Source: Actinomycetes bacterium (GTDB lineage Bacteria > Actinomycetota > Acidimicrobiia > Acidimicrobiales > Acidimicrobilacustridaceae). From it: 64,000 nt of DNA. The notes beneath the pieces are model-generated. The model saw only the letters and a list, made by a program, of their open reading frames with translations. It was not told the origin of the DNA and did no database searches. The stretch covers positions 868,001 through 932,000 of the forward strand of contig JAKOVH010000016.1 of assembly GCA_029782145.1 (NCBI GenBank), given 5' to 3'. Positions within the stretch are counted from its first letter, which is position 1. The number at the start of each line of letters is the position of its first letter. Positions 1 to 64,000 of this stretch are shown piece by piece. A program made the position numbers and the translations under genes.

Positions 1-1116
1 GTCACCTTCGACATGGGCGGCACCTCCACCGACGTCTGCCTCGTCCTCGGCGGCCAGCCCGCGCCGGCAGCGGAGCGGCAGGTCGCCGGGCTGCCGGTGC
101 GCCTGCCGGCGCTCGACGTGCACACCATCGGGGCCGGCGGCGGCTCCATCGCCCGCCTCGACGACGGCGGCGCCCTGCTCGTCGGCCCCCGCAGCGCCGG
201 CGCGGAGCCGGGGCCGGCCTGCTACGGCCGCGGCGGCACCGAGCCGACGGTGACCGACGCCGACCTGGTGGCCGGGCGCATCCCCGCCGGGGCCGCCTTC
301 CCGGGGTTGGGGGCGCTCGACGTGGAGCTGGCGGGGGCCGCGCTCGACCGAGCCGGCATCACGGCCGAGGCCGTGATCGCCGTGGTCGACGCGGCCATGG
401 AGGAGGCGATCCGCGTCGTGACGATCGAGCGCGGCGTCGACCCCCGTGGCCTCGCCCTCGTCGCCTTCGGCGGGGCGGGACCGCTGCACGCCTGCGCGCT
501 CGCCGAGGCCCTCGGCATGGCGGCGGTGGTCGTGCCGGCGCGGGCCGGCGTGCTCAGCGCGGTCGGCATCCTCGGCGCACCGCAGCAGGTCGACCTCGTC
601 CGCTCCGTGCCCGATCCTCTCGACCACCCGCTCGCCCGCCGGATGAGCGACGAGCTCTGGAACGAGGCCCGGGAGCGGTTGCTGCGCCAGGTCGGGTACG
701 AGCCGACGTCCGGACCGACGGTCGAGCACCTCGACCTCGGCGTCGAGGGCACGGTGTCCCGCATCTCGGGGCCGGAGCTGCCGCACGTCGTCGTCCACCT
801 CGACGCCACGTTCGACTGCCGCTACGCCGGCCAGAGCCACGAGCTGAACGTCCGCCACCCCGGGCGGTTCCACCGCGAGCACCGGTTGCGCAACGGCTAC
901 GCCCGGCCCGACCACCCGGTCGAGGTCGTGGCGGTGCGGGCCCGGGCATGGGTCGACTCGCCGGTGCGGCCGGACGACCTGCCGGCCCCGGAGCGGCGCG
1001 GCGCCGTCGGCCCCGCCGTCCTCGCCGAGCCCGACTGCACCATCTGGGTGCCCGACGGCTGGACCGCCGAGCCCGGCGCCGTCGGCGCCCTCGTGCTCAG
1101 GAGGGCCGCCCGGTGA
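1..1116 (+). CDS. hyuA: Hydantoinase/5-oxoprolinase family subunit A, C-terminal part (5' end outside window)
   Basis: The reading frame is open from the first base, so the gene starts upstream; 371 residues are visible and roughly the first 290 of a typical HyuA are missing. The visible part opens with FDMGGTSTDV, the ASKHA-type nucleotide-binding motif of the hydantoinase A/oxoprolinase fold, followed by TIGAGGGSIA and AFGGAGPLHA, both typical of the family. Members use ATP to open cyclic amides or to carboxylate ketones together with a HyuB subunit. The stop overlaps the start of the next gene, which encodes that partner. Substrate cannot be told from sequence. Confidence 0.9.
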   Translation, partial: VTFDMGGTSTDVCLVLGGQPAPAAERQVAGLPVRLPALDVHTIGAGGGSIARLDDGGALLVGPRSAGAEPGPACYGRGGTEPTVTDADLVAGRIPAGAAFPGLGALDVELAGAALDRAGITAEAVIAVVDAAMEEAIRVVTIERGVDPRGLALVAFGGAGPLHACALAEALGMAAVVVPARAGVLSAVGILGAPQQVDLVRSVPDPLDHPLARRMSDELWNEARERLLRQVGYEPTSGPTVEHLDLGVEGTVSRISGPELPHVVVHLDATFDCRYAGQSHELNVRHPGRFHREHRLRNGYARPDHPVEVVAVRARAWVDSPVRPDDLPAPERRGAVGPAVLAEPDCTIWVPDGWTAEPGAVGALVLRRAAR

Positions 1117-2699
1117 CGCTGGATCCGGCGGGGCTGCAGGTGCTCATCGCCCGCCTGACGGGCATCGCCACCGAGATGGGCGCGGTGCTCGCCCGCAGCG
1201 CGTTCAGCCCCAACATCAAGGAGCGCCACGACCACTCCGCCGCCCTGTTCACGCCCGACGGCGAGCTGCTGGTGCAGGCCGAGCACATCCCGGTGCACCT
1301 GGGCTCGATGCCGGCGTCGATGGCGGCGGTGCTCGAGCGGTTCGGGCCCGGCAGCGACGGTTGGGCCCGGCTGACGGCACCCGGCGGCCCGGGCCAGGTC
1401 GTGCTCAACGACCCGTTCGCGGGCGGCACCCACCTCAACGACGTCACGGTGGTGGCGCCGTGCGTGGCGCCCGATGGTGGTCTCGTCGGCTGGGTCGTCA
1501 ACCGGGCCCACCACGCCGACGTCGGCGGTGCGGCGCCCGGCTCCATGCCCGCCGACGCAGTGGAGGTGTTCGCCGAGGGCCTCCGCCTACCGCCCGTGCT
1601 CCTCACCGACGAGGTGCGGACGCTGCTGTGCGCCAACTCACGCACGCCGGAGGAACGCCTCGGCGACCTCGACGCCCAGCTCGGGGCCAACCGCCGGGGC
1701 GCCGAGCGGCTGGCGGAGCTCGCCGACGCGCCGCTCGACGAGGTCCTCGAGCACGGCGAGCGGCGCATGCGGGCCGCCCTGGGCGCCCTGCCCAACGGGA
1801 CGTGGCGCTTCGCCGACGTGGTCGACTCGTTCGGCCCCCGGCCCGAGCAGCAGAGCGAGACCCACGTGCGCGTCGAGGTGCGCGTCGAGGGCGACCAGAT
1901 CACGTTCGACCTCACCGGCTGCGACCGGCAGCGCAGCGGCAACGTCAACGCCGTGCGGGCGGTCACGGTCAGCGCCGCGGTCTACGCCCTGCGCTGCGCC
2001 CTCGATCCCGAGCTGCCGGCCAACGGCGGCGCGCTGCGGCCGGTCACCGTGCTCACCACGCCCGGCACCATCGTCGACGCCCTGCCACCCGCCGCCGTCG
2101 GGGCCGGCAACGTGGAGGTGAGCCAGCGGGTGGCCGACCTCTGTCTCGGCGCCCTCGCCCAGGCCGTGCCCGGCCACCTCGGCGCCGCCTCCCAGGGGAC
2201 GATGAACAACCTGCTCATCGGCGGCACCGACCGCGCCGGCCGGGCGTGGGTGTACTACGAGACCGTCGCCGGCGGGCAGGGCGGGCGGGTCCAGGGGCCG
2301 GGCATGAGCGGCGTGCACACCGCCATGACGAACACCAAGAACACGCCGATCGAGGCGCTGGAGCGGGCGTTCCCGCTACGGGTGCGGCGCCAGCGGCTCC
2401 GGCGGGGGAGCGGTGGCGTCGGCCTCGGGCCGGGTGGTGAGGGGATCGAGCGGGACCTCCAGGTGCTGACGGACGCGACCTGCACGCTGATCACCGAGCG
2501 CCGGACCTCGCAGCCGTGGGGGCTCGAAGGTGGCGGGCCGGCGGCGGTGGGGGAGAACTGGCGGCTGCCTGGCGGCGACGAGAGCCGTGCCGAGCGCCTG
2601 CCCGACAAGTGCACGATCGAGCTGAAGGCCGGCGACGTCCTCCGCATGCTGACGCCGGGCGGTGGGGGATGGGGTCGAGCAGTGGACGGCGATGCGTGA
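1113..2699 (+). CDS. hyuB: Hydantoinase/5-oxoprolinase family subunit B
   Basis: This 528-residue protein is the second subunit of an ATP-dependent hydantoinase/oxoprolinase or acetone-carboxylase-type enzyme. The N-terminus contains GIATEMGAVLARSAFSPNIK and FTPDGELLVQAEHIPVHLGS, and further on NDPFAGGTHLND; all are standard for the family. Length is normal. The GTG start lies in a GTGA overlap with the A-subunit stop and has an AGGAGG ribosome site at 1099-1104, eight bases upstream, so the pair is translationally coupled. A longer in-frame opening upstream exists but would run deep into hyuA and is rejected. Substrate is unknown. Confidence 0.93.
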   Translation: MTLDPAGLQVLIARLTGIATEMGAVLARSAFSPNIKERHDHSAALFTPDGELLVQAEHIPVHLGSMPASMAAVLERFGPGSDGWARLTAPGGPGQVVLNDPFAGGTHLNDVTVVAPCVAPDGGLVGWVVNRAHHADVGGAAPGSMPADAVEVFAEGLRLPPVLLTDEVRTLLCANSRTPEERLGDLDAQLGANRRGAERLAELADAPLDEVLEHGERRMRAALGALPNGTWRFADVVDSFGPRPEQQSETHVRVEVRVEGDQITFDLTGCDRQRSGNVNAVRAVTVSAAVYALRCALDPELPANGGALRPVTVLTTPGTIVDALPPAAVGAGNVEVSQRVADLCLGALAQAVPGHLGAASQGTMNNLLIGGTDRAGRAWVYYETVAGGQGGRVQGPGMSGVHTAMTNTKNTPIEALERAFPLRVRRQRLRRGSGGVGLGPGGEGIERDLQVLTDATCTLITERRTSQPWGLEGGGPAAVGENWRLPGGDESRAERLPDKCTIELKAGDVLRMLTPGGGGWGRAVDGDA

Positions 2700-2828
2700 G
2701 CCCGCTCAGCGACCGATGACGTTGGCGCGGAGCTCATAGGCCCGGCGCATCAACGTCGTCCCGTGCGGGTGAAGCCCCGCGAGCCGGCGCTGGGCTCCGA
2801 CCGTGACCGACACCCGGGACTGGCGCCG

Positions 2829-3815
2829 TCAGCTCGGGGCGTCCTGCTCGTCGGCGGTGGTGGCGGCCGTGCCGGCGATCTCGCCGCCGCGGAACACCGT
2901 GACCGGGCCATCCTCGCTCACCACGATCACCGTGGCGCCGGGGTCGTCGTAGCTGTAGCGGCGGGCCGACGTGTGCCGCATCCCCCGGAACCCGTCGACG
3001 CCGACCTCGGCCTCGAAGCTCGGCACCAGGCGCACGCCGAGCTCGATCAGCGTGCCGTCGGCGTCGAACAGCACGGCGCCGTCGGTCTGGGCGATGGCGT
3101 GGCGCAGCGGGGCGAGCGACAGGGGCCGGGTGATGGTGAGCGCCGGCGGGGCGGGCAGCCGGCGCTCGATGCCCGTCGCCATGCCCAGGTCCGGCTCGTG
3201 CACGAGCAGGGCACCGATGCCGCGGGCACCGAGGTCGTGCACGGCGAACTCCAGCAACCGCCGCAGCACCGGCCGGTCGGTGTCGCAGTCGTCGCAGAGC
3301 TCGTCGATCCAGCGGTCGACCGTCGGCTCGTGGCGCCAGCCGAGCCCCTCCCAGCGGAACACACCGAAGTCGCCGACCACCCGCACCTTCCCGGTGGGGT
3401 GGCGGTGCACGACCACCGCCCGCATCGCCGAGGCGAGCACGACCAGGTCGCGCTCGGAGCCGGCCTGGCGGTCGAGGGCCAGCCACTCGTCGTCGCCGTC
3501 GGGTCGGCGCAGCAGCCAGCTGGCGACGCCGTCGGCGTAGCGCCGGGCGGTGCCGTCGCCCCGGTGGCCGACGAGCCAGCGCTTGATGCCCAGCCCGGTC
3601 TGGCGCTCCCACGTCTCGGGGTCCGAGGTCGGCTCGATGATGGAGCCGTAGCTGGGCACGTACCGCTCATGGACCCGAGGGTGGATGGCGTAGGCGATCT
3701 CGTCGGCCGCGGTGGCATGCCACGTGCGGGTGCCGTCGAGGCGAAGCCCGACCTCGTCGAGCTCCTCGATGAGCCGGCGCAGCTGCGAGGGGGTGGGGGG
3801 TCGCCAGTCGGCCAT
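2829..3815 (-). CDS. Diadenylate cyclase (DAC/DisA_N) domain protein with variant RHT motif
   Basis: A 328-residue soluble protein. The C-terminal ~100 residues look like a DAC domain, which joins two ATP into cyclic di-AMP: DGA at 245-247, GMRHTSA at 278-284, then VIVVSEDGPVTVF at 297-309. In characterised DAC proteins the second motif is RHR; here the last arginine is threonine (R280-H281-T282), so activity is uncertain. Residues 1-225 are a domain I do not recognise, perhaps a sensor. No DisA-type DNA-binding C-terminus and no membrane segment are seen. The ATG at 3815 is chosen because a TAGCCT box sits eight bases upstream; an upstream ATG at 3857 is less supported. Confidence 0.72.
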   Translation of the reverse strand: MADWRPPTPSQLRRLIEELDEVGLRLDGTRTWHATAADEIAYAIHPRVHERYVPSYGSIIEPTSDPETWERQTGLGIKRWLVGHRGDGTARRYADGVASWLLRRPDGDDEWLALDRQAGSERDLVVLASAMRAVVVHRHPTGKVRVVGDFGVFRWEGLGWRHEPTVDRWIDELCDDCDTDRPVLRRLLEFAVHDLGARGIGALLVHEPDLGMATGIERRLPAPPALTITRPLSLAPLRHAIAQTDGAVLFDADGTLIELGVRLVPSFEAEVGVDGFRGMRHTSARRYSYDDPGATVIVVSEDGPVTVFRGGEIAGTAATTADEQDAPS

Positions 3816-3823
3816 GGCCGGCC

Positions 3824-3829
3824 AGGCTA
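3824..3829 (-). promoter_or_regulatory. -10 box (TAGCCT), leaderless spacing
   Basis: On the minus strand TAGCCT is followed by eight bases and the ATG at 3815. Transcription would start at or within two bases of the start codon, so the diadenylate-cyclase-like gene probably has its own promoter and is not simply the second gene of the exporter transcript. Confidence 0.5.
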
Positions 3830-3891
3830 CGGAGCGCGGCGAGGAAGCGGCATCCATCGTGGTGTCCCGGCGCCTGCGCGGACCGGTCGCC

Positions 3892-5589
3892 TCAGCGGGC
3901 CTCGACGGCGAGCGCCTCGACGGTGCCCGTGCCGGCGAGGGCGTCGGCCGGGCGCGGCTCGGCCTCGGGCACCGTCGCCTCGGCCCGGCCCACGTGGGGG
4001 ATGAGCAGGCTCAGCACCGCACCGGCGAACACCACCGAGGCGGCGAAGACCAGCGCCCAGCGCACCCCGCTGGCGAGCGACTGCGAGAACAGGTCGTGCA
4101 GCGTGGCGGCGGCCTCGGGTGCGGTGCCCGGGGGGACCCTCCAGCTGGCGCCGAGCTGCTCGATGCCGCCGATGGCGGCGTTCGACGTGGTGGGGTCGAG
4201 CCCGGCGCCCCGGATGGCGTCGACCGCGTGGCCGGTGGTGACGACGGTGACCAACGTGCCGATCACGGTGGCGCCGAGGGCGGCGCCGAGCTGGCGGGCG
4301 GTGCTGTTGGCGCCGCTCGCCACGCCGCTGCTCTCGGCCGGGACCTCCCACAGCACGACGGAGGTGAGCTGGGACACGGCGAAGCCGAGCCCGATCCCGA
4401 ACGGGACCATGCCGGGCAGCACCTGCCAGAAGGTGACGCCCTGGTGGACGCTGGCGGTGAGCACCACGATGCCGAACGCCTCCACGAACAGCCCGATGCG
4501 CACGAGGTTGGTGGTGCCGAGGCGGCTGTTGAGCCGCCCGCCGAGCTGGGCGCCTACGATGACGGCCAGGCCGAGCGGCAGCATCCACAGCCCGTTCTCC
4601 TCGGCGCTGAGGCCCGCCGCCCCCTGCAGGAACAGCGGGATGGCGAACAGCACGCCGAGCTGGCCCATCGACAGGATCAGGGCGGTGATCACCCCGTACC
4701 GGAAGGTGCGGAAGCGGAACTGGCTCAGGTCGAACAGCGGGTGGCGGCCCTGCTGCTGCTTGCGCCACTCCACGGCCACGAACGCCGCGAGCAGCAGGAG
4801 GCCCACGACGAAGGCGGCGGTGATGATCGACACGGGCATGGACGTCGGCCACAGGTCCCGCCCGGCGACCGAGAAGGCCTCCTCGGGGCGCAGCCAGCCG
4901 TAGGTGGGGCCCTGGCTCAGGGCGAACACCACCAGGAACATGCCGCTGGTGATGAGGGCGGCGCCCAGCACGTCGATGGGGGTCCGGCGGCGGACGCCGT
5001 CGTCGCGGGCCATGAACAGCAGCGCCGCGACGGCCGCCACGGGGGCCACGATGACGTTGATGCGGAACGACCAGCGCCACGAGTAGTTGGTGGTGAGGTA
5101 GCCGCCCAGCACCGGCCCGAAGGCCACGGCGGCACCGGCGGCGGCGCCCCACGCGGCGAAGGCGGTGGCCCGCTCGCGGCCGTGGAAGGTGGTGGAGAGG
5201 ATGGCCAGCGTGGAGGGGATCATGAGGGCGGCGCCGACCCCCTCGATCACCGCCTCGCCGAGGATGAGGGTGCCGACGTTGGGTGACACCGACGCGACGA
5301 GGGACCCCAGCCCGAAGAGGGACACGCCGATGGCGAAGAGGCGGCGGTGGCCGAAGATGTCGCCGAGCCGTCCGCCGACGATGAGCAGGCTGGCGATGGT
5401 GAGCGAGTAGCCGGCGATGACCCACTCGAGGCTCGGAACGGTGGTCCGCAGGTCGACGAGCATGGTGGGGACCGCCACGTTCAGCACCGACGTGTCGATC
5501 GAGACGAGCACCACCGTGGCCAACAGCACGGTCAGCGTGATCCACCGGCGAGGGTCGGGCTGGGTTCGGGCGTGGTGCTCCTGGTGCAT
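3892..5589 (-). CDS. MFS drug exporter, DHA2 (EmrB/QacA) family
   Basis: A 565-residue polytopic membrane protein with about 14 hydrophobic segments. The first membrane helix carries IDTSVLNVAVP, the DHA2 form of the LDxTxVNVALP motif, and GGRLGDIFGHRR at about 70-85 is the MFS motif A loop between helices 2 and 3. Such proteins export hydrophobic drugs by proton antiport. It is transcribed divergently from a TetR regulator, with operator-like repeats in the 90-base gap. A GGAGAT ribosome site precedes the start. Substrate is unknown. Confidence 0.9.
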   Translation of the reverse strand: MHQEHHARTQPDPRRWITLTVLLATVVLVSIDTSVLNVAVPTMLVDLRTTVPSLEWVIAGYSLTIASLLIVGGRLGDIFGHRRLFAIGVSLFGLGSLVASVSPNVGTLILGEAVIEGVGAALMIPSTLAILSTTFHGRERATAFAAWGAAAGAAVAFGPVLGGYLTTNYSWRWSFRINVIVAPVAAVAALLFMARDDGVRRRTPIDVLGAALITSGMFLVVFALSQGPTYGWLRPEEAFSVAGRDLWPTSMPVSIITAAFVVGLLLLAAFVAVEWRKQQQGRHPLFDLSQFRFRTFRYGVITALILSMGQLGVLFAIPLFLQGAAGLSAEENGLWMLPLGLAVIVGAQLGGRLNSRLGTTNLVRIGLFVEAFGIVVLTASVHQGVTFWQVLPGMVPFGIGLGFAVSQLTSVVLWEVPAESSGVASGANSTARQLGAALGATVIGTLVTVVTTGHAVDAIRGAGLDPTTSNAAIGGIEQLGASWRVPPGTAPEAAATLHDLFSQSLASGVRWALVFAASVVFAGAVLSLLIPHVGRAEATVPEAEPRPADALAGTGTVEALAVEAR

Positions 5590-5632
5590 CAGATCTCCGC
5601 ATCGGGCGGCGTGCTGCGGCCGGCGATAAAGT

Positions 5633-5678
5633 GGAAGCAGCGTTCCGCTTCAACCCAGGATACGGAACCAGGATTCCG
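5633..5678. promoter_or_regulatory. Paired TetR operator-like inverted repeats
   Basis: Two copies of GGAA-N6-TTCC lie at 5633-5646 and 5664-5677, centres 31 bp apart, about three helical turns, so on the same DNA face. The second copy extends to CGGAA-N6-TTCCG (5663-5678). A further inverted repeat GAAGC/GCTTC (5634-5638/5647-5651) overlaps the first. Their position between a TetR gene and a divergent exporter fits repression of both by the TetR dimer. The assignment is inferred. Confidence 0.6.
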
Positions 5679-5679
5679 G

Positions 5680-6348
5680 ATGGCAACACGATCTTCGACA
5701 CCGCTCACCGAGCGCCCCCAGCGCGCCGACGCCCAGCGCAACCGCCGCAGGGTGCTCGAGGCCGCCGAGCAGCTCTTCGCCGAGGCCGGCAACGGCGCCA
5801 CGATCGAGGGCATCGCCAAGCGGGCCGGCGTGGGTGTGGGCACCGTCTGCCGGCACTTCCCGACCAAGCAGGCCCTGCTCGACGAGGTCCTCACCGACAG
5901 CTTCCGCGAGATCGTCGCCGACGCCGACGAGGCGCTCGCCTCGGCCGACCCCGCCACCGCCTTCGAGCAGTTCGTCCACCGGCTGGCCGCCCAGCAGGCC
6001 CGCCGCCGGCTCCTCGCCGAGCAGATGGCCACCGACCTCGAGCTGCCGCCCGCCGCCGTGGAGCTCAAGAAGGCCATGCGGGCGCGCATCACCGAGCTGC
6101 TCGAGCGGGCGCAGGCGGCCGGCGCCGTCCGCTCCGACATCAGCCCCGCCGACACGGCCATGCTCTTCGCCGGCGTCGCCCAGATCACCGCGGTCTCCGG
6201 CGCCGACGCCACCCTGCGCGAGCGCTACGTGGCCGTCATGCTCGACGGCCTGCGTCCGGCCGCGGCCACGCCGCTGCCCGGCAAGCCGCTGCAGTACCGC
6301 GACGTCGACCGGCTGCTGGCCCGCCGCTCCCGCTCCGCGTCCCGCTGA
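5680..6348 (+). CDS. TetR/AcrR-family transcriptional regulator of the divergent exporter
   Basis: A 222-residue regulator. Residues about 15-62 form a standard TetR DNA-binding domain: a first helix around RRRVLEAAEQLFAE, then ATIEGIAKRAGVGVGTVCRHF, then a lysine-containing KQALL turn. The C-terminal part is a helical ligand-binding/dimer domain. The frame is open well upstream, but the ATG at 5680 gives the usual N-terminal length and follows directly after the second operator-like repeat. It probably represses itself and the exporter at 3892-5589 until an effector binds. Confidence 0.88.
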   Translation: MATRSSTPLTERPQRADAQRNRRRVLEAAEQLFAEAGNGATIEGIAKRAGVGVGTVCRHFPTKQALLDEVLTDSFREIVADADEALASADPATAFEQFVHRLAAQQARRRLLAEQMATDLELPPAAVELKKAMRARITELLERAQAAGAVRSDISPADTAMLFAGVAQITAVSGADATLRERYVAVMLDGLRPAAATPLPGKPLQYRDVDRLLARRSRSASR

Positions 6349-6434
6349 CGGGCGCCCGGGCCCCTCGTCCGCGCCACCCTCGGGTGAACGGCGTAGGTGG
6401 CGCCGGCGATTCCGCCTCGTCGAGGCGCGGCTCC

Positions 6435-6440
6435 TAGGCT
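6435..6440 (+). promoter_or_regulatory. -10 box (TAGGCT), leaderless spacing
   Basis: TAGGCT is followed by seven bases and the ATG at 6448, so the mRNA probably begins at the start codon. No Shine-Dalgarno sequence is present. Confidence 0.5.
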
Positions 6441-6447
6441 CCGCCGC

Positions 6448-7224
6448 ATGGAGATCAACGGAACCTCTGCGATCGTCACCGGCGGCGCCTCCGGCATCGG
6501 CGAGGCCTCGGCCCGCCAGCTCGCCGCCAAGGGCGCCAAGGTCGTCATCGCCGACCTCAACGACGAGAAGGGCAACGCCCTCGCCGACGAGCTCGGCGGC
6601 GCCTTCTGCCACGTCGACGTCACCAACCCCGACGAGGTCATCGCCGCCGTGGAGACGGCCAAGGAGATGGGCCCGCTGCGCGCCGCGGTGAACTCCGCGG
6701 GCATCGGCGCCGCCAGCCGCACCATCGGCAAGGACGGCAGCTACGACTCGGCCTTCAACCTCGACTACTGGAAGAAGGTCATCGACATCAACCTGACCGG
6801 CACGTTCAACGTGATCCGGTTGGCCGCCACCGCCATGAGCCAGACCGAGCCGCTGGCCGACGGCGAGCGGGGGGCCATCGTGAACATGGCCTCCGTGGCC
6901 GCGTTCGACGGCCAGATCGGCCAGGCCGCCTACTCCGCCTCCAAGGGCGGCGTCGTGGGCCTCACCCTGCCGGTCGCCCGCGACCTCGCGGTGGTGGGCG
7001 TCCGGGTGAACACCATCGCCCCCGGGCTCATCGACACCCCGATCTACGGCTCCGGCGAGGGCTCGGAGGCGTTCAAGGCGAACCTCTCCAAGGACGTGCT
7101 GTTCCCGAAGCGCCTGGGCTACCCCGACGAGCTGGCCAGCATGGTCGTGGAGCTCATCACCAACTCCTACATGAACGCCCAGACCATCCGGGTCGACGGC
7201 GGCGCCCGCCTCGGCCCGAAGTGA
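6448..7224 (+). CDS. Short-chain dehydrogenase, HSD10-like (3-hydroxyacyl-CoA / 17-beta-hydroxysteroid dehydrogenase)
   Basis: A 258-residue Rossmann-fold oxidoreductase. TGGASGIG (10-17) binds NAD, NSAGIG is the structural NAG-type motif, and YSASKGG supplies the catalytic Tyr and Lys. The segments [31 protein letters not shown] and [13 protein letters not shown] match the HSD17B10/type 2 3-hydroxyacyl-CoA dehydrogenase group better than generic SDRs, suggesting beta-oxidation of fatty acids or sterol side chains. It is monocistronic. Assignment to the SDR family is certain; the substrate class is inferred from similarity. Confidence 0.9.
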
Positions 7225-7305
7225 CCTGAGCACCCAGGGGGGATCCACCCGGCCCGGCTCGTGGTGCACCGCACCGCGAGCCGGGCCGGGGCGCGCCCGG
7301 GCCGG

Positions 7306-7311
7306 TACGGT
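7306..7311 (+). promoter_or_regulatory. -10 box (TACGGT), leaderless spacing
   Basis: TACGGT is followed by six bases (GCGGCC) and the ATG at 7318. This fixes the start of the small membrane protein gene despite an open frame further upstream. Confidence 0.5.
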
Positions 7312-7317
7312 GCGGCC

Positions 7318-7725
7318 ATGGCGGGGAGGTCGCTGCGCACGGGGCTGTCGTGGAACGAGGTCCTGGCGGTGTTCTGGACGCTGGCCGTCGCCTGGCTGCT
7401 CGCCACCACCGTGTTCGTGGGTGCCCTCGTGGCCGACGCCTGGTCGAGCGACGAGCCGTCGGCGTGCTCGCTCAGCTCGGGCAACTCCACCGAGGGCACG
7501 GCGCACTGGTCGTGGGGTGAGCTGGGCACGGTGTGCCGGTGGGACCTGCCCGTCGAGGGCCCGCTCGAGCGGGGGCCGGGCGTCGCCCGCTGGGGTGTGG
7601 CTGCCGGGCTCGCCGGCTGGGGGCTCACCGTGCTCTTCCTCGGCTCGCTGCTGTTCGACCTCACCGACCGGGCCCGGGCCCGGACGGCCCGCCGAGACGC
7701 CGAGGCGTGGGTCCGCCGACGCTGA
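7318..7725 (+). CDS. Small two-helix membrane protein, unknown function
   Basis: A 135-residue protein I do not recognise. Hydrophobic helices lie at about 15-38 and 92-115. Between them is a polar loop with two cysteines about 24 residues apart, which could form a disulfide outside the cell, and a Ser/Gly/Asn-rich stretch. The C-terminal tail is strongly basic (RARARTARRDAEAWVRRR) and should face the cytoplasm. The start is set by a TACGGT box six bases upstream. It stands alone between a dehydrogenase and a convergent VOC gene. Confidence 0.65.
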   Translation: MAGRSLRTGLSWNEVLAVFWTLAVAWLLATTVFVGALVADAWSSDEPSACSLSSGNSTEGTAHWSWGELGTVCRWDLPVEGPLERGPGVARWGVAAGLAGWGLTVLFLGSLLFDLTDRARARTARRDAEAWVRRR

Positions 7726-7737
7726 GCACCGCCGCGC

Positions 7738-8313
7738 TCAGGCGGGCACCCGGTAGCCGTCGCGGGTGAGCAGCCGCACGGGGTCGGCGCCGTCCCACGT
7801 GGCGCAGGTGCGGGAGATCTGCCCGAGCTGGTCGAGGAACCCCGGGGTCAGCTCGACGATCTCGGTGGTGAAGCCGAAGTCGTGCACGGTGTCGAGGTAG
7901 GCCACCCGCATCGGGCCGCCGCTCTCCGCCGCCAGCTCGTAGCCCTGCCCCACCAGGTGCTCGACGCGGGCGTCGTACTCCGAGGTCACCGTCGCCAGCT
8001 GGTGGAAGGGCCCGTGGCCGTCACGCGACCAGTCCCGGTAGATGCTCGGCCGGTCGCAGTGCTGCTGGATGAGCTCGATCTGCACCGGCCCGGCCTGGGC
8101 CACGCCGACCTGGATCGACACCGGCGCCGGCTCGCCGCGCACGACCATCTGCTGCTCGACCACCGGCAGCACGTGGAACGGCCCCACGCCGTGGGCGTCG
8201 ACCCAGCGCCGGGCGGCGGCCACCACGTCGTCGACCACGAAGCCGAGCTGGAAGAAGCGGTAGTCGCCCTCCGGCCACGCCTGGCCGTAGAGGGGGTGGT
8301 CGAGCCCGCTCAT
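7738..8313 (-). CDS. VOC-superfamily (glyoxalase/bleomycin-resistance-like) protein
   Basis: A 191-residue protein with the paired beta-alpha-beta architecture of VOC enzymes. The opening strand FFQLGFVVDDVVAAARRWVD and the later GPFHQLATVTSEYD are typical metal-site strands with His and Gln/Glu ligands, resembling glyoxalase-type lyases or methylmalonyl-CoA epimerase-like proteins. Its ATG overlaps the stop of the thioesterase gene (ATGA), so the two form an operon and it may act on an acyl-CoA or steroid intermediate. The specific reaction is not determinable. Confidence 0.8.
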   Translation of the reverse strand: MSGLDHPLYGQAWPEGDYRFFQLGFVVDDVVAAARRWVDAHGVGPFHVLPVVEQQMVVRGEPAPVSIQVGVAQAGPVQIELIQQHCDRPSIYRDWSRDGHGPFHQLATVTSEYDARVEHLVGQGYELAAESGGPMRVAYLDTVHDFGFTTEIVELTPGFLDQLGQISRTCATWDGADPVRLLTRDGYRVPA

Positions 8314-9191
8314 CGGGCCGGGAGAGGCCGCACGAGGACCTCCTGGGTGACGCTGGCGACGAGGCGGCCGGCGTCGTCGTGGACCGCGCCTCGGGCGAGG
8401 CCGCGGTCGCCGACGACGGTGACCGCCTCCTGGGTGTGCAGGTGCCACCGGTCGAAGCGCACCGGCCGGTGGAACCACACGACGTGGTCGAGGCTCAGCC
8501 CGTTGGCCTCACCAGGGCCGAGGGTGGGGTGAGCCCGGAACACCATGTCCATCAAGAAGAAGTCGCTGGCGTAGGCGAGCAGGGCGGCGTGCAGGAGGGG
8601 GTCGTCGCCGACCGGTCGCGGGGCGCGCATCCAGTGCGAGCGGGTGGCGGTCGTGCCGCTCCCGCCGAGGAACGACGGCGGCTCGGCCATGCGCAGCTCG
8701 ATCGGGGGCGGGTGGTCCACCCACGGCCGCCCGCGCTCGCCGGTGATCCAGTCCTGCAGGCGCGGTGTGCCCTCGGGCGGCGCGACCTCCGGCATGGGAG
8801 GCGCCAGGTCGGCCCCGCCGCCGTTGTCGTGGAACGACACCAGCGCCAGCAGCAGCGGCTCACCGTCCTGGACCAGCGTCACCTGGCGGGTCGCCATCGA
8901 CCGGCCGTCGCGCACCCGGGCGACCTTGACCTCGACCGGCCGCTCCGGCCTGCCGGCCTTCACGAACGTGGCGTGCAGCGAGGCCACCGACCGGCCCTCG
9001 ACCGTGGCCCCGGCGCCCACCACGGCCTGGGCGAGCAGCTGTCCGCCGTAGATGCGGTCGAACAGCCGGGCCCGCGCCGGCGGGGCGACGAAGCTCCCGG
9101 CCCCGGCCGCGCCGAGCGCCAGCACCCGCAGCAGGTCGTCGAAGGCGCACCCGATGGCCGCCTCGAGGTCCCCGTTCCCCGTCACCTGCAC
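8310..9191 (-). CDS. Acyl-CoA thioesterase, TesB-like double hotdog
   Basis: A 293-residue double-hotdog protein that should hydrolyse acyl-CoA to fatty acid and CoA. The N-terminal half has RIYGGQLLAQA and SVASLHATFVKAG, the signatures of acyl-CoA thioesterase II; the C-terminal half has SLDHVVWFHRPVRFDRWHL and the DRGLARGAVHD strand that carries the catalytic Asp/Gln region. Length matches TesB. The GTG at 9191 is the likely start; it lies back to back with the epimerase gene on the other strand and overlaps the VOC gene downstream. Confidence 0.88.
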   Translation of the reverse strand: MQVTGNGDLEAAIGCAFDDLLRVLALGAAGAGSFVAPPARARLFDRIYGGQLLAQAVVGAGATVEGRSVASLHATFVKAGRPERPVEVKVARVRDGRSMATRQVTLVQDGEPLLLALVSFHDNGGGADLAPPMPEVAPPEGTPRLQDWITGERGRPWVDHPPPIELRMAEPPSFLGGSGTTATRSHWMRAPRPVGDDPLLHAALLAYASDFFLMDMVFRAHPTLGPGEANGLSLDHVVWFHRPVRFDRWHLHTQEAVTVVGDRGLARGAVHDDAGRLVASVTQEVLVRPLPAR

Positions 9192-9196
9192 ATGGC

Positions 9197-9202
9197 TAGC
9201 AT
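9197..9202 (+). promoter_or_regulatory. -10 box (TAGCAT) for the epimerase-sulfotransferase operon
   Basis: TAGCAT overlaps the palindrome GCTAGC in the short divergent gap. It would give a leader of about 33 bases before the ATG at 9242, and an AGGGGAGCGGGGG purine run lies in that leader as a ribosome site. On the opposite strand the same palindrome supplies a weaker box for the thioesterase gene. Confidence 0.4.
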
Positions 9203-9241
9203 GCGGCCGCTCTGATCACCGGGCCAGGGGAGCGGGGGCCG

Positions 9242-10162
9242 ATGCTGCGCGGCGAGAAGATCCTCATCACCGGCCCGGCCGGTCGCATCGCCTTCGGCCT
9301 GGCCCGCTCGCTCGTCGGCGACAACGAGGTGTGGGGGATCGCCCGCTTCTCCGACGCGGCTGCCCGGGAGGAGGTCGAGGCGCTCGGGGTCGTGACCCGA
9401 ACGGTCGACCTCGCCGAGGGCGACCTCGGCGACCTGCCGAGCGACTTCACCTACCTGCTGCACCTGGCGGCGGACTTCAGCGCAGACGACTACGAGCGGG
9501 CTCTGCGGGTGAACGCCGAGGGCACCGGGTTCCTGCTCGAGCACTGCCGGGGCGCCAAGGCGGCGCTCGTCATGTCGACGTTGAGCGTCTACAAGCCCCA
9601 CGACGACCCGTGGCACGCCTTCACCGAGGACGACCCGGTGGGCGACCAGCTCCTGCCCATGCAGGCGCCGTACTCGGTCTCGAAGATCGCCGAGGAGGCG
9701 GTGGCCCGCTACTGCTGCCGGTCGTTCGGGCTGCCGGTGACGATCGCCCGGATGGGTGCCGCCTACGGCGAGCGGGGTGGCCTGCCGCTGTGGCACCTCG
9801 AGGCCCTCCTGGCCGGCGAGCCCGTGCGCCTGCGGTGGGACCCGCTGCCCTACAGCCCGATCCACGACGACGACATCGCCGCCCAGCTCGAGCCGTTGCT
9901 CGACGCCGCCACCGTGCCGGCGACGATCGTGAACTGGTGCGGCGACCAGCCGGTGAGCGCCCAGGAGTGGACGGCGCACCTCGCCGAGCTGGTCGGGGTC
10001 GAGGCGACGGTGGAGGTCGTGCCGGTGCCCGGTGCGTCCCGCGGCTCGGTCGGCGACCACACCAGGCGGGCGGCGATCACCGGGCCCTGCCGGGTCGACT
10101 GGCGCGACGGCTTCCGGCGCATGGCGGCCCACTTCCACCCCGACCGGGTGCAGGCGGGCTGA
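9242..10162 (+). CDS. NAD(P)-dependent epimerase/dehydratase (extended SDR)
   Basis: A 306-residue extended SDR. The N-terminus ILITGPAGRIAFGLARSL is the nucleotide-binding loop, with the last glycine of TGxxGxxG changed to alanine. LLHLAADFSADD and the catalytic YSVSKIAEEAV motif (Tyr and Lys) follow, and the C-terminal half is the substrate domain. These enzymes act on nucleotide sugars or on bulky alcohols and ketones such as sterols. It begins a three-gene run with a sulfotransferase and a DUF1214-like gene, spaced by only 3 bases each. The substrate is unknown. Confidence 0.85.
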   Translation: MLRGEKILITGPAGRIAFGLARSLVGDNEVWGIARFSDAAAREEVEALGVVTRTVDLAEGDLGDLPSDFTYLLHLAADFSADDYERALRVNAEGTGFLLEHCRGAKAALVMSTLSVYKPHDDPWHAFTEDDPVGDQLLPMQAPYSVSKIAEEAVARYCCRSFGLPVTIARMGAAYGERGGLPLWHLEALLAGEPVRLRWDPLPYSPIHDDDIAAQLEPLLDAATVPATIVNWCGDQPVSAQEWTAHLAELVGVEATVEVVPVPGASRGSVGDHTRRAAITGPCRVDWRDGFRRMAAHFHPDRVQAG

Positions 10163-10165
10163 GCG

Positions 10166-11308
10166 ATGGCCCGCTACCCCTCGGCCCAGCAGCTCCTCGA
10201 CGACGCGGTGGCCGAGGCCGGCCACACGGACTTCGGCCCCGGCGACTTCCGCGAGGGGCTCGACGTGCTGCTCGACAGCCTCGAGCGCGACGGCGACATC
10301 GCCCCGGCCGCCGACGCCGCCGTCGTCGGCGACCTCCGCCGGCGCCTCGTCAACCGCCTCGAGGTCGAGGCCTGGTACGAGGAGCACCCCGAGGTCGACG
10401 ACGTCGTGGTCCGCGGGCCGATCGACATCAACGGGCTGCCCCGCACCGGCACCACCGCGCTGGCCGACATGCTCTCGCTCGACCCGCAGTTCCGGTGCCT
10501 CACGGGCTGGGAGCAGGTGCGCCCGGTGCCGCCGCCGATCCGGGGCAGGGAGCTCGACGACCCCCGGCGGCAGGCCTTCGTGGACGTGCAGGCGGCGCGC
10601 CCCGAGGAGCAGAAGGCCATGCACATCGTGGAGATCGACGCCACCATGGAGGACACCGAGGTGCTCGGCATGGCCTTCCACGGGCAGCAGATGACCCTCC
10701 CCGTGCCGGGCTACCGCACGTGGTGGCGGGGCGCCGACCTCACCGACACCTACCGCTACCACCGCCGGGTGGTGAAGCTGCTCGGCTCGCGGTGCCCGCC
10801 CGAGCTGTGGCTGTTCAAGGCGCCCCACCACAAGTTCCACCTCGAGGCGCTCGCCGCCGCCTACCCCGAAGTCCGCTTCGTGATGACCCACCGCGACCCC
10901 GGGAAGGTCGTGCCGTCCTACGCCAGCATCGTGTCGTCGATCCTGCCGCCGGCCGACGGCCGGCGCGACGTGCAGGCGCTGGGCCGGGAGATCTGCGACC
11001 ACCTCCGCATCGGCATGGAGCACGCCATCGAGCAGCGGGCCCGCATCGGCGACGACCGGTTCCTCGACGTGCACCACCGCGACCTCGTCGCCGACCCGCA
11101 GGGAACGATCCGGCGCATCTACGCCTGGCTCGACCTGGAGCTCACGCCCGAGGTGGCCGGCACCATCTTCGCCTGGCAGGAGCGCAACCGCGTCGGCGCC
11201 CAGGGCGTGCACCGCTACACCGCCGAGCAGTTCGGGCTCACCACCGAGCAGATCCGCTCCGACTACGGCTTCTACATCCGCCACTTCGACGTCGCCGTGG
11301 AGGGCTGA
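10166..11308 (+). CDS. PAPS-dependent sulfotransferase family protein
   Basis: A 380-residue protein of the bacterial sulfotransferase-3-like group. INGLPRTGTTALADMLSLDP near residue 90 is the 5'-phosphosulfate-binding loop, and VRFVMTHRDPGKVVPSYASI in the middle is the 3'-phosphate-binding strand-helix with conserved Arg and Ser. FKAPHHKFHLEAL precedes it. It is predicted to transfer sulfate from PAPS to a hydroxyl. It sits between an epimerase and a DUF1214-like protein in one operon, suggesting successive modification of a lipid or secondary metabolite. Confidence 0.85.
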   Translation: MARYPSAQQLLDDAVAEAGHTDFGPGDFREGLDVLLDSLERDGDIAPAADAAVVGDLRRRLVNRLEVEAWYEEHPEVDDVVVRGPIDINGLPRTGTTALADMLSLDPQFRCLTGWEQVRPVPPPIRGRELDDPRRQAFVDVQAARPEEQKAMHIVEIDATMEDTEVLGMAFHGQQMTLPVPGYRTWWRGADLTDTYRYHRRVVKLLGSRCPPELWLFKAPHHKFHLEALAAAYPEVRFVMTHRDPGKVVPSYASIVSSILPPADGRRDVQALGREICDHLRIGMEHAIEQRARIGDDRFLDVHHRDLVADPQGTIRRIYAWLDLELTPEVAGTIFAWQERNRVGAQGVHRYTAEQFGLTTEQIRSDYGFYIRHFDVAVEG

Positions 11309-11311
11309 CCG

Positions 11312-12514
11312 ATGACCGCACTCCCCACCTGGCAGGAGCAGCTGCGCGCCCTCGACCCCGTCGTCGACGACCTGCTGGCGATCTGGCGGCCCGACGGGGC
11401 CACCGACGCCGAGGTCCAGGACATGAACCGCCTGGCGCTGTCGATCCTGGCTTGCGGCTACCTGTGCCACGTGTACACCGACGCCGACCGGCCGGTGCTC
11501 ATGCCGTTGTGGAACTACGCCTGCAACCAGGGCGGCCCCAACCCCGACTACGTCTACCTGCAGGCCGAGGTCGACGAGGACGGCGTCTACGAGATCACCG
11601 GGTTCCGCGGCACCTCCCGGTTCGTCGAGGTCACCCAGCAGCAGCGCCGCGTCCTGGGCATGGACCTGTTCGACCGGCCCCGCCCCACCGGGGGGAGAGG
11701 GCCCACCACCCACGAGCTCGACGACCTGACCATCGGCGACGACGGCTCGTTCCGCGTGGTGCTCAGCGCCGAGCGCCCCGAGGGCCACACGGGGGACTGG
11801 TGGCCGATGGACCCGGGCGTGCAGTCGCTGCTCGTGCGCAAGTGCGCGTGCGACTGGATCGGCGAGGTCGACGCCCGCATCGCCATCAACCGCCTCGACC
11901 GCCGGGGCGACGACATGGCCCCCGCCGAGGTCGCCCGGCGCTTCTCGGAGATGCCGCAGTGGATCGAGGGGATGATCCACTTCGACATGCACCTCGTGCG
12001 CTACTACCTCGAGCACCACGGCATCAACGTGCTCACCCGGTCGCAGTGGATCCAGCAGGGCGGTGGCCTGGCCACCAAGCAGGCCTACTACGACGGCATC
12101 CACCAGATCGGCGACGACGAGGCGCTGATCGTGGAGTTCCCGGTGCCGGACCCGTGCCGCTACTGGCAGATCCTGGTGGCCGACGACCGCTTCTCCACCG
12201 TCGACTGGGTCAACCGGCAGTCCAGCCTCAACGACGTGCAGGCCCACGTCGACGACGACGGCTGGTTCCGGGGCGTGGTCTCCCGGCGCGACCCGGGCGT
12301 GCACAACTGGCTCGACAAGGCCGACGTGCCCTGGGGCATCCTCCAGGCCCGCTTCTACCGGGCCGACGAGTACCCCGAGGCGACCGTCACCAAGGTGCCG
12401 GTTGCTTCCGTGCTCGACCACCTGCCGGCCGGCACCCGCACGGTCACGGCCGGTGAGCGGGAGGCCCAGCTGCGGCGGCGTCGCACCGGCGCCCAGCTCC
12501 GTCAGATCTGGTGA
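11312..12514 (+). CDS. DUF1214-like domain protein, unknown function
   Basis: A 400-residue soluble protein without signal peptide or membrane helix. The C-terminal half (EALIVEFPVPDPCRYWQILV, the DWVNRQSSLN stretch, then GVHNWLDKADVPWGIL) resembles the DUF1214 fold found in actinobacterial proteins near steroid or lipid genes. The N-terminal half is not recognised. There is no obvious catalytic motif. It is the last gene of the epimerase-sulfotransferase run, 3 bases behind the sulfotransferase, so it probably acts on the same substrate. Confidence 0.7.
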   Translation: MTALPTWQEQLRALDPVVDDLLAIWRPDGATDAEVQDMNRLALSILACGYLCHVYTDADRPVLMPLWNYACNQGGPNPDYVYLQAEVDEDGVYEITGFRGTSRFVEVTQQQRRVLGMDLFDRPRPTGGRGPTTHELDDLTIGDDGSFRVVLSAERPEGHTGDWWPMDPGVQSLLVRKCACDWIGEVDARIAINRLDRRGDDMAPAEVARRFSEMPQWIEGMIHFDMHLVRYYLEHHGINVLTRSQWIQQGGGLATKQAYYDGIHQIGDDEALIVEFPVPDPCRYWQILVADDRFSTVDWVNRQSSLNDVQAHVDDDGWFRGVVSRRDPGVHNWLDKADVPWGILQARFYRADEYPEATVTKVPVASVLDHLPAGTRTVTAGEREAQLRRRRTGAQLRQIW

Positions 12515-12542
12515 CGAGCGGGAGCAGCGCTCCGTTCAGCGC

Positions 12543-13433
12543 TCAGCGTTCGTCGGCGACGCCGAGCAGCCGGCCCCGGGTGAGCGAGCGAACCCCGGTC
12601 GCCAGCAGCACGAAGGCGATGATCCACGCGACCAGCCCGATCACGAAGGCGATGGTCGGGGCCCCCGAGCCCACGAGCGCCCCGGTCGACTGGCCGTAGG
12701 CGATGATGATCAGCGGGAACGTCACCAGGCCGGCCGCCTGCTGGGCCGCGGCGGTGGAGCGCACCCGGGCCGAGAGCCGCAGCACGAGCGACAAGGCGAT
12801 GGCCATGAACGGCGGGAGCACCCACAGGATCAGCAGCCACCACGACGGGGTCGGGAAGAACCAGCCGCCGACCTTGCGGCCCACCAGCAGGTTCACCATC
12901 AGCGAGTACACGCCGAAGCCGACGACGGTCGTCAGGTAGCCCGGCACCAGGCTGGCGATGAGCTTTCCGAGGTAGATCTCGCGCACGTCGGCGGGGGAGT
13001 GGGCGAGGAACTCCCCGGTGCCGCGCTCGCGCTCGCCCACGATGCTCGAGGCCCCGACCGCGGTCGAGATGGTCAGCGGCACCACCACGGCGATGGGGGC
13101 GAAGAGGTAGACGGCGAGCACGTAGCTGACCTGGGTCGACGGGTCGACGCCCTGGGGCACGGCCTGGCGGGCGGTGCTCGGCAGCAGCTTGAGGGCGTCG
13201 GACACCTGCTGGACGGCGTCGACGTTGCCGATGCTGGTGATGACCGACAGCAGGAACGCCGGCACGATCAGGAAGAAGAAGCCACCGAGGATCACCATCG
13301 GCACCCAGAAGTCCTTCGACTCGTAGAGCTGGCGCAGCTCGGTGCGGGTGACGGTGAACAGGCGCGACCACACGATGGCGGGCGCCCGGCGGGCCGAGGC
13401 GGGAGTGGGGGCGGTGACGACGGGTGCGCTCAT
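12543..13433 (-). CDS. ABC-2 type transporter permease
   Basis: A 296-residue membrane protein with about six helices: one after residue 35, a large extracytoplasmic loop (about 65-110), then five. VGASSIVGERERGTGEFLAHSP is the ABC-2 motif in which the conserved ERERGT loop couples to the ATPase. It forms an exporter with the ATPase encoded immediately upstream, sharing an ATGA overlap. The N-terminus (to ~residue 25) is Ala/Pro-rich. The substrate is unknown. Confidence 0.87.
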   Translation of the reverse strand: MSAPVVTAPTPASARRAPAIVWSRLFTVTRTELRQLYESKDFWVPMVILGGFFFLIVPAFLLSVITSIGNVDAVQQVSDALKLLPSTARQAVPQGVDPSTQVSYVLAVYLFAPIAVVVPLTISTAVGASSIVGERERGTGEFLAHSPADVREIYLGKLIASLVPGYLTTVVGFGVYSLMVNLLVGRKVGGWFFPTPSWWLLILWVLPPFMAIALSLVLRLSARVRSTAAAQQAAGLVTFPLIIIAYGQSTGALVGSGAPTIAFVIGLVAWIIAFVLLATGVRSLTRGRLLGVADER

Positions 13434-14506
13434 CGGGTGGCCTCCGTGCGGGCGAGGGCGTCGAGCTCGGTGGGCGGGCGCACCGGGGCCAGCCCGGCGC
13501 GCTCGGCGGCCTGCTGGCGCTCCCGGTGGTCGCGCCGCACGGCGAAGTAGAGGTCCTCGAGGGTCGGCTCGTGGGGCTCGACGCGGGTGAGGCGCACCCC
13601 TTCGCCGACCAGGCGCTCGACGATGTCGGGGATCCGGGAAGGGTCGTCGAGCTGCACCTGCACGACACCGGGCCGGTTCGCCACGTTGGTGTCCACCCGG
13701 ATCACGCCGTCCCAGCGGCCGACCTGCCGCAGCTGGGAGGGGTCCTGGGCCCCGAGGTGCACGAGGTTCGGTGGCCAGTAGAGGCGGGTGAGCTGCTCCT
13801 GGCTGCCGGCCAGCAGGTCGGTGCCGCCGTCGAGGACGACGATGCGGTCGGCCAGGCCCTCGGCCTCCACCAGCAGGTGGGTGCACATCACCACGGTGCG
13901 CCCCTCGGCGGTCATCTCCCGGATCATCTCCAGCACGGCGTGGGACGACTCGGGGTCGAGCCCGGAGGTGGGCTCGTCGTAGAGCAGCAGCTCGGGGTCG
14001 TGCAGCACCGAGCGGGCGAGGGCCAGGCGGGTCTTCATGCCCGTGGAGTAGCCGCCGACGCGCTGGTCGAGGGCGTCGACGATCCCGAAGCGGTCGGCGG
14101 CGGCCAGGATGCGGTCGTCGGCCCGACGGCCCAGGCCGTACAGCTCGGCGGCGTACTCCAGGTTCCCCCGGCCGGTGAGGCGGTCGTAGAGGGCGGGCTT
14201 GGCCGACACCACGCCGCAGCGGCGTCGCACCTGCTCGCCGTCGACCGCCGGGTCGAGCCCGAAGGTGCGCACCGTCCCCCGGTCCGGCGTGAGGGCACCG
14301 GTGATCATGCGGATGGCGGTGGTCTTGCCGGCGCCGTTGGGCCCGAGCAGCACCGTGATGGCGCCGGCGGGGACCCCGAGGTCGAGCTGGTGGAGCGCGG
14401 GCACGGCGCCGAACCAGCGGTCCACGCCACGCAGGTCGACGGTGAGGGAGCCAGGGCCGGGGGGTGCCGGGGCGGCCTGGGACAGGCCATCGGTCGCGGT
14501 GGTCAC
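13430..14506 (-). CDS. ABC transporter ATP-binding protein
   Basis: A 358-residue ATPase partner of the ABC-2 permease. GPNGAGKTT is Walker A, the signature motif is the variant GYSTGMKTRLALARSVL, LLYDEPTSGLDPES is Walker B with the D-loop, and MCTHL holds the switch histidine. After about residue 235 comes a ~120-residue C-terminal extension common in DrrA/NatA-like ATPases. The GTG at 14506 gives a normal N-terminus; the open frame runs further toward ruvC but that part is Pro/Gly-rich and unlike the family. Confidence 0.88.
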   Translation of the reverse strand: MTTATDGLSQAAPAPPGPGSLTVDLRGVDRWFGAVPALHQLDLGVPAGAITVLLGPNGAGKTTAIRMITGALTPDRGTVRTFGLDPAVDGEQVRRRCGVVSAKPALYDRLTGRGNLEYAAELYGLGRRADDRILAAADRFGIVDALDQRVGGYSTGMKTRLALARSVLHDPELLLYDEPTSGLDPESSHAVLEMIREMTAEGRTVVMCTHLLVEAEGLADRIVVLDGGTDLLAGSQEQLTRLYWPPNLVHLGAQDPSQLRQVGRWDGVIRVDTNVANRPGVVQVQLDDPSRIPDIVERLVGEGVRLTRVEPHEPTLEDLYFAVRRDHRERQQAAERAGLAPVRPPTELDALARTEATR

Positions 14507-14593
14507 CGCAGCTACATCGGCACCGGCGGGCCCCGGGGCAAGCACTTTCCCCCGAGGCGCCCGGGGATCACCGGCCCGAGGCCCCGGACCCAC

Positions 14594-14599
14594 TACCCT
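14594..14599 (+). promoter_or_regulatory. -10 box (TACCCT), leaderless spacing
   Basis: TACCCT is followed by seven bases and the GTG at 14607, giving a leaderless ruvC-ruvA-ruvB transcript. No LexA-type palindrome is visible nearby. Confidence 0.5.
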
Positions 14600-14606
14600 C
14601 GTACGA

Positions 14607-15179
14607 GTGTTCGTGCTCGGTATCGACCCCGGCCTGTCGCGCTGTGGCTACTGCGTGCTCGAGGGACCTCGGCCCGGCGACCCCCGCTCGAGCGCACGCG
14701 CGGTGGCCCTCGGGGTCATCCGCACGCCGGTCGAGGCCGAGGTCCACCTGCGCCTGGCCGAGCTGCAACGCGAGCTGCGCGCCCTGCTGGGCGAGTACCG
14801 GCCGAGCGTGATGGCGGTCGAGCGCGTGCTGTTCCAGGTGAACGTTCGCACCGCCATGTCGGTCGGCCAGGCCAGCGGCATCGCCATGGCCGAGGCGGTC
14901 GGCGCCGGGTGCGACGTGGTGCAGTACTCCCCGAACGAGGTGAAGTCGGCCGTCGCCGGTTGGGGCGGCGCCGACAAGGAGCAGGTGCAGCAGATGGTCC
15001 AGACTCTCCTCGGCCTCCCCCGGCCACCCCACCCGCCCGACGCCGCCGACGCCGCCGCGCTGGCGCTGTGCCACCTGGCCATGGCCCCCATGCGGGCCGC
15101 CACCGACCGGGCGGCCGGCCGGCCGGCGACCAGCCGCCGAGCGACCAGCCGGTCGCCCCGAACGGGGGTCACGACGTGA
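14607..15179 (+). CDS. ruvC: Holliday junction resolvase RuvC
   Basis: A 190-residue RNase-H-fold endonuclease that nicks Holliday junctions as part of RuvABC. GIDPGLSRCGY places the first catalytic Asp at residue 7; MAVERVLFQ carries the Glu, and HPPDAADAAALALCH holds the C-terminal acidic pair. Length matches the family. It begins the ruvC-ruvA-ruvB operon and overlaps ruvA by a GTGA. The last ~25 residues are Arg/Thr/Ala-rich and probably disordered. Confidence 0.95.
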   Translation: MFVLGIDPGLSRCGYCVLEGPRPGDPRSSARAVALGVIRTPVEAEVHLRLAELQRELRALLGEYRPSVMAVERVLFQVNVRTAMSVGQASGIAMAEAVGAGCDVVQYSPNEVKSAVAGWGGADKEQVQQMVQTLLGLPRPPHPPDAADAAALALCHLAMAPMRAATDRAAGRPATSRRATSRSPRTGVTT

Positions 15180-15792
15180 TCGGCTCGCTGCGGGGCACGT
15201 TGCTCGCCCGTTGGCCCGACGGCGAGGTGCTCGTCGAGGTCGCTGGCGTCGGCTACCGGGTCACGGTCACGGCGGCCACCGCGCTCGACCTCGGCGAGCC
15301 GGGCCACGAGGTGTTCCTCCACGTCCACCACCACCGCCGCGACGACGCCGAGACGCTCTACGGCTTCCCCACCGCCGACGAGCGGCTGGTGTTCGAGGCG
15401 CTGCTCTCGGCCCACGGCGTCGGCCCCTCCTTGGCCCTCGCCATCCTCGGGGTGCACCCGCCCGCGTCGTTGCTGCGGGTGCTGGCCGACGACGACCTCG
15501 CCGCGCTGTGCCTCGTGCCCGGGGTCGGCAAGAAGACCGCGGCGCGCCTGCTGGTGGAGCTCAAGTCCCGCCTCGACGTGCCCGGTCTCGACACCGCGGC
15601 GCTGGCCGGCGGCGCCACCGGCACCGGGGCGGTGGGAGCCCGGGCCGCGTCACCGCTCGGCGACGTCCGCGACGCCCTGGCCAACCTGGGCTACGGGCCC
15701 GACGAGGTGGCCGAGGCGGTGCGTGACCTGCCCGACGAGGCCGACTCCTCGGAGCTGCTGCGCCTCGCCCTGCAGAAGCTGGCGGCCGCCTG

Positions 15793-15793
<1 letters not shown>
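15176..15793 (+). CDS. ruvA: Holliday junction branch migration protein RuvA
   Basis: A 205-residue junction-binding subunit. The N-terminus IGSLRGTLL and GVGYRVTVT form the OB fold; two helix-hairpin-helix motifs follow ([17 protein letters not shown] and [20 protein letters not shown]); the C-terminal ~50 residues, after an Ala/Gly linker, form the RuvB-binding domain III ([20 protein letters not shown]). The start overlaps ruvC and the stop overlaps ruvB, so all three are co-translated. Confidence 0.95.
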
Positions 15794-16905
<1,112 letters not shown>

Positions 16906-16920
16906 CCCCGCTCCGGCGGG

Positions 16921-16932
16921 CGGTCCGGACCG
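16921..16932. terminator. Perfect 12-bp palindrome between convergent ruvB and ppnP
   Basis: CGGTCCGGACCG sits in the 28-base gap between two converging genes, where a bidirectional terminator would be expected. There is no T-tract on either side, so termination is a guess. Confidence 0.25.
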
Positions 16933-16933
16933 G

Positions 16934-17221
16934 TCAGAGGAACTCGCACAGGTAGGCCGAGGGCGACGCCGCCCGCACCTCGAAGCTGCTGTTGCCGGGG
17001 ACCTCGAACACCGTGCCCTTGGGGTGGGTCGACCATCCGCCCTCGGCGGCCAACCGCACCTCGAGGGTGCCCGCCACCACGGTCATGCGCTCGGGGGCGC
17101 CGGTGTCGAACCGGTAGGTGCCGGGCTGGACGACGCCGACCGTTGCCCGGGAGCCCTCGGGCTGGAAGCCGAGGCTCTGCACGCCGCCGTCGTGGTACGT
17201 GTTGTGGGTCGTGGTGGACAT
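16934..17221 (-). CDS. ppnP: Pyrimidine/purine nucleoside phosphorylase PpnP (DUF1255 cupin)
   Basis: A 95-residue single-domain cupin, the full length of this family. The pattern GGVQSLGFQPEGSRATVGVV, then PERMTVVAGTLEV, then VFEVPGNSSFEV and the C-terminal SAYLCEFL match PpnP (YaiE), which phosphorolyses a broad range of nucleosides. It has its own promoter: TAGGGT at 17228-17233 lies six bases before the ATG. It converges on ruvB and shows no operon link. Confidence 0.88.
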   Translation of the reverse strand: MSTTTHNTYHDGGVQSLGFQPEGSRATVGVVQPGTYRFDTGAPERMTVVAGTLEVRLAAEGGWSTHPKGTVFEVPGNSSFEVRAASPSAYLCEFL

Positions 17222-17227
17222 GGTCGG

Positions 17228-17233
17228 ACCCTA
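17228..17233 (-). promoter_or_regulatory. -10 box (TAGGGT), leaderless spacing
   Basis: On the minus strand TAGGGT is followed by CCGACC and the ATG of ppnP at 17221, a six-base spacing implying leaderless mRNA. Confidence 0.5.
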
Positions 17234-17277
17234 CCGACCGGGGCTCCGCCGGGGGCGGGATGCGCGGCGGGCCCGCC

Positions 17278-17283
17278 TAGCCT
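17278..17283 (+). promoter_or_regulatory. -10 box (TAGCCT) of queA
   Basis: TAGCCT precedes the queA ATG by 11 bases, leaving a leader of only four or five bases without a ribosome site. Confidence 0.4.
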
Positions 17284-17294
17284 GAGCGGCCGCC

Positions 17295-18353
17295 ATGGAG
17301 ACCGCCGCCTTCGACTACGAGCTGCCCGCCGGGCGCATCGCCCAGCGCCCGCTGGCCCAGCGCGACGAGGCGCGGCTGCTCGTCGACCGCGGTGTCGACC
17401 TCCCGCCCGAGCACCGGTTGGTGCGCGACCTGCCGCACCTGCTCGAGCCGGGGGACCTCCTCGTCGTGAACACCACACGGGTGCTGCCGGCCCGGCTGCA
17501 CCTCCACAAGCCCACCGGAGGCGCGGCCGAGGTGCTGCTGCTGGAGCGGGTCGAGACCGTCGGCGAGGGCCAGGGCGAGCGCAAGGGCGCGTCGTGCTGG
17601 GAGGCGCTGGTGCGCCCGAGCCGCAAGCTCGCCCCGGGCACCGAGCTGCGCCCGGCCGACAGCGCCGGCGACCTCGTGGTCGTGGTCGGTGCCGACCTCG
17701 GCGAGGGCCGCCGCCACGTCGAGGTGCGCACCGACGGCGACGAGCTGGCGGCCCTGGAGCGCCACGGGGAGATGCCGCTGCCGCCCTACCTCACGTCCGG
17801 CCTCGACGACCCGGAGCGCTACCAGACGGTGTTCTCCGAGCGGGCGGCGTCCGCGGCGGCTCCGACCGCGGGCCTTCACCTCACTCCTGAGGTGTTGGCT
17901 CGCTGCGAGGAGCGGGGGATCGGGCGGGCCGACGTGGAGCTGGTGGTGGGGCTGGGCACGTTCCGGCCGATCGCCACGGAGGCGGTGGAGGACCACGTGA
18001 TGCACTCCGAGCAGTACCGGGTGCCGGCCGGGACGATGGCGGCCTGCGAGCGCACTCGAGCCGGAGGAGGCCGGGTGGTGGCGGTCGGCACCACGGCCGT
18101 GCGAGCGCTGGAGAGCGCGGCTGCCACCGGCCGCCTCGAGGGCCGCACCGAGCTGTTCATCACGCCCGGCTTCGAGTTCCGGGTGGTCGACCGGCTGCTG
18201 ACCAACTTCCACCTGCCCCGGTCGTCGCTGCTGGTGATGGTCGAGGCGTTCGTGGGCCCGCGCTGGCGCGACCTCTACGCCACCGCCCTGGCCGAGGACT
18301 ACCGCTTTCTCTCCTTCGGCGACGCCATGCTCCTGCACCACCGGTCCGGCTGA
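17295..18353 (+). CDS. queA: S-adenosylmethionine:tRNA ribosyltransferase-isomerase QueA
   Basis: A 352-residue enzyme of queuosine synthesis that moves the ribosyl moiety of SAM onto preQ1 in the wobble base of tRNA. FDYELPAGRIAQRPLAQRDEAR is the diagnostic N-terminus; TAGLHLTPEVL and the LVVGLGTFRPI stretch, with VTTAVRALESA-type and NFHLPRSSLLVMVEAF motifs, complete the family signature. Length is normal. tgt, the preceding pathway enzyme, lies 2.3 kb downstream, separated by two genes on the other strand. Confidence 0.95.
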   Translation: METAAFDYELPAGRIAQRPLAQRDEARLLVDRGVDLPPEHRLVRDLPHLLEPGDLLVVNTTRVLPARLHLHKPTGGAAEVLLLERVETVGEGQGERKGASCWEALVRPSRKLAPGTELRPADSAGDLVVVVGADLGEGRRHVEVRTDGDELAALERHGEMPLPPYLTSGLDDPERYQTVFSERAASAAAPTAGLHLTPEVLARCEERGIGRADVELVVGLGTFRPIATEAVEDHVMHSEQYRVPAGTMAACERTRAGGGRVVAVGTTAVRALESAAATGRLEGRTELFITPGFEFRVVDRLLTNFHLPRSSLLVMVEAFVGPRWRDLYATALAEDYRFLSFGDAMLLHHRSG

Positions 18354-18391
18354 TCGACCCCATCCGCCGCTGTGCGCTGCGGGGGCACAGG

Positions 18392-18820
18392 TCACGACAG
18401 GGCGCGGGCCGGAGCCTCGATGTGGCGGACGGGCAACCCGGTGCTCTGCTCGATCCGGGTGGGCACGTCGATCCGCAGCCACCGGCTGACGGCATGCGGA
18501 AGCGTCGAGACGATCACCTCGTCGTAGGAACGCTTGCCGTCGCGGACGAGCACGTCGCTGATCGCGTCCACCGGCGTCGACCAGCTCACCTCGCCGTCGA
18601 CCAGGAGACCCAGGGCGGTGAAGCGCCCGACGGCGGCGTCGAGCTTGTGCTGCGCGTCGCGGTGGACCTCGGTGTCGGTCCAGGTGAGACCGTGGGAGTG
18701 GTGCTGGACCGGGACCACGAGGTGGAAGCGGCACGGGCTCCGCTGCGCCTCGTCGAGCAAGGCGTCGGCGAGGCGGGGGTTGTCGAGCGTCTGGTGGGCG
18801 AGGACGAGGCAGGTGCGCAT
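18392..18820 (-). CDS. Conserved small alpha/beta protein, unknown function
   Basis: A 142-residue cytoplasmic protein. It opens with a strand CLVLAHQTLDNP, has a central AQHKLDAAVGRFTALGL helix, then VDAISDVLV, and ends YDEVIVSTLPHAVSRWLRID with a final LPVRHIEA strand. The order of strands and helices suggests a Rossmann-like or UspA-related fold, and the STLPxxxSRWLR motif recurs, from memory, in actinobacterial hypothetical proteins. An AGGAGGGCGCC ribosome site directly precedes the ATG at 18820, which fixes the start; an upstream GTG at 18865 is not preferred. Confidence 0.7.
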   Translation of the reverse strand: MRTCLVLAHQTLDNPRLADALLDEAQRSPCRFHLVVPVQHHSHGLTWTDTEVHRDAQHKLDAAVGRFTALGLLVDGEVSWSTPVDAISDVLVRDGKRSYDEVIVSTLPHAVSRWLRIDVPTRIEQSTGLPVRHIEAPARALS

Positions 18821-18945
18821 GGCGCCCTCCTTCACGGTCGATCGTCGACGTCGCGGCTCGCTCACCCGATCGTCCGCCCGTGCTCCCTGACCGTCAACGT
18901 GCGGGACTCAGGAGCACGAGAGCGCCGGCAGCGACCGCGTGTGGC

Positions 18946-20364
18946 TCATCCGCTGTCGGCGAAGAGTGCGGGTTCTCGCGCGGGACGGTGGGGTGGTGGG
19001 GATGAGCCACCGCTCAGGGGTGCTCGTCGCCGGTTCGGGGTCGTGTCGGTGCCCGGGGGTCCGGTGTGGCTGGGTGCTGTCGGCTCTGGTGGCAGATCGC
19101 TGTGGTCGTGGTGGTGGGGGTGGTTGGGTGGGCTGTGGCGTCCGTCGGGGTGGACGGCGACGAGTTCGTGGAAGGGGTCGCCGGTGAGGTGCCAGCCGCC
19201 TTCGTGGAGGGCGTGGTGGTGGGCGTAGCAGACCAGGGCGAGGTTGGACATGACGGTGGGGGCGGGCCAGTGGGCGATGTGGTGGGCGTGCAGGAACCGG
19301 CGGCTGGTGCCGTCGCCGAAGCGGCAGTGGCCGTCGCGCACGACCAGCGCCCGGCGCAGGGCGGGGGTGACGGTGCGTGCGGTGGTGCCGAGCCCGACGG
19401 CGCGCCCGTCGCGGTCTTGGACCAGGACGCTGAGCCGGGAGTCGCACACCAGGCGGCGGGCGGTGTCGGTGGCGAGGGGTTGGCCGGTCTCGAGCTCGGC
19501 GGTGGCGGCCGGGTCGTCGTCGCAGATGGCGGCGAGCTCGGCGATGACGACCACGGTGGCCCGGTCGGGGTCGGCATCGGCGGCGATGGTCGCGGAGGCG
19601 AGGGCGAGGAGCCCGTCGGCGTGGCGTTGGCCGGGGGTGGTGGTGCCGTCGCGGTCGGGCATCTGGCGTTCGATGGCTTTGAGTAGGCGGGCGCCGTCGT
19701 CGAGGGGCAGCGAGCCGCGGAAGCGCAGCTCCTGTCCGGCGGTCCACGACTCGAAGTTGCGCACCCGCCGGGCTTCGGCATGGTCCTTGGCCGCCGGGCG
19801 GCGGCGGCGAGCGGCGCGGCGGCGCAGGGTGGCCACGCTCATCGACGGCGCCGCGTCCGCTAGGCGCCGGTCCCGCTCGGCCATCCCGCCGTCACCGGCG
19901 GGTGCCTCCTCGCCGTCGTCGCCGTCGCCGTGGATGGTGTCGGCGGCCAGCTCGATGGCGGGTTTGACCTGTTCGGCGGACAGCTCACCAGCGGCGGCCT
20001 TGTCGGCCAGGTGCGGCAGCTCGTCGAGCTTGCGGTCCATGTCGATCTGCTCGCTGGCGGTGTGGCGGGAGATGCCGAGCTGGCCCGCCGCCCAGTCCGC
20101 GGCGTCGCGCGATCCGACCGCTTCGTAGGCCCGACGTTCCTCCACCAGGCGCAGCACCCGGCGCTGGTGGTGCTGCAACGCCGAGATCGCCCGCTGCAAC
20201 TCCTCGGCCGCGACCCGCAGCCCCCGCCCGTCGAGACGCCCCCACTCGAGCTCACCGTCGAGCCCGAAACGGATCACGCACGACGCCACCACCACATCCA
20301 CCAACGGGATCGACGACCCCTCCACCGTGGCGGCCAGGTTGTGGGTGACATCCCCGAACGGCAT
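18946..20364 (-). CDS. DUF222 / HNH endonuclease domain protein (13E12-repeat family)
   Basis: A 472-residue protein. The N-terminal ~300 residues are a helical DUF222 domain (SALQHHQRRVLRLVEERRAYEAV region). It is followed by the HNH site RRFLHAHHIAHW, then NLALVCYAHHHALHEGGW. The usual CRFPGC pair is CRFGDG here, so the second structural cysteine is missing and zinc binding may be weakened. The last ~70 residues are rich in His, Pro and Ser and look disordered. The family is abundant, repeated and often SOS-controlled in actinobacteria; its function is not settled. It separates queA from tgt. Confidence 0.85.
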   Translation of the reverse strand: MPFGDVTHNLAATVEGSSIPLVDVVVASCVIRFGLDGELEWGRLDGRGLRVAAEELQRAISALQHHQRRVLRLVEERRAYEAVGSRDAADWAAGQLGISRHTASEQIDMDRKLDELPHLADKAAAGELSAEQVKPAIELAADTIHGDGDDGEEAPAGDGGMAERDRRLADAAPSMSVATLRRRAARRRRPAAKDHAEARRVRNFESWTAGQELRFRGSLPLDDGARLLKAIERQMPDRDGTTTPGQRHADGLLALASATIAADADPDRATVVVIAELAAICDDDPAATAELETGQPLATDTARRLVCDSRLSVLVQDRDGRAVGLGTTARTVTPALRRALVVRDGHCRFGDGTSRRFLHAHHIAHWPAPTVMSNLALVCYAHHHALHEGGWHLTGDPFHELVAVHPDGRHSPPNHPHHHDHSDLPPEPTAPSHTGPPGTDTTPNRRRAPLSGGSSPPPHRPAREPALFADSG

Positions 20365-20487
20365 CGCAGGTCCTCACGACACGACCGGACTCGACGGACA
20401 CCGCACCATGCCCTTCGGGCAACGACCGGTGTCGAACGGGGAAGAACACCAGTATGCCACCACGAACAGCCGCGCGCAACACGAAAA

Positions 20488-20502
20488 CGGACATTCGTTC
20501 CG
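20488..20502. promoter_or_regulatory. Imperfect palindrome upstream of the DUF222/HNH gene, possible SOS-type box
   Basis: CGGACATTCGTTCCG is a near-palindrome about 125 bases upstream of the HNH gene start. It recalls, but does not match, the actinobacterial LexA consensus TCGAAC-N4-GTTCGA. It is listed because mycobacterial 13E12 genes are known to carry LexA boxes. The rest of the gap to tgt (20365-20641) shows nothing else I can name. Confidence 0.25.
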
Positions 20503-20641
20503 AGATCGGCGACCGTGCCGGCATCCGTGCTCCACTCCGCTCCTCCCCACCGATGATGCTGAGCCCGCTCCCTGCCTGTCCGACGACATGAGCGGGCTGG
20601 GGACAGCCCCGGGGCCAAGCGGCCGGCCGACATCAGCCCGG

Positions 20642-20647
20642 TAGATT
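20642..20647 (+). promoter_or_regulatory. -10 box (TAGATT), leaderless spacing
   Basis: TAGATT is followed by eight bases and the GTG of tgt at 20656. tgt therefore has its own promoter, independent of queA. Confidence 0.5.
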
Positions 20648-20655
20648 CGCCGGCC

Positions 20656-21819
20656 GTGCCCCCACCACCCGCCTCCGTCTCCGGCCAGGTGCTGTCGTTC
20701 GCCGTGGACGCCACCGACGGAGCCGCCCGCGCCGGGGTGGTGACGACGGCCCGGGGCACGTTCCGCACGCCGGTGTTCATGCCGGTGGGCACCCGGGCGG
20801 CGGTGCGCACGCTCACCTCCGCCGACCTCGAGCAGCTCGGGGCCGAGGTGATCCTGGCCAACACCTACCACCTGATGCTGCGTCCCGGGGCCGAGCTGAT
20901 CGCCGAGCTGGGTGGGTTGCACGGCTTCGCCGACTGGGACGGCCACGTCCTCACCGACTCGGGTGGCTACCAGGTGTTCTCGCTCGAGCCCAAGGTCACC
21001 GACGACGGCGCCACGTTCCGCTCCACCTACGACGGCAGCACCCACCACCTCACCCCGGAGGGCGCGGTGGCGATCCAGCAGGCGCTCGGCAGCGACATCA
21101 CGATGGTGCTCGACGTCTGCCCGCCCCATCCGTCGCCGCCGGCCGTCGTGCGGTCCGCCGTCGACCGCTCGGCCCTGTGGGCCCGCCGGGCCAAGGCGGC
21201 CAACGGGCCGGCCCGCGCCGAGGGGTCCACCCAGGCCCAGTTCGGCATCGTGCAGGGCGGCGTCGACCTCGCCCTGCGCACCGAGAGCGCCGAGCGCACC
21301 GTCGCCCTCGACTTCGACGGCTACGGCATCGGTGGTCTCTCGGTCGGGGAGACCCGGGCCGAGATGCTGCCGGCGCTGGCGGCCACCACGGCCGTGCTGC
21401 CCGCCGACCGGCCCCGCTACCTCATGGGCGTCGGTGACCCGGTGAGCATGGTGGAGGCGGTCGCTCTCGGGGTGGACATGTTCGACTGCGTGCTGCCCAC
21501 CCGGCTGGCTCGCCACGGCACGATCCTCACCTCCGAGGGTCGGCTCAACATCCGCAACGCCCGCTTCGCCCGCGACCCCGAGCCGCTCGAGCCCGGCTGC
21601 TCGTGCCCGACGTGCCAGCGCTGGTCGCGTGCCTACCTGCGCCACCTGCTGGCCGTCTCGGAGCCCAGCGCGGCCCGCCTGACCACCTTGCACAACGTCC
21701 ACTGGCTGTTGGGCCTGATCGACGCCGCCCGGGACGCCATCGCGGCGGGCACCTACGACGCGTTCCGCCGGTCGGTGGCGGCGGTGTGGGACCAGCCGCC
21801 TGGGGGACACGGTCCCTGA
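20656..21819 (+). CDS. tgt: tRNA-guanine transglycosylase
   Basis: A 387-residue TIM-barrel enzyme that exchanges guanine-34 of GUN-anticodon tRNAs for preQ1. ANTYHLMLRPG, LTDSGGYQVFS (catalytic Asp and substrate loop) and MFDCVLPTR (nucleophile Asp) are intact; the zinc site is the CSCPTCQ cluster plus the His of TTLHNVHW. Length is standard. The GTG start is fixed by a TAGATT box eight bases upstream. With queA it supplies the middle of queuosine synthesis. Confidence 0.96.
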   Translation: MPPPPASVSGQVLSFAVDATDGAARAGVVTTARGTFRTPVFMPVGTRAAVRTLTSADLEQLGAEVILANTYHLMLRPGAELIAELGGLHGFADWDGHVLTDSGGYQVFSLEPKVTDDGATFRSTYDGSTHHLTPEGAVAIQQALGSDITMVLDVCPPHPSPPAVVRSAVDRSALWARRAKAANGPARAEGSTQAQFGIVQGGVDLALRTESAERTVALDFDGYGIGGLSVGETRAEMLPALAATTAVLPADRPRYLMGVGDPVSMVEAVALGVDMFDCVLPTRLARHGTILTSEGRLNIRNARFARDPEPLEPGCSCPTCQRWSRAYLRHLLAVSEPSAARLTTLHNVHWLLGLIDAARDAIAAGTYDAFRRSVAAVWDQPPGGHGP

Positions 21820-21850
21820 CCGCTGTCCGACCACGGGGTCTGTGGGGCGG

Positions 21851-21856
21851 TACTGT
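21851..21856 (+). promoter_or_regulatory. -10 box (TACTGT) of the yajC-secD-secF operon
   Basis: TACTGT lies 64 bases before the yajC ATG, giving a leader of about 58 bases. Unlike most promoters here it is not leaderless. Confidence 0.35.
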
Positions 21857-21920
21857 GGCCGGGTTTGCCGACCACCCCCGGCCGGCACGATCCCTCCGAC
21901 ACCACCGAGCTCCTCGACCC

Positions 21921-22307
21921 ATGCCCCAGCTGATCCTGATCATCCTGCTGTTCGCGGTGGCGTGGGTGGTGCTCATCCTCCCCAAGCAGCGGGAGCTGAA
22001 GCGCCACCAGGCCCTCGTGGCCTCGCTCGAGGTGGGCGACCGGGTCATGACCGGCTCGGGGTTCTACGGCACCCTCACCGAGGTCACCGACGACACCGTG
22101 CTGGTCGAGCTGGCGCCCGGTGTGGAGGTGAAGCTGGCCCGCCGAGCGGTCGCCGCCAAGCTGGTCGACGAGCCGCAGCTCGGCGGCACCGAGGGCCCTC
22201 GCGGCCTCGACCGCGCTGGCGGCCCGGACATCGCCGACGGCCCGGACAGCATCGACGGCCCGGACAGCGCTGACGGCGGCGATGGCGGCGAGGAGCCCAT
22301 CCCATGA
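21921..22307 (+). CDS. yajC: Preprotein translocase subunit YajC
   Basis: A 128-residue protein. The N-terminal helix ILIILLFAVAWVVLILP anchors it, followed by the conserved KQRELKRHQALVASLEVGDRVMT-like cytoplasmic domain typical of YajC, an auxiliary part of the SecDF complex. After about residue 85 the C-terminus is an acidic low-complexity tail with repeats of the DGPDS type, likely disordered. The stop overlaps secD by ATGA. Confidence 0.92.
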   Translation: MPQLILIILLFAVAWVVLILPKQRELKRHQALVASLEVGDRVMTGSGFYGTLTEVTDDTVLVELAPGVEVKLARRAVAAKLVDEPQLGGTEGPRGLDRAGGPDIADGPDSIDGPDSADGGDGGEEPIP

Positions 22308-24010
22308 GGCGGTTCCGCGGCTACTGGTCGCTGATCATCATCGTGGTGGTCGCCGCGGTGTCGCTCGCCTACACCTTCGCCGTGGGCAACAAGCCACTGC
22401 TCGGCCTCGACCTGCAGGGCGGCGTCTCGGTCGTGCTCAAGCCCAAGAACCAGGTCGACAGCGACACCATCAACGAGGCCATCTCCATCATCCGCCAGCG
22501 CGTCGACGCCCTCGGTGTGGCCGAGCCCGAGATCACCCGGCAGGGGAACAACATCCTCATCCAGATCCCCGGCGTGAAGGACAAGGACCGGGCCCTCGCC
22601 CTCGTCGGCCAGACGGCCGAGCTGCAGTTCCGCCCCGTGCTCAGCGCCAGCGCGGCACAGCCCACCGACACCGGCGGCGGGACCGGCAGCACCGACACCA
22701 CCGGCTCCACCACCACGACCACCGGTTCGGGAGGCAGCGGCGAGCAGGGCCTGGGCCTCGGCACCGGCGAGCTGGCCGGAGGGGTGGCCGCCCCGCCGGC
22801 CACCCTCGGCGACACGGGCTACGAGACGGCCCAGGCCGACTCCACCACCACGCCCACCACCGCGCCCGCGGACGCCACCGGCACCACGGCCGACACCTCG
22901 GGCGCGACCTCGGCCGGAGCCGGGCTCTCCCCGGACGTGTGCACCACCGGCGTGCCGGCCGAGCAGACGAACCCCACCGGCACCGCCCAGCTGCCCGAGT
23001 GCGAGAAGGGCCAGCTCGTGGCCGTCTACACCGTGGGGCCGGTCGGGCTCACCGGCTCGGCGCTCTCCACCGCCCGGGCCACCCTGAACGGCCAGACCGG
23101 ACAGTGGGTGGTCAACCCCGTGTTCAAGGGCGGCAGCGACGGCATCGGGCTGTTCAACACCGCCGCCGCCGAGTGCTACCAGCGCACGTCGAACTGCCCG
23201 ACCGGCCAGCTGGCGATCGTCCTCGACGGTCGCGTGATCTCGGCGCCGTCGATCAAGACGGCGAGCTTCCAGGCCGACCAGATCGAGATCTCCGGCACGT
23301 TCACCGAGCGCACCGCCAAGGACCTGGCCACCTCGCTCAAGTACGGCGCCCTGCCCGTCGAGCTCGAGCAGCAGCAGGCCCAGATCGTGTCGGCCACCCT
23401 CGGCCGCGACGCCCTGCACGCCGGGCTGGTCGCCGGCCTCGTGGGCCTGGTCCTGGCGTCGCTCTACATGGTCGCCTGGTACCGGGTGCTGGGGGCGTTC
23501 TCCATCCTGAAGCTCGCCGTCGAGGGCGCCCTGCTCTGGTCGATCATCTCCTGGCTCGGCACCAACAACGGCCTGGCCCTCACCCTGGCCGGCATCACCG
23601 GCATCATCGTCTCGATCGGCGTGTCGCTCGACTCCAACGTCGTCTACTACGAGCACCTCAAGGAAGACGTCCACAACGGCCGCACGATCCGCAGCGCCAC
23701 CGACCGCGCCTTCCACTCGTCGTTCTCCACCATCGTGAAGGCCGACGTCGCCTCGCTCATCGGTGCCGGCCTGCTGTGGTGGCTCACCGTCGGCCCGGTC
23801 CGGGGCTTCGCCTTCTACCTGGGCCTGTCCACCGCGCTCGACCTGGTCACCTCGTGGGCCTACATGCGGCCGGTCGTGAAGCTGGCCACCCGATCCCGTC
23901 GGCTGCTGGCCCGCCCGAGGTTGCTCGGCATCCCCGAGGAGCAGGTGTCGACCACCCCCCGGGGCCGCGGACCGGCCCGCCCGTCGTCGAGCGCAGGAGC
24001 AGCGCGATGA
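22304..24010 (+). CDS. secD: Protein translocase subunit SecD
   Basis: A 568-residue membrane protein that, with SecF, uses the proton gradient to pull proteins through SecYEG. An N-terminal helix (10-27) is followed by GLDLQGGVSVVL; the six-helix C-terminal bundle includes the DSNVVYYEHLKED-type motif. Within the first extracytoplasmic domain an insertion at about 118-235 is rich in Thr, Gly, Ser and Ala and carries cysteines at 213 and 233; another Cys pair follows in the AECYQRTSNC segment. Overlaps yajC and secF. Confidence 0.94.
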   Translation: MRRFRGYWSLIIIVVVAAVSLAYTFAVGNKPLLGLDLQGGVSVVLKPKNQVDSDTINEAISIIRQRVDALGVAEPEITRQGNNILIQIPGVKDKDRALALVGQTAELQFRPVLSASAAQPTDTGGGTGSTDTTGSTTTTTGSGGSGEQGLGLGTGELAGGVAAPPATLGDTGYETAQADSTTTPTTAPADATGTTADTSGATSAGAGLSPDVCTTGVPAEQTNPTGTAQLPECEKGQLVAVYTVGPVGLTGSALSTARATLNGQTGQWVVNPVFKGGSDGIGLFNTAAAECYQRTSNCPTGQLAIVLDGRVISAPSIKTASFQADQIEISGTFTERTAKDLATSLKYGALPVELEQQQAQIVSATLGRDALHAGLVAGLVGLVLASLYMVAWYRVLGAFSILKLAVEGALLWSIISWLGTNNGLALTLAGITGIIVSIGVSLDSNVVYYEHLKEDVHNGRTIRSATDRAFHSSFSTIVKADVASLIGAGLLWWLTVGPVRGFAFYLGLSTALDLVTSWAYMRPVVKLATRSRRLLARPRLLGIPEEQVSTTPRGRGPARPSSSAGAAR

Positions 24011-25176
24011 GCGTCTTCGGTCGGCTCAACCGCGGCGAGACCGACATCGACTTCCTCCGCTGGTGGAAGCGCACCCTGCTGGTGTCGGCCGTACTCGTGG
24101 TGGTGAGCGTCGCCTCGCTGTTCGCCCGCGGCCTCAACCTCGGCATCGACTTCGAGGGCGGCGTGTCGTGGGAGGTGTCGGCCCCCGGTGTGTCGGTGAA
24201 CGAGGCGCGCGACGCCCTCGCCTCGGTCGGTGAGGGCCAGGCCAAGATCCAGATCGTCGGCAGCGACATCGTGCGGGTGCAGGGACCCGAGGCCTCGCCC
24301 GAGCACGAGGCGGAGGTGCGCCAGAAGCTCGCCGACCTGGCCCAGACCGACGTCGGCAACGTCAACGTCTCGACCGTCGGCGCGTCGTGGGGCAGCGACA
24401 TCACCAAGTCCGCGGTGCGGGCTCTGGTGTTCTTCTTCGTGGCCATCCTCGTGTACCTCACCATCCGCCTCGAGTGGCGCATGGCGGTCGCCGCCATCGT
24501 GGCGGTGATCCACGACGTCCTGATCAGCGTCGGCGTGTACTCGGTGTTCCAGTTCGAGGTCACGCCGGGCACGGTCATCGCGTTCCTCACCATCCTCGGC
24601 TACTCGATCTACGACACGATCGTCGTCGACGACAAGATCAAGGAGAACGAGCGCCTGGTCGGCCTGAGCGGCCGCATGACCTACGGGCAGATGACCTCGC
24701 TGTCGATGAACCAGGTGCTGCTGCGCTCGCTGAACACGAGCATCGTGTCGATCCTCCCGGTCGTCGCCCTGCTGGTGGTGGGCGCCGGGATCATGGGGGC
24801 GGTCACCCTCGAGGAGTTCTCCACCGCCCTGCTCGTGGGTCTCCTCGTCGGCGCCTACTCCTCGATCGGCGTGGCCGCGCCCGTGCTGGTGTGGATGAAG
24901 GAGCGCGAGCCGAAGAACCGCACCATCCGCGAGCGCCTCGCGGCCCAGGGGGTCGACGTCGGCCACACCGCACCCCGGCCGACGGGCCAGCGGCTGCTCG
25001 AGGTCGAGGACGAGGCGCACGGCGAGCCCGACCCCGGCGCGCTCGACCCCACCGACGACGAGCAGGCGCCGTCGGCGCCGTCGGCGCGACCGGCGCCCGC
25101 CCCTCGGGCGAACGCGCCTCGGACACCGACCGGGGGCATCCCTCCACGGCCCCGCAAGAAGGGCCGCAAGCGCTGA
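24007..25176 (+). CDS. secF: Protein translocase subunit SecF
   Basis: A 389-residue partner of SecD. LGIDFEGGVSWEV follows the first helix; the conserved loop SIYDTIVVDDKIKENERL corresponds to the NDTVVVFDRxREN motif with some substitutions. Six helices are evident. After about residue 305 a polar, then Ala/Pro-rich tail ends in a lysine/arginine cluster and is likely cytoplasmic. The ATG overlaps the secD stop and is preceded by AGGAG. Confidence 0.94.
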   Translation: MSVFGRLNRGETDIDFLRWWKRTLLVSAVLVVVSVASLFARGLNLGIDFEGGVSWEVSAPGVSVNEARDALASVGEGQAKIQIVGSDIVRVQGPEASPEHEAEVRQKLADLAQTDVGNVNVSTVGASWGSDITKSAVRALVFFFVAILVYLTIRLEWRMAVAAIVAVIHDVLISVGVYSVFQFEVTPGTVIAFLTILGYSIYDTIVVDDKIKENERLVGLSGRMTYGQMTSLSMNQVLLRSLNTSIVSILPVVALLVVGAGIMGAVTLEEFSTALLVGLLVGAYSSIGVAAPVLVWMKEREPKNRTIRERLAAQGVDVGHTAPRPTGQRLLEVEDEAHGEPDPGALDPTDDEQAPSAPSARPAPAPRANAPRTPTGGIPPRPRKKGRKR

Positions 25177-25239
25177 TCCGGGCCTCGACCCCCTGATCCG
25201 GGGCTCGTCGCGCAGAGCCGGGCGGGCGGCCCGACCCTG

Positions 25240-25245
25240 TAGCGT
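25240..25245 (+). promoter_or_regulatory. -10 box (TAGCGT), leaderless spacing
   Basis: TAGCGT is followed by GGGCCC and the ATG of apt at 25252, a six-base leaderless arrangement in the short gap after secF. Confidence 0.5.
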
Positions 25246-25251
25246 GGGCCC

Positions 25252-25857
25252 ATGTCGCCCGCCCCGGACGTCGCCGCCACCATCGCCGGGCTGGTGCGCG
25301 ACATCCCCGACTGGCCCCAGCCGGGCGTGGTGTTCAAGGACATCACCCCGCTGCTGAACGACGCTGCCGCCTTCGCGGCGGTCGTCGACGCCCTGGTCGA
25401 GGCCACCACCGTGCCGGGCCGGCGCATCGACCGGGTGCTCGGGGTGGAGGCGCGCGGCTTCGTGTTCGCCGCACCGGTGGCCTACAAGCTCGGTGCCGGC
25501 TTCGTGCCGGTGCGCAAGGCCGGCAAGCTGCCCCACGAGATCGAGCAGGAGGAGTACGTGCTCGAGTACGGCGTCGACCTGCTCGAGGTGCACCGCGACG
25601 CCATCCGGCCGGGCGAGCAGGTGCTCGTCGTCGACGACGTGCTCGCCACCGGGGGCACGGCGGCGGCCACCGCCCGGCTGGTCGACAAGCTCGGCGGGGT
25701 GGTCGCCGGCTTCGGGTTCGTGATGGAGCTGACCCACCTCGGCGGCCGGGCGGCCCTCTCGGGCCACACCGTCGAGTCGCTCGTCACCTTCGGCCCGGCC
25801 GGGGCCGGGCCGGCCCCGGGTGCACAGGCGGTCAGCGCCCCCGGAGCGGGGGAGTAG
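25252..25857 (+). CDS. apt: Adenine phosphoribosyltransferase
   Basis: A 201-residue purine salvage enzyme making AMP from adenine and PRPP. IPDWPQPGVVFKDITPLL is the family N-terminus, GVEARGFVFAAPVAY the base-binding region, and VLVVDDVLATGGTA the PRPP site. The last ~25 residues are a Gly/Ala/Pro tail beyond the core. It precedes rel by five bases; secDF-apt-rel is a widely conserved order. Confidence 0.95.
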   Translation: MSPAPDVAATIAGLVRDIPDWPQPGVVFKDITPLLNDAAAFAAVVDALVEATTVPGRRIDRVLGVEARGFVFAAPVAYKLGAGFVPVRKAGKLPHEIEQEEYVLEYGVDLLEVHRDAIRPGEQVLVVDDVLATGGTAAATARLVDKLGGVVAGFGFVMELTHLGGRAALSGHTVESLVTFGPAGAGPAPGAQAVSAPGAGE

Positions 25858-25862
25858 CGGCG

Positions 25863-28136
25863 GTGGCCACGGTCGACCGGGTCCTGCCGTGGCGGCGCCA
25901 CAGCGCGCCCCTGTCGGAGGAGGTCGCGCCGCTCGTCGAGGCGTTCCACGCCCACCACCCGCGCGCCTCGACCGCCCTCATCACCCGCAGCTACGCGCTG
26001 GCCGCCGAGGCCCACCGGGGCCAGACCCGCAAGTCGGGCGAGCCCTACGTCACCCACCCGGTGGCGGTGGCCAAGATCTGCGCCGAGCTGGGCCTCGACG
26101 ACGTCACCGTCGCCGCCGCCCTCCTGCACGACGCGGTGGAGGACACCGGCGTCGACCTCGAGCAGCTCGAGCGGGACTTCGGCACCGAGGTCGCCCGCAT
26201 CGTCGACGGCGTCACCAAGCTCGACCGCATCAAGTTCGACTCCAAGGAGGCCCAGCAGGCCGCCACCGTGCGCAAGATGCTCGTGGCCATGGCCAAGGAC
26301 CTGCGGGTCCTCATCATCAAGCTCGCCGACCGGCTGCACAACATGCGCACCATCGCCGCCATGCCGGCGTGGAAGCAGGAGCGCACGGCCCAGGAGACGC
26401 TCGACATCTACGCGCCGCTGGCCCACCGACTCGGCATGCAGGAGATGAAGCAGCAGCTCGAGGACCTGTCCTTCGCGTCGCTGCACCCCAAGCGGTACGC
26501 CGAGATCGACCACATGGTCGCCACCCGCTCGCCCGAGCGCGACATCTACCTCACCCAGGTGCTCGAGGACGTGCGCGAGCGGCTGCGGGAGCTGCGCATC
26601 ACCGCCGAGGTCACCGGCCGGCCCAAGCACCTGTGGAGCATCTACGAGAAGATGGTCGTGAAGGGCCGCGACTTCGACGACATCTTCGACCTCATCGGCA
26701 TCCGGGTCATCGTCGAGACGGTCAAGGACTGCTACGCCGCGCTCGGCTCCATCCACGCCACGTGGAAGCCGGTGCAGGGGCGGTTCAAGGACTACATCGC
26801 CATGCCCAAGTTCAACCTCTACCAGTCGTTGCATACGACGGTGGTGGGGCCCCAGGGCAAGCCCCTCGAGGTGCAGATCCGCACGCTCGAGATGCACCAG
26901 CGGGCCGAGTACGGCGTGGCGGCCCACTGGAACTACAAGGACAACCACGGCAGCACCGCCGACCTGGCCTGGCTGAACCGCATCGTCGACTGGCAGCAGG
27001 AGACCTCCGACCCCACGGAGTTCATGGCCAACCTGAAGGTCGACCTCGAGCAGGACGAGGTGTTCGTGTTCACCCCGAAGGGCAAGGTCGTCACCCTGCC
27101 CAAGGGGGCCACACCGGTCGACTTCGCCTACGCCATCCACACCGAGGTGGGCCACACGTGCATCGGCGCCCGGGTGAACGGCCGGCTGGTGCCGCTCGAC
27201 TCGGCGCTGCAGTCGGGCGACTCGGTCGAGATCTTCACCTCCAAGGTGGGCGGCTCCGGCCCGTCGCGCGACTGGCTCAAGTTCGTGGTCACGCACCGGG
27301 CGGCCAACAAGATCCGCACGTGGTACTCCCGCGAGCGCCGGGAGGACGCCATCGAGACCGGCTCCGACGAGCTGATCAAGGCCCTCCGGCGTGAAGGCCT
27401 GCCGGTGCAGAAGATCCGGCAGGGCAAGGTGCTCGACGAGATCGCGCACGTCCTCAAGTACCGCGACCTCGACGCCCTCCACGCCGCCGTCGGCGAGAAC
27501 CAGATCTCGGCCAAGTCGGTCGCCGAGCGGGTCCGCCGCCAGCTCGAGCACGTCGATCCCACCCGGGAGGAGCAGCTCCCCACCACGGTGCGGGCACCGC
27601 GCCGCTCGGCCAAGGCCGGGGCCAACCAGTCGGGCGTGCACGTCGAGGGTCTCGACGACGTCATGGTGCGGCTGTCGCGCTGCTGCACGCCCGTGCCCGG
27701 CGACGAGATCATGGGCTTCGTCACCCGGGGCCGGGGCGTGTCGGTGCACCGGGCCGACTGCGCCAACGCCGTGTCGTTGGCGGTGGGCCAGTCCGACCGG
27801 CTGATCGATGTCGAATGGGACACCGACATCGCCGCCGTGTTCGTGGCCTCCATCGAGGTGAAGGGCCTCGACCGGGCCCGTCTGCTGCGCGACGTGTCGG
27901 CAGTGCTGGCTGACCACCACGTGAACATCGTGTCGTGCAACACCATCACCGGCTCGGACCGCATCTCGAAGATGCGCTTCGACTTCGAGCTCGGCGACCC
28001 GTCGCACCTCGACTCGGTCATCGCCGGCATCAAGCAGATCGACGGCATCTACGACGCCTACCGGGTGCTGCCGGGCAAGGGCGAGGTGGCCGAGAAGCAG
28101 CCTCTACGTGGGGACTCAGCGCCGATCAAGCTGTGA
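25863..28136 (+). CDS. rel: Bifunctional (p)ppGpp synthetase/hydrolase
   Basis: A 757-residue long RSH protein controlling the stringent alarmone. The N-terminal HD hydrolase is intact (AHRGQTRKSGEPYVTHPVAV, then LLHDAVEDTG). The synthetase has GRFKDYIAMPKFNLYQSLHT; RFKD rather than an acidic EFDD motif is the mark of bifunctional enzymes. TGS (FTPKGKVVTLPKGATPVDFA), a zinc-finger-type helical region with CC, and a C-terminal ACT domain (LLRDVSAVLADHHVNIVS) follow. The GTG start is five bases after apt. Confidence 0.95.
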   Translation: MATVDRVLPWRRHSAPLSEEVAPLVEAFHAHHPRASTALITRSYALAAEAHRGQTRKSGEPYVTHPVAVAKICAELGLDDVTVAAALLHDAVEDTGVDLEQLERDFGTEVARIVDGVTKLDRIKFDSKEAQQAATVRKMLVAMAKDLRVLIIKLADRLHNMRTIAAMPAWKQERTAQETLDIYAPLAHRLGMQEMKQQLEDLSFASLHPKRYAEIDHMVATRSPERDIYLTQVLEDVRERLRELRITAEVTGRPKHLWSIYEKMVVKGRDFDDIFDLIGIRVIVETVKDCYAALGSIHATWKPVQGRFKDYIAMPKFNLYQSLHTTVVGPQGKPLEVQIRTLEMHQRAEYGVAAHWNYKDNHGSTADLAWLNRIVDWQQETSDPTEFMANLKVDLEQDEVFVFTPKGKVVTLPKGATPVDFAYAIHTEVGHTCIGARVNGRLVPLDSALQSGDSVEIFTSKVGGSGPSRDWLKFVVTHRAANKIRTWYSRERREDAIETGSDELIKALRREGLPVQKIRQGKVLDEIAHVLKYRDLDALHAAVGENQISAKSVAERVRRQLEHVDPTREEQLPTTVRAPRRSAKAGANQSGVHVEGLDDVMVRLSRCCTPVPGDEIMGFVTRGRGVSVHRADCANAVSLAVGQSDRLIDVEWDTDIAAVFVASIEVKGLDRARLLRDVSAVLADHHVNIVSCNTITGSDRISKMRFDFELGDPSHLDSVIAGIKQIDGIYDAYRVLPGKGEVAEKQPLRGDSAPIKL

Positions 28137-28445
28137 GGAGCGACGGACAGCGCTTCTCGACCCGATCTACCGATTCGGGTGTCCAGCCCTCGAACCGCGC
28201 AGATCTTCGTTGGTTCTCTTTGGCGATGCTCGACAAGCGGGCCGCCAGCCGACGCCTCACTCTCCCGTTCCTCAGACCGCCAGTTTGGTGAAGGTCGTCG
28301 CAGCTCCGACATGAACTGACACGGCACGTTCAAGCCTCGAGCCGTGGCAGGAATCGGTAGACAGGTTGCCGGCTAAGTGGCAGGCTGCCCGGACGGAGGG
28401 GAGCTTGGTGCTGGGGGGTGCCGGGCTGTGACGGGGGGTCGTCGT
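28137..28445. other. Gap after rel; less GC-rich; riboswitch- or tRNA-like fragment at about 28330-28365
   Basis: No gene is seen. The first ~190 bases are visibly less GC-rich than the rel gene. Around 28348-28370 the bases GGAATCGGTAGACAGGTTGC resemble the 3' half of a class I cyclic-di-GMP riboswitch, or a tRNA-Leu D arm, but the matching 5' half (a GGCAAACC-like strand) or a T-loop cannot be found. It may be a broken element or chance. Confidence 0.25.
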
Positions 28446-30239
28446 ATGCGTCGGGTTCTGGTTGTGATGGCGCTGGTGGTGGGAAGCGTTGTGGGGGTGG
28501 GCGCTGGCGGTGTCGCCGTGTCGGCGGGTGCGGTGACACCAACGGCGCAGCAGTTCACCACTCCGGGGTGCAGCACCTACACGGTGCCGTCGGGTGTGAC
28601 GAGCGTGCTGCTCGATGTGTACGGCGCGGGTAGTGGGGATTCGTCAGGGGGCCATGCGGGCGGGGTCTTGGCGGTTAGCCCAGGGGAAGACCTGCAGGTG
28701 TGTGTTGGTGGTGCGGGGGGCAGCGACGGGAAGGGCGGCGTCAACGGTGGTGGTGACAGCCCAGCGGCGAGCTTCCAGGGCGCCGGGGGAGGCGGGGCCT
28801 CAGATGTGCGACAGGGCGGGACGTCACTGGCCGAGCGGGTCATCGTCGCCGGTGGGGCAGGAGGTGCGTCTCAGTCCGGCCGTGGGGTGGTGACGCCAGG
28901 CGGGTCCGGAGGCGGCCCGACCGGCGGCGACGGGAACAGCACCGGCGGCGGCGGTGCAACCGAGACCGCTGGCGGCGCAGGGCAACCCGCACAGACTGTC
29001 AGCGGCATCTGCAGAGGGAGGGACCCCTTCGGGCGCCCGGAGACCCGGACCTTCGTCAACGTTTTCCCCGCTGGCGCGTCGGGGACGTTGGGTGGCGGCG
29101 GCCAGGGGACGTTCCTGGGGTCGTATGGTTACGCCGCACCAGGGTTTGGGGACTGCAGTTCGGCGAGTCGATCCACAGGCGGTGGTGGAGGCGGCTACTA
29201 CGGCGGCGGAACGAGTGGCGTGGGAGGCGGCGGTGGGGGATCTGGCTACGTCGCGTCAGTGGTGACGTCGCCGGTCAACGAGTCGAGCACCCACACCGGG
29301 GACGGAGCGGTCACCATCACGCCGTTGAACCCGACCGTGTCGATCGTGGTTGATTCCCCCAACAGTGGAGTCCCGGATGGTGCGAACGGCTGGTTCAAGA
29401 CGGGGCCGGTGACGGGCACGGTGACTGCCGGGCACGCCGGTACGTCGAGCGCCAACATCACCAGCATCGACTGCTCGGGAGTGTCGTTGTCGAACCTCAC
29501 CGGTGTGGGGACGAGCCCCACGGCGTCGGGATCGTTCTCGGTCTCGACCGAGGGCACCACCGACATCTCCTGCACCGCAACCGACACCGCCAACCTGACC
29601 AGCGGGCCGCAGACGTTGACGGTGAAGCTGGACACGCAGAAGCCGGGTATCTCCTGGGCCGGTGGCCCGGCCGACGGCGCTTCGTACTACTTCGGGTCGG
29701 TGCCCGCCGCCACCACCTGTACGGCAACCGATCCATCACCGGGGTCGGGTGTGAACGCCAACGGCTGCGCGGTGACCGGCTATGACACGACGGTGGGTGC
29801 CCACACGGTGACGGCCACGGCCAGCGACAACGCCGGGAACACGACCAACCTGGCCCGCAAGTACACGGTGTTGCCGTGGACGCTGAAGGGGTTCTCTTCG
29901 CCGGTGCGGATGTCGACCGGGTCGACGCCGGTGTGGAACACGATCAACGGTGGCCGCACCGTGCCGCTCAAGTTCAACGTCTACGCCGGGTCCACCCAGT
30001 TGACCGACCCGTCGGTGGTGGCTGCCTTCACGCTGACCGGGGTCGCCTGCCCCGGTTCGACGACCGTGGCTCCAAATGCTCCTTTCAACACCACGGGCGG
30101 GACCAGCCTGCGCTATGACCGCGCCGACGGGCAGTTCATCCAGAACTGGAAGACACCCGCCACCAAGGGCGCCTGCTACCAGCTCACGATGCTGACCAAG
30201 GACGGCTCGTCAGTGGCGGCCTACTTCCAACTGAAGTAG
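28446..30239 (+). CDS. Secreted glycine-rich PxKF-domain protein
   Basis: A 597-residue exported protein. A signal peptide spans 1 to about 28 (basic start, long hydrophobic core, SAGA). Residues ~40-290 form a glycine-rich domain resembling the extracellular glycine-rich region of ALK-type and tail-fibre-like proteins, with runs of G around 165-185 and 244-266 and paired cysteines. An Ig-like region (~295-440) follows, then the C-terminal PxKF domain, with the naming motif in RTVPLKFNVYAG and CYQLTMLTKDGSSVAAYFQLK-like end. It is probably a surface or matrix protein; its ligand is unknown. The ATG at 28446 is chosen because it heads the signal peptide. Confidence 0.78.
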   Translation: MRRVLVVMALVVGSVVGVGAGGVAVSAGAVTPTAQQFTTPGCSTYTVPSGVTSVLLDVYGAGSGDSSGGHAGGVLAVSPGEDLQVCVGGAGGSDGKGGVNGGGDSPAASFQGAGGGGASDVRQGGTSLAERVIVAGGAGGASQSGRGVVTPGGSGGGPTGGDGNSTGGGGATETAGGAGQPAQTVSGICRGRDPFGRPETRTFVNVFPAGASGTLGGGGQGTFLGSYGYAAPGFGDCSSASRSTGGGGGGYYGGGTSGVGGGGGGSGYVASVVTSPVNESSTHTGDGAVTITPLNPTVSIVVDSPNSGVPDGANGWFKTGPVTGTVTAGHAGTSSANITSIDCSGVSLSNLTGVGTSPTASGSFSVSTEGTTDISCTATDTANLTSGPQTLTVKLDTQKPGISWAGGPADGASYYFGSVPAATTCTATDPSPGSGVNANGCAVTGYDTTVGAHTVTATASDNAGNTTNLARKYTVLPWTLKGFSSPVRMSTGSTPVWNTINGGRTVPLKFNVYAGSTQLTDPSVVAAFTLTGVACPGSTTVAPNAPFNTTGGTSLRYDRADGQFIQNWKTPATKGACYQLTMLTKDGSSVAAYFQLK

Positions 30240-30470
30240 CAGCGTCGGCGGCAGGGTCGGGCGTGGTGTCCGGTCCTGCCCGATGTCAGGACGGTGTCGA
30301 CGAGACCTTTGCACGGCGTGGTCATCGACCACGACGCACCTGCCGGAGCCGCCGTCTCGGGCAGCCGGTTCACCGTTGGAACTGGCGATCGGCCGGGACG
30401 GTGCCGGTGCCCTCCAGCGCCTCCTCGACGACCAGGAACGGCCGCCCAGCCAACGGCCCAGGCGGACCCG
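30240..30470. other. Gap downstream of the PxKF gene
   Basis: I see no convincing gene. A short hairpin (GTCCTG at 30273-30278, CAGGAC at 30287-30292, 8-base loop) could help end the PxKF transcript but lacks a T-tract. On the minus strand about 30370-30460 there is a coding-like stretch (PLAGRPFLVVEEALEGTGTV) in a different frame from the remnant at 30471-30686; it may be part of the same decayed gene. Confidence 0.3.
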
Positions 30471-30686
30471 TCAGCCCGCTGCGCCAGCGGCTCCAGCAGA
30501 TGCACGACGCCATCCATGGGGTGCGGTGGGCCTGGCTGAGGTGTCGCAGAGCCAGGTGCTCGACCCCAAGGCGAACGTCGTGCCGGTAGCGGTGAAGTCG
30601 CCTTTCACCCGCAGGATCAGCCCGGTAGCGGTGTCTGGCACCTCGACGACCGCCCATCCGCGCCTCGGAGCACCGCTTGAACTAGC
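30471..30686 (-). pseudogene. Remnant of a protein gene, resembles the end of a DUF4352-type domain
   Basis: Directly after the stop of the SHOCT-domain gene the same frame stays open for 71 codons and includes WAVVEVPDTATGLILRVKGD, then TTFALGSSTWLCDTSA. The pattern of a short hydrophobic strand, a D-A-T-G-L turn and a final strand is like the C-terminus of DUF4352-like secreted proteins. It has no start codon of its own with a ribosome site and is too short for that domain, so it looks like debris. Low certainty. Confidence 0.3.
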
Positions 30687-32234
30687 TCAGGACCCGCCCT
30701 GCAAGATCCGTTGCTTGGCGAGGTGGTACTCGTCATCGGAGAGTGCACCTTGTGCATGGAGTGTCGTCACCTCAGCAATCTGCTCGCCGATCGATTTGGC
30801 CGTGCTCGCGGTTCCCTCCACCTTGACGCTCACCACTGGGGACGAGTGTGCCTCCGATACGAGGGCTTGGATCTGTTCGAGGTCATCGGCGTGCGCGCGC
30901 AGGATGGCCTTGTTCACCGGGAGAGTGTTCGGCAGCTTGAACGGGTCGTCGTTCTTCGCTGCGGTGAGGCCACCATGTGACGCCCAGTAGTCGCCGGAGG
31001 TGGTGTTGACCCCAGCGGTCTGGATGATGATCCACCCGGTGGTGATGCCTGTGTTCACCTGCACGCCGACGATGTCGATGTAGCGGAACGTCGTGACTCG
31101 GCCCCCGCCGGTCGCCCCCGCCATGAAGCCAGCCTTGGCGACGAGTAGCCGGTCTTCGAGGGCGATGATCGCCTGACTCCCGGTCGGCCCCGGGATGACG
31201 GCCCGGACCGTGTCATTGCGTTTGATGTAGCTGTTGCTGTCAAGGAGCTTCTTCAGCTTCTTGGCCGTGATGATCTCCAGCCCGTGCACGAGGAGTTCGC
31301 CGTTGGCGTGGGCGCTTGCCCGGTCTTCCTCGGCCTGGCGGTTCCGGGCATGCAGCTCCTCCATGGCCTCCTTGAGGCCGCCCATGTAACCGCCTCGGGC
31401 CCTATTGGCCTTCGTCCAAGCATCGTGCATGGTGGGATTGAACGACTCGCTCATCTTCATGCTTCGCAGATGGCCCGTCTCGTCGAGGAAGAACGCGGGG
31501 ACCGGTCCCGTCCCCGCCAGGTAGGCGTGGCAGGCCAGAAGCTTGTCTTCCTTCGAGGACTCCTCGGTGACGGCATAGGCTGGCGGTTGAGGGATCGGCC
31601 CCAGCCACGTCGCACTCAGTGGTGGTGGTGGAAGCTGCGACCCAGAATCCGGCGTATGTCCGGCGGCCTGGGCCTTCACGGCAGCCGTCTCGGACATCTT
31701 CCTGTCGACCTCCTCGGCAGCGAGCCGGAGCTTGTCGGCGTGGATGGCCGCCGCCTTCTCGGAAGCAAGCCGGACCTTGGTGGCCTCCTCCGCTTCGCGC
31801 CGGGTCTTCTCCGCCTTCTTGGCGGCTGCGGCCTGGGCAGCGATCCGTACCTTCTCGGCCTTGGCCGCTGCCTTCCTGGCATCCTTCTCGGCGGCCTTCT
31901 CAGCGGCGAGCCGCGCCTTTTCGGCCTTCTCGGTGGCCTTAGCGTCCCTGGCCGCCTGCTCGGCGGCTGCCTTCTCGGACCTTCTGGTTGCGGCTACTTC
32001 GGAGGCCGACGGGGGGTGCCACTGATTGTCCGAGGGATCGAAATGCCAGTCGTTGGGAGGTGGAGGCAGCGTCGGCTGGGCCTGTGTCTGCTGTTCAGGT
32101 GGGTACCACCTGCCATCTGAGGCCAGCCACCACCCTGGCGGGGTAGGAGGCGGCGCGACGCTCGCCTCCTCAGGCGGATACCACTTGCCGTCAGCGGCGA
32201 GCCACCAGCCAGGTTCCCGTGATGTATCGGCCAT
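30687..32234 (-). CDS. Tryptophan-repeat, coiled-coil, SHOCT-domain protein, unknown function
   Basis: A 515-residue soluble protein. Three WW-like repeats open it: PGWWLAADGKWYPPE (8-22), PGWWLASDGRWYPPE (33-47) and a degenerate NDWHFDPSDNQWHPPS (61-76), separated by proline linkers. Residues ~80-195 are almost entirely Ala, Lys, Glu and Arg and must form a long helix or coiled coil. A region around 330-440 (AIIALEDRLLVAKAGFMAGA, then YIDIVGVQVNTG) looks like a bacterial PH-like domain, and the C-terminus (EQIAEVTTLHAQGALSDDEY) is a SHOCT motif. GGAGGGGA precedes the ATG at 32234. It may be a membrane- or polymer-associated scaffold; this is inference. Confidence 0.72.
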   Translation of the reverse strand: MADTSREPGWWLAADGKWYPPEEASVAPPPTPPGWWLASDGRWYPPEQQTQAQPTLPPPPNDWHFDPSDNQWHPPSASEVAATRRSEKAAAEQAARDAKATEKAEKARLAAEKAAEKDARKAAAKAEKVRIAAQAAAAKKAEKTRREAEEATKVRLASEKAAAIHADKLRLAAEEVDRKMSETAAVKAQAAGHTPDSGSQLPPPPLSATWLGPIPQPPAYAVTEESSKEDKLLACHAYLAGTGPVPAFFLDETGHLRSMKMSESFNPTMHDAWTKANRARGGYMGGLKEAMEELHARNRQAEEDRASAHANGELLVHGLEIITAKKLKKLLDSNSYIKRNDTVRAVIPGPTGSQAIIALEDRLLVAKAGFMAGATGGGRVTTFRYIDIVGVQVNTGITTGWIIIQTAGVNTTSGDYWASHGGLTAAKNDDPFKLPNTLPVNKAILRAHADDLEQIQALVSEAHSSPVVSVKVEGTASTAKSIGEQIAEVTTLHAQGALSDDEYHLAKQRILQGGS

Positions 32235-32370
32235 GGCGCTCCCCTCCGAGTTCACGCCGCAGGTCCCTTTCACGGTACGACTGAAGGCTTGACGCGGGAC
32301 AGAGTCCGAGGCCCTCTGCGTTGCCCACCGCCGGGGCCGAACGGCACTTCCCGACGCACCGGGTGTCTCG

Positions 32371-32376
32371 TAGCCT
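32371..32376 (+). promoter_or_regulatory. -10 box (TAGCCT) of the DUF4234 gene
   Basis: TAGCCT lies 50 bases before the ATG at 32427, giving a leader of about 44 bases that ends in a strong GGGAGGAAG ribosome site. It is a leadered gene, unlike the core genes of the window. Confidence 0.35.
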
Positions 32377-32426
32377 CAATGCGCGGGCGGGGATCAAACG
32401 ACAGCGGTCAACCGGGAGGAAGTCAG

Positions 32427-32942
32427 ATGACGAATCCAACTCCGGATACGGCGGGTGACGCTGACGCTAGTGCTGGCCAACTACCCATCCATGTGCCAGT
32501 TCCCGAGACACCGACCCGAATGTCAGCAACCACGGCTGCCGAAGGGCGAGACGTGGACTCGGCGTGGATGTCGCGTCGGGCAGGCAAGACCCGCCACCCG
32601 TGGGGTGTCTATGGCCTCACGATCATCACCTTCGGGATCTACATGCTCGTGTGGTACTACAAGGTCAACGCCGAGGCCCGCGACTATGAGCGCACGATCG
32701 ACGTTAAGCCCGGCATCGCCTTGGTGGCCCTGTGTCTGCCCATTGCCAGCTTGGTGACGATGATCAAGACAGCGGGGCGGATCCAACGCACTCAGGTCAC
32801 CTCGGGCAGCACGCACCGCTGCTCCTGGTTGATCGGGCTTCTGCTTGTCGTCTGCTTCGGCACTTGGATCGTCTACTACCAGTCGCAGCTCAACAAGACC
32901 TGGGACATGTACGGCAACCCGCCCAAAGGCACCATCTTGTAA
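32427..32942 (+). CDS. DUF4234-family membrane protein
   Basis: A 171-residue protein. After a ~65-residue polar N-terminus come helix 1 (WGVYGLTIITFGIYMLVWYY, the DUF4234 hallmark), helix 2 (IALVALCLPIASLVTMI) and helix 3 (LIGLLLVVCFGTWIVYY). Function of the family is unknown; members often sit beside SHOCT or DUF2510-type proteins, and here it is divergent from one. A strong GGGAGGAAG site fixes the ATG. Confidence 0.8.
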   Translation: MTNPTPDTAGDADASAGQLPIHVPVPETPTRMSATTAAEGRDVDSAWMSRRAGKTRHPWGVYGLTIITFGIYMLVWYYKVNAEARDYERTIDVKPGIALVALCLPIASLVTMIKTAGRIQRTQVTSGSTHRCSWLIGLLLVVCFGTWIVYYQSQLNKTWDMYGNPPKGTIL

Positions 32943-33060
32943 CCGTTCGGAAGACACCGCTCAGACGGATACTCGCCTCTGCGAATCCGACGAACCCGAG
33001 CTGCGGAGGGCGTATGGCCTGAGCGCCCGGTAGGTTCCGGTCCCTCACCCTCGCCGCTCG

Positions 33061-33066
33061 TACCCT
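33061..33066 (+). promoter_or_regulatory. -10 box (TACCCT), leaderless spacing, of a frameshifted micro-gene
   Basis: TACCCT is followed by CCGCTC and an ATG at 33073, the same six-base spacing as at apt, rarA and aroC. It supports that a small gene starts here. Confidence 0.45.
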
Positions 33067-33072
33067 CCGCTC

Positions 33073-33248
33073 ATGACCACCCGCCGAGACCGAGCAGAAG
33101 CAGCCGCGGCCCTGCGCTGCTGCGTGCCGTCGAGTGTGGGGAACTGAGCGCTGGGACGCCGCAGGAGCGGCGGATGCTGCGGCGGATCGAGGGGGCGGTG
33201 GCCGCCCTTGCGGCTGAGAGTAGCAGGACACCGACCGAGGTCGAGTAG
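33073..33248 (+). pseudogene. Frameshifted small protein gene (~57 codons)
   Basis: From the ATG the frame reads MTTRRDRAEAAAAL and then stops early at a TGA. If one base is restored in the CTGCGCTGCTGCG run near 33112-33125, the frame continues as LLRAVECGELSAGTPQERRM, then RRIEGAVAALAAES, to a TAG at 33246. The two parts join into a plausible acidic helical protein. The promoter is intact. Either a one-base deletion has broken the gene or the base is a sequencing error. I do not recognise a function. Confidence 0.5.
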
Positions 33249-33520
33249 GCAGCGGAGCGGTGGGCAACCCCGCTCCTGCATCTGCTGCCCTGTCTGGCAC
33301 TCAGCGCAATACCGCAGCCTCCGTCGCCGGAGACGTCAGAGCGAAGCGAGGTATGGAGGTAGCGGCTGCCCCGACGGCCCGGAGTGGGTGACGCCCTGGA
33401 ACTGTGTCGACGTCGCCCTACGTAGTCGGGAGACCCGGCGTGGCGATGGGAAGCCGCTTCGCCTGACCCTCCTCCTATCGGCGGAATGTTGCTGAGTGGC
33501 CGCTCCCGGCTATCGATTGG
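33249..33520. other. Gap between micro-gene and exporter gene
   Basis: No supportable gene on either strand. One short hairpin (CTCCG/CGGAG with a four-base loop, about 33322-33335) is present; no repeat or promoter is recognised. Base composition is less GC-rich than the core. Confidence 0.3.
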
Positions 33521-35146
33521 TCAGGGGGTCGTCGCTTGGTCGGAGGACGGTTGGCGGTCGGGGATGCCACGCAGGAAGAAGAGGGCGAGCAGGTTCACCA
33601 GTGCCAACACCGCGAGCGCAGAGCGAAGCGCGTTGATCCTGGCTTGTGAGTTCGCGTCTACTACCGCGTCGGCGGTCGGGCCGGTGATGCCTGCCCGGTC
33701 GAGGCCCTGTTTGAGCTCGGTGTCGGAGATGAACGGCTCGCCGCCGGACAGCTCCACCTGAGCCTTGTCGGTGAGTTGCTTTGGGACGTCCGGGTTCTGG
33801 GCGATCCCGGTCAGGAACGACGCCGTCAACGCCGAGATGAGGACGGCCCCGGCGACTGCGGTCCCGATCGATGCGCCCAGGTTGGTGACCGTGTTCTGGA
33901 TGCCGCCGACCTCACCGCTCCGTTCGTCGGGCACGGACGACACGGTGACGGCGCCCAGCTGCGACGCCAGAGTCCCCAACCCCAAGCCGGCGAGCAGTAG
34001 GGGTGCCGTGACGATGCCGGGCCCCGCACCTGCTTCGAGCGACGCGATGAGGGAGAGGACCCCGGCGAGCACCAAGACGAAGCCGATCCGCACGAGCCGT
34101 CTCGGGGAGGTGTGAGGAAAGGCCTTTGGCACTCCGACCGCGGCGACGAGCAACGCGATCGACAGCGGAAGCAAACGGACTCCCGTTGCGACCGCTGACA
34201 GTCCGAGCACGACGGAAAGAAACAGCGGAACGACGAAGAACGTGCCTGCCTGCACCAGGTACTGGAAGAAGAAGGCGAGCAATCCGGAGCGCAGCACCGC
34301 AGAGCGGAACAACGAGGGGTCGAGCAATGCCGTTGCACCGCGGCTGACCTGTCGACGCTGCCACGACAGGAACAACAGCAACAACGCTGCGCCGGCCAGC
34401 TCCAGCCAGATGACCGCAGACAGCCCGAGCCAGCTCGGCGCCCCAGGCTTCGGCTGCACGAGGCCCCACGTGCTCGACCGCAACAGGCCGAACACCACCA
34501 GCCCCAGACCAGAGGCCGACAGGACCACACCCACGCCGTCCAGGCGAGTTCCCGGCTCGGCCGGGGTATCAGCCGCCCGGCGGGCGAGAGCCAGGATCAC
34601 GAGACCGACGACGACCTCACCGGCGAACACCCACCGCCACGAGACGTAGGTCGTGAACAACCCCCCGATCAGCGGACCCGCCGCCACCGCGATCGCTCCA
34701 GCAGATGCGACCATGCCGTAGGCACGTGAACGACCCGACGGCGGGAAGTTGCTCGCCACAAGAGCAACGATCGCCGGCATGATCAGCGCCGCGCCCAAGC
34801 CCTCCAGCGCCGACCAGCCGATCAACAGCACCGGCAGGCTCGGCGCCACCGCAGTGACCAACGAGCCGGTGACGTAGACCACGATCCCGATGGCGAAGGC
34901 CCGCTTGCGCCCCCACATCTGCCCGAGCTTCCCACCGGTGATCATGAACGCCGCCATCACCAGCGTGTGCAGCGTCACCGCCGTCTGGATTCCCGTCACC
35001 GTCGTCCCTACATCCGCCGCCACCGTTGCGATCGACACGTTCATGACCGAACTGTCGAGCGTCATCAAGAACTGCGCGGACGCCAATGTCGCGAGAACCA
35101 AGCCCGCTCCACTGCGAGCAGTCCCTTGAGAAGACGTCGAGGTCAT
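33521..35146 (-). CDS. MFS drug exporter, DHA2 family
   Basis: A 541-residue transporter with about 14 membrane helices. Helix 1 has TLDSSVMNVSIATV, the motif A loop is GGKLGQMWGRKRAF, and WSALEGLGAALIMPAIVAL is the motif-C-like helix. It resembles proton-coupled multidrug exporters. No regulator gene is adjacent, in contrast with the exporter at 3892-5589. A TAGGGT box six bases before the ATG implies leaderless expression. It lies in the less GC-rich accessory stretch. Confidence 0.9.
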   Translation of the reverse strand: MTSTSSQGTARSGAGLVLATLASAQFLMTLDSSVMNVSIATVAADVGTTVTGIQTAVTLHTLVMAAFMITGGKLGQMWGRKRAFAIGIVVYVTGSLVTAVAPSLPVLLIGWSALEGLGAALIMPAIVALVASNFPPSGRSRAYGMVASAGAIAVAAGPLIGGLFTTYVSWRWVFAGEVVVGLVILALARRAADTPAEPGTRLDGVGVVLSASGLGLVVFGLLRSSTWGLVQPKPGAPSWLGLSAVIWLELAGAALLLLFLSWQRRQVSRGATALLDPSLFRSAVLRSGLLAFFFQYLVQAGTFFVVPLFLSVVLGLSAVATGVRLLPLSIALLVAAVGVPKAFPHTSPRRLVRIGFVLVLAGVLSLIASLEAGAGPGIVTAPLLLAGLGLGTLASQLGAVTVSSVPDERSGEVGGIQNTVTNLGASIGTAVAGAVLISALTASFLTGIAQNPDVPKQLTDKAQVELSGGEPFISDTELKQGLDRAGITGPTADAVVDANSQARINALRSALAVLALVNLLALFFLRGIPDRQPSSDQATTP

Positions 35147-35152
35147 CGAGCG

Positions 35153-35158
35153 ACCCTA
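35153..35158 (-). promoter_or_regulatory. -10 box (TAGGGT), leaderless spacing
   Basis: On the minus strand TAGGGT is followed by CGCTCG and the ATG at 35146 of the DHA2 exporter. Confidence 0.5.
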
Positions 35159-35296
35159 CGAACCCCCCGGTTGCTAGACGGGAGCGAGCGGGGTGAATAT
35201 CGAGCGCATCCCACATGCCGGTCTTGTGACGCACACTGCGGCCTCGGAGTCGGACATCCGCCCGCTGGGGGTGCGTCACCGGCGTCGGTCTGACCT

Positions 35297-35595
35297 TCAG
35301 ACGGCAGCGTCGTGCTTGTCCAGGGTCACGGCCACGTCGCACTCGGCGAAGGCGAACGTCGTCGGGTGGTGCTCAAAGCCGGTGGTGTGGCCCTCCCAGC
35401 GGGTCTTCATGGCGAACCAGTCGTCGGCCGCCCAATAGGTGAAGTTCGCCGGCTTCCAATCGGGGAACGTGACGGAGTAGATCTTCGCCTCCATGGTGCC
35501 GACCTGGACACGTCGGTGGGCACGTCGCGCAGCAGGAGCACCTCCTCGCCGGTGAAGTAGGGCGAGGCGTACACCGCGTCGTCGGCGAACAGGCG
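35297..35595 (-). pseudogene. Truncated, frameshifted gene remnant (possibly SnoaL/NTF2-like)
   Basis: Two coding-like stretches in different frames follow one another on the minus strand: ADDAVYASPYFTGEEVLLLR directly behind the hydrolase stop, then, after a frame change near 35498, MEAKIYSVTFPDWKPANFTY and WAADDWFAMKTRWEGHTTGF up to a stop at 35297. Joined, they look like the end of a small SnoaL-type protein, but the N-terminus is absent and no start or ribosome site is seen. The family guess is weak; the frame change is clear. Confidence 0.4.
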
Positions 35596-36855
35596 TCACC
35601 GATCGCTGTCGGCGGGTGGCTCGGCGCGGAAGCCGCTGGCCGTCAGGCTGCGGTCGAGGAAGGCCGTGACCTTGCGGGACAACAGGTAGCCGACGTGGTT
35701 GCCGGGGTACCAGGCGATCTCCGGCTCGTCCCAGTGCTGCCACAGCAGCTCGGCCTGCTCGGGCATCGCCATGCGGTCACCGACGCCGGCGAAGACGAAG
35801 CGCCGCCCCTTCGGCACCCTGGGGGCGTAGGCGAGCGGCGAGACGACCCGGTGCACGATCTCGGCGTTGCCGTCGAGGATCTCGTGCTCGATGGCCTTGA
35901 GTCGGATGTGCACCGGGCTCTGGTGGCTGAAGATCCGGGGGAAGTCGACGATCGGGACCCCGGCCACCACGGCGTCGATGCCGTCCTCCAGCCCCGCCAT
36001 GAGGCTGGCCATGTACCCGCCGAGGGAGATGCCGTAGAGCGCCACGCCCTGAGGGTCCTGGGCCCGCACCCACGACAGCACCCGACGGATGTCCCACACC
36101 GCCTGGGCCAGGCCGTGGACGCTGTTGATCAGGTCGAACGAGAGGAACGCCTCGCCGCTCATGCGGCTCAGGCGCCGCGGGCCGTGCAGCGGCAGCACCG
36201 GCATCGCCACGTTGAGCCCGAGGTCGCGGTGCAGGTGCACAGCGTGCAGGCCGATGAGATCGGCCGACGGCCAGCCCATGGCGAAGCCGTGGATGGCGAC
36301 CACCCAGGGCCGGGGCCGGTCGCGGTGGCGCAGCACGGTGGCCGACGCCGTGCGGTTGGCCTCGTAGGAGGCCCAGCGCGCCGCGCCGGGCTCCTCGGGG
36401 CGGGGCTGCCAGCCGCTCGGGAACAGCAGCCGCTCGTAGGGCTGGCGCAGCGCCTTGCCCCGGTCGAACGACGGCTCGATGAGGGGAGGGGGCTGGCGGT
36501 GGTACGACTCGGGGTCGTCGAGCCACCCCTCCGCCTCGAACAGCAGCCGGGCGTGGGCGAGCTCCGCCGCGACGCGTTGGTAGTCGGCCCCGAGCGGCAA
36601 CGGGTTGAGGCCCTGGGCGAGGGCGAGGATGAGCTCGTCCATCACCACCTGGGCGGCGAACGTCGGGGAGGGCCACGACGCCGGCGGCTGGCCCGCGCTC
36701 CCGGGCCGTCGACCGCCGACGTTGCCCACGAACCACGCCGAGCGGGGGAGCGCGGTGACGGCGCGCACGGCCGGCTGCCGGCTGAGCGCCTGCTCGACGT
36801 CGCGGTACGTCCGTCGGACGTTGCGGACCACGGCGTCGGGGAGGGCGGTCAGCAC
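35596..36855 (-). CDS. Alpha/beta hydrolase
   Basis: A 419-residue hydrolase. WVVAIHGFAMGW is the oxyanion-hole loop, GVALYGISLGGYMASLMAGL carries the nucleophile Ser in GISLG, and YPGNHVGYLLSRKV near the end supplies the catalytic His. The first ~160 residues are an uncommon helical cap with no recognised domain. The GTG start overlaps the stop of the wax ester synthase gene, so the pair is co-translated; an esterase or lipase acting on stored or exported lipid is plausible. Confidence 0.85.
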   Translation of the reverse strand: MLTALPDAVVRNVRRTYRDVEQALSRQPAVRAVTALPRSAWFVGNVGGRRPGSAGQPPASWPSPTFAAQVVMDELILALAQGLNPLPLGADYQRVAAELAHARLLFEAEGWLDDPESYHRQPPPLIEPSFDRGKALRQPYERLLFPSGWQPRPEEPGAARWASYEANRTASATVLRHRDRPRPWVVAIHGFAMGWPSADLIGLHAVHLHRDLGLNVAMPVLPLHGPRRLSRMSGEAFLSFDLINSVHGLAQAVWDIRRVLSWVRAQDPQGVALYGISLGGYMASLMAGLEDGIDAVVAGVPIVDFPRIFSHQSPVHIRLKAIEHEILDGNAEIVHRVVSPLAYAPRVPKGRRFVFAGVGDRMAMPEQAELLWQHWDEPEIAWYPGNHVGYLLSRKVTAFLDRSLTASGFRAEPPADSDR

Positions 36856-38336
36856 GGCGACGTCCCGGACCCCGCCCCCACGGTCGTCCCCTCGGTGATC
36901 TCGACGAGCGTGTCGTGGTCGAGCCGGCCGTCGACCTGGCCGTTGCCACCCGCGCGCCCGCTCAGGCCGACCAGGGTGGACACGGCCTGCACGAACCCGT
37001 CGGCCAGTGCCCCGATGTCGTCGACGAGGTCGGGGCAGGCGATGATGCCGACGTCGACCACACCGTCGTGGCTGAGCACGGTCAGGTTCAGCCCGGAGTT
37101 GGCGATCAGCGGGCCCATCGGGTACAGCGCCACCAGCCGGGCGCCGGCCAGGTACAGCGGCATCGGTGGCCCGGCCACGTTCGACACGATGGTGGTGAAC
37201 ACCGGCGGGTGGTGCCGTCCCAGCTCCAGGCTGGAGTACAGCCCGGTGAGCCCGCTCAGGAGCCGGGCGGGCAGCACGCTCGTCCAGGCGTCGATCACCC
37301 GGCTGTCGAGGGCGCCCTTAGCCGCCTTGGCGCCCAGCGCGTCCTCGTGCACGGCCCGCAGGAGCTCGACCGGGTCGTCGAGGTGGGCCGGCAGGGCCAC
37401 CATGATGTTCGAGGTGTGGTTGCCGTAGATCTCCCCGTCGTGGCGGCCGTCGACGGGCACCGACGCGACCAGCGGCTCGTCGGGCGGTTCCCCGCGGGCG
37501 ACGAGGTACTCGCGCATGGCCATGGCGGTGGCGGCCAGCACCACGTCGTTCACCGTCACCCCGAACACCCGCCCCACCGACCTCAGGTCGTCGAGCGAGC
37601 AACGGCGGAACGCCACCGTGCGCGACGGCGTCAACGGGCCGTTGAACCGGGTGCGGGGCGCGAAGCCGAGGAGCGACGACGGCTGGGCGGCCACCGCCTT
37701 GGCCGAACCGGCCACGCTGGACACCGTGCGGGCGACGGTGAGGGGCAGGCGGGCGACGCGGCCGAGGTTGGCGGGCACGGCCTCGGCGAGGAGCCGTCCC
37801 CGTGACGGCGGCTGCTCGCGGGGCAGCGCCGGGGCCGGCGCGTCGGGCGGCGGCGACGGCTCGGTGTCGAACAGCGACGCCATGATGTCGCTGCCGGCAG
37901 AGCCGTCCATGAGGGCGTGGTGCACCTTCGAGATCAACGCGACGCTGCCGTCGCGGAACCCCTCGAGGATCCAGACCTCCCACAGGGGCACCTCGCGGCG
38001 CAGCGGGCGGCTGGCCAGCTCGCCGGCGAAGCGCTCGAGCTCCTCCGGGGGCGCGTCGGGACCCACGTCGAGGTGGAAGATGTGCCGGTCCAGGTCGAAG
38101 TCCGGGTCGTCGATCCAGCGCGGGTGGTCCAGGCGCCCCGGCACCTCGACGACGCGCTTGTGGAACGGCGGCAGCAGGTGCATCCGCTCGGCGTAGACCT
38201 GCACGACCCGGTCGGCCGACCACGGCCCCGGCGCGGTCGACGGGTCGAGCACAAGCACCCCGACCATGTGCAGATGCATGGTCGGAGACTCCATCTCCAG
38301 CATGGCGGCGTCCATGCCCTGCACCCGTTCGGCCAT
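36849..38336 (-). CDS. Wax ester synthase / diacylglycerol O-acyltransferase (WS/DGAT)
   Basis: A 495-residue bifunctional acyltransferase that esterifies fatty alcohols or diacylglycerol with acyl-CoA. SKVHHALMDG (137-145) is the catalytic HHxxxDG site, and FGVTVNDVVLAATAMAMREY is the conserved NDVVLA region; PLWEVWILEG precedes the active site. Length is normal. A GGAGGGGACC ribosome site precedes the ATG. It suggests storage of wax esters or triacylglycerol, as in many actinobacteria, together with the hydrolase behind it. Confidence 0.93.
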   Translation of the reverse strand: MAERVQGMDAAMLEMESPTMHLHMVGVLVLDPSTAPGPWSADRVVQVYAERMHLLPPFHKRVVEVPGRLDHPRWIDDPDFDLDRHIFHLDVGPDAPPEELERFAGELASRPLRREVPLWEVWILEGFRDGSVALISKVHHALMDGSAGSDIMASLFDTEPSPPPDAPAPALPREQPPSRGRLLAEAVPANLGRVARLPLTVARTVSSVAGSAKAVAAQPSSLLGFAPRTRFNGPLTPSRTVAFRRCSLDDLRSVGRVFGVTVNDVVLAATAMAMREYLVARGEPPDEPLVASVPVDGRHDGEIYGNHTSNIMVALPAHLDDPVELLRAVHEDALGAKAAKGALDSRVIDAWTSVLPARLLSGLTGLYSSLELGRHHPPVFTTIVSNVAGPPMPLYLAGARLVALYPMGPLIANSGLNLTVLSHDGVVDVGIIACPDLVDDIGALADGFVQAVSTLVGLSGRAGGNGQVDGRLDHDTLVEITEGTTVGAGSGTSPC

Positions 38337-38482
38337 CGGTCCCCTCCGATCCCCCGGTGTGTGGACGGCAGGACGCAGTGTGCGCGGCTCCGGCGGCTCC
38401 GGCTAGAGCCGTCCGGCTCCCCGCAGCAGGGACCGGTGGACCGATCGGCGCGGCCGTCGACGGAGCGCGCTGCGGTGGTCGG

Positions 38483-38692
38483 TCAGGCGCCCCGGAGCCG
38501 TCGCAGCCTCAGGGCCAGGACGGGGCAGGCGGCGACCGCCCGCCGGGCGTGGCCCTCGAGGTGGGCCGGCACCGGCCGGGCGTCGACGATGGGGTAGCCC
38601 CACTCGTCGAGGACGATCAACTCGGGGAGCAGCTCGGCGCACGTGCCGTGGGCGTCGCACGCGATGGGGTCGACGACCAGCTGCAGGCTCAC
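38483..38692 (-). CDS. Small [3Fe-4S]-type ferredoxin
   Basis: A 69-residue ferredoxin. Cluster ligands are Cys12, Cys18 (CDAHGTC, where the middle cysteine of a 4Fe-4S motif is absent) and Cys56 (ACPVLAL), the three-cysteine pattern of 3Fe-4S ferredoxins. The acidic first half and arginine-rich tail are usual. The GTG start overlaps the stop of the NuoF-like gene, with AGGAGG six to seven bases upstream. As last gene of the operon it is probably the electron donor or acceptor of that flavoprotein. Confidence 0.85.
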   Translation of the reverse strand: MSLQLVVDPIACDAHGTCAELLPELIVLDEWGYPIVDARPVPAHLEGHARRAVAACPVLALRLRRLRGA

Positions 38693-39978
38693 CGCCACCC
38701 TCCTGGCGCCGGCGTCGGCAGCCACGCCGGGGCCGGCGGGCAGGGCCGCCCGGCGGCGTGGGCGGCGGCGTCGGCGGCGAACACCTCGAGCGCGCTGCGC
38801 ACCATGCGCACCGCGCCGTCGGGGTGGCGGCACGCGCCGCGTCCCTCCACCTGCACGAAGAGCTGGTGCAGCCGGACGTGCGCTCGGGATGCGCCGGGCC
38901 CGCCGGCGCTGAGGTGTTCCATCGCCTCGGCCATGGCGGGGAGGCCGTGGGCACACGGCCCGCACTGCTGGGCGCCCTCACCGGCCAGCCATCGGGCGAT
39001 CCGGGCCGTCTCGGCGAGCCCGCAGTGGCCCCGCGGGAGGGCGAACACCACACCGCAGCCGAGCGAACCGCCGACCGCCCGCAGCGACGAGTGGTCCACC
39101 GCCACCGCGGCGGCGGTGGCGGGGTCGAGCCAGGTGCCGAAGTAGCCGCCCACCAGCACGCCGGCCAGCTCGGCGAGCGGCGCGCCGGCGTTGTCGAGCA
39201 GCGCGGCGAGGGGCACACCCGAGGGCACCTCGTACACACCGCCCCTCGCGGCGTGGCCGCCGACCGTGAGCAGGACGGTGCCCGGCTCGTCCGGCGTGCC
39301 GATGGCGCGGTACCACTCGGCACCGAAGCGGGCGACCAACGCCACGTGGGCCAGGGTCTCGACGTTGTCGACGAGCGTGGGCCGGCCGTCGACGCCCCGC
39401 TCGAACGGGCGCGGAGGGCTGGACGTCGGCTTGGCCTCGCCACCGTTGAGCCAGTGCACCAGCGCCGACTCCTCGCCGGCGACGTAGCGGCTCGGGACCT
39501 GTGCCACCCGGACCGCGACCGTGTCGGCCCACCGGCCCTGGCGCTCGCCGACCGCCCGTCCGACGGCGTCGACCACGTGCCGGTGACGGCGGTCGACGCA
39601 GAGGATCGCCTCACGGGCACCCACGGCGCCGGCGGCGGCCACCATGCCGTCGAGCACGAGGTGGGGCACGTGGACGAGCAGGGTCTGGTCCTTGGCGCTC
39701 GCCGGCTCGCCCTCGGTGCCGTTGGCCACCACGATCGGGCCTCGGGTGCGGGACCTCGCCGCCACCGCCGCCATCTTGACCCCCGTGGGGAACCCGGCCC
39801 CGCCCCGGCCGCGCACCCCGGCGGCCTCCACCTGCTCGACGAGCGAGCGGGTGGGCCGGGGCGGAGGCCCCAGGCGGGCGAGGTGGGCGCCCAGCGACGC
39901 GTCGGGCCGGTGCGGGATCAGCCGAGGCACCACGGTGGCGTCGGGCGGGGCGACGGTGGGGTGGGGCGGGGCGCTCAT
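38689..39978 (-). CDS. NuoF-like NAD(P)H:acceptor flavoprotein with iron-sulfur region
   Basis: A 429-residue protein of the complex I 51-kDa family. GRGGAGFPTGVKM is the FMN/NADH glycine loop, NGTEGEPASAKDQTLL the NADEGEPGxxKD-type site, an SLBB-like domain follows, and the cluster region is QQCGPCAHG plus ACRHPDGAVR. Compared with ESCGxCxPCREG of NuoF the first cysteine is alanine, leaving three ligands. No other complex I gene is near; it is coupled to a ferredoxin and a membrane cytochrome, so it likely passes electrons from NAD(P)H to these. Confidence 0.85.
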   Translation of the reverse strand: MSAPPHPTVAPPDATVVPRLIPHRPDASLGAHLARLGPPPRPTRSLVEQVEAAGVRGRGGAGFPTGVKMAAVAARSRTRGPIVVANGTEGEPASAKDQTLLVHVPHLVLDGMVAAAGAVGAREAILCVDRRHRHVVDAVGRAVGERQGRWADTVAVRVAQVPSRYVAGEESALVHWLNGGEAKPTSSPPRPFERGVDGRPTLVDNVETLAHVALVARFGAEWYRAIGTPDEPGTVLLTVGGHAARGGVYEVPSGVPLAALLDNAGAPLAELAGVLVGGYFGTWLDPATAAAVAVDHSSLRAVGGSLGCGVVFALPRGHCGLAETARIARWLAGEGAQQCGPCAHGLPAMAEAMEHLSAGGPGASRAHVRLHQLFVQVEGRGACRHPDGAVRMVRSALEVFAADAAAHAAGRPCPPAPAWLPTPAPGGWR

Positions 39979-39979
39979 G

Positions 39980-40726
39980 TCACCTCGGGACGGTGCCGGT
40001 GGTGCCGGTGGTGCCGGTGGTGGCGCCGTCGGCGCTGGCCGCCGTGGCGCCGGTCAGCAGGGAGCTCGGCGTGCCCGCCCGGCGGGCCCACCCGGCCTGG
40101 AGGGGCCCGGCGTAGGCCCATGCGACGATGGCGAGCAGCACCGCGGCGGCCGCGGCCGTGGCGGCGGTGCGGGCCGACGGGTTGCGCTGCCAGCCGGCGC
40201 CGATGCGCCAGGCCAGGGCCAGGACCATGGCGGCGAGGCACACGGCGTCGACGAGCTGCACCCAGCCGACCCGACCGTCGGTGCCGGTGCCGAGCCCGTG
40301 GACGAAGGCGAGCGGCCAGCACAGGTAGGCGCTCCAGTGCACGAGCCGCCAGGCCCGGTGAGGGATCCGCACCCGCAGGAGGCTGGTGAGCACCAGAGCC
40401 ACCACGAGGTCGAGGGCCAGCGCGCCCAGGCCGAGCCACACCGGACGGTAGGCGGAGCGCCACGGCACGACCGCGTCGAGCCAGCGGATGGGGGCGAAGC
40501 CGTCGACCACTGAGGACGCCACGTGGACGCCGAGGAACACCACCGCCAGCAGCGAGGCGTTGCGGTGGAGGTGGGTCACGACGAAGCGCTGGCCGGTGGG
40601 GCCGGACCACCGCTCGAGCTGAGCGATGCCGAGCACCATCGACACGGTGAGCAGCACCAGGGCGACCAGGCCGCTGCCCCGGGTGAGGTACCACAGCGCC
40701 TGCGAGTCGGTCACGGCGGCGGTCAT
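39980..40726 (-). CDS. Ferric-reductase-like transmembrane heme protein
   Basis: A 248-residue membrane protein with about six helices. Histidine pairs suited to bis-heme binding lie in VTHLHRNASLLAVVFLGVHV and in HRAWRLVHWSAYLCWPLAFV, on two helices, as in the ferric-reductase/YedZ/NOX transmembrane domain. There is no attached FAD/NAD domain; that role may be played by the neighbouring NuoF-like protein. The C-terminus is a Thr/Gly-rich tail. The start overlaps the apbE stop (ATGA). Confidence 0.82.
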   Translation of the reverse strand: MTAAVTDSQALWYLTRGSGLVALVLLTVSMVLGIAQLERWSGPTGQRFVVTHLHRNASLLAVVFLGVHVASSVVDGFAPIRWLDAVVPWRSAYRPVWLGLGALALDLVVALVLTSLLRVRIPHRAWRLVHWSAYLCWPLAFVHGLGTGTDGRVGWVQLVDAVCLAAMVLALAWRIGAGWQRNPSARTAATAAAAAVLLAIVAWAYAGPLQAGWARRAGTPSSLLTGATAASADGATTGTTGTTGTVPR

Positions 40727-41670
40727 GCCGCCTCCTCCTCGTCGGCCGGCCATCCGGCGACGGTCACCACGGTGCCGTCGTCGGCGACGAGGCGGGCGGG
40801 CAGGTCGCGTGCTGCCAGCCAGGCCGGGCCCTCGACGCCGAGCACGAGGGCGGCGGTGGCGGCGGCGTTGGCGCCGGCGCACGTCGCGGCGGCCACGCTG
40901 ACCGTGCGCCAGCAGGTGGCGGCCGGTGCGCCGGTGCGGGGATCGATCACGTGGTGGGCGACCGCGGCACCAGGGTGCCAGCGCCGCACCGTGGTGCTCG
41001 ACGTGGCCAGCGCGCCGGAGCCGATCGTCACCACGGGCCCGTCGGCGTGGGGGCCGGCGGCGTGGTCGTCGGTGATGCGCACGTCCCACCCACCGGGGCG
41101 GGGCGGCCCGGCCACCGCCAGGTCGCCACCGAGCGACACCAGGACCGGTCGCGCCACGGCGAGGGCGGCCGCGGCAGCGGCCCGGTCGGCGGCCCAGCCC
41201 TTGGCGGTGGCCCCGAGGTCGAGCTCCACCCCGACGGGCACGGTGACGGTGCGCAGCTCACGGTCGAGCTGCACCGACCGCCAGCCCGGCACCGCGGCCA
41301 GGTGGACGTCGAGGGCGGGCAGGTGGGGCGGCACCGACCGGAAGTCACGGTCGTAGCCCCACGCCCGCAGGGCCCCGGCCACGGTCGGGTCGACCAGGCC
41401 GTCGGTGGCCTCGGCGGCGTCGAGGGCGACGGCGAGGGCCTCGGCCAGCAGCGGCGAGACGGCCGTCGGTCGGCCCGCGGCGGCCACCACGGCGCACAGC
41501 TCGGAGTCGTCACGGAAGCGGCTGCACGCCGCGTCGACGGCGGCCAGCTCGGCGCGCACCAGCTCGAGGGCGAGGTCGGCGGCGGCGGGCCCCTCGGGGC
41601 CGGTGTCGACGACGACGTCGGCGGTCGTGCCGAGGGCACGGAACCGGCGCAGCTGCGGCTCGGCGGTCAC
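40723..41670 (-). CDS. apbE: FAD:protein FMN transferase ApbE
   Basis: A 315-residue enzyme that attaches FMN through a phosphoester to Ser/Thr of target flavoproteins. FRALGTTADVVV opens the domain, ELDLGATAKGWAADRAA is the FAD/metal-site helix, LVSLGGDLAVAG follows, and SSTTVRRWHPGA with HHVIDPRTGAPA is the conserved end with the catalytic Asp/His. There is no lipobox or signal peptide, so the enzyme appears cytoplasmic unless tethered by its neighbour. The GTG overlaps the upstream stop. No FMN_bind domain protein is encoded in the operon. Confidence 0.88.
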   Translation of the reverse strand: MTAEPQLRRFRALGTTADVVVDTGPEGPAAADLALELVRAELAAVDAACSRFRDDSELCAVVAAAGRPTAVSPLLAEALAVALDAAEATDGLVDPTVAGALRAWGYDRDFRSVPPHLPALDVHLAAVPGWRSVQLDRELRTVTVPVGVELDLGATAKGWAADRAAAAAALAVARPVLVSLGGDLAVAGPPRPGGWDVRITDDHAAGPHADGPVVTIGSGALATSSTTVRRWHPGAAVAHHVIDPRTGAPAATCWRTVSVAAATCAGANAAATAALVLGVEGPAWLAARDLPARLVADDGTVVTVAGWPADEEEAA

Positions 41671-41990
41671 GAACCACCCGAGGAGGTCGACGGCCGGCGC
41701 CTGGTGGAGCGGCTCGGCGCCCGGGCCGGCGGGGCGATGGTCGTGCTGGGGCTGGTGCGTGCGCCGCCGCGCAGGGTCGTGCTGGGCGACGGGCTCGGCA
41801 CCGTCGCGCCGCCCACCCCGCTGGTGCCCCCGCCGGTGTCCGATGCACCGGCGCCGGCGCCGTCCGACCGGTCGAGGAGCACGGCGAAGGCGCCGGCCGC
41901 CACCACGGCCCCGCCGGCCAGCCAGAGCGTGGCGCGGCGCACGACGGTCAGGCCGCGGTCTCGAGCCGAGGGGGTGGGCATCGAGCGCAT
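41667..41990 (-). CDS. Short single-pass membrane protein with Thr/Pro tail, unknown
   Basis: A 107-residue protein, first in the apbE operon. A basic N-terminus is followed by one hydrophobic segment (ATLWLAGGAVVAAGAFAVLL, about 18-37) and a long Gly/Ser/Thr/Pro linker that ends abruptly. It looks like the anchor and linker of a secreted protein whose folded domain is missing. No FMN-attachment motif (D-x3-S/T-G-A-T) is present. ATGs at 41990 and 41981 are both possible starts. Confidence 0.5.
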   Translation of the reverse strand: MRSMPTPSARDRGLTVVRRATLWLAGGAVVAAGAFAVLLDRSDGAGAGASDTGGGTSGVGGATVPSPSPSTTLRGGARTSPSTTIAPPARAPSRSTRRRPSTSSGGS

Positions 41991-42012
41991 GCTCTCGGGT
42001 GGGGGCGAGAGC
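41991..42012 (-). promoter_or_regulatory. Hairpin at the extreme 5' end of the apbE-operon mRNA
   Basis: GCTCTCG and CGAGAGC form a seven-pair stem with an eight-base loop, and the ATG at 41990 follows immediately. The promoter TACCCT (42013-42018) would start transcription about at the first stem base, so the mRNA would begin with this hairpin and have no ribosome site. Role in mRNA stability or initiation is inferred. Confidence 0.35.
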
Positions 42013-42018
42013 AGGGTA
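42013..42018 (-). promoter_or_regulatory. -10 box (TACCCT) of the apbE operon
   Basis: TACCCT on the minus strand, 22 bases before the ATG at 41990; it is the only TANNNT box suitably placed and lies in the divergent gap with the SGNH lipoprotein gene. Confidence 0.35.
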
Positions 42019-42099
42019 GGGGCTCGACAAGAACCCGGTAAGAAGGCCGCTCGGGCCGGTACGGCCCTCGTCCAGGGCGGGGCACCCACGCGACCTCGC

Positions 42100-42105
42100 T
42101 AGGGT
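42100..42105 (+). promoter_or_regulatory. -10 box (TAGGGT) of the SGNH lipoprotein gene
   Basis: TAGGGT is followed by nine bases and the GTG at 42115, leaving a leader of two or three bases at most. Confidence 0.45.
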
Positions 42106-42114
42106 GCGAGGCCC

Positions 42115-42876
42115 GTGTCCGCGTGCGCCCCCCGCTCCGCTCGCCGCCTCCGCCGAGGCGCCACCGCGCTCCTGCTCGGCCTGCTCCTCGCTCTCGTCGC
42201 CGCAGGCTGCGGGGTCGAGGATCGATCGGCCGGCGCGTCCCTCGACCTGCCGGCGACGACCGCCACCAGCACCGTCCCACCGACCTCCCCGCCGACGTCG
42301 CCGCCCACGACCCCGACGACCGCGCCGCCCACGACCACGGCAGCGCCCCCGACCACCGCAGCCCCGGCCCCGGCCGGCTCCCTCTCGCCAGGGGCGCGCA
42401 CGGTGTACGTGCTCGGCGACTCGGTCACCCTCGGCGCCCAGTCCACCCTCCCCAGTGCCCTCGCCGGGTGGACCGTGACCGTCGACGCCAAGGAGAGCCG
42501 CCGCATCGACCAGGGCAGCTCCGTCGTGGCCGCCCGGGGCGGGGCCATGGGCCGGGTGCTGGTGGTGCACCTGTGCACCAACTGGGGCGGCGGCGACTAC
42601 GGGGCGGCCGCCGAGCGGCTGCTCGGACAGCTGCAGGACGTCGAGCGGGTGGTCTGGGTCACCTGCACGCCCTGGCTGCCCGCCGTCGCCCGGGCCGACG
42701 AGGTCATCCGGTCGCTGCCCCGCAGCCATCCGGAGGTGGTGGTGGCCGACTGGGCGGCCGTCTCGGCCACACCCGGGTACACCTACGCCGACGGTCTCCA
42801 CCTGCGACCGCCGGGTGCCGCCGCGCTGGCCCAGGTGATCGCCGACGCGGTCGGCCCGCCCCCGGCCGGGGGCTGA
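42115..42876 (+). CDS. Lipoprotein with SGNH-hydrolase-like domain
   Basis: A 253-residue exported protein. An arginine-rich start and hydrophobic core end in the lipobox VAAGC, so it is a lipoprotein anchored outside the membrane. A Thr/Pro-rich linker (~45-90) leads to an SGNH-type domain: VYVLGDSVTLGA is block I with the serine, WGGGDYG may be block III-like, and DGLHLRPPGAAALA carries the terminal Asp/His pair. It resembles the SGNH domain fused to acyltransferase-3 proteins, suggesting de-acetylation or acetylation of a surface glycan. Confidence 0.78.
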   Translation: MSACAPRSARRLRRGATALLLGLLLALVAAGCGVEDRSAGASLDLPATTATSTVPPTSPPTSPPTTPTTAPPTTTAAPPTTAAPAPAGSLSPGARTVYVLGDSVTLGAQSTLPSALAGWTVTVDAKESRRIDQGSSVVAARGGAMGRVLVVHLCTNWGGGDYGAAAERLLGQLQDVERVVWVTCTPWLPAVARADEVIRSLPRSHPEVVVADWAAVSATPGYTYADGLHLRPPGAAALAQVIADAVGPPPAGG

Positions 42877-42936
42877 ACGGCGCACCGGCACGAGCCGTGG
42901 GCGCCAACCGTGTCGTGGGCCCGATGGGACCACCGG

Positions 42937-42942
42937 TAGTCT
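42937..42942 (+). promoter_or_regulatory. -10 box (TAGTCT), leaderless spacing
   Basis: TAGTCT is followed by eight bases and the GTG of hisS at 42951. No T-box or other leader element can fit. Confidence 0.5.
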
Positions 42943-42950
42943 GACCGGTC

Positions 42951-44261
42951 GTGTCCGAGCCGCCCGCGACGCCCCGAACCGAGCCGTTCAAGGCGCCCGT
43001 GGGCACCCGCGACGTCCTGCCGCCGGAGTCGGCGCGGTGGCAGGCGCTGATCGCCGCCTTCGCCACCCACGTCGAGCGGGCCGGCTACGGCCTGGTGCAG
43101 AGCCCCATGTTCGAGGAGATCGGCGTGTTCACCCGCATGGGCGAGGGCACCGACGTCGTGCGCAAGGAGATGTACGACTTCCTCGACAAGGGCGACCGCC
43201 ACCTCGCCCTGCGCCCCGAGGGCACCGCGTCGGTGGCCCGGGCGTTCGTGCAGCACCGCCCGCCCACGCCGTGGAAGGTCTGGTACGCGGCGCCGAGCTT
43301 CCGCTACGAGCGGCCCCAGGCGGGCCGTTACCGCCAGCACCACCAGCTCGGCGTGGAGGCCGTCGGCTCGGCCGACCCCGACCTCGACGTCGAGGTGATC
43401 GCCCTGCTGTGGGACTTCTACGCCGCCATCGGGCTCCGTCGGGTCGAGCTGGTGCTGAACTCCATGGGCACGGCCGCCGACCGGCGCCGCTACATCGACG
43501 ACATCCGCAGCTACCTCGTCGGCAAGCTGGGCGAGCTCGACCCGACCGACGCCGAGAAGGTCGAGGCCCACCCCATGCGGGTGCTCGACTCGAAGCGCCC
43601 CGTCACCATCGCCGCCATCGCCGACGCCCCCCGCATCACCGACCGGCTCTCCGACGAGGGCGTCGCCCACTTCGAACGGGTCCAGGCCGGCCTGCGGGCC
43701 GTCGGCATCCCGTTCCGGCTCGAGCCCCGCCTGGTGCGGGGCCTCGACTACTACACCCACACCACCTTCGAGATGGTGAGCGGCGCCCTCGACGCCGCGC
43801 AGTCCACCATCGGCGGCGGCGGCCGCTACGACGGCCTCGTCGAGTCGCTCGGCGGCCCGCCCACGCCCGGCATCGGCTTCGGGTCCGGCATCGAACGGGT
43901 GCTGCTGACCTGCGACGCCGAGGGCGTGTTCCCCGCGCCCCCGCCGCGCACCGAGGTGTACGTCGTCGACACCGCCGGGGGCGACAGCGCGCGCGACCTC
44001 ACCCAGCAGCTGCGCCGGGCCGGCATCGCCGCCGAGCGGGCCTTCGACGGCCGCTCGATGAAGTCCCAGATGAAGTCGGCCGACCGCTCCGGCGCCGGGC
44101 TGGTGCTCATCGTCGGGCCCGACGAGCTGGCGGCCGGCACCGTCACCGTGCGCGCCATGCGAGGCGAGCGCCAGCAGCACCACGTCGAGCGAGCCGCAGT
44201 CGTGGCCGTGGTCGCCGAGCTGCTCGACGCCAGCCCCGACCACGTCGCCGCCCCCCTCTAG
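42951..44261 (+). CDS. hisS: Histidyl-tRNA synthetase
   Basis: A 436-residue class II synthetase. PVGTRDVLPPESARWQ is the N-terminus, motif 2 is YAAPSFRYERPQAGRYRQHH, the histidine-specific loops are LVRGLDYYTHTTFE and GGGGRYDGL, and motif 3 is GIGFGSGIERVLL. The C-terminal anticodon-binding domain starts near residue 335. Length is standard. hisS and aspS are 30 bases apart and probably co-transcribed. Confidence 0.96.
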   Translation: MSEPPATPRTEPFKAPVGTRDVLPPESARWQALIAAFATHVERAGYGLVQSPMFEEIGVFTRMGEGTDVVRKEMYDFLDKGDRHLALRPEGTASVARAFVQHRPPTPWKVWYAAPSFRYERPQAGRYRQHHQLGVEAVGSADPDLDVEVIALLWDFYAAIGLRRVELVLNSMGTAADRRRYIDDIRSYLVGKLGELDPTDAEKVEAHPMRVLDSKRPVTIAAIADAPRITDRLSDEGVAHFERVQAGLRAVGIPFRLEPRLVRGLDYYTHTTFEMVSGALDAAQSTIGGGGRYDGLVESLGGPPTPGIGFGSGIERVLLTCDAEGVFPAPPPRTEVYVVDTAGGDSARDLTQQLRRAGIAAERAFDGRSMKSQMKSADRSGAGLVLIVGPDELAAGTVTVRAMRGERQQHHVERAAVVAVVAELLDASPDHVAAPL

Positions 44262-44291
44262 ACCGCCGCCCCACCTGCCCGAGGACCCACC

Positions 44292-46046
44292 GTGACCGAC
44301 AGCCTCCCGATGCGCACCGACCACTGCGGCGCCCTCCGCCCCGCCGACATCGGACGGCGGGTGGCGCTGTGCGGGTGGATGGCTCGCCGCCGAGAGCACG
44401 GCGAGCACCTCGCCTTCGTCGACCTGCGCGACCACACCGGCATCGTGCAGTGCGTCGTCGACGGCTCGGTCGACGTGCGCTCGGAGTACGTGCTGCGGAT
44501 CGTGGGCACCGTGCGAGCCCGCCCCGAGGGCACCGAGAACCCCAACCTGCCCACCGGTGAGGTCGAGCTGGGCGAGTGCGAGGTCGAGGTGCTCAACACC
44601 GCGGCGCCGCCGCCGTTCCAGCTCGACGAGCGGGTCGAGGTGGACGAGATGGTCCGCCTCGCCCACCGCTACGTCGACCTGCGCACCGACCGCATGCAGC
44701 GCAACCTGCGGCTCCGGGCCCGGGTCAACGCCGCACTGCGGCGGGCCATGGACGACCAGGGCTTCGTCGAGGTCGAGACCCCGATGCTCATCGCCTCCAC
44801 CCCGGAGGGCGCCCGGGACTTCGTCGTGCCCAGCCGGCTCTCGCCCGGCGAGTTCTATGCGCTGCCCCAGAGCCCCCAGCTGTTCAAGCAGCTCTGCATG
44901 GTGGGCGGCGTCGACCGCTACTACCAGATCGCCCGGTGCCTGCGCGACGAAGACCTGCGGGCCGACCGGCAGTTCGAGTTCATGCAGCTCGACGCCGAGG
45001 CCAGCTTCGCCTCACAGGAGGACGTGCTCGCGTTCATCTCCGTCGCCGTGTCGGCCGCCGTCGAGGCCGTGACCGGCGAGGCGGTCGGCGACATCCCCCG
45101 CATGAGCTGGCTCGAGGCCCAGGAGCGGTTCGGCTCCGACAAGCCCGACACCCGCTTCGGCATGGAGCTGGTGGAGCTCACCGAGCTGTTCGCCGCCACC
45201 GGCTTCAACGCCTTCAAGGCGCCGTGCGTCAAGGGCATCCGGGTGCCCGGTGCCGGTGACACCACCCGCTCGCGCCTCGACGACCTCACCGACCGGGCCA
45301 AGCGGTGGGGTGCCAAGGGCCTCGTCTGGATGCGGGTGAAGGAGGGCGGCGAGCTCGAGTCGCCCGTGGCCAAGTTCCTCTCCGACGAGGAGCTGCGGGG
45401 CCTCGTCGACACCACCGGCGCCGAGGCCGGCGATCTGCTCCTGCTCGTGGCCGACGAGCGCCACCGGGTGTGGCACGTCCTCGGCCTGCTGCGCCTCGAG
45501 CTGGGCCGCCCGCCGGTCACCGAGGGCGGGCTGCAGTTCCTCTGGGTCGTCGACTTCCCGCTGTTCGAGGACCTCGGCGACGACGGCCGGCCCGTGCCGG
45601 CGCACCACCCGTTCACCATGCCCCATCCCGACGACGTCGCCCTGCTCGACGCCGCCGACCCGGCCGAGCTGTTGAAGGTGCGCTCGCAGTCCTACGACCT
45701 GGTGCTCAACGGTTGGGAGCTGGGGTCGGGAAGCGTGCGGATCCACCGCCCGGAGATCCAGCAGCGCATGTTCGGCCTGCTCGGCATCTCCGAGCAGGAG
45801 GCGCAGGCCAAGTTCGGGTTCCTGCTCGACGCCTTCCGCTTCGGGGCGCCGCCCCACGCGGGGTTCGCGTTCGGCATCGACCGCCTCGTCGCACTGTTGG
45901 CCGGCGAAGAGAACATCCGGGAGGTCATCGCCTTCCCGAAGACCCAGTCGGGCACCGACCCGCTGACCCACGCCCCGACGCCGATCGACGCCCGGCACCT
46001 CGAGGAGCTGGGCCTTCGGCTCCTCCCGACCAAGAAGTCGGACTAG
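44292..46046 (+). CDS. aspS: Aspartyl-tRNA synthetase (probably Asp/Asn non-discriminating type unresolved)
   Basis: A 584-residue class IIb synthetase. An N-terminal OB-fold anticodon domain (RRVALCGWMARRREHGEHLA) precedes the catalytic core; PSRLSPGEFYALPQSPQLFK and YYQIARCLRDEDLRADRQFE form motif 2; the bacterial GAD insertion lies at about 285-415; GFAFGIDRLVALLAGEENIR is motif 3. Whether it also charges tRNA-Asn cannot be judged here. A GTG start lies 30 bases behind hisS. Confidence 0.96.
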   Translation: MTDSLPMRTDHCGALRPADIGRRVALCGWMARRREHGEHLAFVDLRDHTGIVQCVVDGSVDVRSEYVLRIVGTVRARPEGTENPNLPTGEVELGECEVEVLNTAAPPPFQLDERVEVDEMVRLAHRYVDLRTDRMQRNLRLRARVNAALRRAMDDQGFVEVETPMLIASTPEGARDFVVPSRLSPGEFYALPQSPQLFKQLCMVGGVDRYYQIARCLRDEDLRADRQFEFMQLDAEASFASQEDVLAFISVAVSAAVEAVTGEAVGDIPRMSWLEAQERFGSDKPDTRFGMELVELTELFAATGFNAFKAPCVKGIRVPGAGDTTRSRLDDLTDRAKRWGAKGLVWMRVKEGGELESPVAKFLSDEELRGLVDTTGAEAGDLLLLVADERHRVWHVLGLLRLELGRPPVTEGGLQFLWVVDFPLFEDLGDDGRPVPAHHPFTMPHPDDVALLDAADPAELLKVRSQSYDLVLNGWELGSGSVRIHRPEIQQRMFGLLGISEQEAQAKFGFLLDAFRFGAPPHAGFAFGIDRLVALLAGEENIREVIAFPKTQSGTDPLTHAPTPIDARHLEELGLRLLPTKKSD

Positions 46047-46069
46047 CCGCCGGTCGGGGCGACGGGTCC

Positions 46070-46699
46070 TCAGACCGACAGCTCGACGACCACCGCGGCG
46101 GTGTCGGGGTCGAGCTCGACCCGGGCCGCCACGGTGGTGGCGCCCCGCCAGGCGCTGAGGCCGGCCCGCGACGAGGTCAGCGTGTCGAGCCCGTCGACCG
46201 CGAAGCCGAGCCGCTCGAGCTCCTCGGCCAGCTCGTGGGTGACCTGGGTGACGCTCGTGCCGGTGCCGCTGAAGCGCGCCGTGCGGCCGGCGGCCGCCTT
46301 CGGGTCGTCGGGCTCCACCACCGGCAGCAGCGCGGCGGGCATGCGGATGCCCTCGACGGCTTCGGCGACCGTGCCCGCTCGGCCGGCCCCGTCCGGCTCG
46401 GGCGCCTCGACGGGGGTGTGGTCGGTGGCCGGGGCGGGGTCGCCGGCGGGGGACGGCGCTCCGGCCCCCTGCAGCGAGCGCGGGAGCCGAGCCTCGACCG
46501 GACCGTCGGGCAGCGGCGGAGGGGTGAACCCGGCGAGCCGGCTCGACGCGGTGGCCCCGGCGTCGGCGGTCGCCGCGGCGGCGGCCGCCTCTCGCTGGGC
46601 CTTCGGGCCCTGGGTGACGCGGCGGAAGATGCGGTAGGCGTAGACGCCGAGCGCGACCAGCAGCCACAGCCAGAACAGTGCGACCAGGACCTCCTTCAC
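46070..46699 (-). CDS. Membrane-anchored protein of unknown function
   Basis: A 209-residue protein I do not recognise. The N-terminal segment [19 protein letters not shown] is a membrane helix, followed by basic residues ([14 protein letters not shown]) facing the cytoplasm, an Ala/Pro-rich linker (~40-120) and a C-terminal ~75-residue domain ([20 protein letters not shown], then a final strand pair ending VVVELSV). The GTG at 46699 is chosen as the first start before the helix. It is divergent from rarA, with overlapping promoter boxes. Confidence 0.65.
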
Positions 46700-46743
46700 G
46701 CAGGCATGGTCGCACACCGCGCCGCGGCGGTGGCGCACCTGCG

Positions 46744-46753
46744 ACGGTAGCCT
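46744..46753. promoter_or_regulatory. Overlapping divergent -10 boxes (TAGCCT for rarA, TACCGT for the opposite gene)
   Basis: In ACGGTAGCCT the plus strand reads TAGCCT (46748-46753), six bases before the rarA ATG, and the minus strand reads TACCGT (46749-46744), 45 bases before the GTG at 46699. The two share their TA step, so one site could fire in both directions. Confidence 0.45.
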
Positions 46754-46759
46754 CGCCCG

Positions 46760-48136
46760 ATGGCCGAGGACCTCTTCGCGGCGGCGGCGGAGGACCGCCT
46801 GGTGCGCCAGGCACCTCTGGCGGCGCGCCTGCGGCCCACCTCGCTCGACGACGTCGTGGGCCAGGAGCACCTGCTCGGCGCGGGCAAGCCGCTGCGGTCG
46901 CTCATCGAGGCCGACCGCCTGTCGTCGGTGATCCTGTGGGGCCCGCCCGGCACCGGCAAGACCACCATCGCCCAGCTGATCGCCCGCACCACCTCCAAGG
47001 CCTTCGAGCAGCTCTCGGCCGTGACCGCCACGGTGAAGGACGTGCGGGAGGTGGCGGCGCGGGCCCAGGACCGGCTCGGCCAGCGCGGCCAGGGCACGAT
47101 CTTGTTCCTCGACGAGGTCCACCGGTTCAACAAGGCCCAGCAGGACGCGCTGCTGCCCTCGGTCGAGTCGGGGCTGCTGGTGCTGATCGGCGCCACCACC
47201 GAGAACCCCTACTTCGAGGTCAACCCGCCGCTGCTGAGCCGCTCCACGCTGTTCCGGCTCGAGCCGCTGAGCGTGGAGGCGGTCACGCGGCTCGTGCGGC
47301 GGGGGCTGCAGGCCGAGGGCGCCGGCATCGACGAGGACGCCCTGGCCCTGCTCGTCGAGCGGGCCAACGGCGACGGCCGCCACGTGCTCACCAGCCTCGA
47401 GGTGGCGGTGGCCCTGGCCCACGAGCATCCCGGGGTCGAGCGCGACGCCAGCGGGGCCATCACCGACGAGCGGGTGCGGGTGACGGTGGCCGACGTGGAG
47501 GCGGCGCTCGGCACCAAGGCGCTGCGCTACGGCCGCGACGACCACTACGACGTCATCTCCGCCTTCATCAAGAGCATCCGGGGCTCCGACCCCGACGCCG
47601 GCCTCTTCTGGCTGGCCCGCATGCTCGAGGCGGGCGAGGACGCCCGCTTCATCGCCCGCCGGCTGGTGATCCTCGCCAGCGAGGACATCGGCATGGCCGA
47701 CTCGCTCGCGCTGGTGGTGGCCGACGCCGCCGCTCGGGCCGTGGAGTTCGTCGGGCTGCCCGAGGCCCAGCTCAACCTGGCCCACGCGGTGGTCCACCTG
47801 GCATCGGCGCCGAAGTCGAACCGGGTGACGGTCGCGCTGGGACGGGCCCGGGCCGACGTCAAGGAGCGGGCCGCAGGGGAGGTGCCGCCGCACCTGCGCG
47901 ACGCGCACTACAAGGGCGCCAAGAGCCTCGGCCACGGCAAGGGCTACGAGTACCCTCACGACGATCCCTCGGGATGGGTCGACCAACAGCACCGGCCCGC
48001 GGAGCTCGAGGGACGGGTCTACTACGAGCCGTCGACGCACGGTGCGGAGGAGAGGGTGCGCCAGCGCATGGAACAGCGTCGCCAACGCCGGTCCGGCTCC
48101 GAGCCGGCCGCCGTCGCCGAGGAGCCGCCGCGATGA
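46760..48136 (+). CDS. rarA: Replication-associated recombination protein A (RarA/MgsA)
   Basis: A 458-residue AAA+ ATPase that acts on stalled replication forks. [17 protein letters not shown] is the family N-terminus, [10 protein letters not shown] Walker [21 protein letters not shown] Walker [20 protein letters not shown] sensor 1, and the C-terminal tetramerisation part has [20 protein letters not shown]. The last ~35 residues are an Arg/Glu-rich extension. It overlaps the following gene by ATGA. Confidence 0.94.
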
Positions 48137-48597
48137 GCGCCGCCGCTGTCGTGCTCATCGTCGTGGCCATCGTCGGGCTGGTGGTGGTGGCCATGGCCGT
48201 GCAGTCGTTGATCCACACCCTGCGCTCGCTGCGCGAGACCGTCGACGACCTCCGCCGCCAGACGCTGCCCGCCATCGCCGAGCTGCGGGCGACCGTGGCC
48301 GCCGCCAACGGCGAGATCGCCCGGGTCGACACGCTGCTCGACACCGCCGAGGAGGTCGGTGCCCGGGTGGAGGCCACGTCCCGGCTCACCTGGCTGGTGC
48401 TGCGCAACCCGCTGGTGAAGCTGGCGTCGGCGTCGGTCGCCTCCGACCGCGTCGCCCGCCGGCTCTCACGCGCCCAGCCCGACGACACGTCGGTGGTGTC
48501 GCCGTTGGCGCTCGAGCGCCCCGACCGCCGCGTCGACTCCCGCCGCGACCGTCGGCGCGGGCGCGGGCCGTCGCGCCGCGACCGCCGGGCGGGCTGA
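48133..48597 (+). CDS. DUF948-like membrane protein
   Basis: A 154-residue protein. The N-terminal helix (AAAVVLIVVAIVGLVVVAMA) is followed by a long coiled coil (LRSLRETVDDLRRQTLPAIA onward to about 90) and a very basic tail rich in Arg-Arg-Asp. This is the DUF948 layout, found before alaS in many actinobacteria. Function is unknown. It is co-translated with rarA. Confidence 0.75.
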   Translation: MSAAAVVLIVVAIVGLVVVAMAVQSLIHTLRSLRETVDDLRRQTLPAIAELRATVAAANGEIARVDTLLDTAEEVGARVEATSRLTWLVLRNPLVKLASASVASDRVARRLSRAQPDDTSVVSPLALERPDRRVDSRRDRRRGRGPSRRDRRAG

Positions 48598-48610
48598 GGG
48601 AGGCGGGGCG

Positions 48611-48895
48611 GTGTTCAAGCGCGTCACCTGGTTCAGCGTCGGCGTGGGGGTCGGCGCGGCCGGCACCGTCGTCGGCTACCTGCGTGCCCGCGAGCTCGCC
48701 CGGCGGCACCTGCCCGAGTCGGTGCACGACGCCGCCGGCCGGGTCGCGGGGCGGGCCGAGGACGAGCTGCGCCTGCTGGCCGAGCGGGCCGGCGACGTCG
48801 TCGACGACTGGCGCCGCACGAGCGCCGAGGCCCGCCACACCCGCCAGCAGGCCGAGCAGCTCCTGCGTCGCCAGCTCGAGCAAGCGGGCCTCTGA
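48611..48895 (+). CDS. Small single-helix membrane protein (DUF6167-like)
   Basis: A 94-residue protein. The start FKRVTWFSVGVGVGAAGTVV is a glycine-rich helix of the kind seen in DUF6167 proteins, followed by an amphipathic helix (~40-94) with many Arg, Glu and Gln. It lies 13 bases behind the DUF948-like gene; the pair regularly precedes alaS in actinobacteria. Here a regulator gene on the other strand separates it from alaS. Confidence 0.7.
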   Translation: MFKRVTWFSVGVGVGAAGTVVGYLRARELARRHLPESVHDAAGRVAGRAEDELRLLAERAGDVVDDWRRTSAEARHTRQQAEQLLRRQLEQAGL

Positions 48896-48906
48896 GCGCA
48901 GGGGCG

Positions 48907-50181
48907 CTACGAGGCGGGGGAGCGCTCGGCGTTGCGGGCCACCAGGACCTGCATGTAGTGGCGCCAGTCGACGTCGGTCAGCGGTCCGGCGACGTCGTCG
49001 ACGAGGGCCACGCCGTGGTCGATGGCCCGGCCGGCGAAGGGCGTGAGCGCGGCCTCGGCCCGGGACAGCCCGGTGGCCACCAGCAGGTCGGTGAGGGCGG
49101 CGGACCGGCTGGTGACCGCCCGCCGCAGGGCGTCGGCCAGGGCGGGCTGGTGGGCGGCCGCCAGGTACAGCTCGACCTTCAGCCGCTGGAGCCCGCGTGC
49201 CTCGGGCTGCACGTAGCCGGCCAGGTAGGCGCCGGCCAGGCCGGCGAGGCGGTGCTCGGCGATGAGGTTGCTGTCGCGCTCGGTGACGGTGGTGTAGAGC
49301 CCTTCGAGCAGCACGTCGACCAGCTCGCTGATCATGTCGTCCTTGCGCCCGTAGTACTCGTAGATCACGCCGGTCGAGTAGCCGGCCCGGCGGGCGATGC
49401 GCGACACGGTGGCCCGCTCGAAGCCGGTGCGGGCCACGACCGACCCGGCCGCCCGCAGCACCTCGTCGCGGACCGGTTCGCCGGTGTCGATCTCCGGCCA
49501 CCGGGGCGTGAGGGGCTCCAGCGCGCCGCACGGACGGGAGGAGTCGTGGGCCAGACCGATCGAGCCGGCGACGACGAGCCACCAGTCGAGGGCGGGAGCC
49601 GACGCGGGAAGGGACAGCACGCCGATGCCCCACGTGAGCGCCAGCTGGCCGAGCACCTGCGCCCGCCGGGCCGCGGGAGCGTGCGGGGCGGCGCCCCAAC
49701 GCTCGAGGGCGGAGGCGACCGCCGGTTGCACGACCTCCTCGAGCTCCTCGACCCGGCGAGCGACGGCGAGCAGCTCGAGGGCCGCCCGCAGGTCGGGGCC
49801 GGGCGACGAGAGGTCGGCGGCCAGCCGGACCGCGGCCTCGGTCGAGCCCGGATCGGAGGCCCGGCCCTCGAGGAGGGCCACCGCCCGGTCGGACACGTCG
49901 AGCAGCGCCGCCTCGGCCCGCTCGGCCCAGGCCCACACCGCCAGCTCGGCGGCGTTCTCGAACCGCCCGTAGAGGGCACCGGTGCTGTTCAGCCCGGCGG
50001 CCCGGGCCACCCGGCTCATCCCGAGCCCGTCGAACCCGTCTCGGCACAGCACCTCGACCGCCGCCGACAGGATCCGCTCGTCGTTGGCCACGGCACGGTC
50101 GCTGCGGCGCCGGCGGGGCCGGACGGGCGGGCGAGGCTGGGAGATGTCGGAAGGGGCGCTGGCCGTCACGATGCCGGGCAT
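48907..50181 (-). CDS. Tandem double-TetR transcriptional regulator
   Basis: A 424-residue protein with two complete TetR units in one chain. The first DNA-binding domain is at about 33-80 (RILSAAVEVLCRDGFDGLGM, then RAAGLNSTGALYGRF), and the second at about 238-285 (VLRAAGSVVARTGFERATVS, then RRAGYSTGVIYEYYGRKDD). Each is followed by its own helical ligand domain. A typical TetR is ~200 residues, so this is a fused pseudodimer. The ATG at 50181 overlaps a TAGGAT box; a GTG at 50169 is the alternative start. Target and effector are unknown. Confidence 0.82.
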   Translation of the reverse strand: MPGIVTASAPSDISQPRPPVRPRRRRSDRAVANDERILSAAVEVLCRDGFDGLGMSRVARAAGLNSTGALYGRFENAAELAVWAWAERAEAALLDVSDRAVALLEGRASDPGSTEAAVRLAADLSSPGPDLRAALELLAVARRVEELEEVVQPAVASALERWGAAPHAPAARRAQVLGQLALTWGIGVLSLPASAPALDWWLVVAGSIGLAHDSSRPCGALEPLTPRWPEIDTGEPVRDEVLRAAGSVVARTGFERATVSRIARRAGYSTGVIYEYYGRKDDMISELVDVLLEGLYTTVTERDSNLIAEHRLAGLAGAYLAGYVQPEARGLQRLKVELYLAAAHQPALADALRRAVTSRSAALTDLLVATGLSRAEAALTPFAGRAIDHGVALVDDVAGPLTDVDWRHYMQVLVARNAERSPAS

Positions 50182-50242
50182 CCTAGGTGATGCTGCGACA
50201 TGCACCTGGCCTGCGTCCGGCAGGGCCGTCGGTGCCACTCGT

Positions 50243-50248
50243 TAGGCT
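50243..50248 (+). promoter_or_regulatory. -10 box (TAGGCT) of alaS
   Basis: TAGGCT precedes the ATG at 50259 by ten bases, giving a leader of three or four bases. A second ATG at 50268 is in frame. Confidence 0.4.
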
Positions 50249-50258
50249 GAGCCGCACC

Positions 50259-52835
50259 ATGAGCTCCATGACCGCCACCGAGCTGCGTCGCGCCTTCCTC
50301 GCCTTCTTCGAGCAGCGGGGCCACACGGTCGTGCCCTCGGCCAGCCTCATCCCGCACGACCCCGACCTGCTGTTCACGGTGGCGGGCATGGTGCCGTTCA
50401 AGCCCTACTTCCTCGGCGAGCAGCAGCCGCCGTTCTCCCGGGCCACCACGGTGCAGAAGTGCGTGCGGGCCGGCGGCAAGGACTCCGACCTCGAGGAGGT
50501 GGGCCGCGACGCTCGCCACCTGAGCTTCTTCGAGATGCTCGGCAACTTCAGCTTCGGCGACTACTTCAAGCACGACGCCATCCCCATGGCGTGGGACATG
50601 GTGACGAACCTGTTCGGGATCGATCCCGACGTGCTGTGGGTCACCTGCCACGTCACCGACGACGAGGCCGCCGAGATCTGGCGCGACGAGGTGGGGGTCG
50701 ATGCGTCGCGCATCCAGCGCCTCGACGCCGACAACTGGTGGGGGCCGCCCGGTGGCCCGCCGGGCCCGTGCGGGCCGTGCTCGGAGATCTACGTCGACAA
50801 GGGGCCGGCCTACGGCCCCGAGGGCGGCCCCGCCCACGGCGGCGAGGAGCGGTTCCTCGAGATCTGGAACCTGGTCTTCATGCAGTTCGCCCGCGACGTC
50901 GGCGGCGTCGACACCGAGCTGCCCAAGAAGAACATCGACACCGGGGCCGGGCTCGAGCGCATCCTCGGGGTGCTGCAGGGCGTCGACTCGGTGTTCGACA
51001 CCGACGTGCTCGCCCGGCTCGTCGAGACCGCCCAGCGGGTCACCGGCACCCGCCTCGGCGCAGGCGAGCGGTCCGACATCTCGCTGCGCATCCTCGCCGA
51101 GCACGCCCGCACCATGAGCTTCCTGGTGAGCGACGGCGTGTTCCCGTCCAACGAGGGGCGGGGCTACGTGCTGCGGCGGGTCATCCGGCGGGCCGTGCGC
51201 GAGGCGTACCTGCTCGACGTCGCCGACCTCGTCACGCCCGACCTCGTCGACACCACCGTCGAGATCATGGGTGAGAGCTACCCCGACCTCGTCAAGCACC
51301 ACGACTTCGTCCGCAACGTGGTGGCCCGCGAGGAGGAGCGCTTCCGCGCCACGCTCCGCTCGGGCACCAACCTGCTCGACGCCGAGCTCGACAAGCTGCC
51401 CGACGGCGCCTCGGTCAGCGGCTCGGTGGCCTTCCTGCTCCACGACACCCACGGCTTCCCGCTGGAGCTCACCCGGGAGATCGGCCTCGAGCGGGGCCAC
51501 GACGTCGATCAGGCCGGCTTCGACGCGGAGATGGCCGAGCAGCGCCGGCGGGCCAAGGAGGCCCGGAAGAGCGGCGGGGGCGGGGCCAGCGAGGTCTACG
51601 CCGAGCTGGCCGAGCAGTTCGGGCCCACCGAGTTCGTGGGCGACGACCACTACGAGGTCGACGCCGTGGTCATCGGCGTCACCGACGACTCGGTGGTGCT
51701 CGACCGCACCCCGTTCTACGCGGAGTCCGGCGGCCAGGTGGGCGACACCGGCTGGATCACCTCCGACACCGGCCGGGCCGAGATCGTCGACACCGTCCAC
51801 GGCGCTCCGGGCGTGGTGCGCCACAAGATCGGCACCCTCGAGGGCGAGCTCGAGGTGGGCCAGAGCGTGCGGGCCGCCATCGACGGCGAGCGGCGTGACG
51901 CCATCCGTCGCAACCACACGGCCACGCACCTGCTGCACTGGGCCCTGCGGGAGGTGCTCGGCGAGCACGTCAAGCAGCAGGGCTCGCTGGTCGCGCCCGA
52001 CCGGCTGAGGTTCGACTTCAGCCACTACGAGGCCCTCACCGACGACGAGATCCGCCGCATCGAGGACCTCGTCGCCCACGACGTGCTGGCCAACCCGCCG
52101 GCGCGCCACTACGAGACCACCAAGGCCCACGCCGAGCAGATCGGCGCCATCGCCTTCTTCGGCGACAAGTACGGCGACGTCGTCAAGGTGCTCGAAGCCG
52201 GGCCCCACTCCACCGAGCTGTGCGGGGGCACCCACGTCAAGGCCCTGGGCGACATCGGGCCGGTCAAGATCGTGAGCGAGGCCTCCATCGGCTCCAACAT
52301 CCGCCGCATCGAGGCGGTCTCGGGCACCGGCCCGCTGGAGCTGTTGCGCGCCGACGAGGCCCGCATCAAGGCGGCCGCCGACGTGCTCGGGGTCGCCACC
52401 GCCGAGCTGGTCGACGCCGTCGAGCGGCGGGTGGCCGAGGCCAAGGAGCTGCGGGTCCGAGTCCGCGAGCTCGAGCGCCAGGCCGCCTCGGGCCGCGCCG
52501 GCGAGCTGGCCGCCGCCGCCGTCGACGGCGTGGTGGTCACGCGGGTCGACGGCCTCGACCGCGACGCCCTGCGCGACCTGGCCGTCGCCGTGCGCGACGT
52601 GCCCGGGGTGCGGGCCGTGGTGCTGGGCAGCGCCCCCGAGTCGGGCGGCGTCGCCCTCGTCGCCGCCGTCGCTCCCGACAGCGGGCTGCACGCGTCGGAG
52701 CTGATCGCCGACGCCGCCCGGGCGGTCAAGGGTGGGGGCGGCAAGAGCGCCGAGCTGGCCGTGGCCGGCGGGAAGGACCCGTCCGCCCTCGACGACGCCC
52801 TGGCGCTGGCGCGGGCCGCCGCCGGCATCGGCTGA
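50259..52835 (+). CDS. alaS: Alanyl-tRNA synthetase
   Basis: An 858-residue class II synthetase with editing. ELRRAFLAFFEQRGHTVVPS opens it, ARHLSFFEMLGNFSFGDYFK is motif 2-like, NIDTGAGLERI motif 3. The editing domain has RRNHTATHLLH and CGGTHV, which bind zinc, and the C-terminal C-Ala domain is Ala/Gly-rich (VKGGGGKSAELAVAGG). Length is normal. It begins the alaS-ruvX-mltG-aroE series. Confidence 0.96.
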   Translation: MSSMTATELRRAFLAFFEQRGHTVVPSASLIPHDPDLLFTVAGMVPFKPYFLGEQQPPFSRATTVQKCVRAGGKDSDLEEVGRDARHLSFFEMLGNFSFGDYFKHDAIPMAWDMVTNLFGIDPDVLWVTCHVTDDEAAEIWRDEVGVDASRIQRLDADNWWGPPGGPPGPCGPCSEIYVDKGPAYGPEGGPAHGGEERFLEIWNLVFMQFARDVGGVDTELPKKNIDTGAGLERILGVLQGVDSVFDTDVLARLVETAQRVTGTRLGAGERSDISLRILAEHARTMSFLVSDGVFPSNEGRGYVLRRVIRRAVREAYLLDVADLVTPDLVDTTVEIMGESYPDLVKHHDFVRNVVAREEERFRATLRSGTNLLDAELDKLPDGASVSGSVAFLLHDTHGFPLELTREIGLERGHDVDQAGFDAEMAEQRRRAKEARKSGGGGASEVYAELAEQFGPTEFVGDDHYEVDAVVIGVTDDSVVLDRTPFYAESGGQVGDTGWITSDTGRAEIVDTVHGAPGVVRHKIGTLEGELEVGQSVRAAIDGERRDAIRRNHTATHLLHWALREVLGEHVKQQGSLVAPDRLRFDFSHYEALTDDEIRRIEDLVAHDVLANPPARHYETTKAHAEQIGAIAFFGDKYGDVVKVLEAGPHSTELCGGTHVKALGDIGPVKIVSEASIGSNIRRIEAVSGTGPLELLRADEARIKAAADVLGVATAELVDAVERRVAEAKELRVRVRELERQAASGRAGELAAAAVDGVVVTRVDGLDRDALRDLAVAVRDVPGVRAVVLGSAPESGGVALVAAVAPDSGLHASELIADAARAVKGGGGKSAELAVAGGKDPSALDDALALARAAAGIG

Positions 52836-52838
52836 CGG

Positions 52839-53288
52839 GTGCGGGCGCTCGGGGTCGACCTCGGCAGCCGCCGCATCGGTGTGGCGCTGTCGAACTCGGC
52901 GGGCACCCTCGCCACCCCCTACGACACGGTCGAGCGCTCCGGCGACGTCGCCCGCGACCACCGGCGGCTGCTCGAGCTGGCCGCCGAGGCGGAGGTGGAG
53001 CGCATCGTCGTCGGCCTGCCCCTCTCCCTCGACGGCACCGTCGGGCCCGCGGCGCAGGGTGTGCTCGCCGAGGTCGAGCAGCTGCGTTCCACCACCTCGT
53101 TGCCGGTGGAAACCTACGATGAGCGCCTGACCACCGTGACCGCCGATCGACTCCTCCGGCAGGGGGGCCGCAAGGGTCGGGCCCGCCGCAAGGTGGTCGA
53201 CCAGACGGCTGCGGCGGTGCTCCTGCAGGCCTGGCTCGACGGCCGGGCCACCGACCCCACCACCGAGCGCCCGTCCGGTACCCCGTAG
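52839..53288 (+). CDS. ruvX: RuvX/YqgF family RNase-H-fold protein (pre-16S rRNA nuclease)
   Basis: A 149-residue protein. RALGVDLGSRRIGVALSN carries the first catalytic Asp, IVVGLPLSLDGTVGP the second strand, and YDERLTTVTADRLL the DExx motif, with a final VVDQTAAAVLLQAWLD helix containing the last Asp. YqgF matures 16S rRNA 5' ends in E. coli. It lies 3 bases after alaS, the standard order. Confidence 0.93.
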   Translation: MRALGVDLGSRRIGVALSNSAGTLATPYDTVERSGDVARDHRRLLELAAEAEVERIVVGLPLSLDGTVGPAAQGVLAEVEQLRSTTSLPVETYDERLTTVTADRLLRQGGRKGRARRKVVDQTAAAVLLQAWLDGRATDPTTERPSGTP

Positions 53289-53312
53289 CCGACCCGACCC
53301 GCGAGCGAGACC

Positions 53313-54542
53313 GTGCCCGACCAACCCGACCAACCGGACCCGTACGACCTGTTCGGGCTCGATCGACCCGACGACGGGGCCGCCGAGGTCGCCGAGACCG
53401 GCGACCAGCCTAGGACCGTCGACGCCGCGTACCAGGACGACCACGACGCCGACCACGACCACGACTACGTCCCCGTGCGGGGTGCGGCGAGCGGCGGCCG
53501 GCGGCGGTGGGGGCTGGTGGCCCTCGGCCTGGTGGCCGTGGTGGTGCTGATCCTCGGTGTGGGCGCGGTGTGGGTGAAGGGGCAGGTCGACCCCGGCGAC
53601 CCGGGGGAGCCGGTGGCCTTCACGGTGCCGTCGGGCAGCACCACCTCCGACATCGCCACCCTGCTCGCCGAGAAGGGCATCATCACCAACGCCACCGTTT
53701 TCGAGTGGTACCTGAAGGTGAAGGGCGGGGGGAACTTCCAGGCCGGCGACTACGAGGGGTTGCACAAGCGCTCGGCCATGGGCGACGTGGTCGACGTGCT
53801 CGAAGGCGGCCCCGTGCCGCCCAAGGACGTCACGTTCCTGGTGCGCGAGGGGCTGTGGGAGTCCGAGACCCGCCAGCTGATCCTCGACACCTTCCCGGGC
53901 ATGACGCCCGACGCGCTCGACGCTGCGCTGGCGAGCACCCACCCGGCGCTGCAGCCGGCCGGGTCCACGAGCCTCGAGGGCTTCTTGTTCCCCGCCACCT
54001 ACGAGGTGCCCGAGGCCCAGCTCGCCGACCCGCAGGCCCTTGTCGCCCAGATGGTCGGCGCCTTCGACCGGGTGTCGACCCAGGCGGGGTTGCCGGACGC
54101 CTCGGCCAAGCTCCAGGGGGTCGCCGGGAAGCGCACCATCACCCCCTACGAGGCGCTGGTCGTGGCCTCCCTGGTGGAGGCCGAGGCCAAGGTGCCCGAG
54201 GACCGGCCCAAGATCGCCCGGGTCATCTACAACCGGCTGGCCCAGGGCATGACCCTCGGCATCGACGCCACCGTGCTGTACGCCCTCCAGGAGCGCACGG
54301 GCACCCTCACCGAGAGCCAGCTGAAGACCAACTCGCCGTACAACACCCGCCAGAAGACCGGTCTGCCGCCCACGCCGATCAACTCGCCCGGGCAGGCCTC
54401 GATCGAGGCCGCGCTCAACCCTGCACCGGGCGACTGGCTCTACTACGTGCTCACCGACACCGACGGCCACCACTACTTCACCGACAGCTACTCGGACTTC
54501 CAGCGGGCGGTGAGGGACGCCCAGGCCCGAGGCGTGTTCTGA
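53313..54542 (+). CDS. mltG: Endolytic murein transglycosylase MltG
   Basis: A 409-residue YceG-like enzyme that cuts nascent glycan strands and ends their growth. A 65-residue acidic, His/Asp-rich cytoplasmic stretch precedes one helix (WGLVALGLVAVVVLILGVGA). The extracellular part starts with a LysM-like FTVPSGSTTSDIATLLAEKG; VVASLVEAEAK contains the catalytic Glu, and SPYNTRQKTGLPPTPINSPG and ADTDGHHYFTDSY-like end are diagnostic. Followed directly by aroE (TGATG overlap). Confidence 0.93.
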   Translation: MPDQPDQPDPYDLFGLDRPDDGAAEVAETGDQPRTVDAAYQDDHDADHDHDYVPVRGAASGGRRRWGLVALGLVAVVVLILGVGAVWVKGQVDPGDPGEPVAFTVPSGSTTSDIATLLAEKGIITNATVFEWYLKVKGGGNFQAGDYEGLHKRSAMGDVVDVLEGGPVPPKDVTFLVREGLWESETRQLILDTFPGMTPDALDAALASTHPALQPAGSTSLEGFLFPATYEVPEAQLADPQALVAQMVGAFDRVSTQAGLPDASAKLQGVAGKRTITPYEALVVASLVEAEAKVPEDRPKIARVIYNRLAQGMTLGIDATVLYALQERTGTLTESQLKTNSPYNTRQKTGLPPTPINSPGQASIEAALNPAPGDWLYYVLTDTDGHHYFTDSYSDFQRAVRDAQARGVF

Positions 54543-55390
54543 TGCACGCCCCCACGGCCGCCACCCGGCTGGCCGCGGTCATCGGCACGCCGGTGCGCCA
54601 CTCGCTCTCGCCGGTCCTGCACAACGCCGCCTTCGCGGCGGCCGGCCTCGACTGGGTCTACGTGGCGCTCGAGGTCGCCGAGGGCCGGGTGCCCGAGGCG
54701 CTCGCCGGGGCGCGGGCGCTGGGTGTCGGCGGTCTCTCGGTCACCACACCGCACAAGGAGGCGGCGGCCGACGCGTGCGACCGGCTGTCGCCCGACGCCT
54801 CGCTGCTGCACGCCGTGAACTGCGTGGTCCCCGACGGCGACGAGCTGGTCGGCCACAACACCGACGGGCCCGGCTTCGTCGCCGCGCTGGGCGCCGACGG
54901 CTTCGACCCGCAGGGGCGGGCGTGCGTCGTGCTCGGCGCGGGCGGGGCCGCCCGGGCCATCGCCCTCGCCCTCGCCCGCGCCGGGGCGGCCGAGGTGTCC
55001 GTGGTGAACCGCACCCGGGCTCGGGCCGAGCAGGCGGTGGCCCTGGTGGGCGGCGCGGGCCGGGTGGTCGAACCGGGCGCCGCCGCCTCGGTGGTGGCCG
55101 ACGCGGCGCTCGTCGTCAACGCCACCACGGTCGGCATGGGCCAGCCAGCTGCGGGCGACGTGCCGGTCGACCCCGAGCTGCTGCACGCCGGGCAGCTCGT
55201 CGCCGACATCGTGTACCGCCCCCTCGAGACCCCGCTGCTGGCGGCCGCCCGCCGGCGCGGCGCCACCGTGGTGAACGGGGTGCCGATGCTGGTGCACCAG
55301 GCCGCGGAGGCGTTCCGGCTCTGGACCGGTGTGCCCCCGCCGGTGGCCGCCATGGCGTCCTCGGTCGAGCACCTCCTGGCCGGGAGCTGA
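54542..55390 (+). CDS. aroE: Shikimate dehydrogenase
   Basis: A 282-residue NADP-dependent enzyme of the shikimate pathway. HSLSPVLHNAAF (20-31) binds shikimate, VTTPHKE gives the catalytic Lys72, NTDGPG the Asp108, and VVLGAGGAARAIALAL the nucleotide loop. VNRTRARA is the NRTxxR motif for the NADP phosphate. It overlaps mltG and is separated from the other aro genes by a DUF4388 and a prepilin peptidase gene. Confidence 0.94.
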   Translation: MHAPTAATRLAAVIGTPVRHSLSPVLHNAAFAAAGLDWVYVALEVAEGRVPEALAGARALGVGGLSVTTPHKEAAADACDRLSPDASLLHAVNCVVPDGDELVGHNTDGPGFVAALGADGFDPQGRACVVLGAGGAARAIALALARAGAAEVSVVNRTRARAEQAVALVGGAGRVVEPGAAASVVADAALVVNATTVGMGQPAAGDVPVDPELLHAGQLVADIVYRPLETPLLAAARRRGATVVNGVPMLVHQAAEAFRLWTGVPPPVAAMASSVEHLLAGS

Positions 55391-55483
55391 GAAAAAGGCT
55401 CCACCTGCCCGCCCATCGTGCCGAAACCTTGCCCCAGAAGTTCGGTGACGTCCGTCGCCGCGTTTCCTCGGGAGGCATCCGCC

Positions 55484-56491
55484 GTGGCTCTTCAGGGCAG
55501 CATCGACACCTTCGCACTCGACGACGTGCTCCGCCTCGTCGCGAGCACCGGCAAGACCGGGCGCCTCAACCTCAAGGGCACCCGCGGCGAAGGCGAGCTC
55601 GTGGTCCGCGACGGCCGGGTGCTCGGCGGTTCGGTGAGCACCGACGAACGGGCCGCCGAGCTGCAGGAGCTGGTGTTCGAGATGCTGCGCTTCGACGACG
55701 GCGAGTTCGTCTTCGAAGCCGCCGAGGTCGACGACGACGGCATCGAGCCGGCCGAGGTCGACGGCGTGCTCGAGTCGGCCGCCGAGCTGCTCACCGAGTG
55801 GCGTGACATCGAGCAGGTGGTGCCCAGCCGTTGGGCCAGCGTCACGCTGGTGCGCGAGCTGCCCGAGGGCGAGGTCACCATCGACCCCGTGCAGTGGCGG
55901 ATGATCGCCGCCATCGGCTCGGGCGCGGCCGTGGCCCAGCTCGCCGAGCGCCTCGACGCCAGCGACCTGACCACCGGGCGCATGCTGCGCTCGCTGATCG
56001 AGGCCGGCCTGGTCGACGTCGGCGAGGCCATCGAGGACCAGGTCGAGCCCATCGGCGAGGTGGCCCCGCTCGAGGTCCACGACGAGCCCGTCGCCCAGTA
56101 CCCGCCCTTCACCACCGAGCCCGCCACCTGGGCCGACGACCCGATGCCGGTCAACGGCAACGGCAACGGCAACGGCCACGGCGAGGTCGACACCGACGTG
56201 CTGTTCGACAGCGTCCACCAGGCGCCGGTCGCGCTGGTCGAGGTGCTGCCGGCCGAGGAGCTCGAGGGCCACGACCTCGACGAGGGGTCCGCCCTGGCGC
56301 CGGTCGTCGACGCCGCCGACTTCGCCCGCCGCCTCGCCGAGCTGCCCCCGCAGGCGGCCAAGGCGGTGGCCGCCGCCGCCCGGGCCACGACCGTGGAGGA
56401 GCGCCAGGCCGCCCTCGCCGAGCTCGACGGCACCGGCGAAGAGGTCGACCACGAGCTGCTGCTGCAGCTGCTGGGCCCGGTGGAGAGCTGA
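55484..56491 (+). CDS. DUF4388 (PATAN-like) domain protein
   Basis: A 335-residue acidic cytoplasmic protein. ALQGSIDTFALDDVLRLVAS followed by TGKTGRLNL, and then GELVVRDGRVLGGSVS, is the DUF4388/PATAN pattern, usually linked to surface motility and two-component output. A second helical region (VQWRMIAAIGSGAAVAQLAE, then RMLRSLIEAGLV) looks like a winged helix. A short Asn-Gly repeat (NGNGNGNGHG) marks a linker. GGGAGG eight bases before the GTG at 55484 sets the start. The neighbour is a type IV prepilin peptidase. Confidence 0.8.
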   Translation: MALQGSIDTFALDDVLRLVASTGKTGRLNLKGTRGEGELVVRDGRVLGGSVSTDERAAELQELVFEMLRFDDGEFVFEAAEVDDDGIEPAEVDGVLESAAELLTEWRDIEQVVPSRWASVTLVRELPEGEVTIDPVQWRMIAAIGSGAAVAQLAERLDASDLTTGRMLRSLIEAGLVDVGEAIEDQVEPIGEVAPLEVHDEPVAQYPPFTTEPATWADDPMPVNGNGNGNGHGEVDTDVLFDSVHQAPVALVEVLPAEELEGHDLDEGSALAPVVDAADFARRLAELPPQAAKAVAAAARATTVEERQAALAELDGTGEEVDHELLLQLLGPVES

Positions 56492-56517
56492 CGCACCGTC
56501 GGCTCCCGCCCGGCCAC

Positions 56518-56523
56518 TACGGT
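56518..56523 (+). promoter_or_regulatory. -10 box (TACGGT), leaderless spacing
   Basis: TACGGT is followed by eight bases and the GTG of the prepilin peptidase gene at 56532. Confidence 0.45.
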
Positions 56524-56531
56524 CGGCGCCC

Positions 56532-57218
56532 GTGATCGCCCGCCTGGTCGTCTGCGCCGTCCTCGCCCTCCCCGCCGGCTGGTTCGCCGGGGTGCTGGCC
56601 GACCGCATCCCCGACCGTCAGCCGCTGCTGCGGCCCCTCAAGCCCGTCCACCTCGCCGGGCGCGACCTCGTGCTGCACCTCGGCATGGTGGTGCTGTTCC
56701 TCGCCGCCGGCTGGCGCTTCGCCGAAGCGACGTGGTCGGAGACGCTGGCGTTCTGCGCGCTGTTCGGGGTCCTGGCCGCCCTGAGCGCCATCGACATGGA
56801 GCACTACCGGCTCCCCGACCTGATCGTGCTGCCGAGCCTCGTCGCGTCGATCCCGTGGATCGCCGTCACCTCCATCGTCGACGACGCGCCCGAGCGGGTC
56901 CGCTACGCCCTCGTCGGCGGCGCCGTGTACTTCGGCTTCCTGTTCATCGCCCACCTCATCTCGCCGAGGGGCATGGGCTTCGGCGACGTGAAGCTCGCCG
57001 CCCTGATGGGCCTCTACGTCGGCTGGCTCGGGTCCAGCTACACCGAGGCGCTCGCCCTGGTCCTGTGGGCGATGCTGATCGGCTTCGTCGCCGGCACCAT
57101 CGTCGGCGTCGTGCTGCTGGTCGCCCGGCGCCGGAACCGGCCCTTCCCGTTCGGGCCGTTCCTGGCCCTGGGCACGGTCGCCGCGGTGCTGCTCAGCCGG
57201 GGCCTGGTGCCCGGGTGA
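56532..57218 (+). CDS. A24-family prepilin peptidase
   Basis: A 228-residue membrane aspartyl protease with about six helices. The two catalytic aspartates are in SAIDMEHYRLPD and in GMGFGDVKLAALMG (the GxGD motif). The N-terminal methylase and its zinc cysteines of full PilD are absent, so it is the short form that may only cleave leader peptides. No pilin or assembly gene is in the window; the adjoining DUF4388 gene also hints at type IV pilus functions. Confidence 0.88.
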   Translation: MIARLVVCAVLALPAGWFAGVLADRIPDRQPLLRPLKPVHLAGRDLVLHLGMVVLFLAAGWRFAEATWSETLAFCALFGVLAALSAIDMEHYRLPDLIVLPSLVASIPWIAVTSIVDDAPERVRYALVGGAVYFGFLFIAHLISPRGMGFGDVKLAALMGLYVGWLGSSYTEALALVLWAMLIGFVAGTIVGVVLLVARRRNRPFPFGPFLALGTVAAVLLSRGLVPG

Positions 57219-57255
57219 GGCGCCGAACGGCTGCGAGGGGCCTGCGGTGCACCGG

Positions 57256-57261
57256 TAGATT
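57256..57261 (+). promoter_or_regulatory. -10 box (TAGATT), leaderless spacing
   Basis: TAGATT is followed by GGCCGG and the GTG of aroC at 57268. It would drive the chain aroC-aroK-aroB-aroQ-pepQ, probably through efp and nusB. Confidence 0.5.
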
Positions 57262-57267
57262 GGCCGG

Positions 57268-58560
57268 GTGCTGCGCTTCCTGACCGCCGGCGAGTCCCAC
57301 GGCAAGGCCCTCATCGTGATCCTCGAGGGCCTCCCCGCCGGGCTGCCCGTCACCGTCGACGCCATCGACGCCGAGCTGGCCCGCCGCCGCCTGGGCTACG
57401 GGCGGGGGCCGCGCATGCGCTTCGAGGCCGACGCCGTCACCATCGTCGCCGGCGTCCGCCACGGCACCACGCTGGGCTCGCCGGTCGCCATCGAGATCGC
57501 CAACAGCGAGTGGGAGCGCAAGTGGACCGAGGAGATGTCGCCCCACCCGGGGCGGACGTCGCAGCGGCTCACCACGCCCCGCCCGGGCCACGCCGACCTC
57601 ACCGGCATGCAGAAGTACGCCTTCGACGACGCCCGCAACGTGCTCGAGCGGGCCTCGGCCCGCGAGACCGCGGCGCGCGTCGCCGCCGGGGCGGTCGCCA
57701 AGGCGCTGCTGTCCCACCTCGGGGTGCAGGTCGGCTCGCACGTGGTGCAGCTCGGCGCCGTGCGGGCCGCCGCCTCCCGGCCAGCGGCCGGGCAGCTGCT
57801 CGACGTCGACCGCTCGCAGGTGCGCTGCACCGACCCCGACGCCGAAGCCGCCATGATCGACGCCATCAAGGCCGCGCAGAAGGCCGGCGACTCCCTCGGC
57901 GGCGTGGTGGAGGTGCTCGCCTACGGCGTGCCCGTCGGGCTCGGCAGCCACGTCCACTGGGACCGCAAGCTCGACGCCCGCCTGGCCCAGGCCCTCATGA
58001 GCATCCAGGCCGTCAAGGGCGTGGAGATCGGCGACGGCTTCGACGTGGCCGGGCGCCCGGGGAGCCAGGCCCACGACGCCATCGTCTGGGACCCCGAGGC
58101 GGGGGAGTACCGGCGCCTCAGCACCAACGCCGGCGGCATCGAGGGCGGCATGTCCACCGGTGAGGTGCTGGTGGCCCACGTGGCCATGAAGCCGCTCGCC
58201 ACGCTCAACCGTCCCGTGCTGGCCACCGTCGACACCGCCACGAAGGCCGAGACGGTGTCGTTCAAGGAGCGCACCGACGTCACCGCGGTGCCGGCGATGG
58301 GCGTGGTGGCCGAGGCCATGGCCGCGCTGGTGCTGGCCGACGAGGCGCTGCGCAAGTTCGGGGGCGACTCGCTCGGCGAGCTCGTGCGCAACCACCGCAG
58401 CTACGTCCAGCAGGTCCGCGAGCAGACCGCACGCATCGACACCTCGCTCACCGAGGGCGCCGCCGCCCCGCTGAACTGGGACGCCGCCCAGGCCTTCGAG
58501 GGGGTCGAGCCCGACGTCGGCGCCGGCCTCGAGCCCGACACGGCCGGACCCCGGCCGTGA
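57268..58560 (+). CDS. aroC: Chorismate synthase
   Basis: A 430-residue FMN-dependent enzyme converting EPSP to chorismate. FLTAGESHGKAL is signature 1, RRRLGYGRGPRM and SRETAARVAAGAVAK-like ERASARETAARVAAGA signature 2, and GGIEGGMSTGEVL plus RTDVTAVPAMGVVAEAM complete the family. The C-terminus has a ~40-residue acidic extension. It overlaps aroK by GTGA. Confidence 0.96.
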   Translation: MLRFLTAGESHGKALIVILEGLPAGLPVTVDAIDAELARRRLGYGRGPRMRFEADAVTIVAGVRHGTTLGSPVAIEIANSEWERKWTEEMSPHPGRTSQRLTTPRPGHADLTGMQKYAFDDARNVLERASARETAARVAAGAVAKALLSHLGVQVGSHVVQLGAVRAAASRPAAGQLLDVDRSQVRCTDPDAEAAMIDAIKAAQKAGDSLGGVVEVLAYGVPVGLGSHVHWDRKLDARLAQALMSIQAVKGVEIGDGFDVAGRPGSQAHDAIVWDPEAGEYRRLSTNAGGIEGGMSTGEVLVAHVAMKPLATLNRPVLATVDTATKAETVSFKERTDVTAVPAMGVVAEAMAALVLADEALRKFGGDSLGELVRNHRSYVQQVREQTARIDTSLTEGAAAPLNWDAAQAFEGVEPDVGAGLEPDTAGPRP

Positions 58561-59099
58561 GCACCCCGGCGCGGCACCAGCCGGGCCACGTGGTGCTCGT
58601 CGGGATGATGGGCGTGGGCAAGACCACGGTCGGCACCCGCGTGGCCGAGGTGCTGGGGCGACCGTTCTCCGACAGCGACGCCGACGTCGAGGCCCGCACG
58701 GGGCGCACGGTGCGGGAGATCTTCGAGCGTGAGGGCGAGCCGGCGTTCCGCCTCCTCGAGTCGTCGGTGCTCGCCGACGCCCTCGCCCGGCGCGAGCCGT
58801 CGGTGATCGCCGCCGCAGGAGGGGTGGTGCTCGACCCGGCCAACCGCCGGCTGCTCGAGCAGGCCGGCACCGTGGTGTGGCTGCGCGCCCCCGTCCCGGT
58901 GCTCGTCGACCGGGTGGCGGGCGGCGAGCACCGCCCGGCGGTGCAGCACGACCCCGAGGGCACGCTCACCCGCATGCAGCAGTCGCGCACCGACCTCTAC
59001 GACGAGGTCGCCGACGTGGTGGTCGACAGCAGCAGGCCCCTCGACGAGGTCGTCCGGGTCGTGGTCGAGGTCGTCACCGAACGGGAGGCCGCCGCGTGA
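58557..59099 (+). CDS. aroK: Shikimate kinase
   Basis: A 180-residue P-loop kinase. GMMGVGKTTVG is Walker A, SDSDADVEARTG contains the shikimate-binding Asp residues, and IFEREGEPAFRLLES the lid-adjacent Glu/Arg. AAGGVVL is the GGG-type strand (reduced to AGG). It overlaps aroC and aroB by GTGA at both ends, so translation of the three is coupled. Confidence 0.95.
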   Translation: MSTPARHQPGHVVLVGMMGVGKTTVGTRVAEVLGRPFSDSDADVEARTGRTVREIFEREGEPAFRLLESSVLADALARREPSVIAAAGGVVLDPANRRLLEQAGTVVWLRAPVPVLVDRVAGGEHRPAVQHDPEGTLTRMQQSRTDLYDEVADVVVDSSRPLDEVVRVVVEVVTEREAAA

Positions 59100-60115
59100 T
59101 CGTCGTCCCCGTCCGCCTCCCCGAGCGCTCCTACGACGTGCTCGTCGGCGCCGGCGTCCGCCACGAGCTGGCCCGGGTGGTGCCGTCGTCGGCCAAGCGG
59201 GTCGCCGTGGTCACCCAGGCGGGCATCGGGGTGGACGTCGACCCGGGCCGCGAGCACCGGGTGTTCGAGATGGCCGACGGCGAAGCGGCCAAGAGCATGG
59301 CCACCGTCGAGGACCTGTGCCGCGGCTTCGCCCAGTGGGGCCTGACGCGTGCCGACGCGGTGGTGGCCGTGGGGGGCGGCATCGTCACCGACACCGCCGG
59401 GTTCGCGGCGGCCGTCTACCACCGCGGCGTGCCGGTGGTGCACGTGTCGACCACGCTGCTCGGCCAGATCGACGCCGCCATCGGCGGCAAGACGGGGGTG
59501 AACCTGCCCGAGGGCAAGAACCTGGTGGGCGCCTTCTGGCAGCCGGCGGCCGTGCTCTGCGACACCGAGGTGCTGGCCACGTTGCCGCCGCGCGAGCACC
59601 GCAGCGGGCTCGGTGAGCTGGCGAAGTACCACTTCCTCGGCGGCGGCGCGCTCGACGCCCTCCCGCTCGACGAGCGGATCGCCGCCTGCGTCGCCATCAA
59701 GGCCGAGGTGGTGGCCTCCGACGAGCGCGAGGGCGGGCGCCGGGCGATCCTGAACTACGGCCACACCCTCGGCCACGCCATCGAGATCGCCGGCCGCCAC
59801 GACCTGCGCCACGGGGAGGCCGTGGCCGTCGGCCTGGTCTTCGCCGGCGAGCTGGCCCACCGCCTGGGGCGCATCGACGCCGAGCGGCTGGCCGAGCACC
59901 GCCGCGTGGTGGCGGCCTACGACCTGCCCTCCACCGTCCCGGCCGGCCTCTCGAACGACGAGCTGGTCGAGCTGATGGGCCGCGACAAGAAGGCGCTCGA
60001 CGGGCTCACCTTCGTGCTCGACGGCCCGAACGGCGTCGAGACCGTCACCGGCGTGCCCCGCGCCGACATCGAGGCCGCCATCGACGCCGTCCGGGGCGAG
60101 GGAGGCCGACCGTGA
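59096..60115 (+). CDS. aroB: 3-dehydroquinate synthase
   Basis: A 339-residue NAD- and zinc-dependent cyclase making dehydroquinate from DAHP. AVGGGIVTDTAGFAAAVYHR is the NAD loop and catalytic region, TTLLGQIDAAIGGKTGVNLP the phosphate-binding region, and LNYGHTLGHAIEI with RHGEAVAVGL the zinc ligands. It is coupled to aroK and aroQ by GTGA overlaps; GGGAGG lies just upstream of the start. Confidence 0.95.
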   Translation: MIVVPVRLPERSYDVLVGAGVRHELARVVPSSAKRVAVVTQAGIGVDVDPGREHRVFEMADGEAAKSMATVEDLCRGFAQWGLTRADAVVAVGGGIVTDTAGFAAAVYHRGVPVVHVSTTLLGQIDAAIGGKTGVNLPEGKNLVGAFWQPAAVLCDTEVLATLPPREHRSGLGELAKYHFLGGGALDALPLDERIAACVAIKAEVVASDEREGGRRAILNYGHTLGHAIEIAGRHDLRHGEAVAVGLVFAGELAHRLGRIDAERLAEHRRVVAAYDLPSTVPAGLSNDELVELMGRDKKALDGLTFVLDGPNGVETVTGVPRADIEAAIDAVRGEGGRP

Positions 60116-60567
60116 CCGACCGCTCCATCGTGCTCGTGCTCTCGGGGCCGAACCTGAACCTGCTCGGCGACCGCCAGCCCGACGTCTACGGCACCGAGAC
60201 CCTGGCCGACCACGTCGCCACCGCCGAGGGCGCCGCGGCGCGCCACGGGCTGGTCGTGGAGCACCTCCAGTCGAACCACGAGGGCGACCTCGTCGAGGCC
60301 GTGCACGCCGCTCGAGGGCGCTGCGCGGCCGTGATCGTGAACCCCGGCGCCCTCACCCACTACTCGTGGGCCCTCCACGACGCCCTGGCCGCCTTCGACG
60401 GGCCGGTGGTCGAGCTCCACCTCTCGAACCCGGCGGCCCGCGACGAGTGGCGGCGCACCTCGGTGGTGGCCCCGGTGGCCACCGGCACCATCGCTGGCTT
60501 CGGCGGCGACGGCTACCGCCTCGCCGTGGAGGCGGTGGCCCGCCTCCTGGGGTCGACGGCGACATGA
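60112..60567 (+). CDS. aroQ: Type II 3-dehydroquinate dehydratase
   Basis: A 151-residue dodecameric-type enzyme. [19 protein letters not shown] carries the catalytic Tyr, [15 protein letters not shown] the His-containing loop, [17 protein letters not shown] the substrate-binding strand, and [18 protein letters not shown] the catalytic His segment. It overlaps aroB and pepQ. Confidence 0.95.
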
Positions 60568-61685
60568 GCGTCGCGCTGGCCGAGCGCCTGGGCTCCCTGC
60601 CGGCCATGGACGTCGCCGGGCGGGTCGAGCGGCTGCGAGCGGCGCTGCACGACGAGGCCGTCGACGGCCTCGTCGTGACCTGCCTCACGAACGTGCGCTA
60701 CCTCACCGGCTTCACCGGCTCGGCCGGTGTGGTCGTCGTCACCCCCGACGAGCTGGTGCTCGTCACCGACGGTCGCTACACCGACCAGGCCGCCGACCAG
60801 CTCGCGGCGGCGGGGGCGCCGGCTCGCCTGGAGATCACCGCCACCGAGCAACGGGCCGTCGTCACCGGCGCCCTCACCGGGGCTCGGCGGGTCGGGCTCG
60901 AGGCCGAGCACGTGTCGTGGGCGGCGCAGCGCCGCTACGCCGAGGAGTGGTTCCCGGAGCTCGAGCTCGTCGCCACGGCGGGGCTGGTCGAGAAGCTGCG
61001 GCGGGCCAAGGACCCCGGCGAGCTGGCCCGCATGGAGGTGGCCGCGGCCGTGGCCGACGCCGCCCTGGCCGAGCTGCGCCCGCGGCTGCTCGACGGGCCG
61101 ACCGAGGCCGAGCTGGCACTGGAGCTCGACGCCACCATGCGGCGCCTGGGCGCCACCAAGCCCAGCTTCGAGACGATCGTCGCCTCGGGACCCAACGGGG
61201 CGCGGCCCCACGCCCGGCCGTCGGGGCGCCGCCTGCAGCGCGGCGACCTGGTGGTGCTCGACTTCGGCGCGGTGGTCGACGGCTACTGCTCGGACATGAC
61301 CCGCACCGTCGCCCTCGGCGAGGTGGGCGAGACCGCCGACCGCATGCTGGAGGTGGTCACCGCCGCCCAGGCCGCGGGCGTGGCCGCCGTGCGGGCCGGG
61401 GTGGCGGCCGCCGCCGTCGACGCCGCCTGCCGCGAGGTGGTCGCGGCGTCGGGCTGGGGCGACGCGTTCAGCCACGGCACGGGCCACGGCGTGGGCCTCG
61501 ACATCCACGAGGCGCCCCGTGTCGGGGCGACGAGCGACGCCACCCTCGCGGTCGGCGACGTGGTCACCGTCGAACCAGGCGTGTACCTTCCCGCCCACGG
61601 CGGCGTACGGGTCGAGGACACCGTCGTCGTCACCCCCGAGGGGTGCCGCCCCCTGACCCACAGCACCAAGGACCCGGCGCCCTAG
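60564..61685 (+). CDS. pepQ: M24-family Xaa-Pro aminopeptidase / proline dipeptidase
   Basis: A 373-residue dinuclear-metal peptidase. The N-terminal creatinase-like domain has [20 protein letters not shown]; the metal ligands are in [19 protein letters not shown] (two Asp), [14 protein letters not shown] (His), [10 protein letters not shown] (Glu) and RVEDTVVVT (Glu). It commonly lies between aroQ and efp in actinobacteria, as here. The exact specificity (dipeptide or aminopeptidase) is open, so the symbol is tentative. Confidence 0.9.
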
Positions 61686-61735
61686 CCGGCTGCGCGACGC
61701 GGCCGGCCCGGCCGCCCGACGAGGAAGACCCTGCG

Positions 61736-62299
61736 ATGCCCACGATCACCACCAACGACCTCAAGAACGGCATGTCGCTCGACCTCGACGACGGCTTGTT
61801 CGAGGTCGTCGAGTTCCAGCACGTCAAGCCGGGCAAGGGCGGCGCCTTCGTGCGCACCACGCTCAAGAACGTCCGCAACGGCGCGGTGGTCGAGCGCACG
61901 TTCCGCGCCGGCGAGAAGGTCGAGCGGGCGATGATCGACAAGCGCGAGATGCAGTTCCTCTACCGGGCCGGTGAGGACTACGTGTTCATGGACAACACCA
62001 CCTACGACCAGCTCAACGTGGGCCCCGGGTCGCTCGGCGACGCGGCCAACTACCTCGTCGAGTCGGCCGACGCCATCCTCAAGATGTACGGCGACGAGAT
62101 CGTCGGCGTGGAGCTGCCCGCCGCCGTCGAGCTCGGCATCGCCGAGACCGAGCCGGGCATCCAGGGCGACCGGGTGTCGGGCGCCCGCAAGCCGGCCACC
62201 CTCGAGACGGGCCTGGTGGTGCAGGTGCCGCTGTTCGTCGGCCCCGGCGACCGGGTCAAGGTCGACACCCGCACCGGCGAGTACATCACCCGGGCGTGA
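61736..62299 (+). CDS. efp: Elongation factor P
   Basis: A 187-residue factor that frees ribosomes stalled at polyproline. The three beta-barrel domains are evident: [38 protein letters not shown] with the loop lysine of KPGKGG, and the OB-like C-terminus ending [14 protein letters not shown]. No modification enzyme gene is nearby. GAGGAAG precedes the ATG, and nusB overlaps the stop. Confidence 0.95.
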
Positions 62300-62745
62300 C
62301 CGCTCCGTCCGACCGGTCCGGCGACGACGGCCGCCGCCCCTATCCGGGTGGGTTGGGCAGCCGGCGAGAGGCGCGCGAGCGGGCGTTCCACTTGCTCTAC
62401 GAGTCGGAGATCAAGGGCGAGGCGGCCGACGAGGTGCTGGCCTCGCTGCCGCTCGAGCCCGACGCGTTCGCCGTCGAGCTGGTCCGGGGCGTGGGCGAGC
62501 ACCGGTCCCAGCTCGACGAGCTCATCGCGTCCCACGCCCGCAACTGGCACCTCGAGCGCATGCCCGCCCTCGACCGGGCACTGCTGCGGCTGGCGACCTT
62601 CGAGCTCGTGCACCGGCCGGACGTGCCCACCGGCGCCGTGATCTCCGAGGCGGTCGAGCTGGCCAAGCAGTACTCCACCGACGACAGCGGCCGGTTCGTG
62701 AACGGGGTGCTCTCGGCCATCGCCGCAGAGGTCCGCCCCGCCTGA
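62296..62745 (+). CDS. nusB: Transcription antitermination factor NusB
   Basis: A 149-residue helical RNA-binding protein that acts with NusE in rRNA antitermination. [20 protein letters not shown] is the RNA-binding arginine-rich start, [10 protein letters not shown] and [20 protein letters not shown], then FVNGVLSAI, are the conserved C-terminal helices. The GTG overlaps efp. A long hairpin 36 bases downstream probably ends or processes the transcript. Confidence 0.95.
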
Positions 62746-62780
62746 GCGCCCCGGGACCGGCTCCGTCGCTCGCCTCGCTC

Positions 62781-62834
62781 CCGTTCTGGTGGAGATCTGC
62801 TGGCGCATGTGGTCGGAGATCTCCACCAGAACGG
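62781..62834. repeat. Perfect 18-bp inverted repeat (large hairpin) after nusB
   Basis: The arms at 62781-62798 (CCGTTCTGGTGGAGATCT) and 62817-62834 are exact reverse complements, with an 18-base loop. As RNA this is a very stable stem. There is no T-tract after it, so it is not a classic intrinsic terminator; it may end the aro-efp-nusB transcript without a T-run, or be a mobile palindrome. Confidence 0.7.
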
Positions 62835-62862
62835 AGGGGAGGAGCGCGGGGGGCGGGGCTGC

Positions 62863-62868
62863 TACGGT
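62863..62868 (+). promoter_or_regulatory. -10 box (TACGGT) of the pyr operon
   Basis: TACGGT would start transcription near 62875, four bases before the PyrR-binding hairpin, so the whole regulatory leader is retained. Confidence 0.5.
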
Positions 62869-62878
62869 GCAGACCTGA

Positions 62879-62909
62879 CCGTGAAGCGGGTCCCGTGAGG
62901 CCCGCACGG
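62879..62909 (+). promoter_or_regulatory. PyrR-binding hairpin in the pyr leader
   Basis: CCGT/ACGG forms a lower stem (62879-62882, 62906-62909), a GAA bulge follows on the 5' side, GCGGG/CCCGC forms the upper stem, and the terminal loop is TCCCGTGAGG. The bulged stem with a UCC-N-GNGAGG loop is the established PyrR recognition element. The ribosome site of pyrR (AGGAAGGA) begins only three bases after it, so PyrR-UMP binding could block initiation as in mycobacteria. Confidence 0.75.
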
Positions 62910-62926
62910 ACAGGAAGGACACCCGC

Positions 62927-63493
62927 GTGGCCGAACGCGAACGCCGTCTGACGCCCCCCTACGGGGGCGTTTTCGTTGCCCGCACCCGGGTCATGTCCGC
63001 CGACGACATGCAGCGGGCCACCTGGCGCATGGCCCACGAGATCATCGAGCGCAACCACGGCCTCGACGGTGTGGTCCTCATCGGGCTGCAGACCGGCGGG
63101 GTCCCGCTGGCGGCGCGCCTGGCCGAGGCGCTGCGCCAGATCGAGGGGATCGAGGTGCCCGTCGGGTGCCTCGACGTGGCCTTCTACCGCGACGACATCG
63201 GCCTGCGCCCGGTGCTGCCCGAGGCCGTCACCGACATCCCCGGCGACCTCGACGGCCACACCGTGGTGCTCGTCGACGACGTGCTGTTCACCGGACGCAC
63301 CATCCGGGCCGCCCTCGACGCCCTCACCGACTACGGCCGCGCCCGGGCGGTGCAGCTGGCGGTCATGGTCGACCGGGGGCACCGCGAGCTGCCCATCCGC
63401 CCCGACTTCGTCGGCAAGAACCTGCCCACCCGCCGCGACGAGGTGGTCGACGTGGCCGCCGACGGGGTCGACCTCGGGGAGATGGTCAAGTGA
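62927..63493 (+). CDS. pyrR: Bifunctional pyr operon regulator / uracil phosphoribosyltransferase PyrR
   Basis: A 188-residue protein from the GTG at 62927, or 166 residues from the ATG at 62993. [20 protein letters not shown] is the usual family start; [30 protein letters not shown] and [20 protein letters not shown] (PRPP loop) are diagnostic, as is [11 protein letters not shown]. The GTG is preceded by AGGAAGGA, whereas the ATG has no ribosome site, so I keep the long form; its first 22 codons are read through the terminator stem. PyrR senses UMP and represses the pyr genes. The stop overlaps pyrB. Confidence 0.9.
62951..62973 (+). terminator. Intrinsic terminator (attenuator) within the first codons of pyrR
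   Basis: ACGCCCCC (62951-62958) pairs with GGGGGCGT (62963-62970) around a CTAC loop and is followed by TTTTC-GTT, a canonical attenuator. It lies 41 bases after the PyrR hairpin, inside the open frame that starts at 62927. Confidence 0.75.
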
Positions 63494-64000
63494 GCCGGCC
63501 CGGGTCCGGCGCCCGCCGGCACGGCGACCCCCGCAACCTCATCTCCATCGGCGACCTCGGGCCCGACGTGGCCGACGGCATCGAGGAGGTGATGCGGCTG
63601 ACCGACTCCTTCGTGGAGGTCAGCGAGCGGGCCATCCCCAAGGTGCCGACCCTGCGGGGCCGCACCGTCGTCTCGCTGTTCTTCGAGGACTCCACCCGCA
63701 CCCGGCTCAGCTTCGAGACGGCGGCCAAGCGCCTGTCGGCCGACACCATGACCTTCAGCGTGGGCACCTCGTCGGTGAAGAAGGGCGAGTCGCTGCGCGA
63801 CACGGTCGAGACCATCGAGGCCATGGGCGTCGACGCCATCGTGGTGCGCCACGCCTCGTCGGGGGTGCCCCGCCAGGTCGCCCAGTGGGCCGAGGCGTCG
63901 GTCATCAACGCCGGCGACGGCTGGCACGAGCACCCCACGCAGGCCCTGCTCGACTGCTACACCATCCGCCAGCGGGCCGGCGGCGTGGCCGGCAAGCGCA
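63490..64000 (+). CDS. pyrB: Aspartate carbamoyltransferase, N-terminal part (runs off the window)
   Basis: 170 residues are visible from the GTG at 63490, which overlaps the pyrR stop (GTGA). [20 protein letters not shown] starts the family; [20 protein letters not shown] is the carbamoyl-phosphate site, and [20 protein letters not shown] contains the mobile SxK loop. [20 protein letters not shown] is the aspartate/ornithine-carbamoyltransferase signature, here with HPTQALLD. It makes carbamoyl-aspartate for UMP. The rest lies beyond the window. Confidence 0.95.

Follow-up and report, generated by a model that had tools for sequence, protein, structure and literature searches.

Which protein does an ApbE-type flavin transferase modify when the operon that encodes it holds no FMN_bind protein? 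The question is raised by five genes on the minus strand of the window (the whole stretch of 64,000 nucleotides that was analysed), which occupy 38483-41990 in the order stub, apbE, cytochrome, nuoF-like and ferredoxin (Table 1). The initial annotation had described five overlapping or abutting genes at 38483-42018, and all of them were found there; the families it had named were recovered by Pfam for the four non-stub genes, whose assignment is, judged from sequence, beyond doubt, and by translation for the membrane stub. Three of the four junctions are 4-nt overlaps and the fourth is a 1-nt gap: the apbE start lies within the stub stop (GTGA), ATGA joins the cytochrome gene to apbE, the single nucleotide separates the NuoF-like gene from the cytochrome gene, and GTGA joins the ferredoxin gene to the NuoF-like gene.

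Table 1. Genes of the operon and the proposed attachment site, in positions of the window.
Feature	Position	Strand	Basis
Gene 1, membrane stub, 107 aa	41667..41990	-	Translation; N-terminal HMM; no Pfam or NCBIfam family matched
Gene 2, ApbE-type FAD:protein FMN transferase, 315 aa	40723..41670	-	PF02424 1.2e-52; PDB ApbE matches
Gene 3, ferric-reductase/MsrQ/NOX-type membrane cytochrome, 248 aa	39980..40726	-	PF01794 (Ferric_reduct) 1.4e-8; invariant His; AF2 model
Gene 4, NuoF-like NAD(P)H:acceptor flavoprotein, 429 aa	38689..39978	-	PF01512 (Complex1_51K) 2e-36; PF10589 (NADH_4Fe-4S) 1.3e-12
Gene 5, small ferredoxin, 69 aa	38483..38692	-	Fer4_15 2e-12; CxxHxxC...CP motif
Codons for stub C-terminal Ser-Gly-Gly-Ser; last Ser is the proposed FMN attachment site	41670..41681	-	Tail conservation

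A class-wide search placed ApbE, NuoF-like and ferredoxin genes beside the cytochrome gene in most of the best matches, and scanning contigs with the NuoF-like alignment confirmed at least 586 matching stretches. Among the best 80 of these at least 586 loci, 53 had the exact order ApbE>FRE>NuoF>Fd (FRE being the cytochrome) and others had parts of it; these 80 span Acidimicrobiia, Streptomyces, Streptacidiphilus, Amycolatopsis, Phytohabitans, Nocardia, Solirubrobacterales and others. Loci of Mycobacterium, Dormibacterota and Chloroflexi were mostly FRE-NuoF(-Fd), some with ApbE. The same gene order thus occurs in dozens of Actinomycetota, with related clusters in Chloroflexi and Dormibacterota, and from its recurrence it follows that the operon is a real, widespread unit; the reservation that the genes might co-occur only here no longer applies. 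The description of the locus as an undescribed redox system was nevertheless too strong, as NuoF-type 'MsrQ-like' flavinylation clusters had been briefly catalogued (31 clusters; Meheust et al., 2021, PMC8238504). What does appear undescribed is the conserved flavinylation-like tail of the stub, which the initial annotation had not noticed: open-licence papers yielded no description of the stub or of a flavinylated tail at a C-terminus. The operon is conserved and of a known kind that has barely been described, and its new element is the domain-less, probably flavinylated C-terminal tail of the stub. The count of 31 may be low because the survey filtered for a signal peptide or lipidation site on an ApbE, FMN_bind, DUF2271 or DUF3570 protein (PMC8238504); by a crude test for signal peptides, none of 71 ApbE N-termini examined here, that of the window included, has a hydrophobic segment.

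The three redox proteins can be read as parts of a chain. The heme histidines of the cytochrome (H54, H68, H130 and H143) show no variation across 24 homologues and make up two bis-His heme sites. Its AF2 model (pLDDT 84.5) is most like SpNOX, STEAP and NOX5, with a Foldseek probability of 1.00 for the top seven matches and E no better than 0.013; helical bundles can by themselves reach the VIA Z scores of 11-13 seen over about 150-170 residues, and the assignment therefore rests on the Pfam match and the histidines. Four histidines and a NOX/STEAP-like fold are what a ferric reductase domain cytochrome has, and both support transmembrane electron transfer. The NuoF-like protein has T. thermophilus Nqo1 as its nearest solved structure and scored 225 bits against the NCBIfam nuoF model TIGR01959, below the cut-off of 559 bits for complex I NuoF. 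Its 4Fe-4S site is a variant in which C339, C342, C383 and C319 are invariant, while Ala336 sits at the position of the first N3 cluster Cys of Nqo1, so that three of the four N3 Cys are kept. The ferredoxin reads CDAHGTC...CP, its cluster is expected to be of the 3Fe-4S type, and the solved chains closest to it are small ferredoxins, a few of which belong to P450 systems. The proposal of an electron path from NAD(P)H across or into the membrane, without a complex I, Rnf or Nqr set, is well supported. No Rnf/Nqr complex was found elsewhere in the genome, and NqrB/RnfD (PF03116) was not found there either.

The search for other ApbE substrates covered four known families. FMN_bind (PF04205), already noted as missing by the initial annotation, is absent from the operon and was undetected in the 98%-complete genome, and an FMN_bind target in an Rnf/Nqr-like complex elsewhere was not found. 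FMN_bind was likewise not found in half of the 36 other genomes of the class with cytochromes of this type, and Phytohabitans, Actinocatenispora, Nocardia seriolae and three mycobacterial genomes gave no match to it either. DUF2271, NqrB/RnfD and DUF3570 gave no match over the cut-off in the genomes tested, this one included. Several genomes without a known substrate have exactly one ApbE; single-ApbE carriers lacking all four families over the cut-off include G283, G114, G106, G118, G231, G675 and G683. By coordinates, FMN_bind-type clusters hold FMN_bind directly upstream of apbE, which is the slot of the stub. Three further candidates were rejected: the cytochrome's own C-terminal tail holds LTGAT, which is not conserved in relatives; the C-terminal domain of long-form cytochromes is absent from the window and had no conserved S/TGxT by eye; and a frameshifted or truncated FMN_bind gene does not account for the stub, as the other frames lack such a domain and the short form is conserved.

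The window stub has a short basic N-terminus with a conserved RDxGLxxVxxxT, one TM helix, a linker of ~60 residues rich in S, T, P and G, and the tail S-S-G-G-S, and its reading as an FMN_bind-type anchor and linker without the domain is well supported. In relatives, the product of the gene just upstream of apbE is built likewise: its N-terminus is short and basic (consensus RDxGLRRVxxxTRW) and is followed by one TM helix and by a linker of low complexity, roughly 40-150 residues long, that could not be brought into alignment. An HMM built from the 33 N-terminal residues of 11 stubs, which excludes any information from the tail, collected 38 non-redundant stubs at E<=1e-3, and 35 of the 38 end exactly in [S/T]-G-[A/G/S/Q]-[S/T]: the tail is kept while the linker drifts. 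With shuffled linkers (2000 shuffles each) the mean was 0.27 and the maximum 3, figures that overstate independence because the 11 seeds were taken from loci with tails known beforehand and because the sequences are related. All 35 tails have Gly as the third residue from the end; 34 of them close with Ser and one with Thr, and in 34 the penultimate residue is Gly or Ala. The 33-residue N-terminus used as a genome query returned almost nothing beyond the window; a query of this length is probably too short for so coarse a search.

A looser survey of 87 loci, in which upstream ORFs were picked by TM helix and composition only, had the motif exactly terminal in 53 and within 8 residues of the end in 10 more. 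About a dozen of the 87 belong to one Acidimicrobiia clade with a C...PSGxx..C tail (L052-L054, L056 and L058, among others), partly counted in the class within 8 residues; in G235, which belongs to this clade, ApbE occurs once and FMN_bind is missing. The remaining tails were SxGS, SRGS, SNAS or otherwise, mycobacteria and some others having SRGS, SNAS, TKGS or SAGS. Where the motif is not quite terminal or has Thr, it reads SGGT, SGGTSW, SGGTSTHVP, SGSTMP or SGGSGH, and both this Ser/Thr exchange and the not-quite-terminal positions point to attachment at a hydroxyl residue. In two Dormibacterota, the stub lies beside an unlinked apbE, apart from FRE-NuoF, and no stub candidate was seen at the FRE-NuoF locus itself.

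The target of ApbE is the final residue of D-x-x-[S/T]-G-A-[S/T] (PMC12052999, PMC10722498), a 7-residue C-terminal peptide, the Flavin-tag, is enough for it (PMC12052999), and reports disagree on the importance of the motif Asp (PMC12052999, PMC10722498). The window tail has the core [S/T]-G-x-[S/T] as S-G-G-S and departs from the full motif, with Gly at the Ala and no Asp six residues ahead of the attachment residue. Five relatives end in D-x-x-[S/T]-G-[A/G]-S: the exact published heptamer, as DSTSGAS, was seen in only two Streptomyces stubs (L144, L145), and DxxSGGS or DxxTGGS in three Micromonosporaceae stubs (L090, L100, L105).

The ApbE of the operon belongs to a subclass that segregates with the stub. 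Its Asn268 stands at the position of the catalytic Asp285 of V. cholerae, as does Asn in 82 of the 85 ApbEs surveyed from stub systems, and the unlinked mycobacterial and Dormibacterota copies have Asn too. ApbEs linked to FMN_bind have Asp wherever the region was readable (by pattern in L199, L202, L204, L205 and L207, by eye in L200 and L201), and a third class, encoded next to a cytochrome but without NuoF, carries Glu (L060, L064, L065). Asp or Asn at this position offers an easy way to tell the stub and FMN_bind systems apart by sequence. The active-site Ser224 and His240 are kept in 83 and 84 of the 85, respectively; activity of the Asn type is not assured, because Asn sits at an otherwise conserved catalytic position. 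Mycobacterial clusters without linked ApbE were dropped as a negative control: elsewhere in those genomes, an Asn-type ApbE is encoded beside a ferredoxin gene. From the positive-inside pattern, the stub tail is predicted to lie outside the membrane, and the ApbE looks cytosolic; without an apparent signal peptide on ApbE, flavinylation would have to precede export.

I infer from these observations both the flavinylation and the direction, carrier order and end point of an electron flow. The NuoF-like flavoprotein would oxidise cytosolic NAD(P)H with its FMN and pass single electrons through its Fe-S cluster to the 3Fe-4S ferredoxin, which would hand them to the inner and then the outer of two stacked b-hemes in the ferric-reductase-type protein. 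At the outer face, the hemes would reduce an FMN attached covalently by the operon's ApbE to the last residue of the stub (Ser, sometimes Thr), a domain-less flavoprotein with a membrane anchor, a flexible arm and the flavin at its tip, and this flavin would reduce an acceptor outside the cytosol, perhaps ferric iron. NAD(P)H-driven electron export along this route to FMN on the C-terminal Ser of the stub is, in my judgement, somewhat probable. The chances seem evenly balanced for the fuller reading, a natural flavin-tag in which a dedicated Asn-type ApbE would load FMN on the C-terminal Ser/Thr of a membrane-anchored disordered protein that takes electrons from a two-heme cytochrome. Iron as acceptor is a fair guess by analogy with the MsrQ-like precedent and from VIT-family genes next to the operon on two plasmids, one of Cnuibacter and one of Rhodococcus; nothing in the window demonstrates it. 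Speaking against tail flavinylation are the Gly for Ala, the missing motif Asp in the window, the ApbE Asn, the apparent lack of an ApbE signal peptide and the one clade with another tail.

Some of these points would fit a stub that serves as an adaptor or scaffold, its tail docking unmodified on ApbE or the cytochrome, with the Asn-type ApbE as a flavin binder or a FAD hydrolase that yields free FMN. Some ApbEs are indeed FAD hydrolases (PMC12052999), the catalytic Asp is replaced in nearly all stub-system ApbEs, a tail that is almost always exactly C-terminal is expected of a docking peptide with a free carboxylate, and divergent tails keep the terminal [GA]-S but not the preceding Gly. A docking peptide would not, however, readily explain why the motif is kept when non-terminal and with Thr for Ser (L039, L048, L104, L110, L114, L045), why Ser224 and His240 of ApbE are nearly invariant, or why five relatives carry D-x-x-[ST]-G-[AG]-S, and this explanation is rather unlikely. 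The SGGS tail might also be a by-product of the apbE ribosome-binding site and the stop/start overlap, since the window codons TCG GGT GGT TCG TGA are G-rich and overlap the GTG start. This is largely refuted and very improbable: A, Q and S occur at the third position of the motif, the Ser codons come from both families, loci in which the stub is followed by a gene other than apbE, or by one further off, still have the tail (L083, L122, L104, L092, L138, L140), and the other coupled genes of the window operon have no such tail.

Another account makes the operon an MsrQ-like iron reductase of the known kind: the cytochrome would give up its electrons directly or through free flavin, and ApbE and the stub would be residual or would modify a substrate encoded elsewhere and missed by family models. 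MsrQ-like clusters are linked with iron uptake (PMC8238504), the VIT-family neighbours on the two plasmids agree with this, and some FRE-NuoF clusters have neither ApbE nor stub (L195, L198). Yet ApbE and stub stay paired across phyla, often translationally coupled, and the tail is kept in one-ApbE genomes without the four known substrate families, which makes this account improbable.

If flavinylation of the tail is true, the stub would provide the substrate that at least some of the 'orphan apbE' genomes (Actinomycetota, Chloroflexi, Dormibacterota) seem to lack. About 4% of surveyed genomes had apbE without a recognised substrate, and the authors say that substrates remain to be found (PMC8238504). 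Domain searches easily overlook a 'hypothetical' protein that is short, of low complexity and conserved over four residues at its tail. Were it flavinylated, it would be a flavoprotein that has no flavin-binding fold, and the engineered Flavin-tag would have a counterpart in nature.

Among known systems, the NuoF subtype of the MsrQ-like clusters (PMC8238504) comes closest: it is mainly actinobacterial and has a PF01794 cytochrome next to apbE (here too within five genes) and a NuoF-like PF10589 protein as the proposed NAD(P)H oxidase, a fused PF00175 being the alternative. Those clusters typically have an FMN-binding-domain gene, whereas the window operon has none and PF04205 is missing from the genome; the 3Fe-4S-type ferredoxin and the domain-less stub with its flavinylation-like tail go unmentioned in the passages of the survey that were consulted, and the window ApbE differs in lacking an apparent signal peptide and in having Asn at the catalytic Asp. 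Complex I NuoF/Nqo1 shares the FMN- and NADH-binding fold and the 4Fe-4S domain with the NuoF-like protein, which has one N3 Cys changed to Ala and no NuoE/NuoG or membrane arm in its operon. STEAP, SpNOX and NOX5 share the predicted fold and four conserved His with the window cytochrome, which lacks their fused FAD/NAD(P)H domain and has an extra C-terminal TM helix. FMN_bind proteins of the NqrC/RnfG/PplA type resemble the stub in their membrane anchor, flexible linker and, in FMN_bind-linked clusters, gene position directly upstream of apbE, but the stub has no folded FMN_bind domain and only the tetrapeptide core. The engineered Flavin-tag (Tong et al., 2021; reviewed in PMC12052999) is likewise a short C-terminal peptide ending in Ser/Thr on an otherwise unrelated protein; the stub, in contrast, is natural and membrane-tethered, mostly has Gly for Ala, and usually lacks the leading Asp.

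Outside the window operon, the same genome carries two more ferric-reductase-type genes, one of which is accompanied by its own ApbE. FMN_bind was found at neither of these two loci (L065 and L066), as in the window operon. The proteins encoded upstream of both genes consist of TM plus linker, with the C-termini TAAS and TRAS, and clusters of this type may carry the tail motif in a looser version.

Coordinates of further features by contig (C) or locus (L)
Feature	Locus	Position	Context
Ferric-reductase-type gene	L065	C22:297969-299539	window genome G000
Ferric-reductase-type gene	L066	C27:60741-61268	window genome G000
Recurrent membrane protein, ~230 aa	L033	L033:10975-11664	3' of ferredoxin

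The stubs of one Acidimicrobiia clade end in PSG flanked by Cys in place of SGGS (loci L052, L053, L054, L056, L058, L109, L111, L121, L126, L133, L136, L139, L142, and L146; for example, CYTTPSGSTVCY), a tail that could form a disulfide loop enclosing the SG core.

The system is divided between two places in mycobacterial genomes (L208-L211), with FRE-NuoF and a stub at one site and an Asn-type ApbE adjoining a ferredoxin gene at another. The operon is also plasmid-borne in Cnuibacter (L196) and Rhodococcus (L197), where its neighbours are a two-component system and genes of the VIT and DUF2231 families. In Rhodococcus the stub carries the annotation "hypothetical", and in Cnuibacter no gene is listed for it.

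The recurrent membrane protein of L033 has relatives near the operon in 13 further loci (14 altogether); it matched no Pfam family and is possibly an additional membrane cytochrome. The ferric-reductase-type cytochromes of L031, L033, L034, L036, L039, L049, and L057 are of a long form, with an added C-terminal domain of ~120 residues that is predicted to lie outside and appears beta-rich by eye, and for which the L031 protein gave no Pfam match. Compared with this long form, the window cytochrome is a version without the C-terminal domain.
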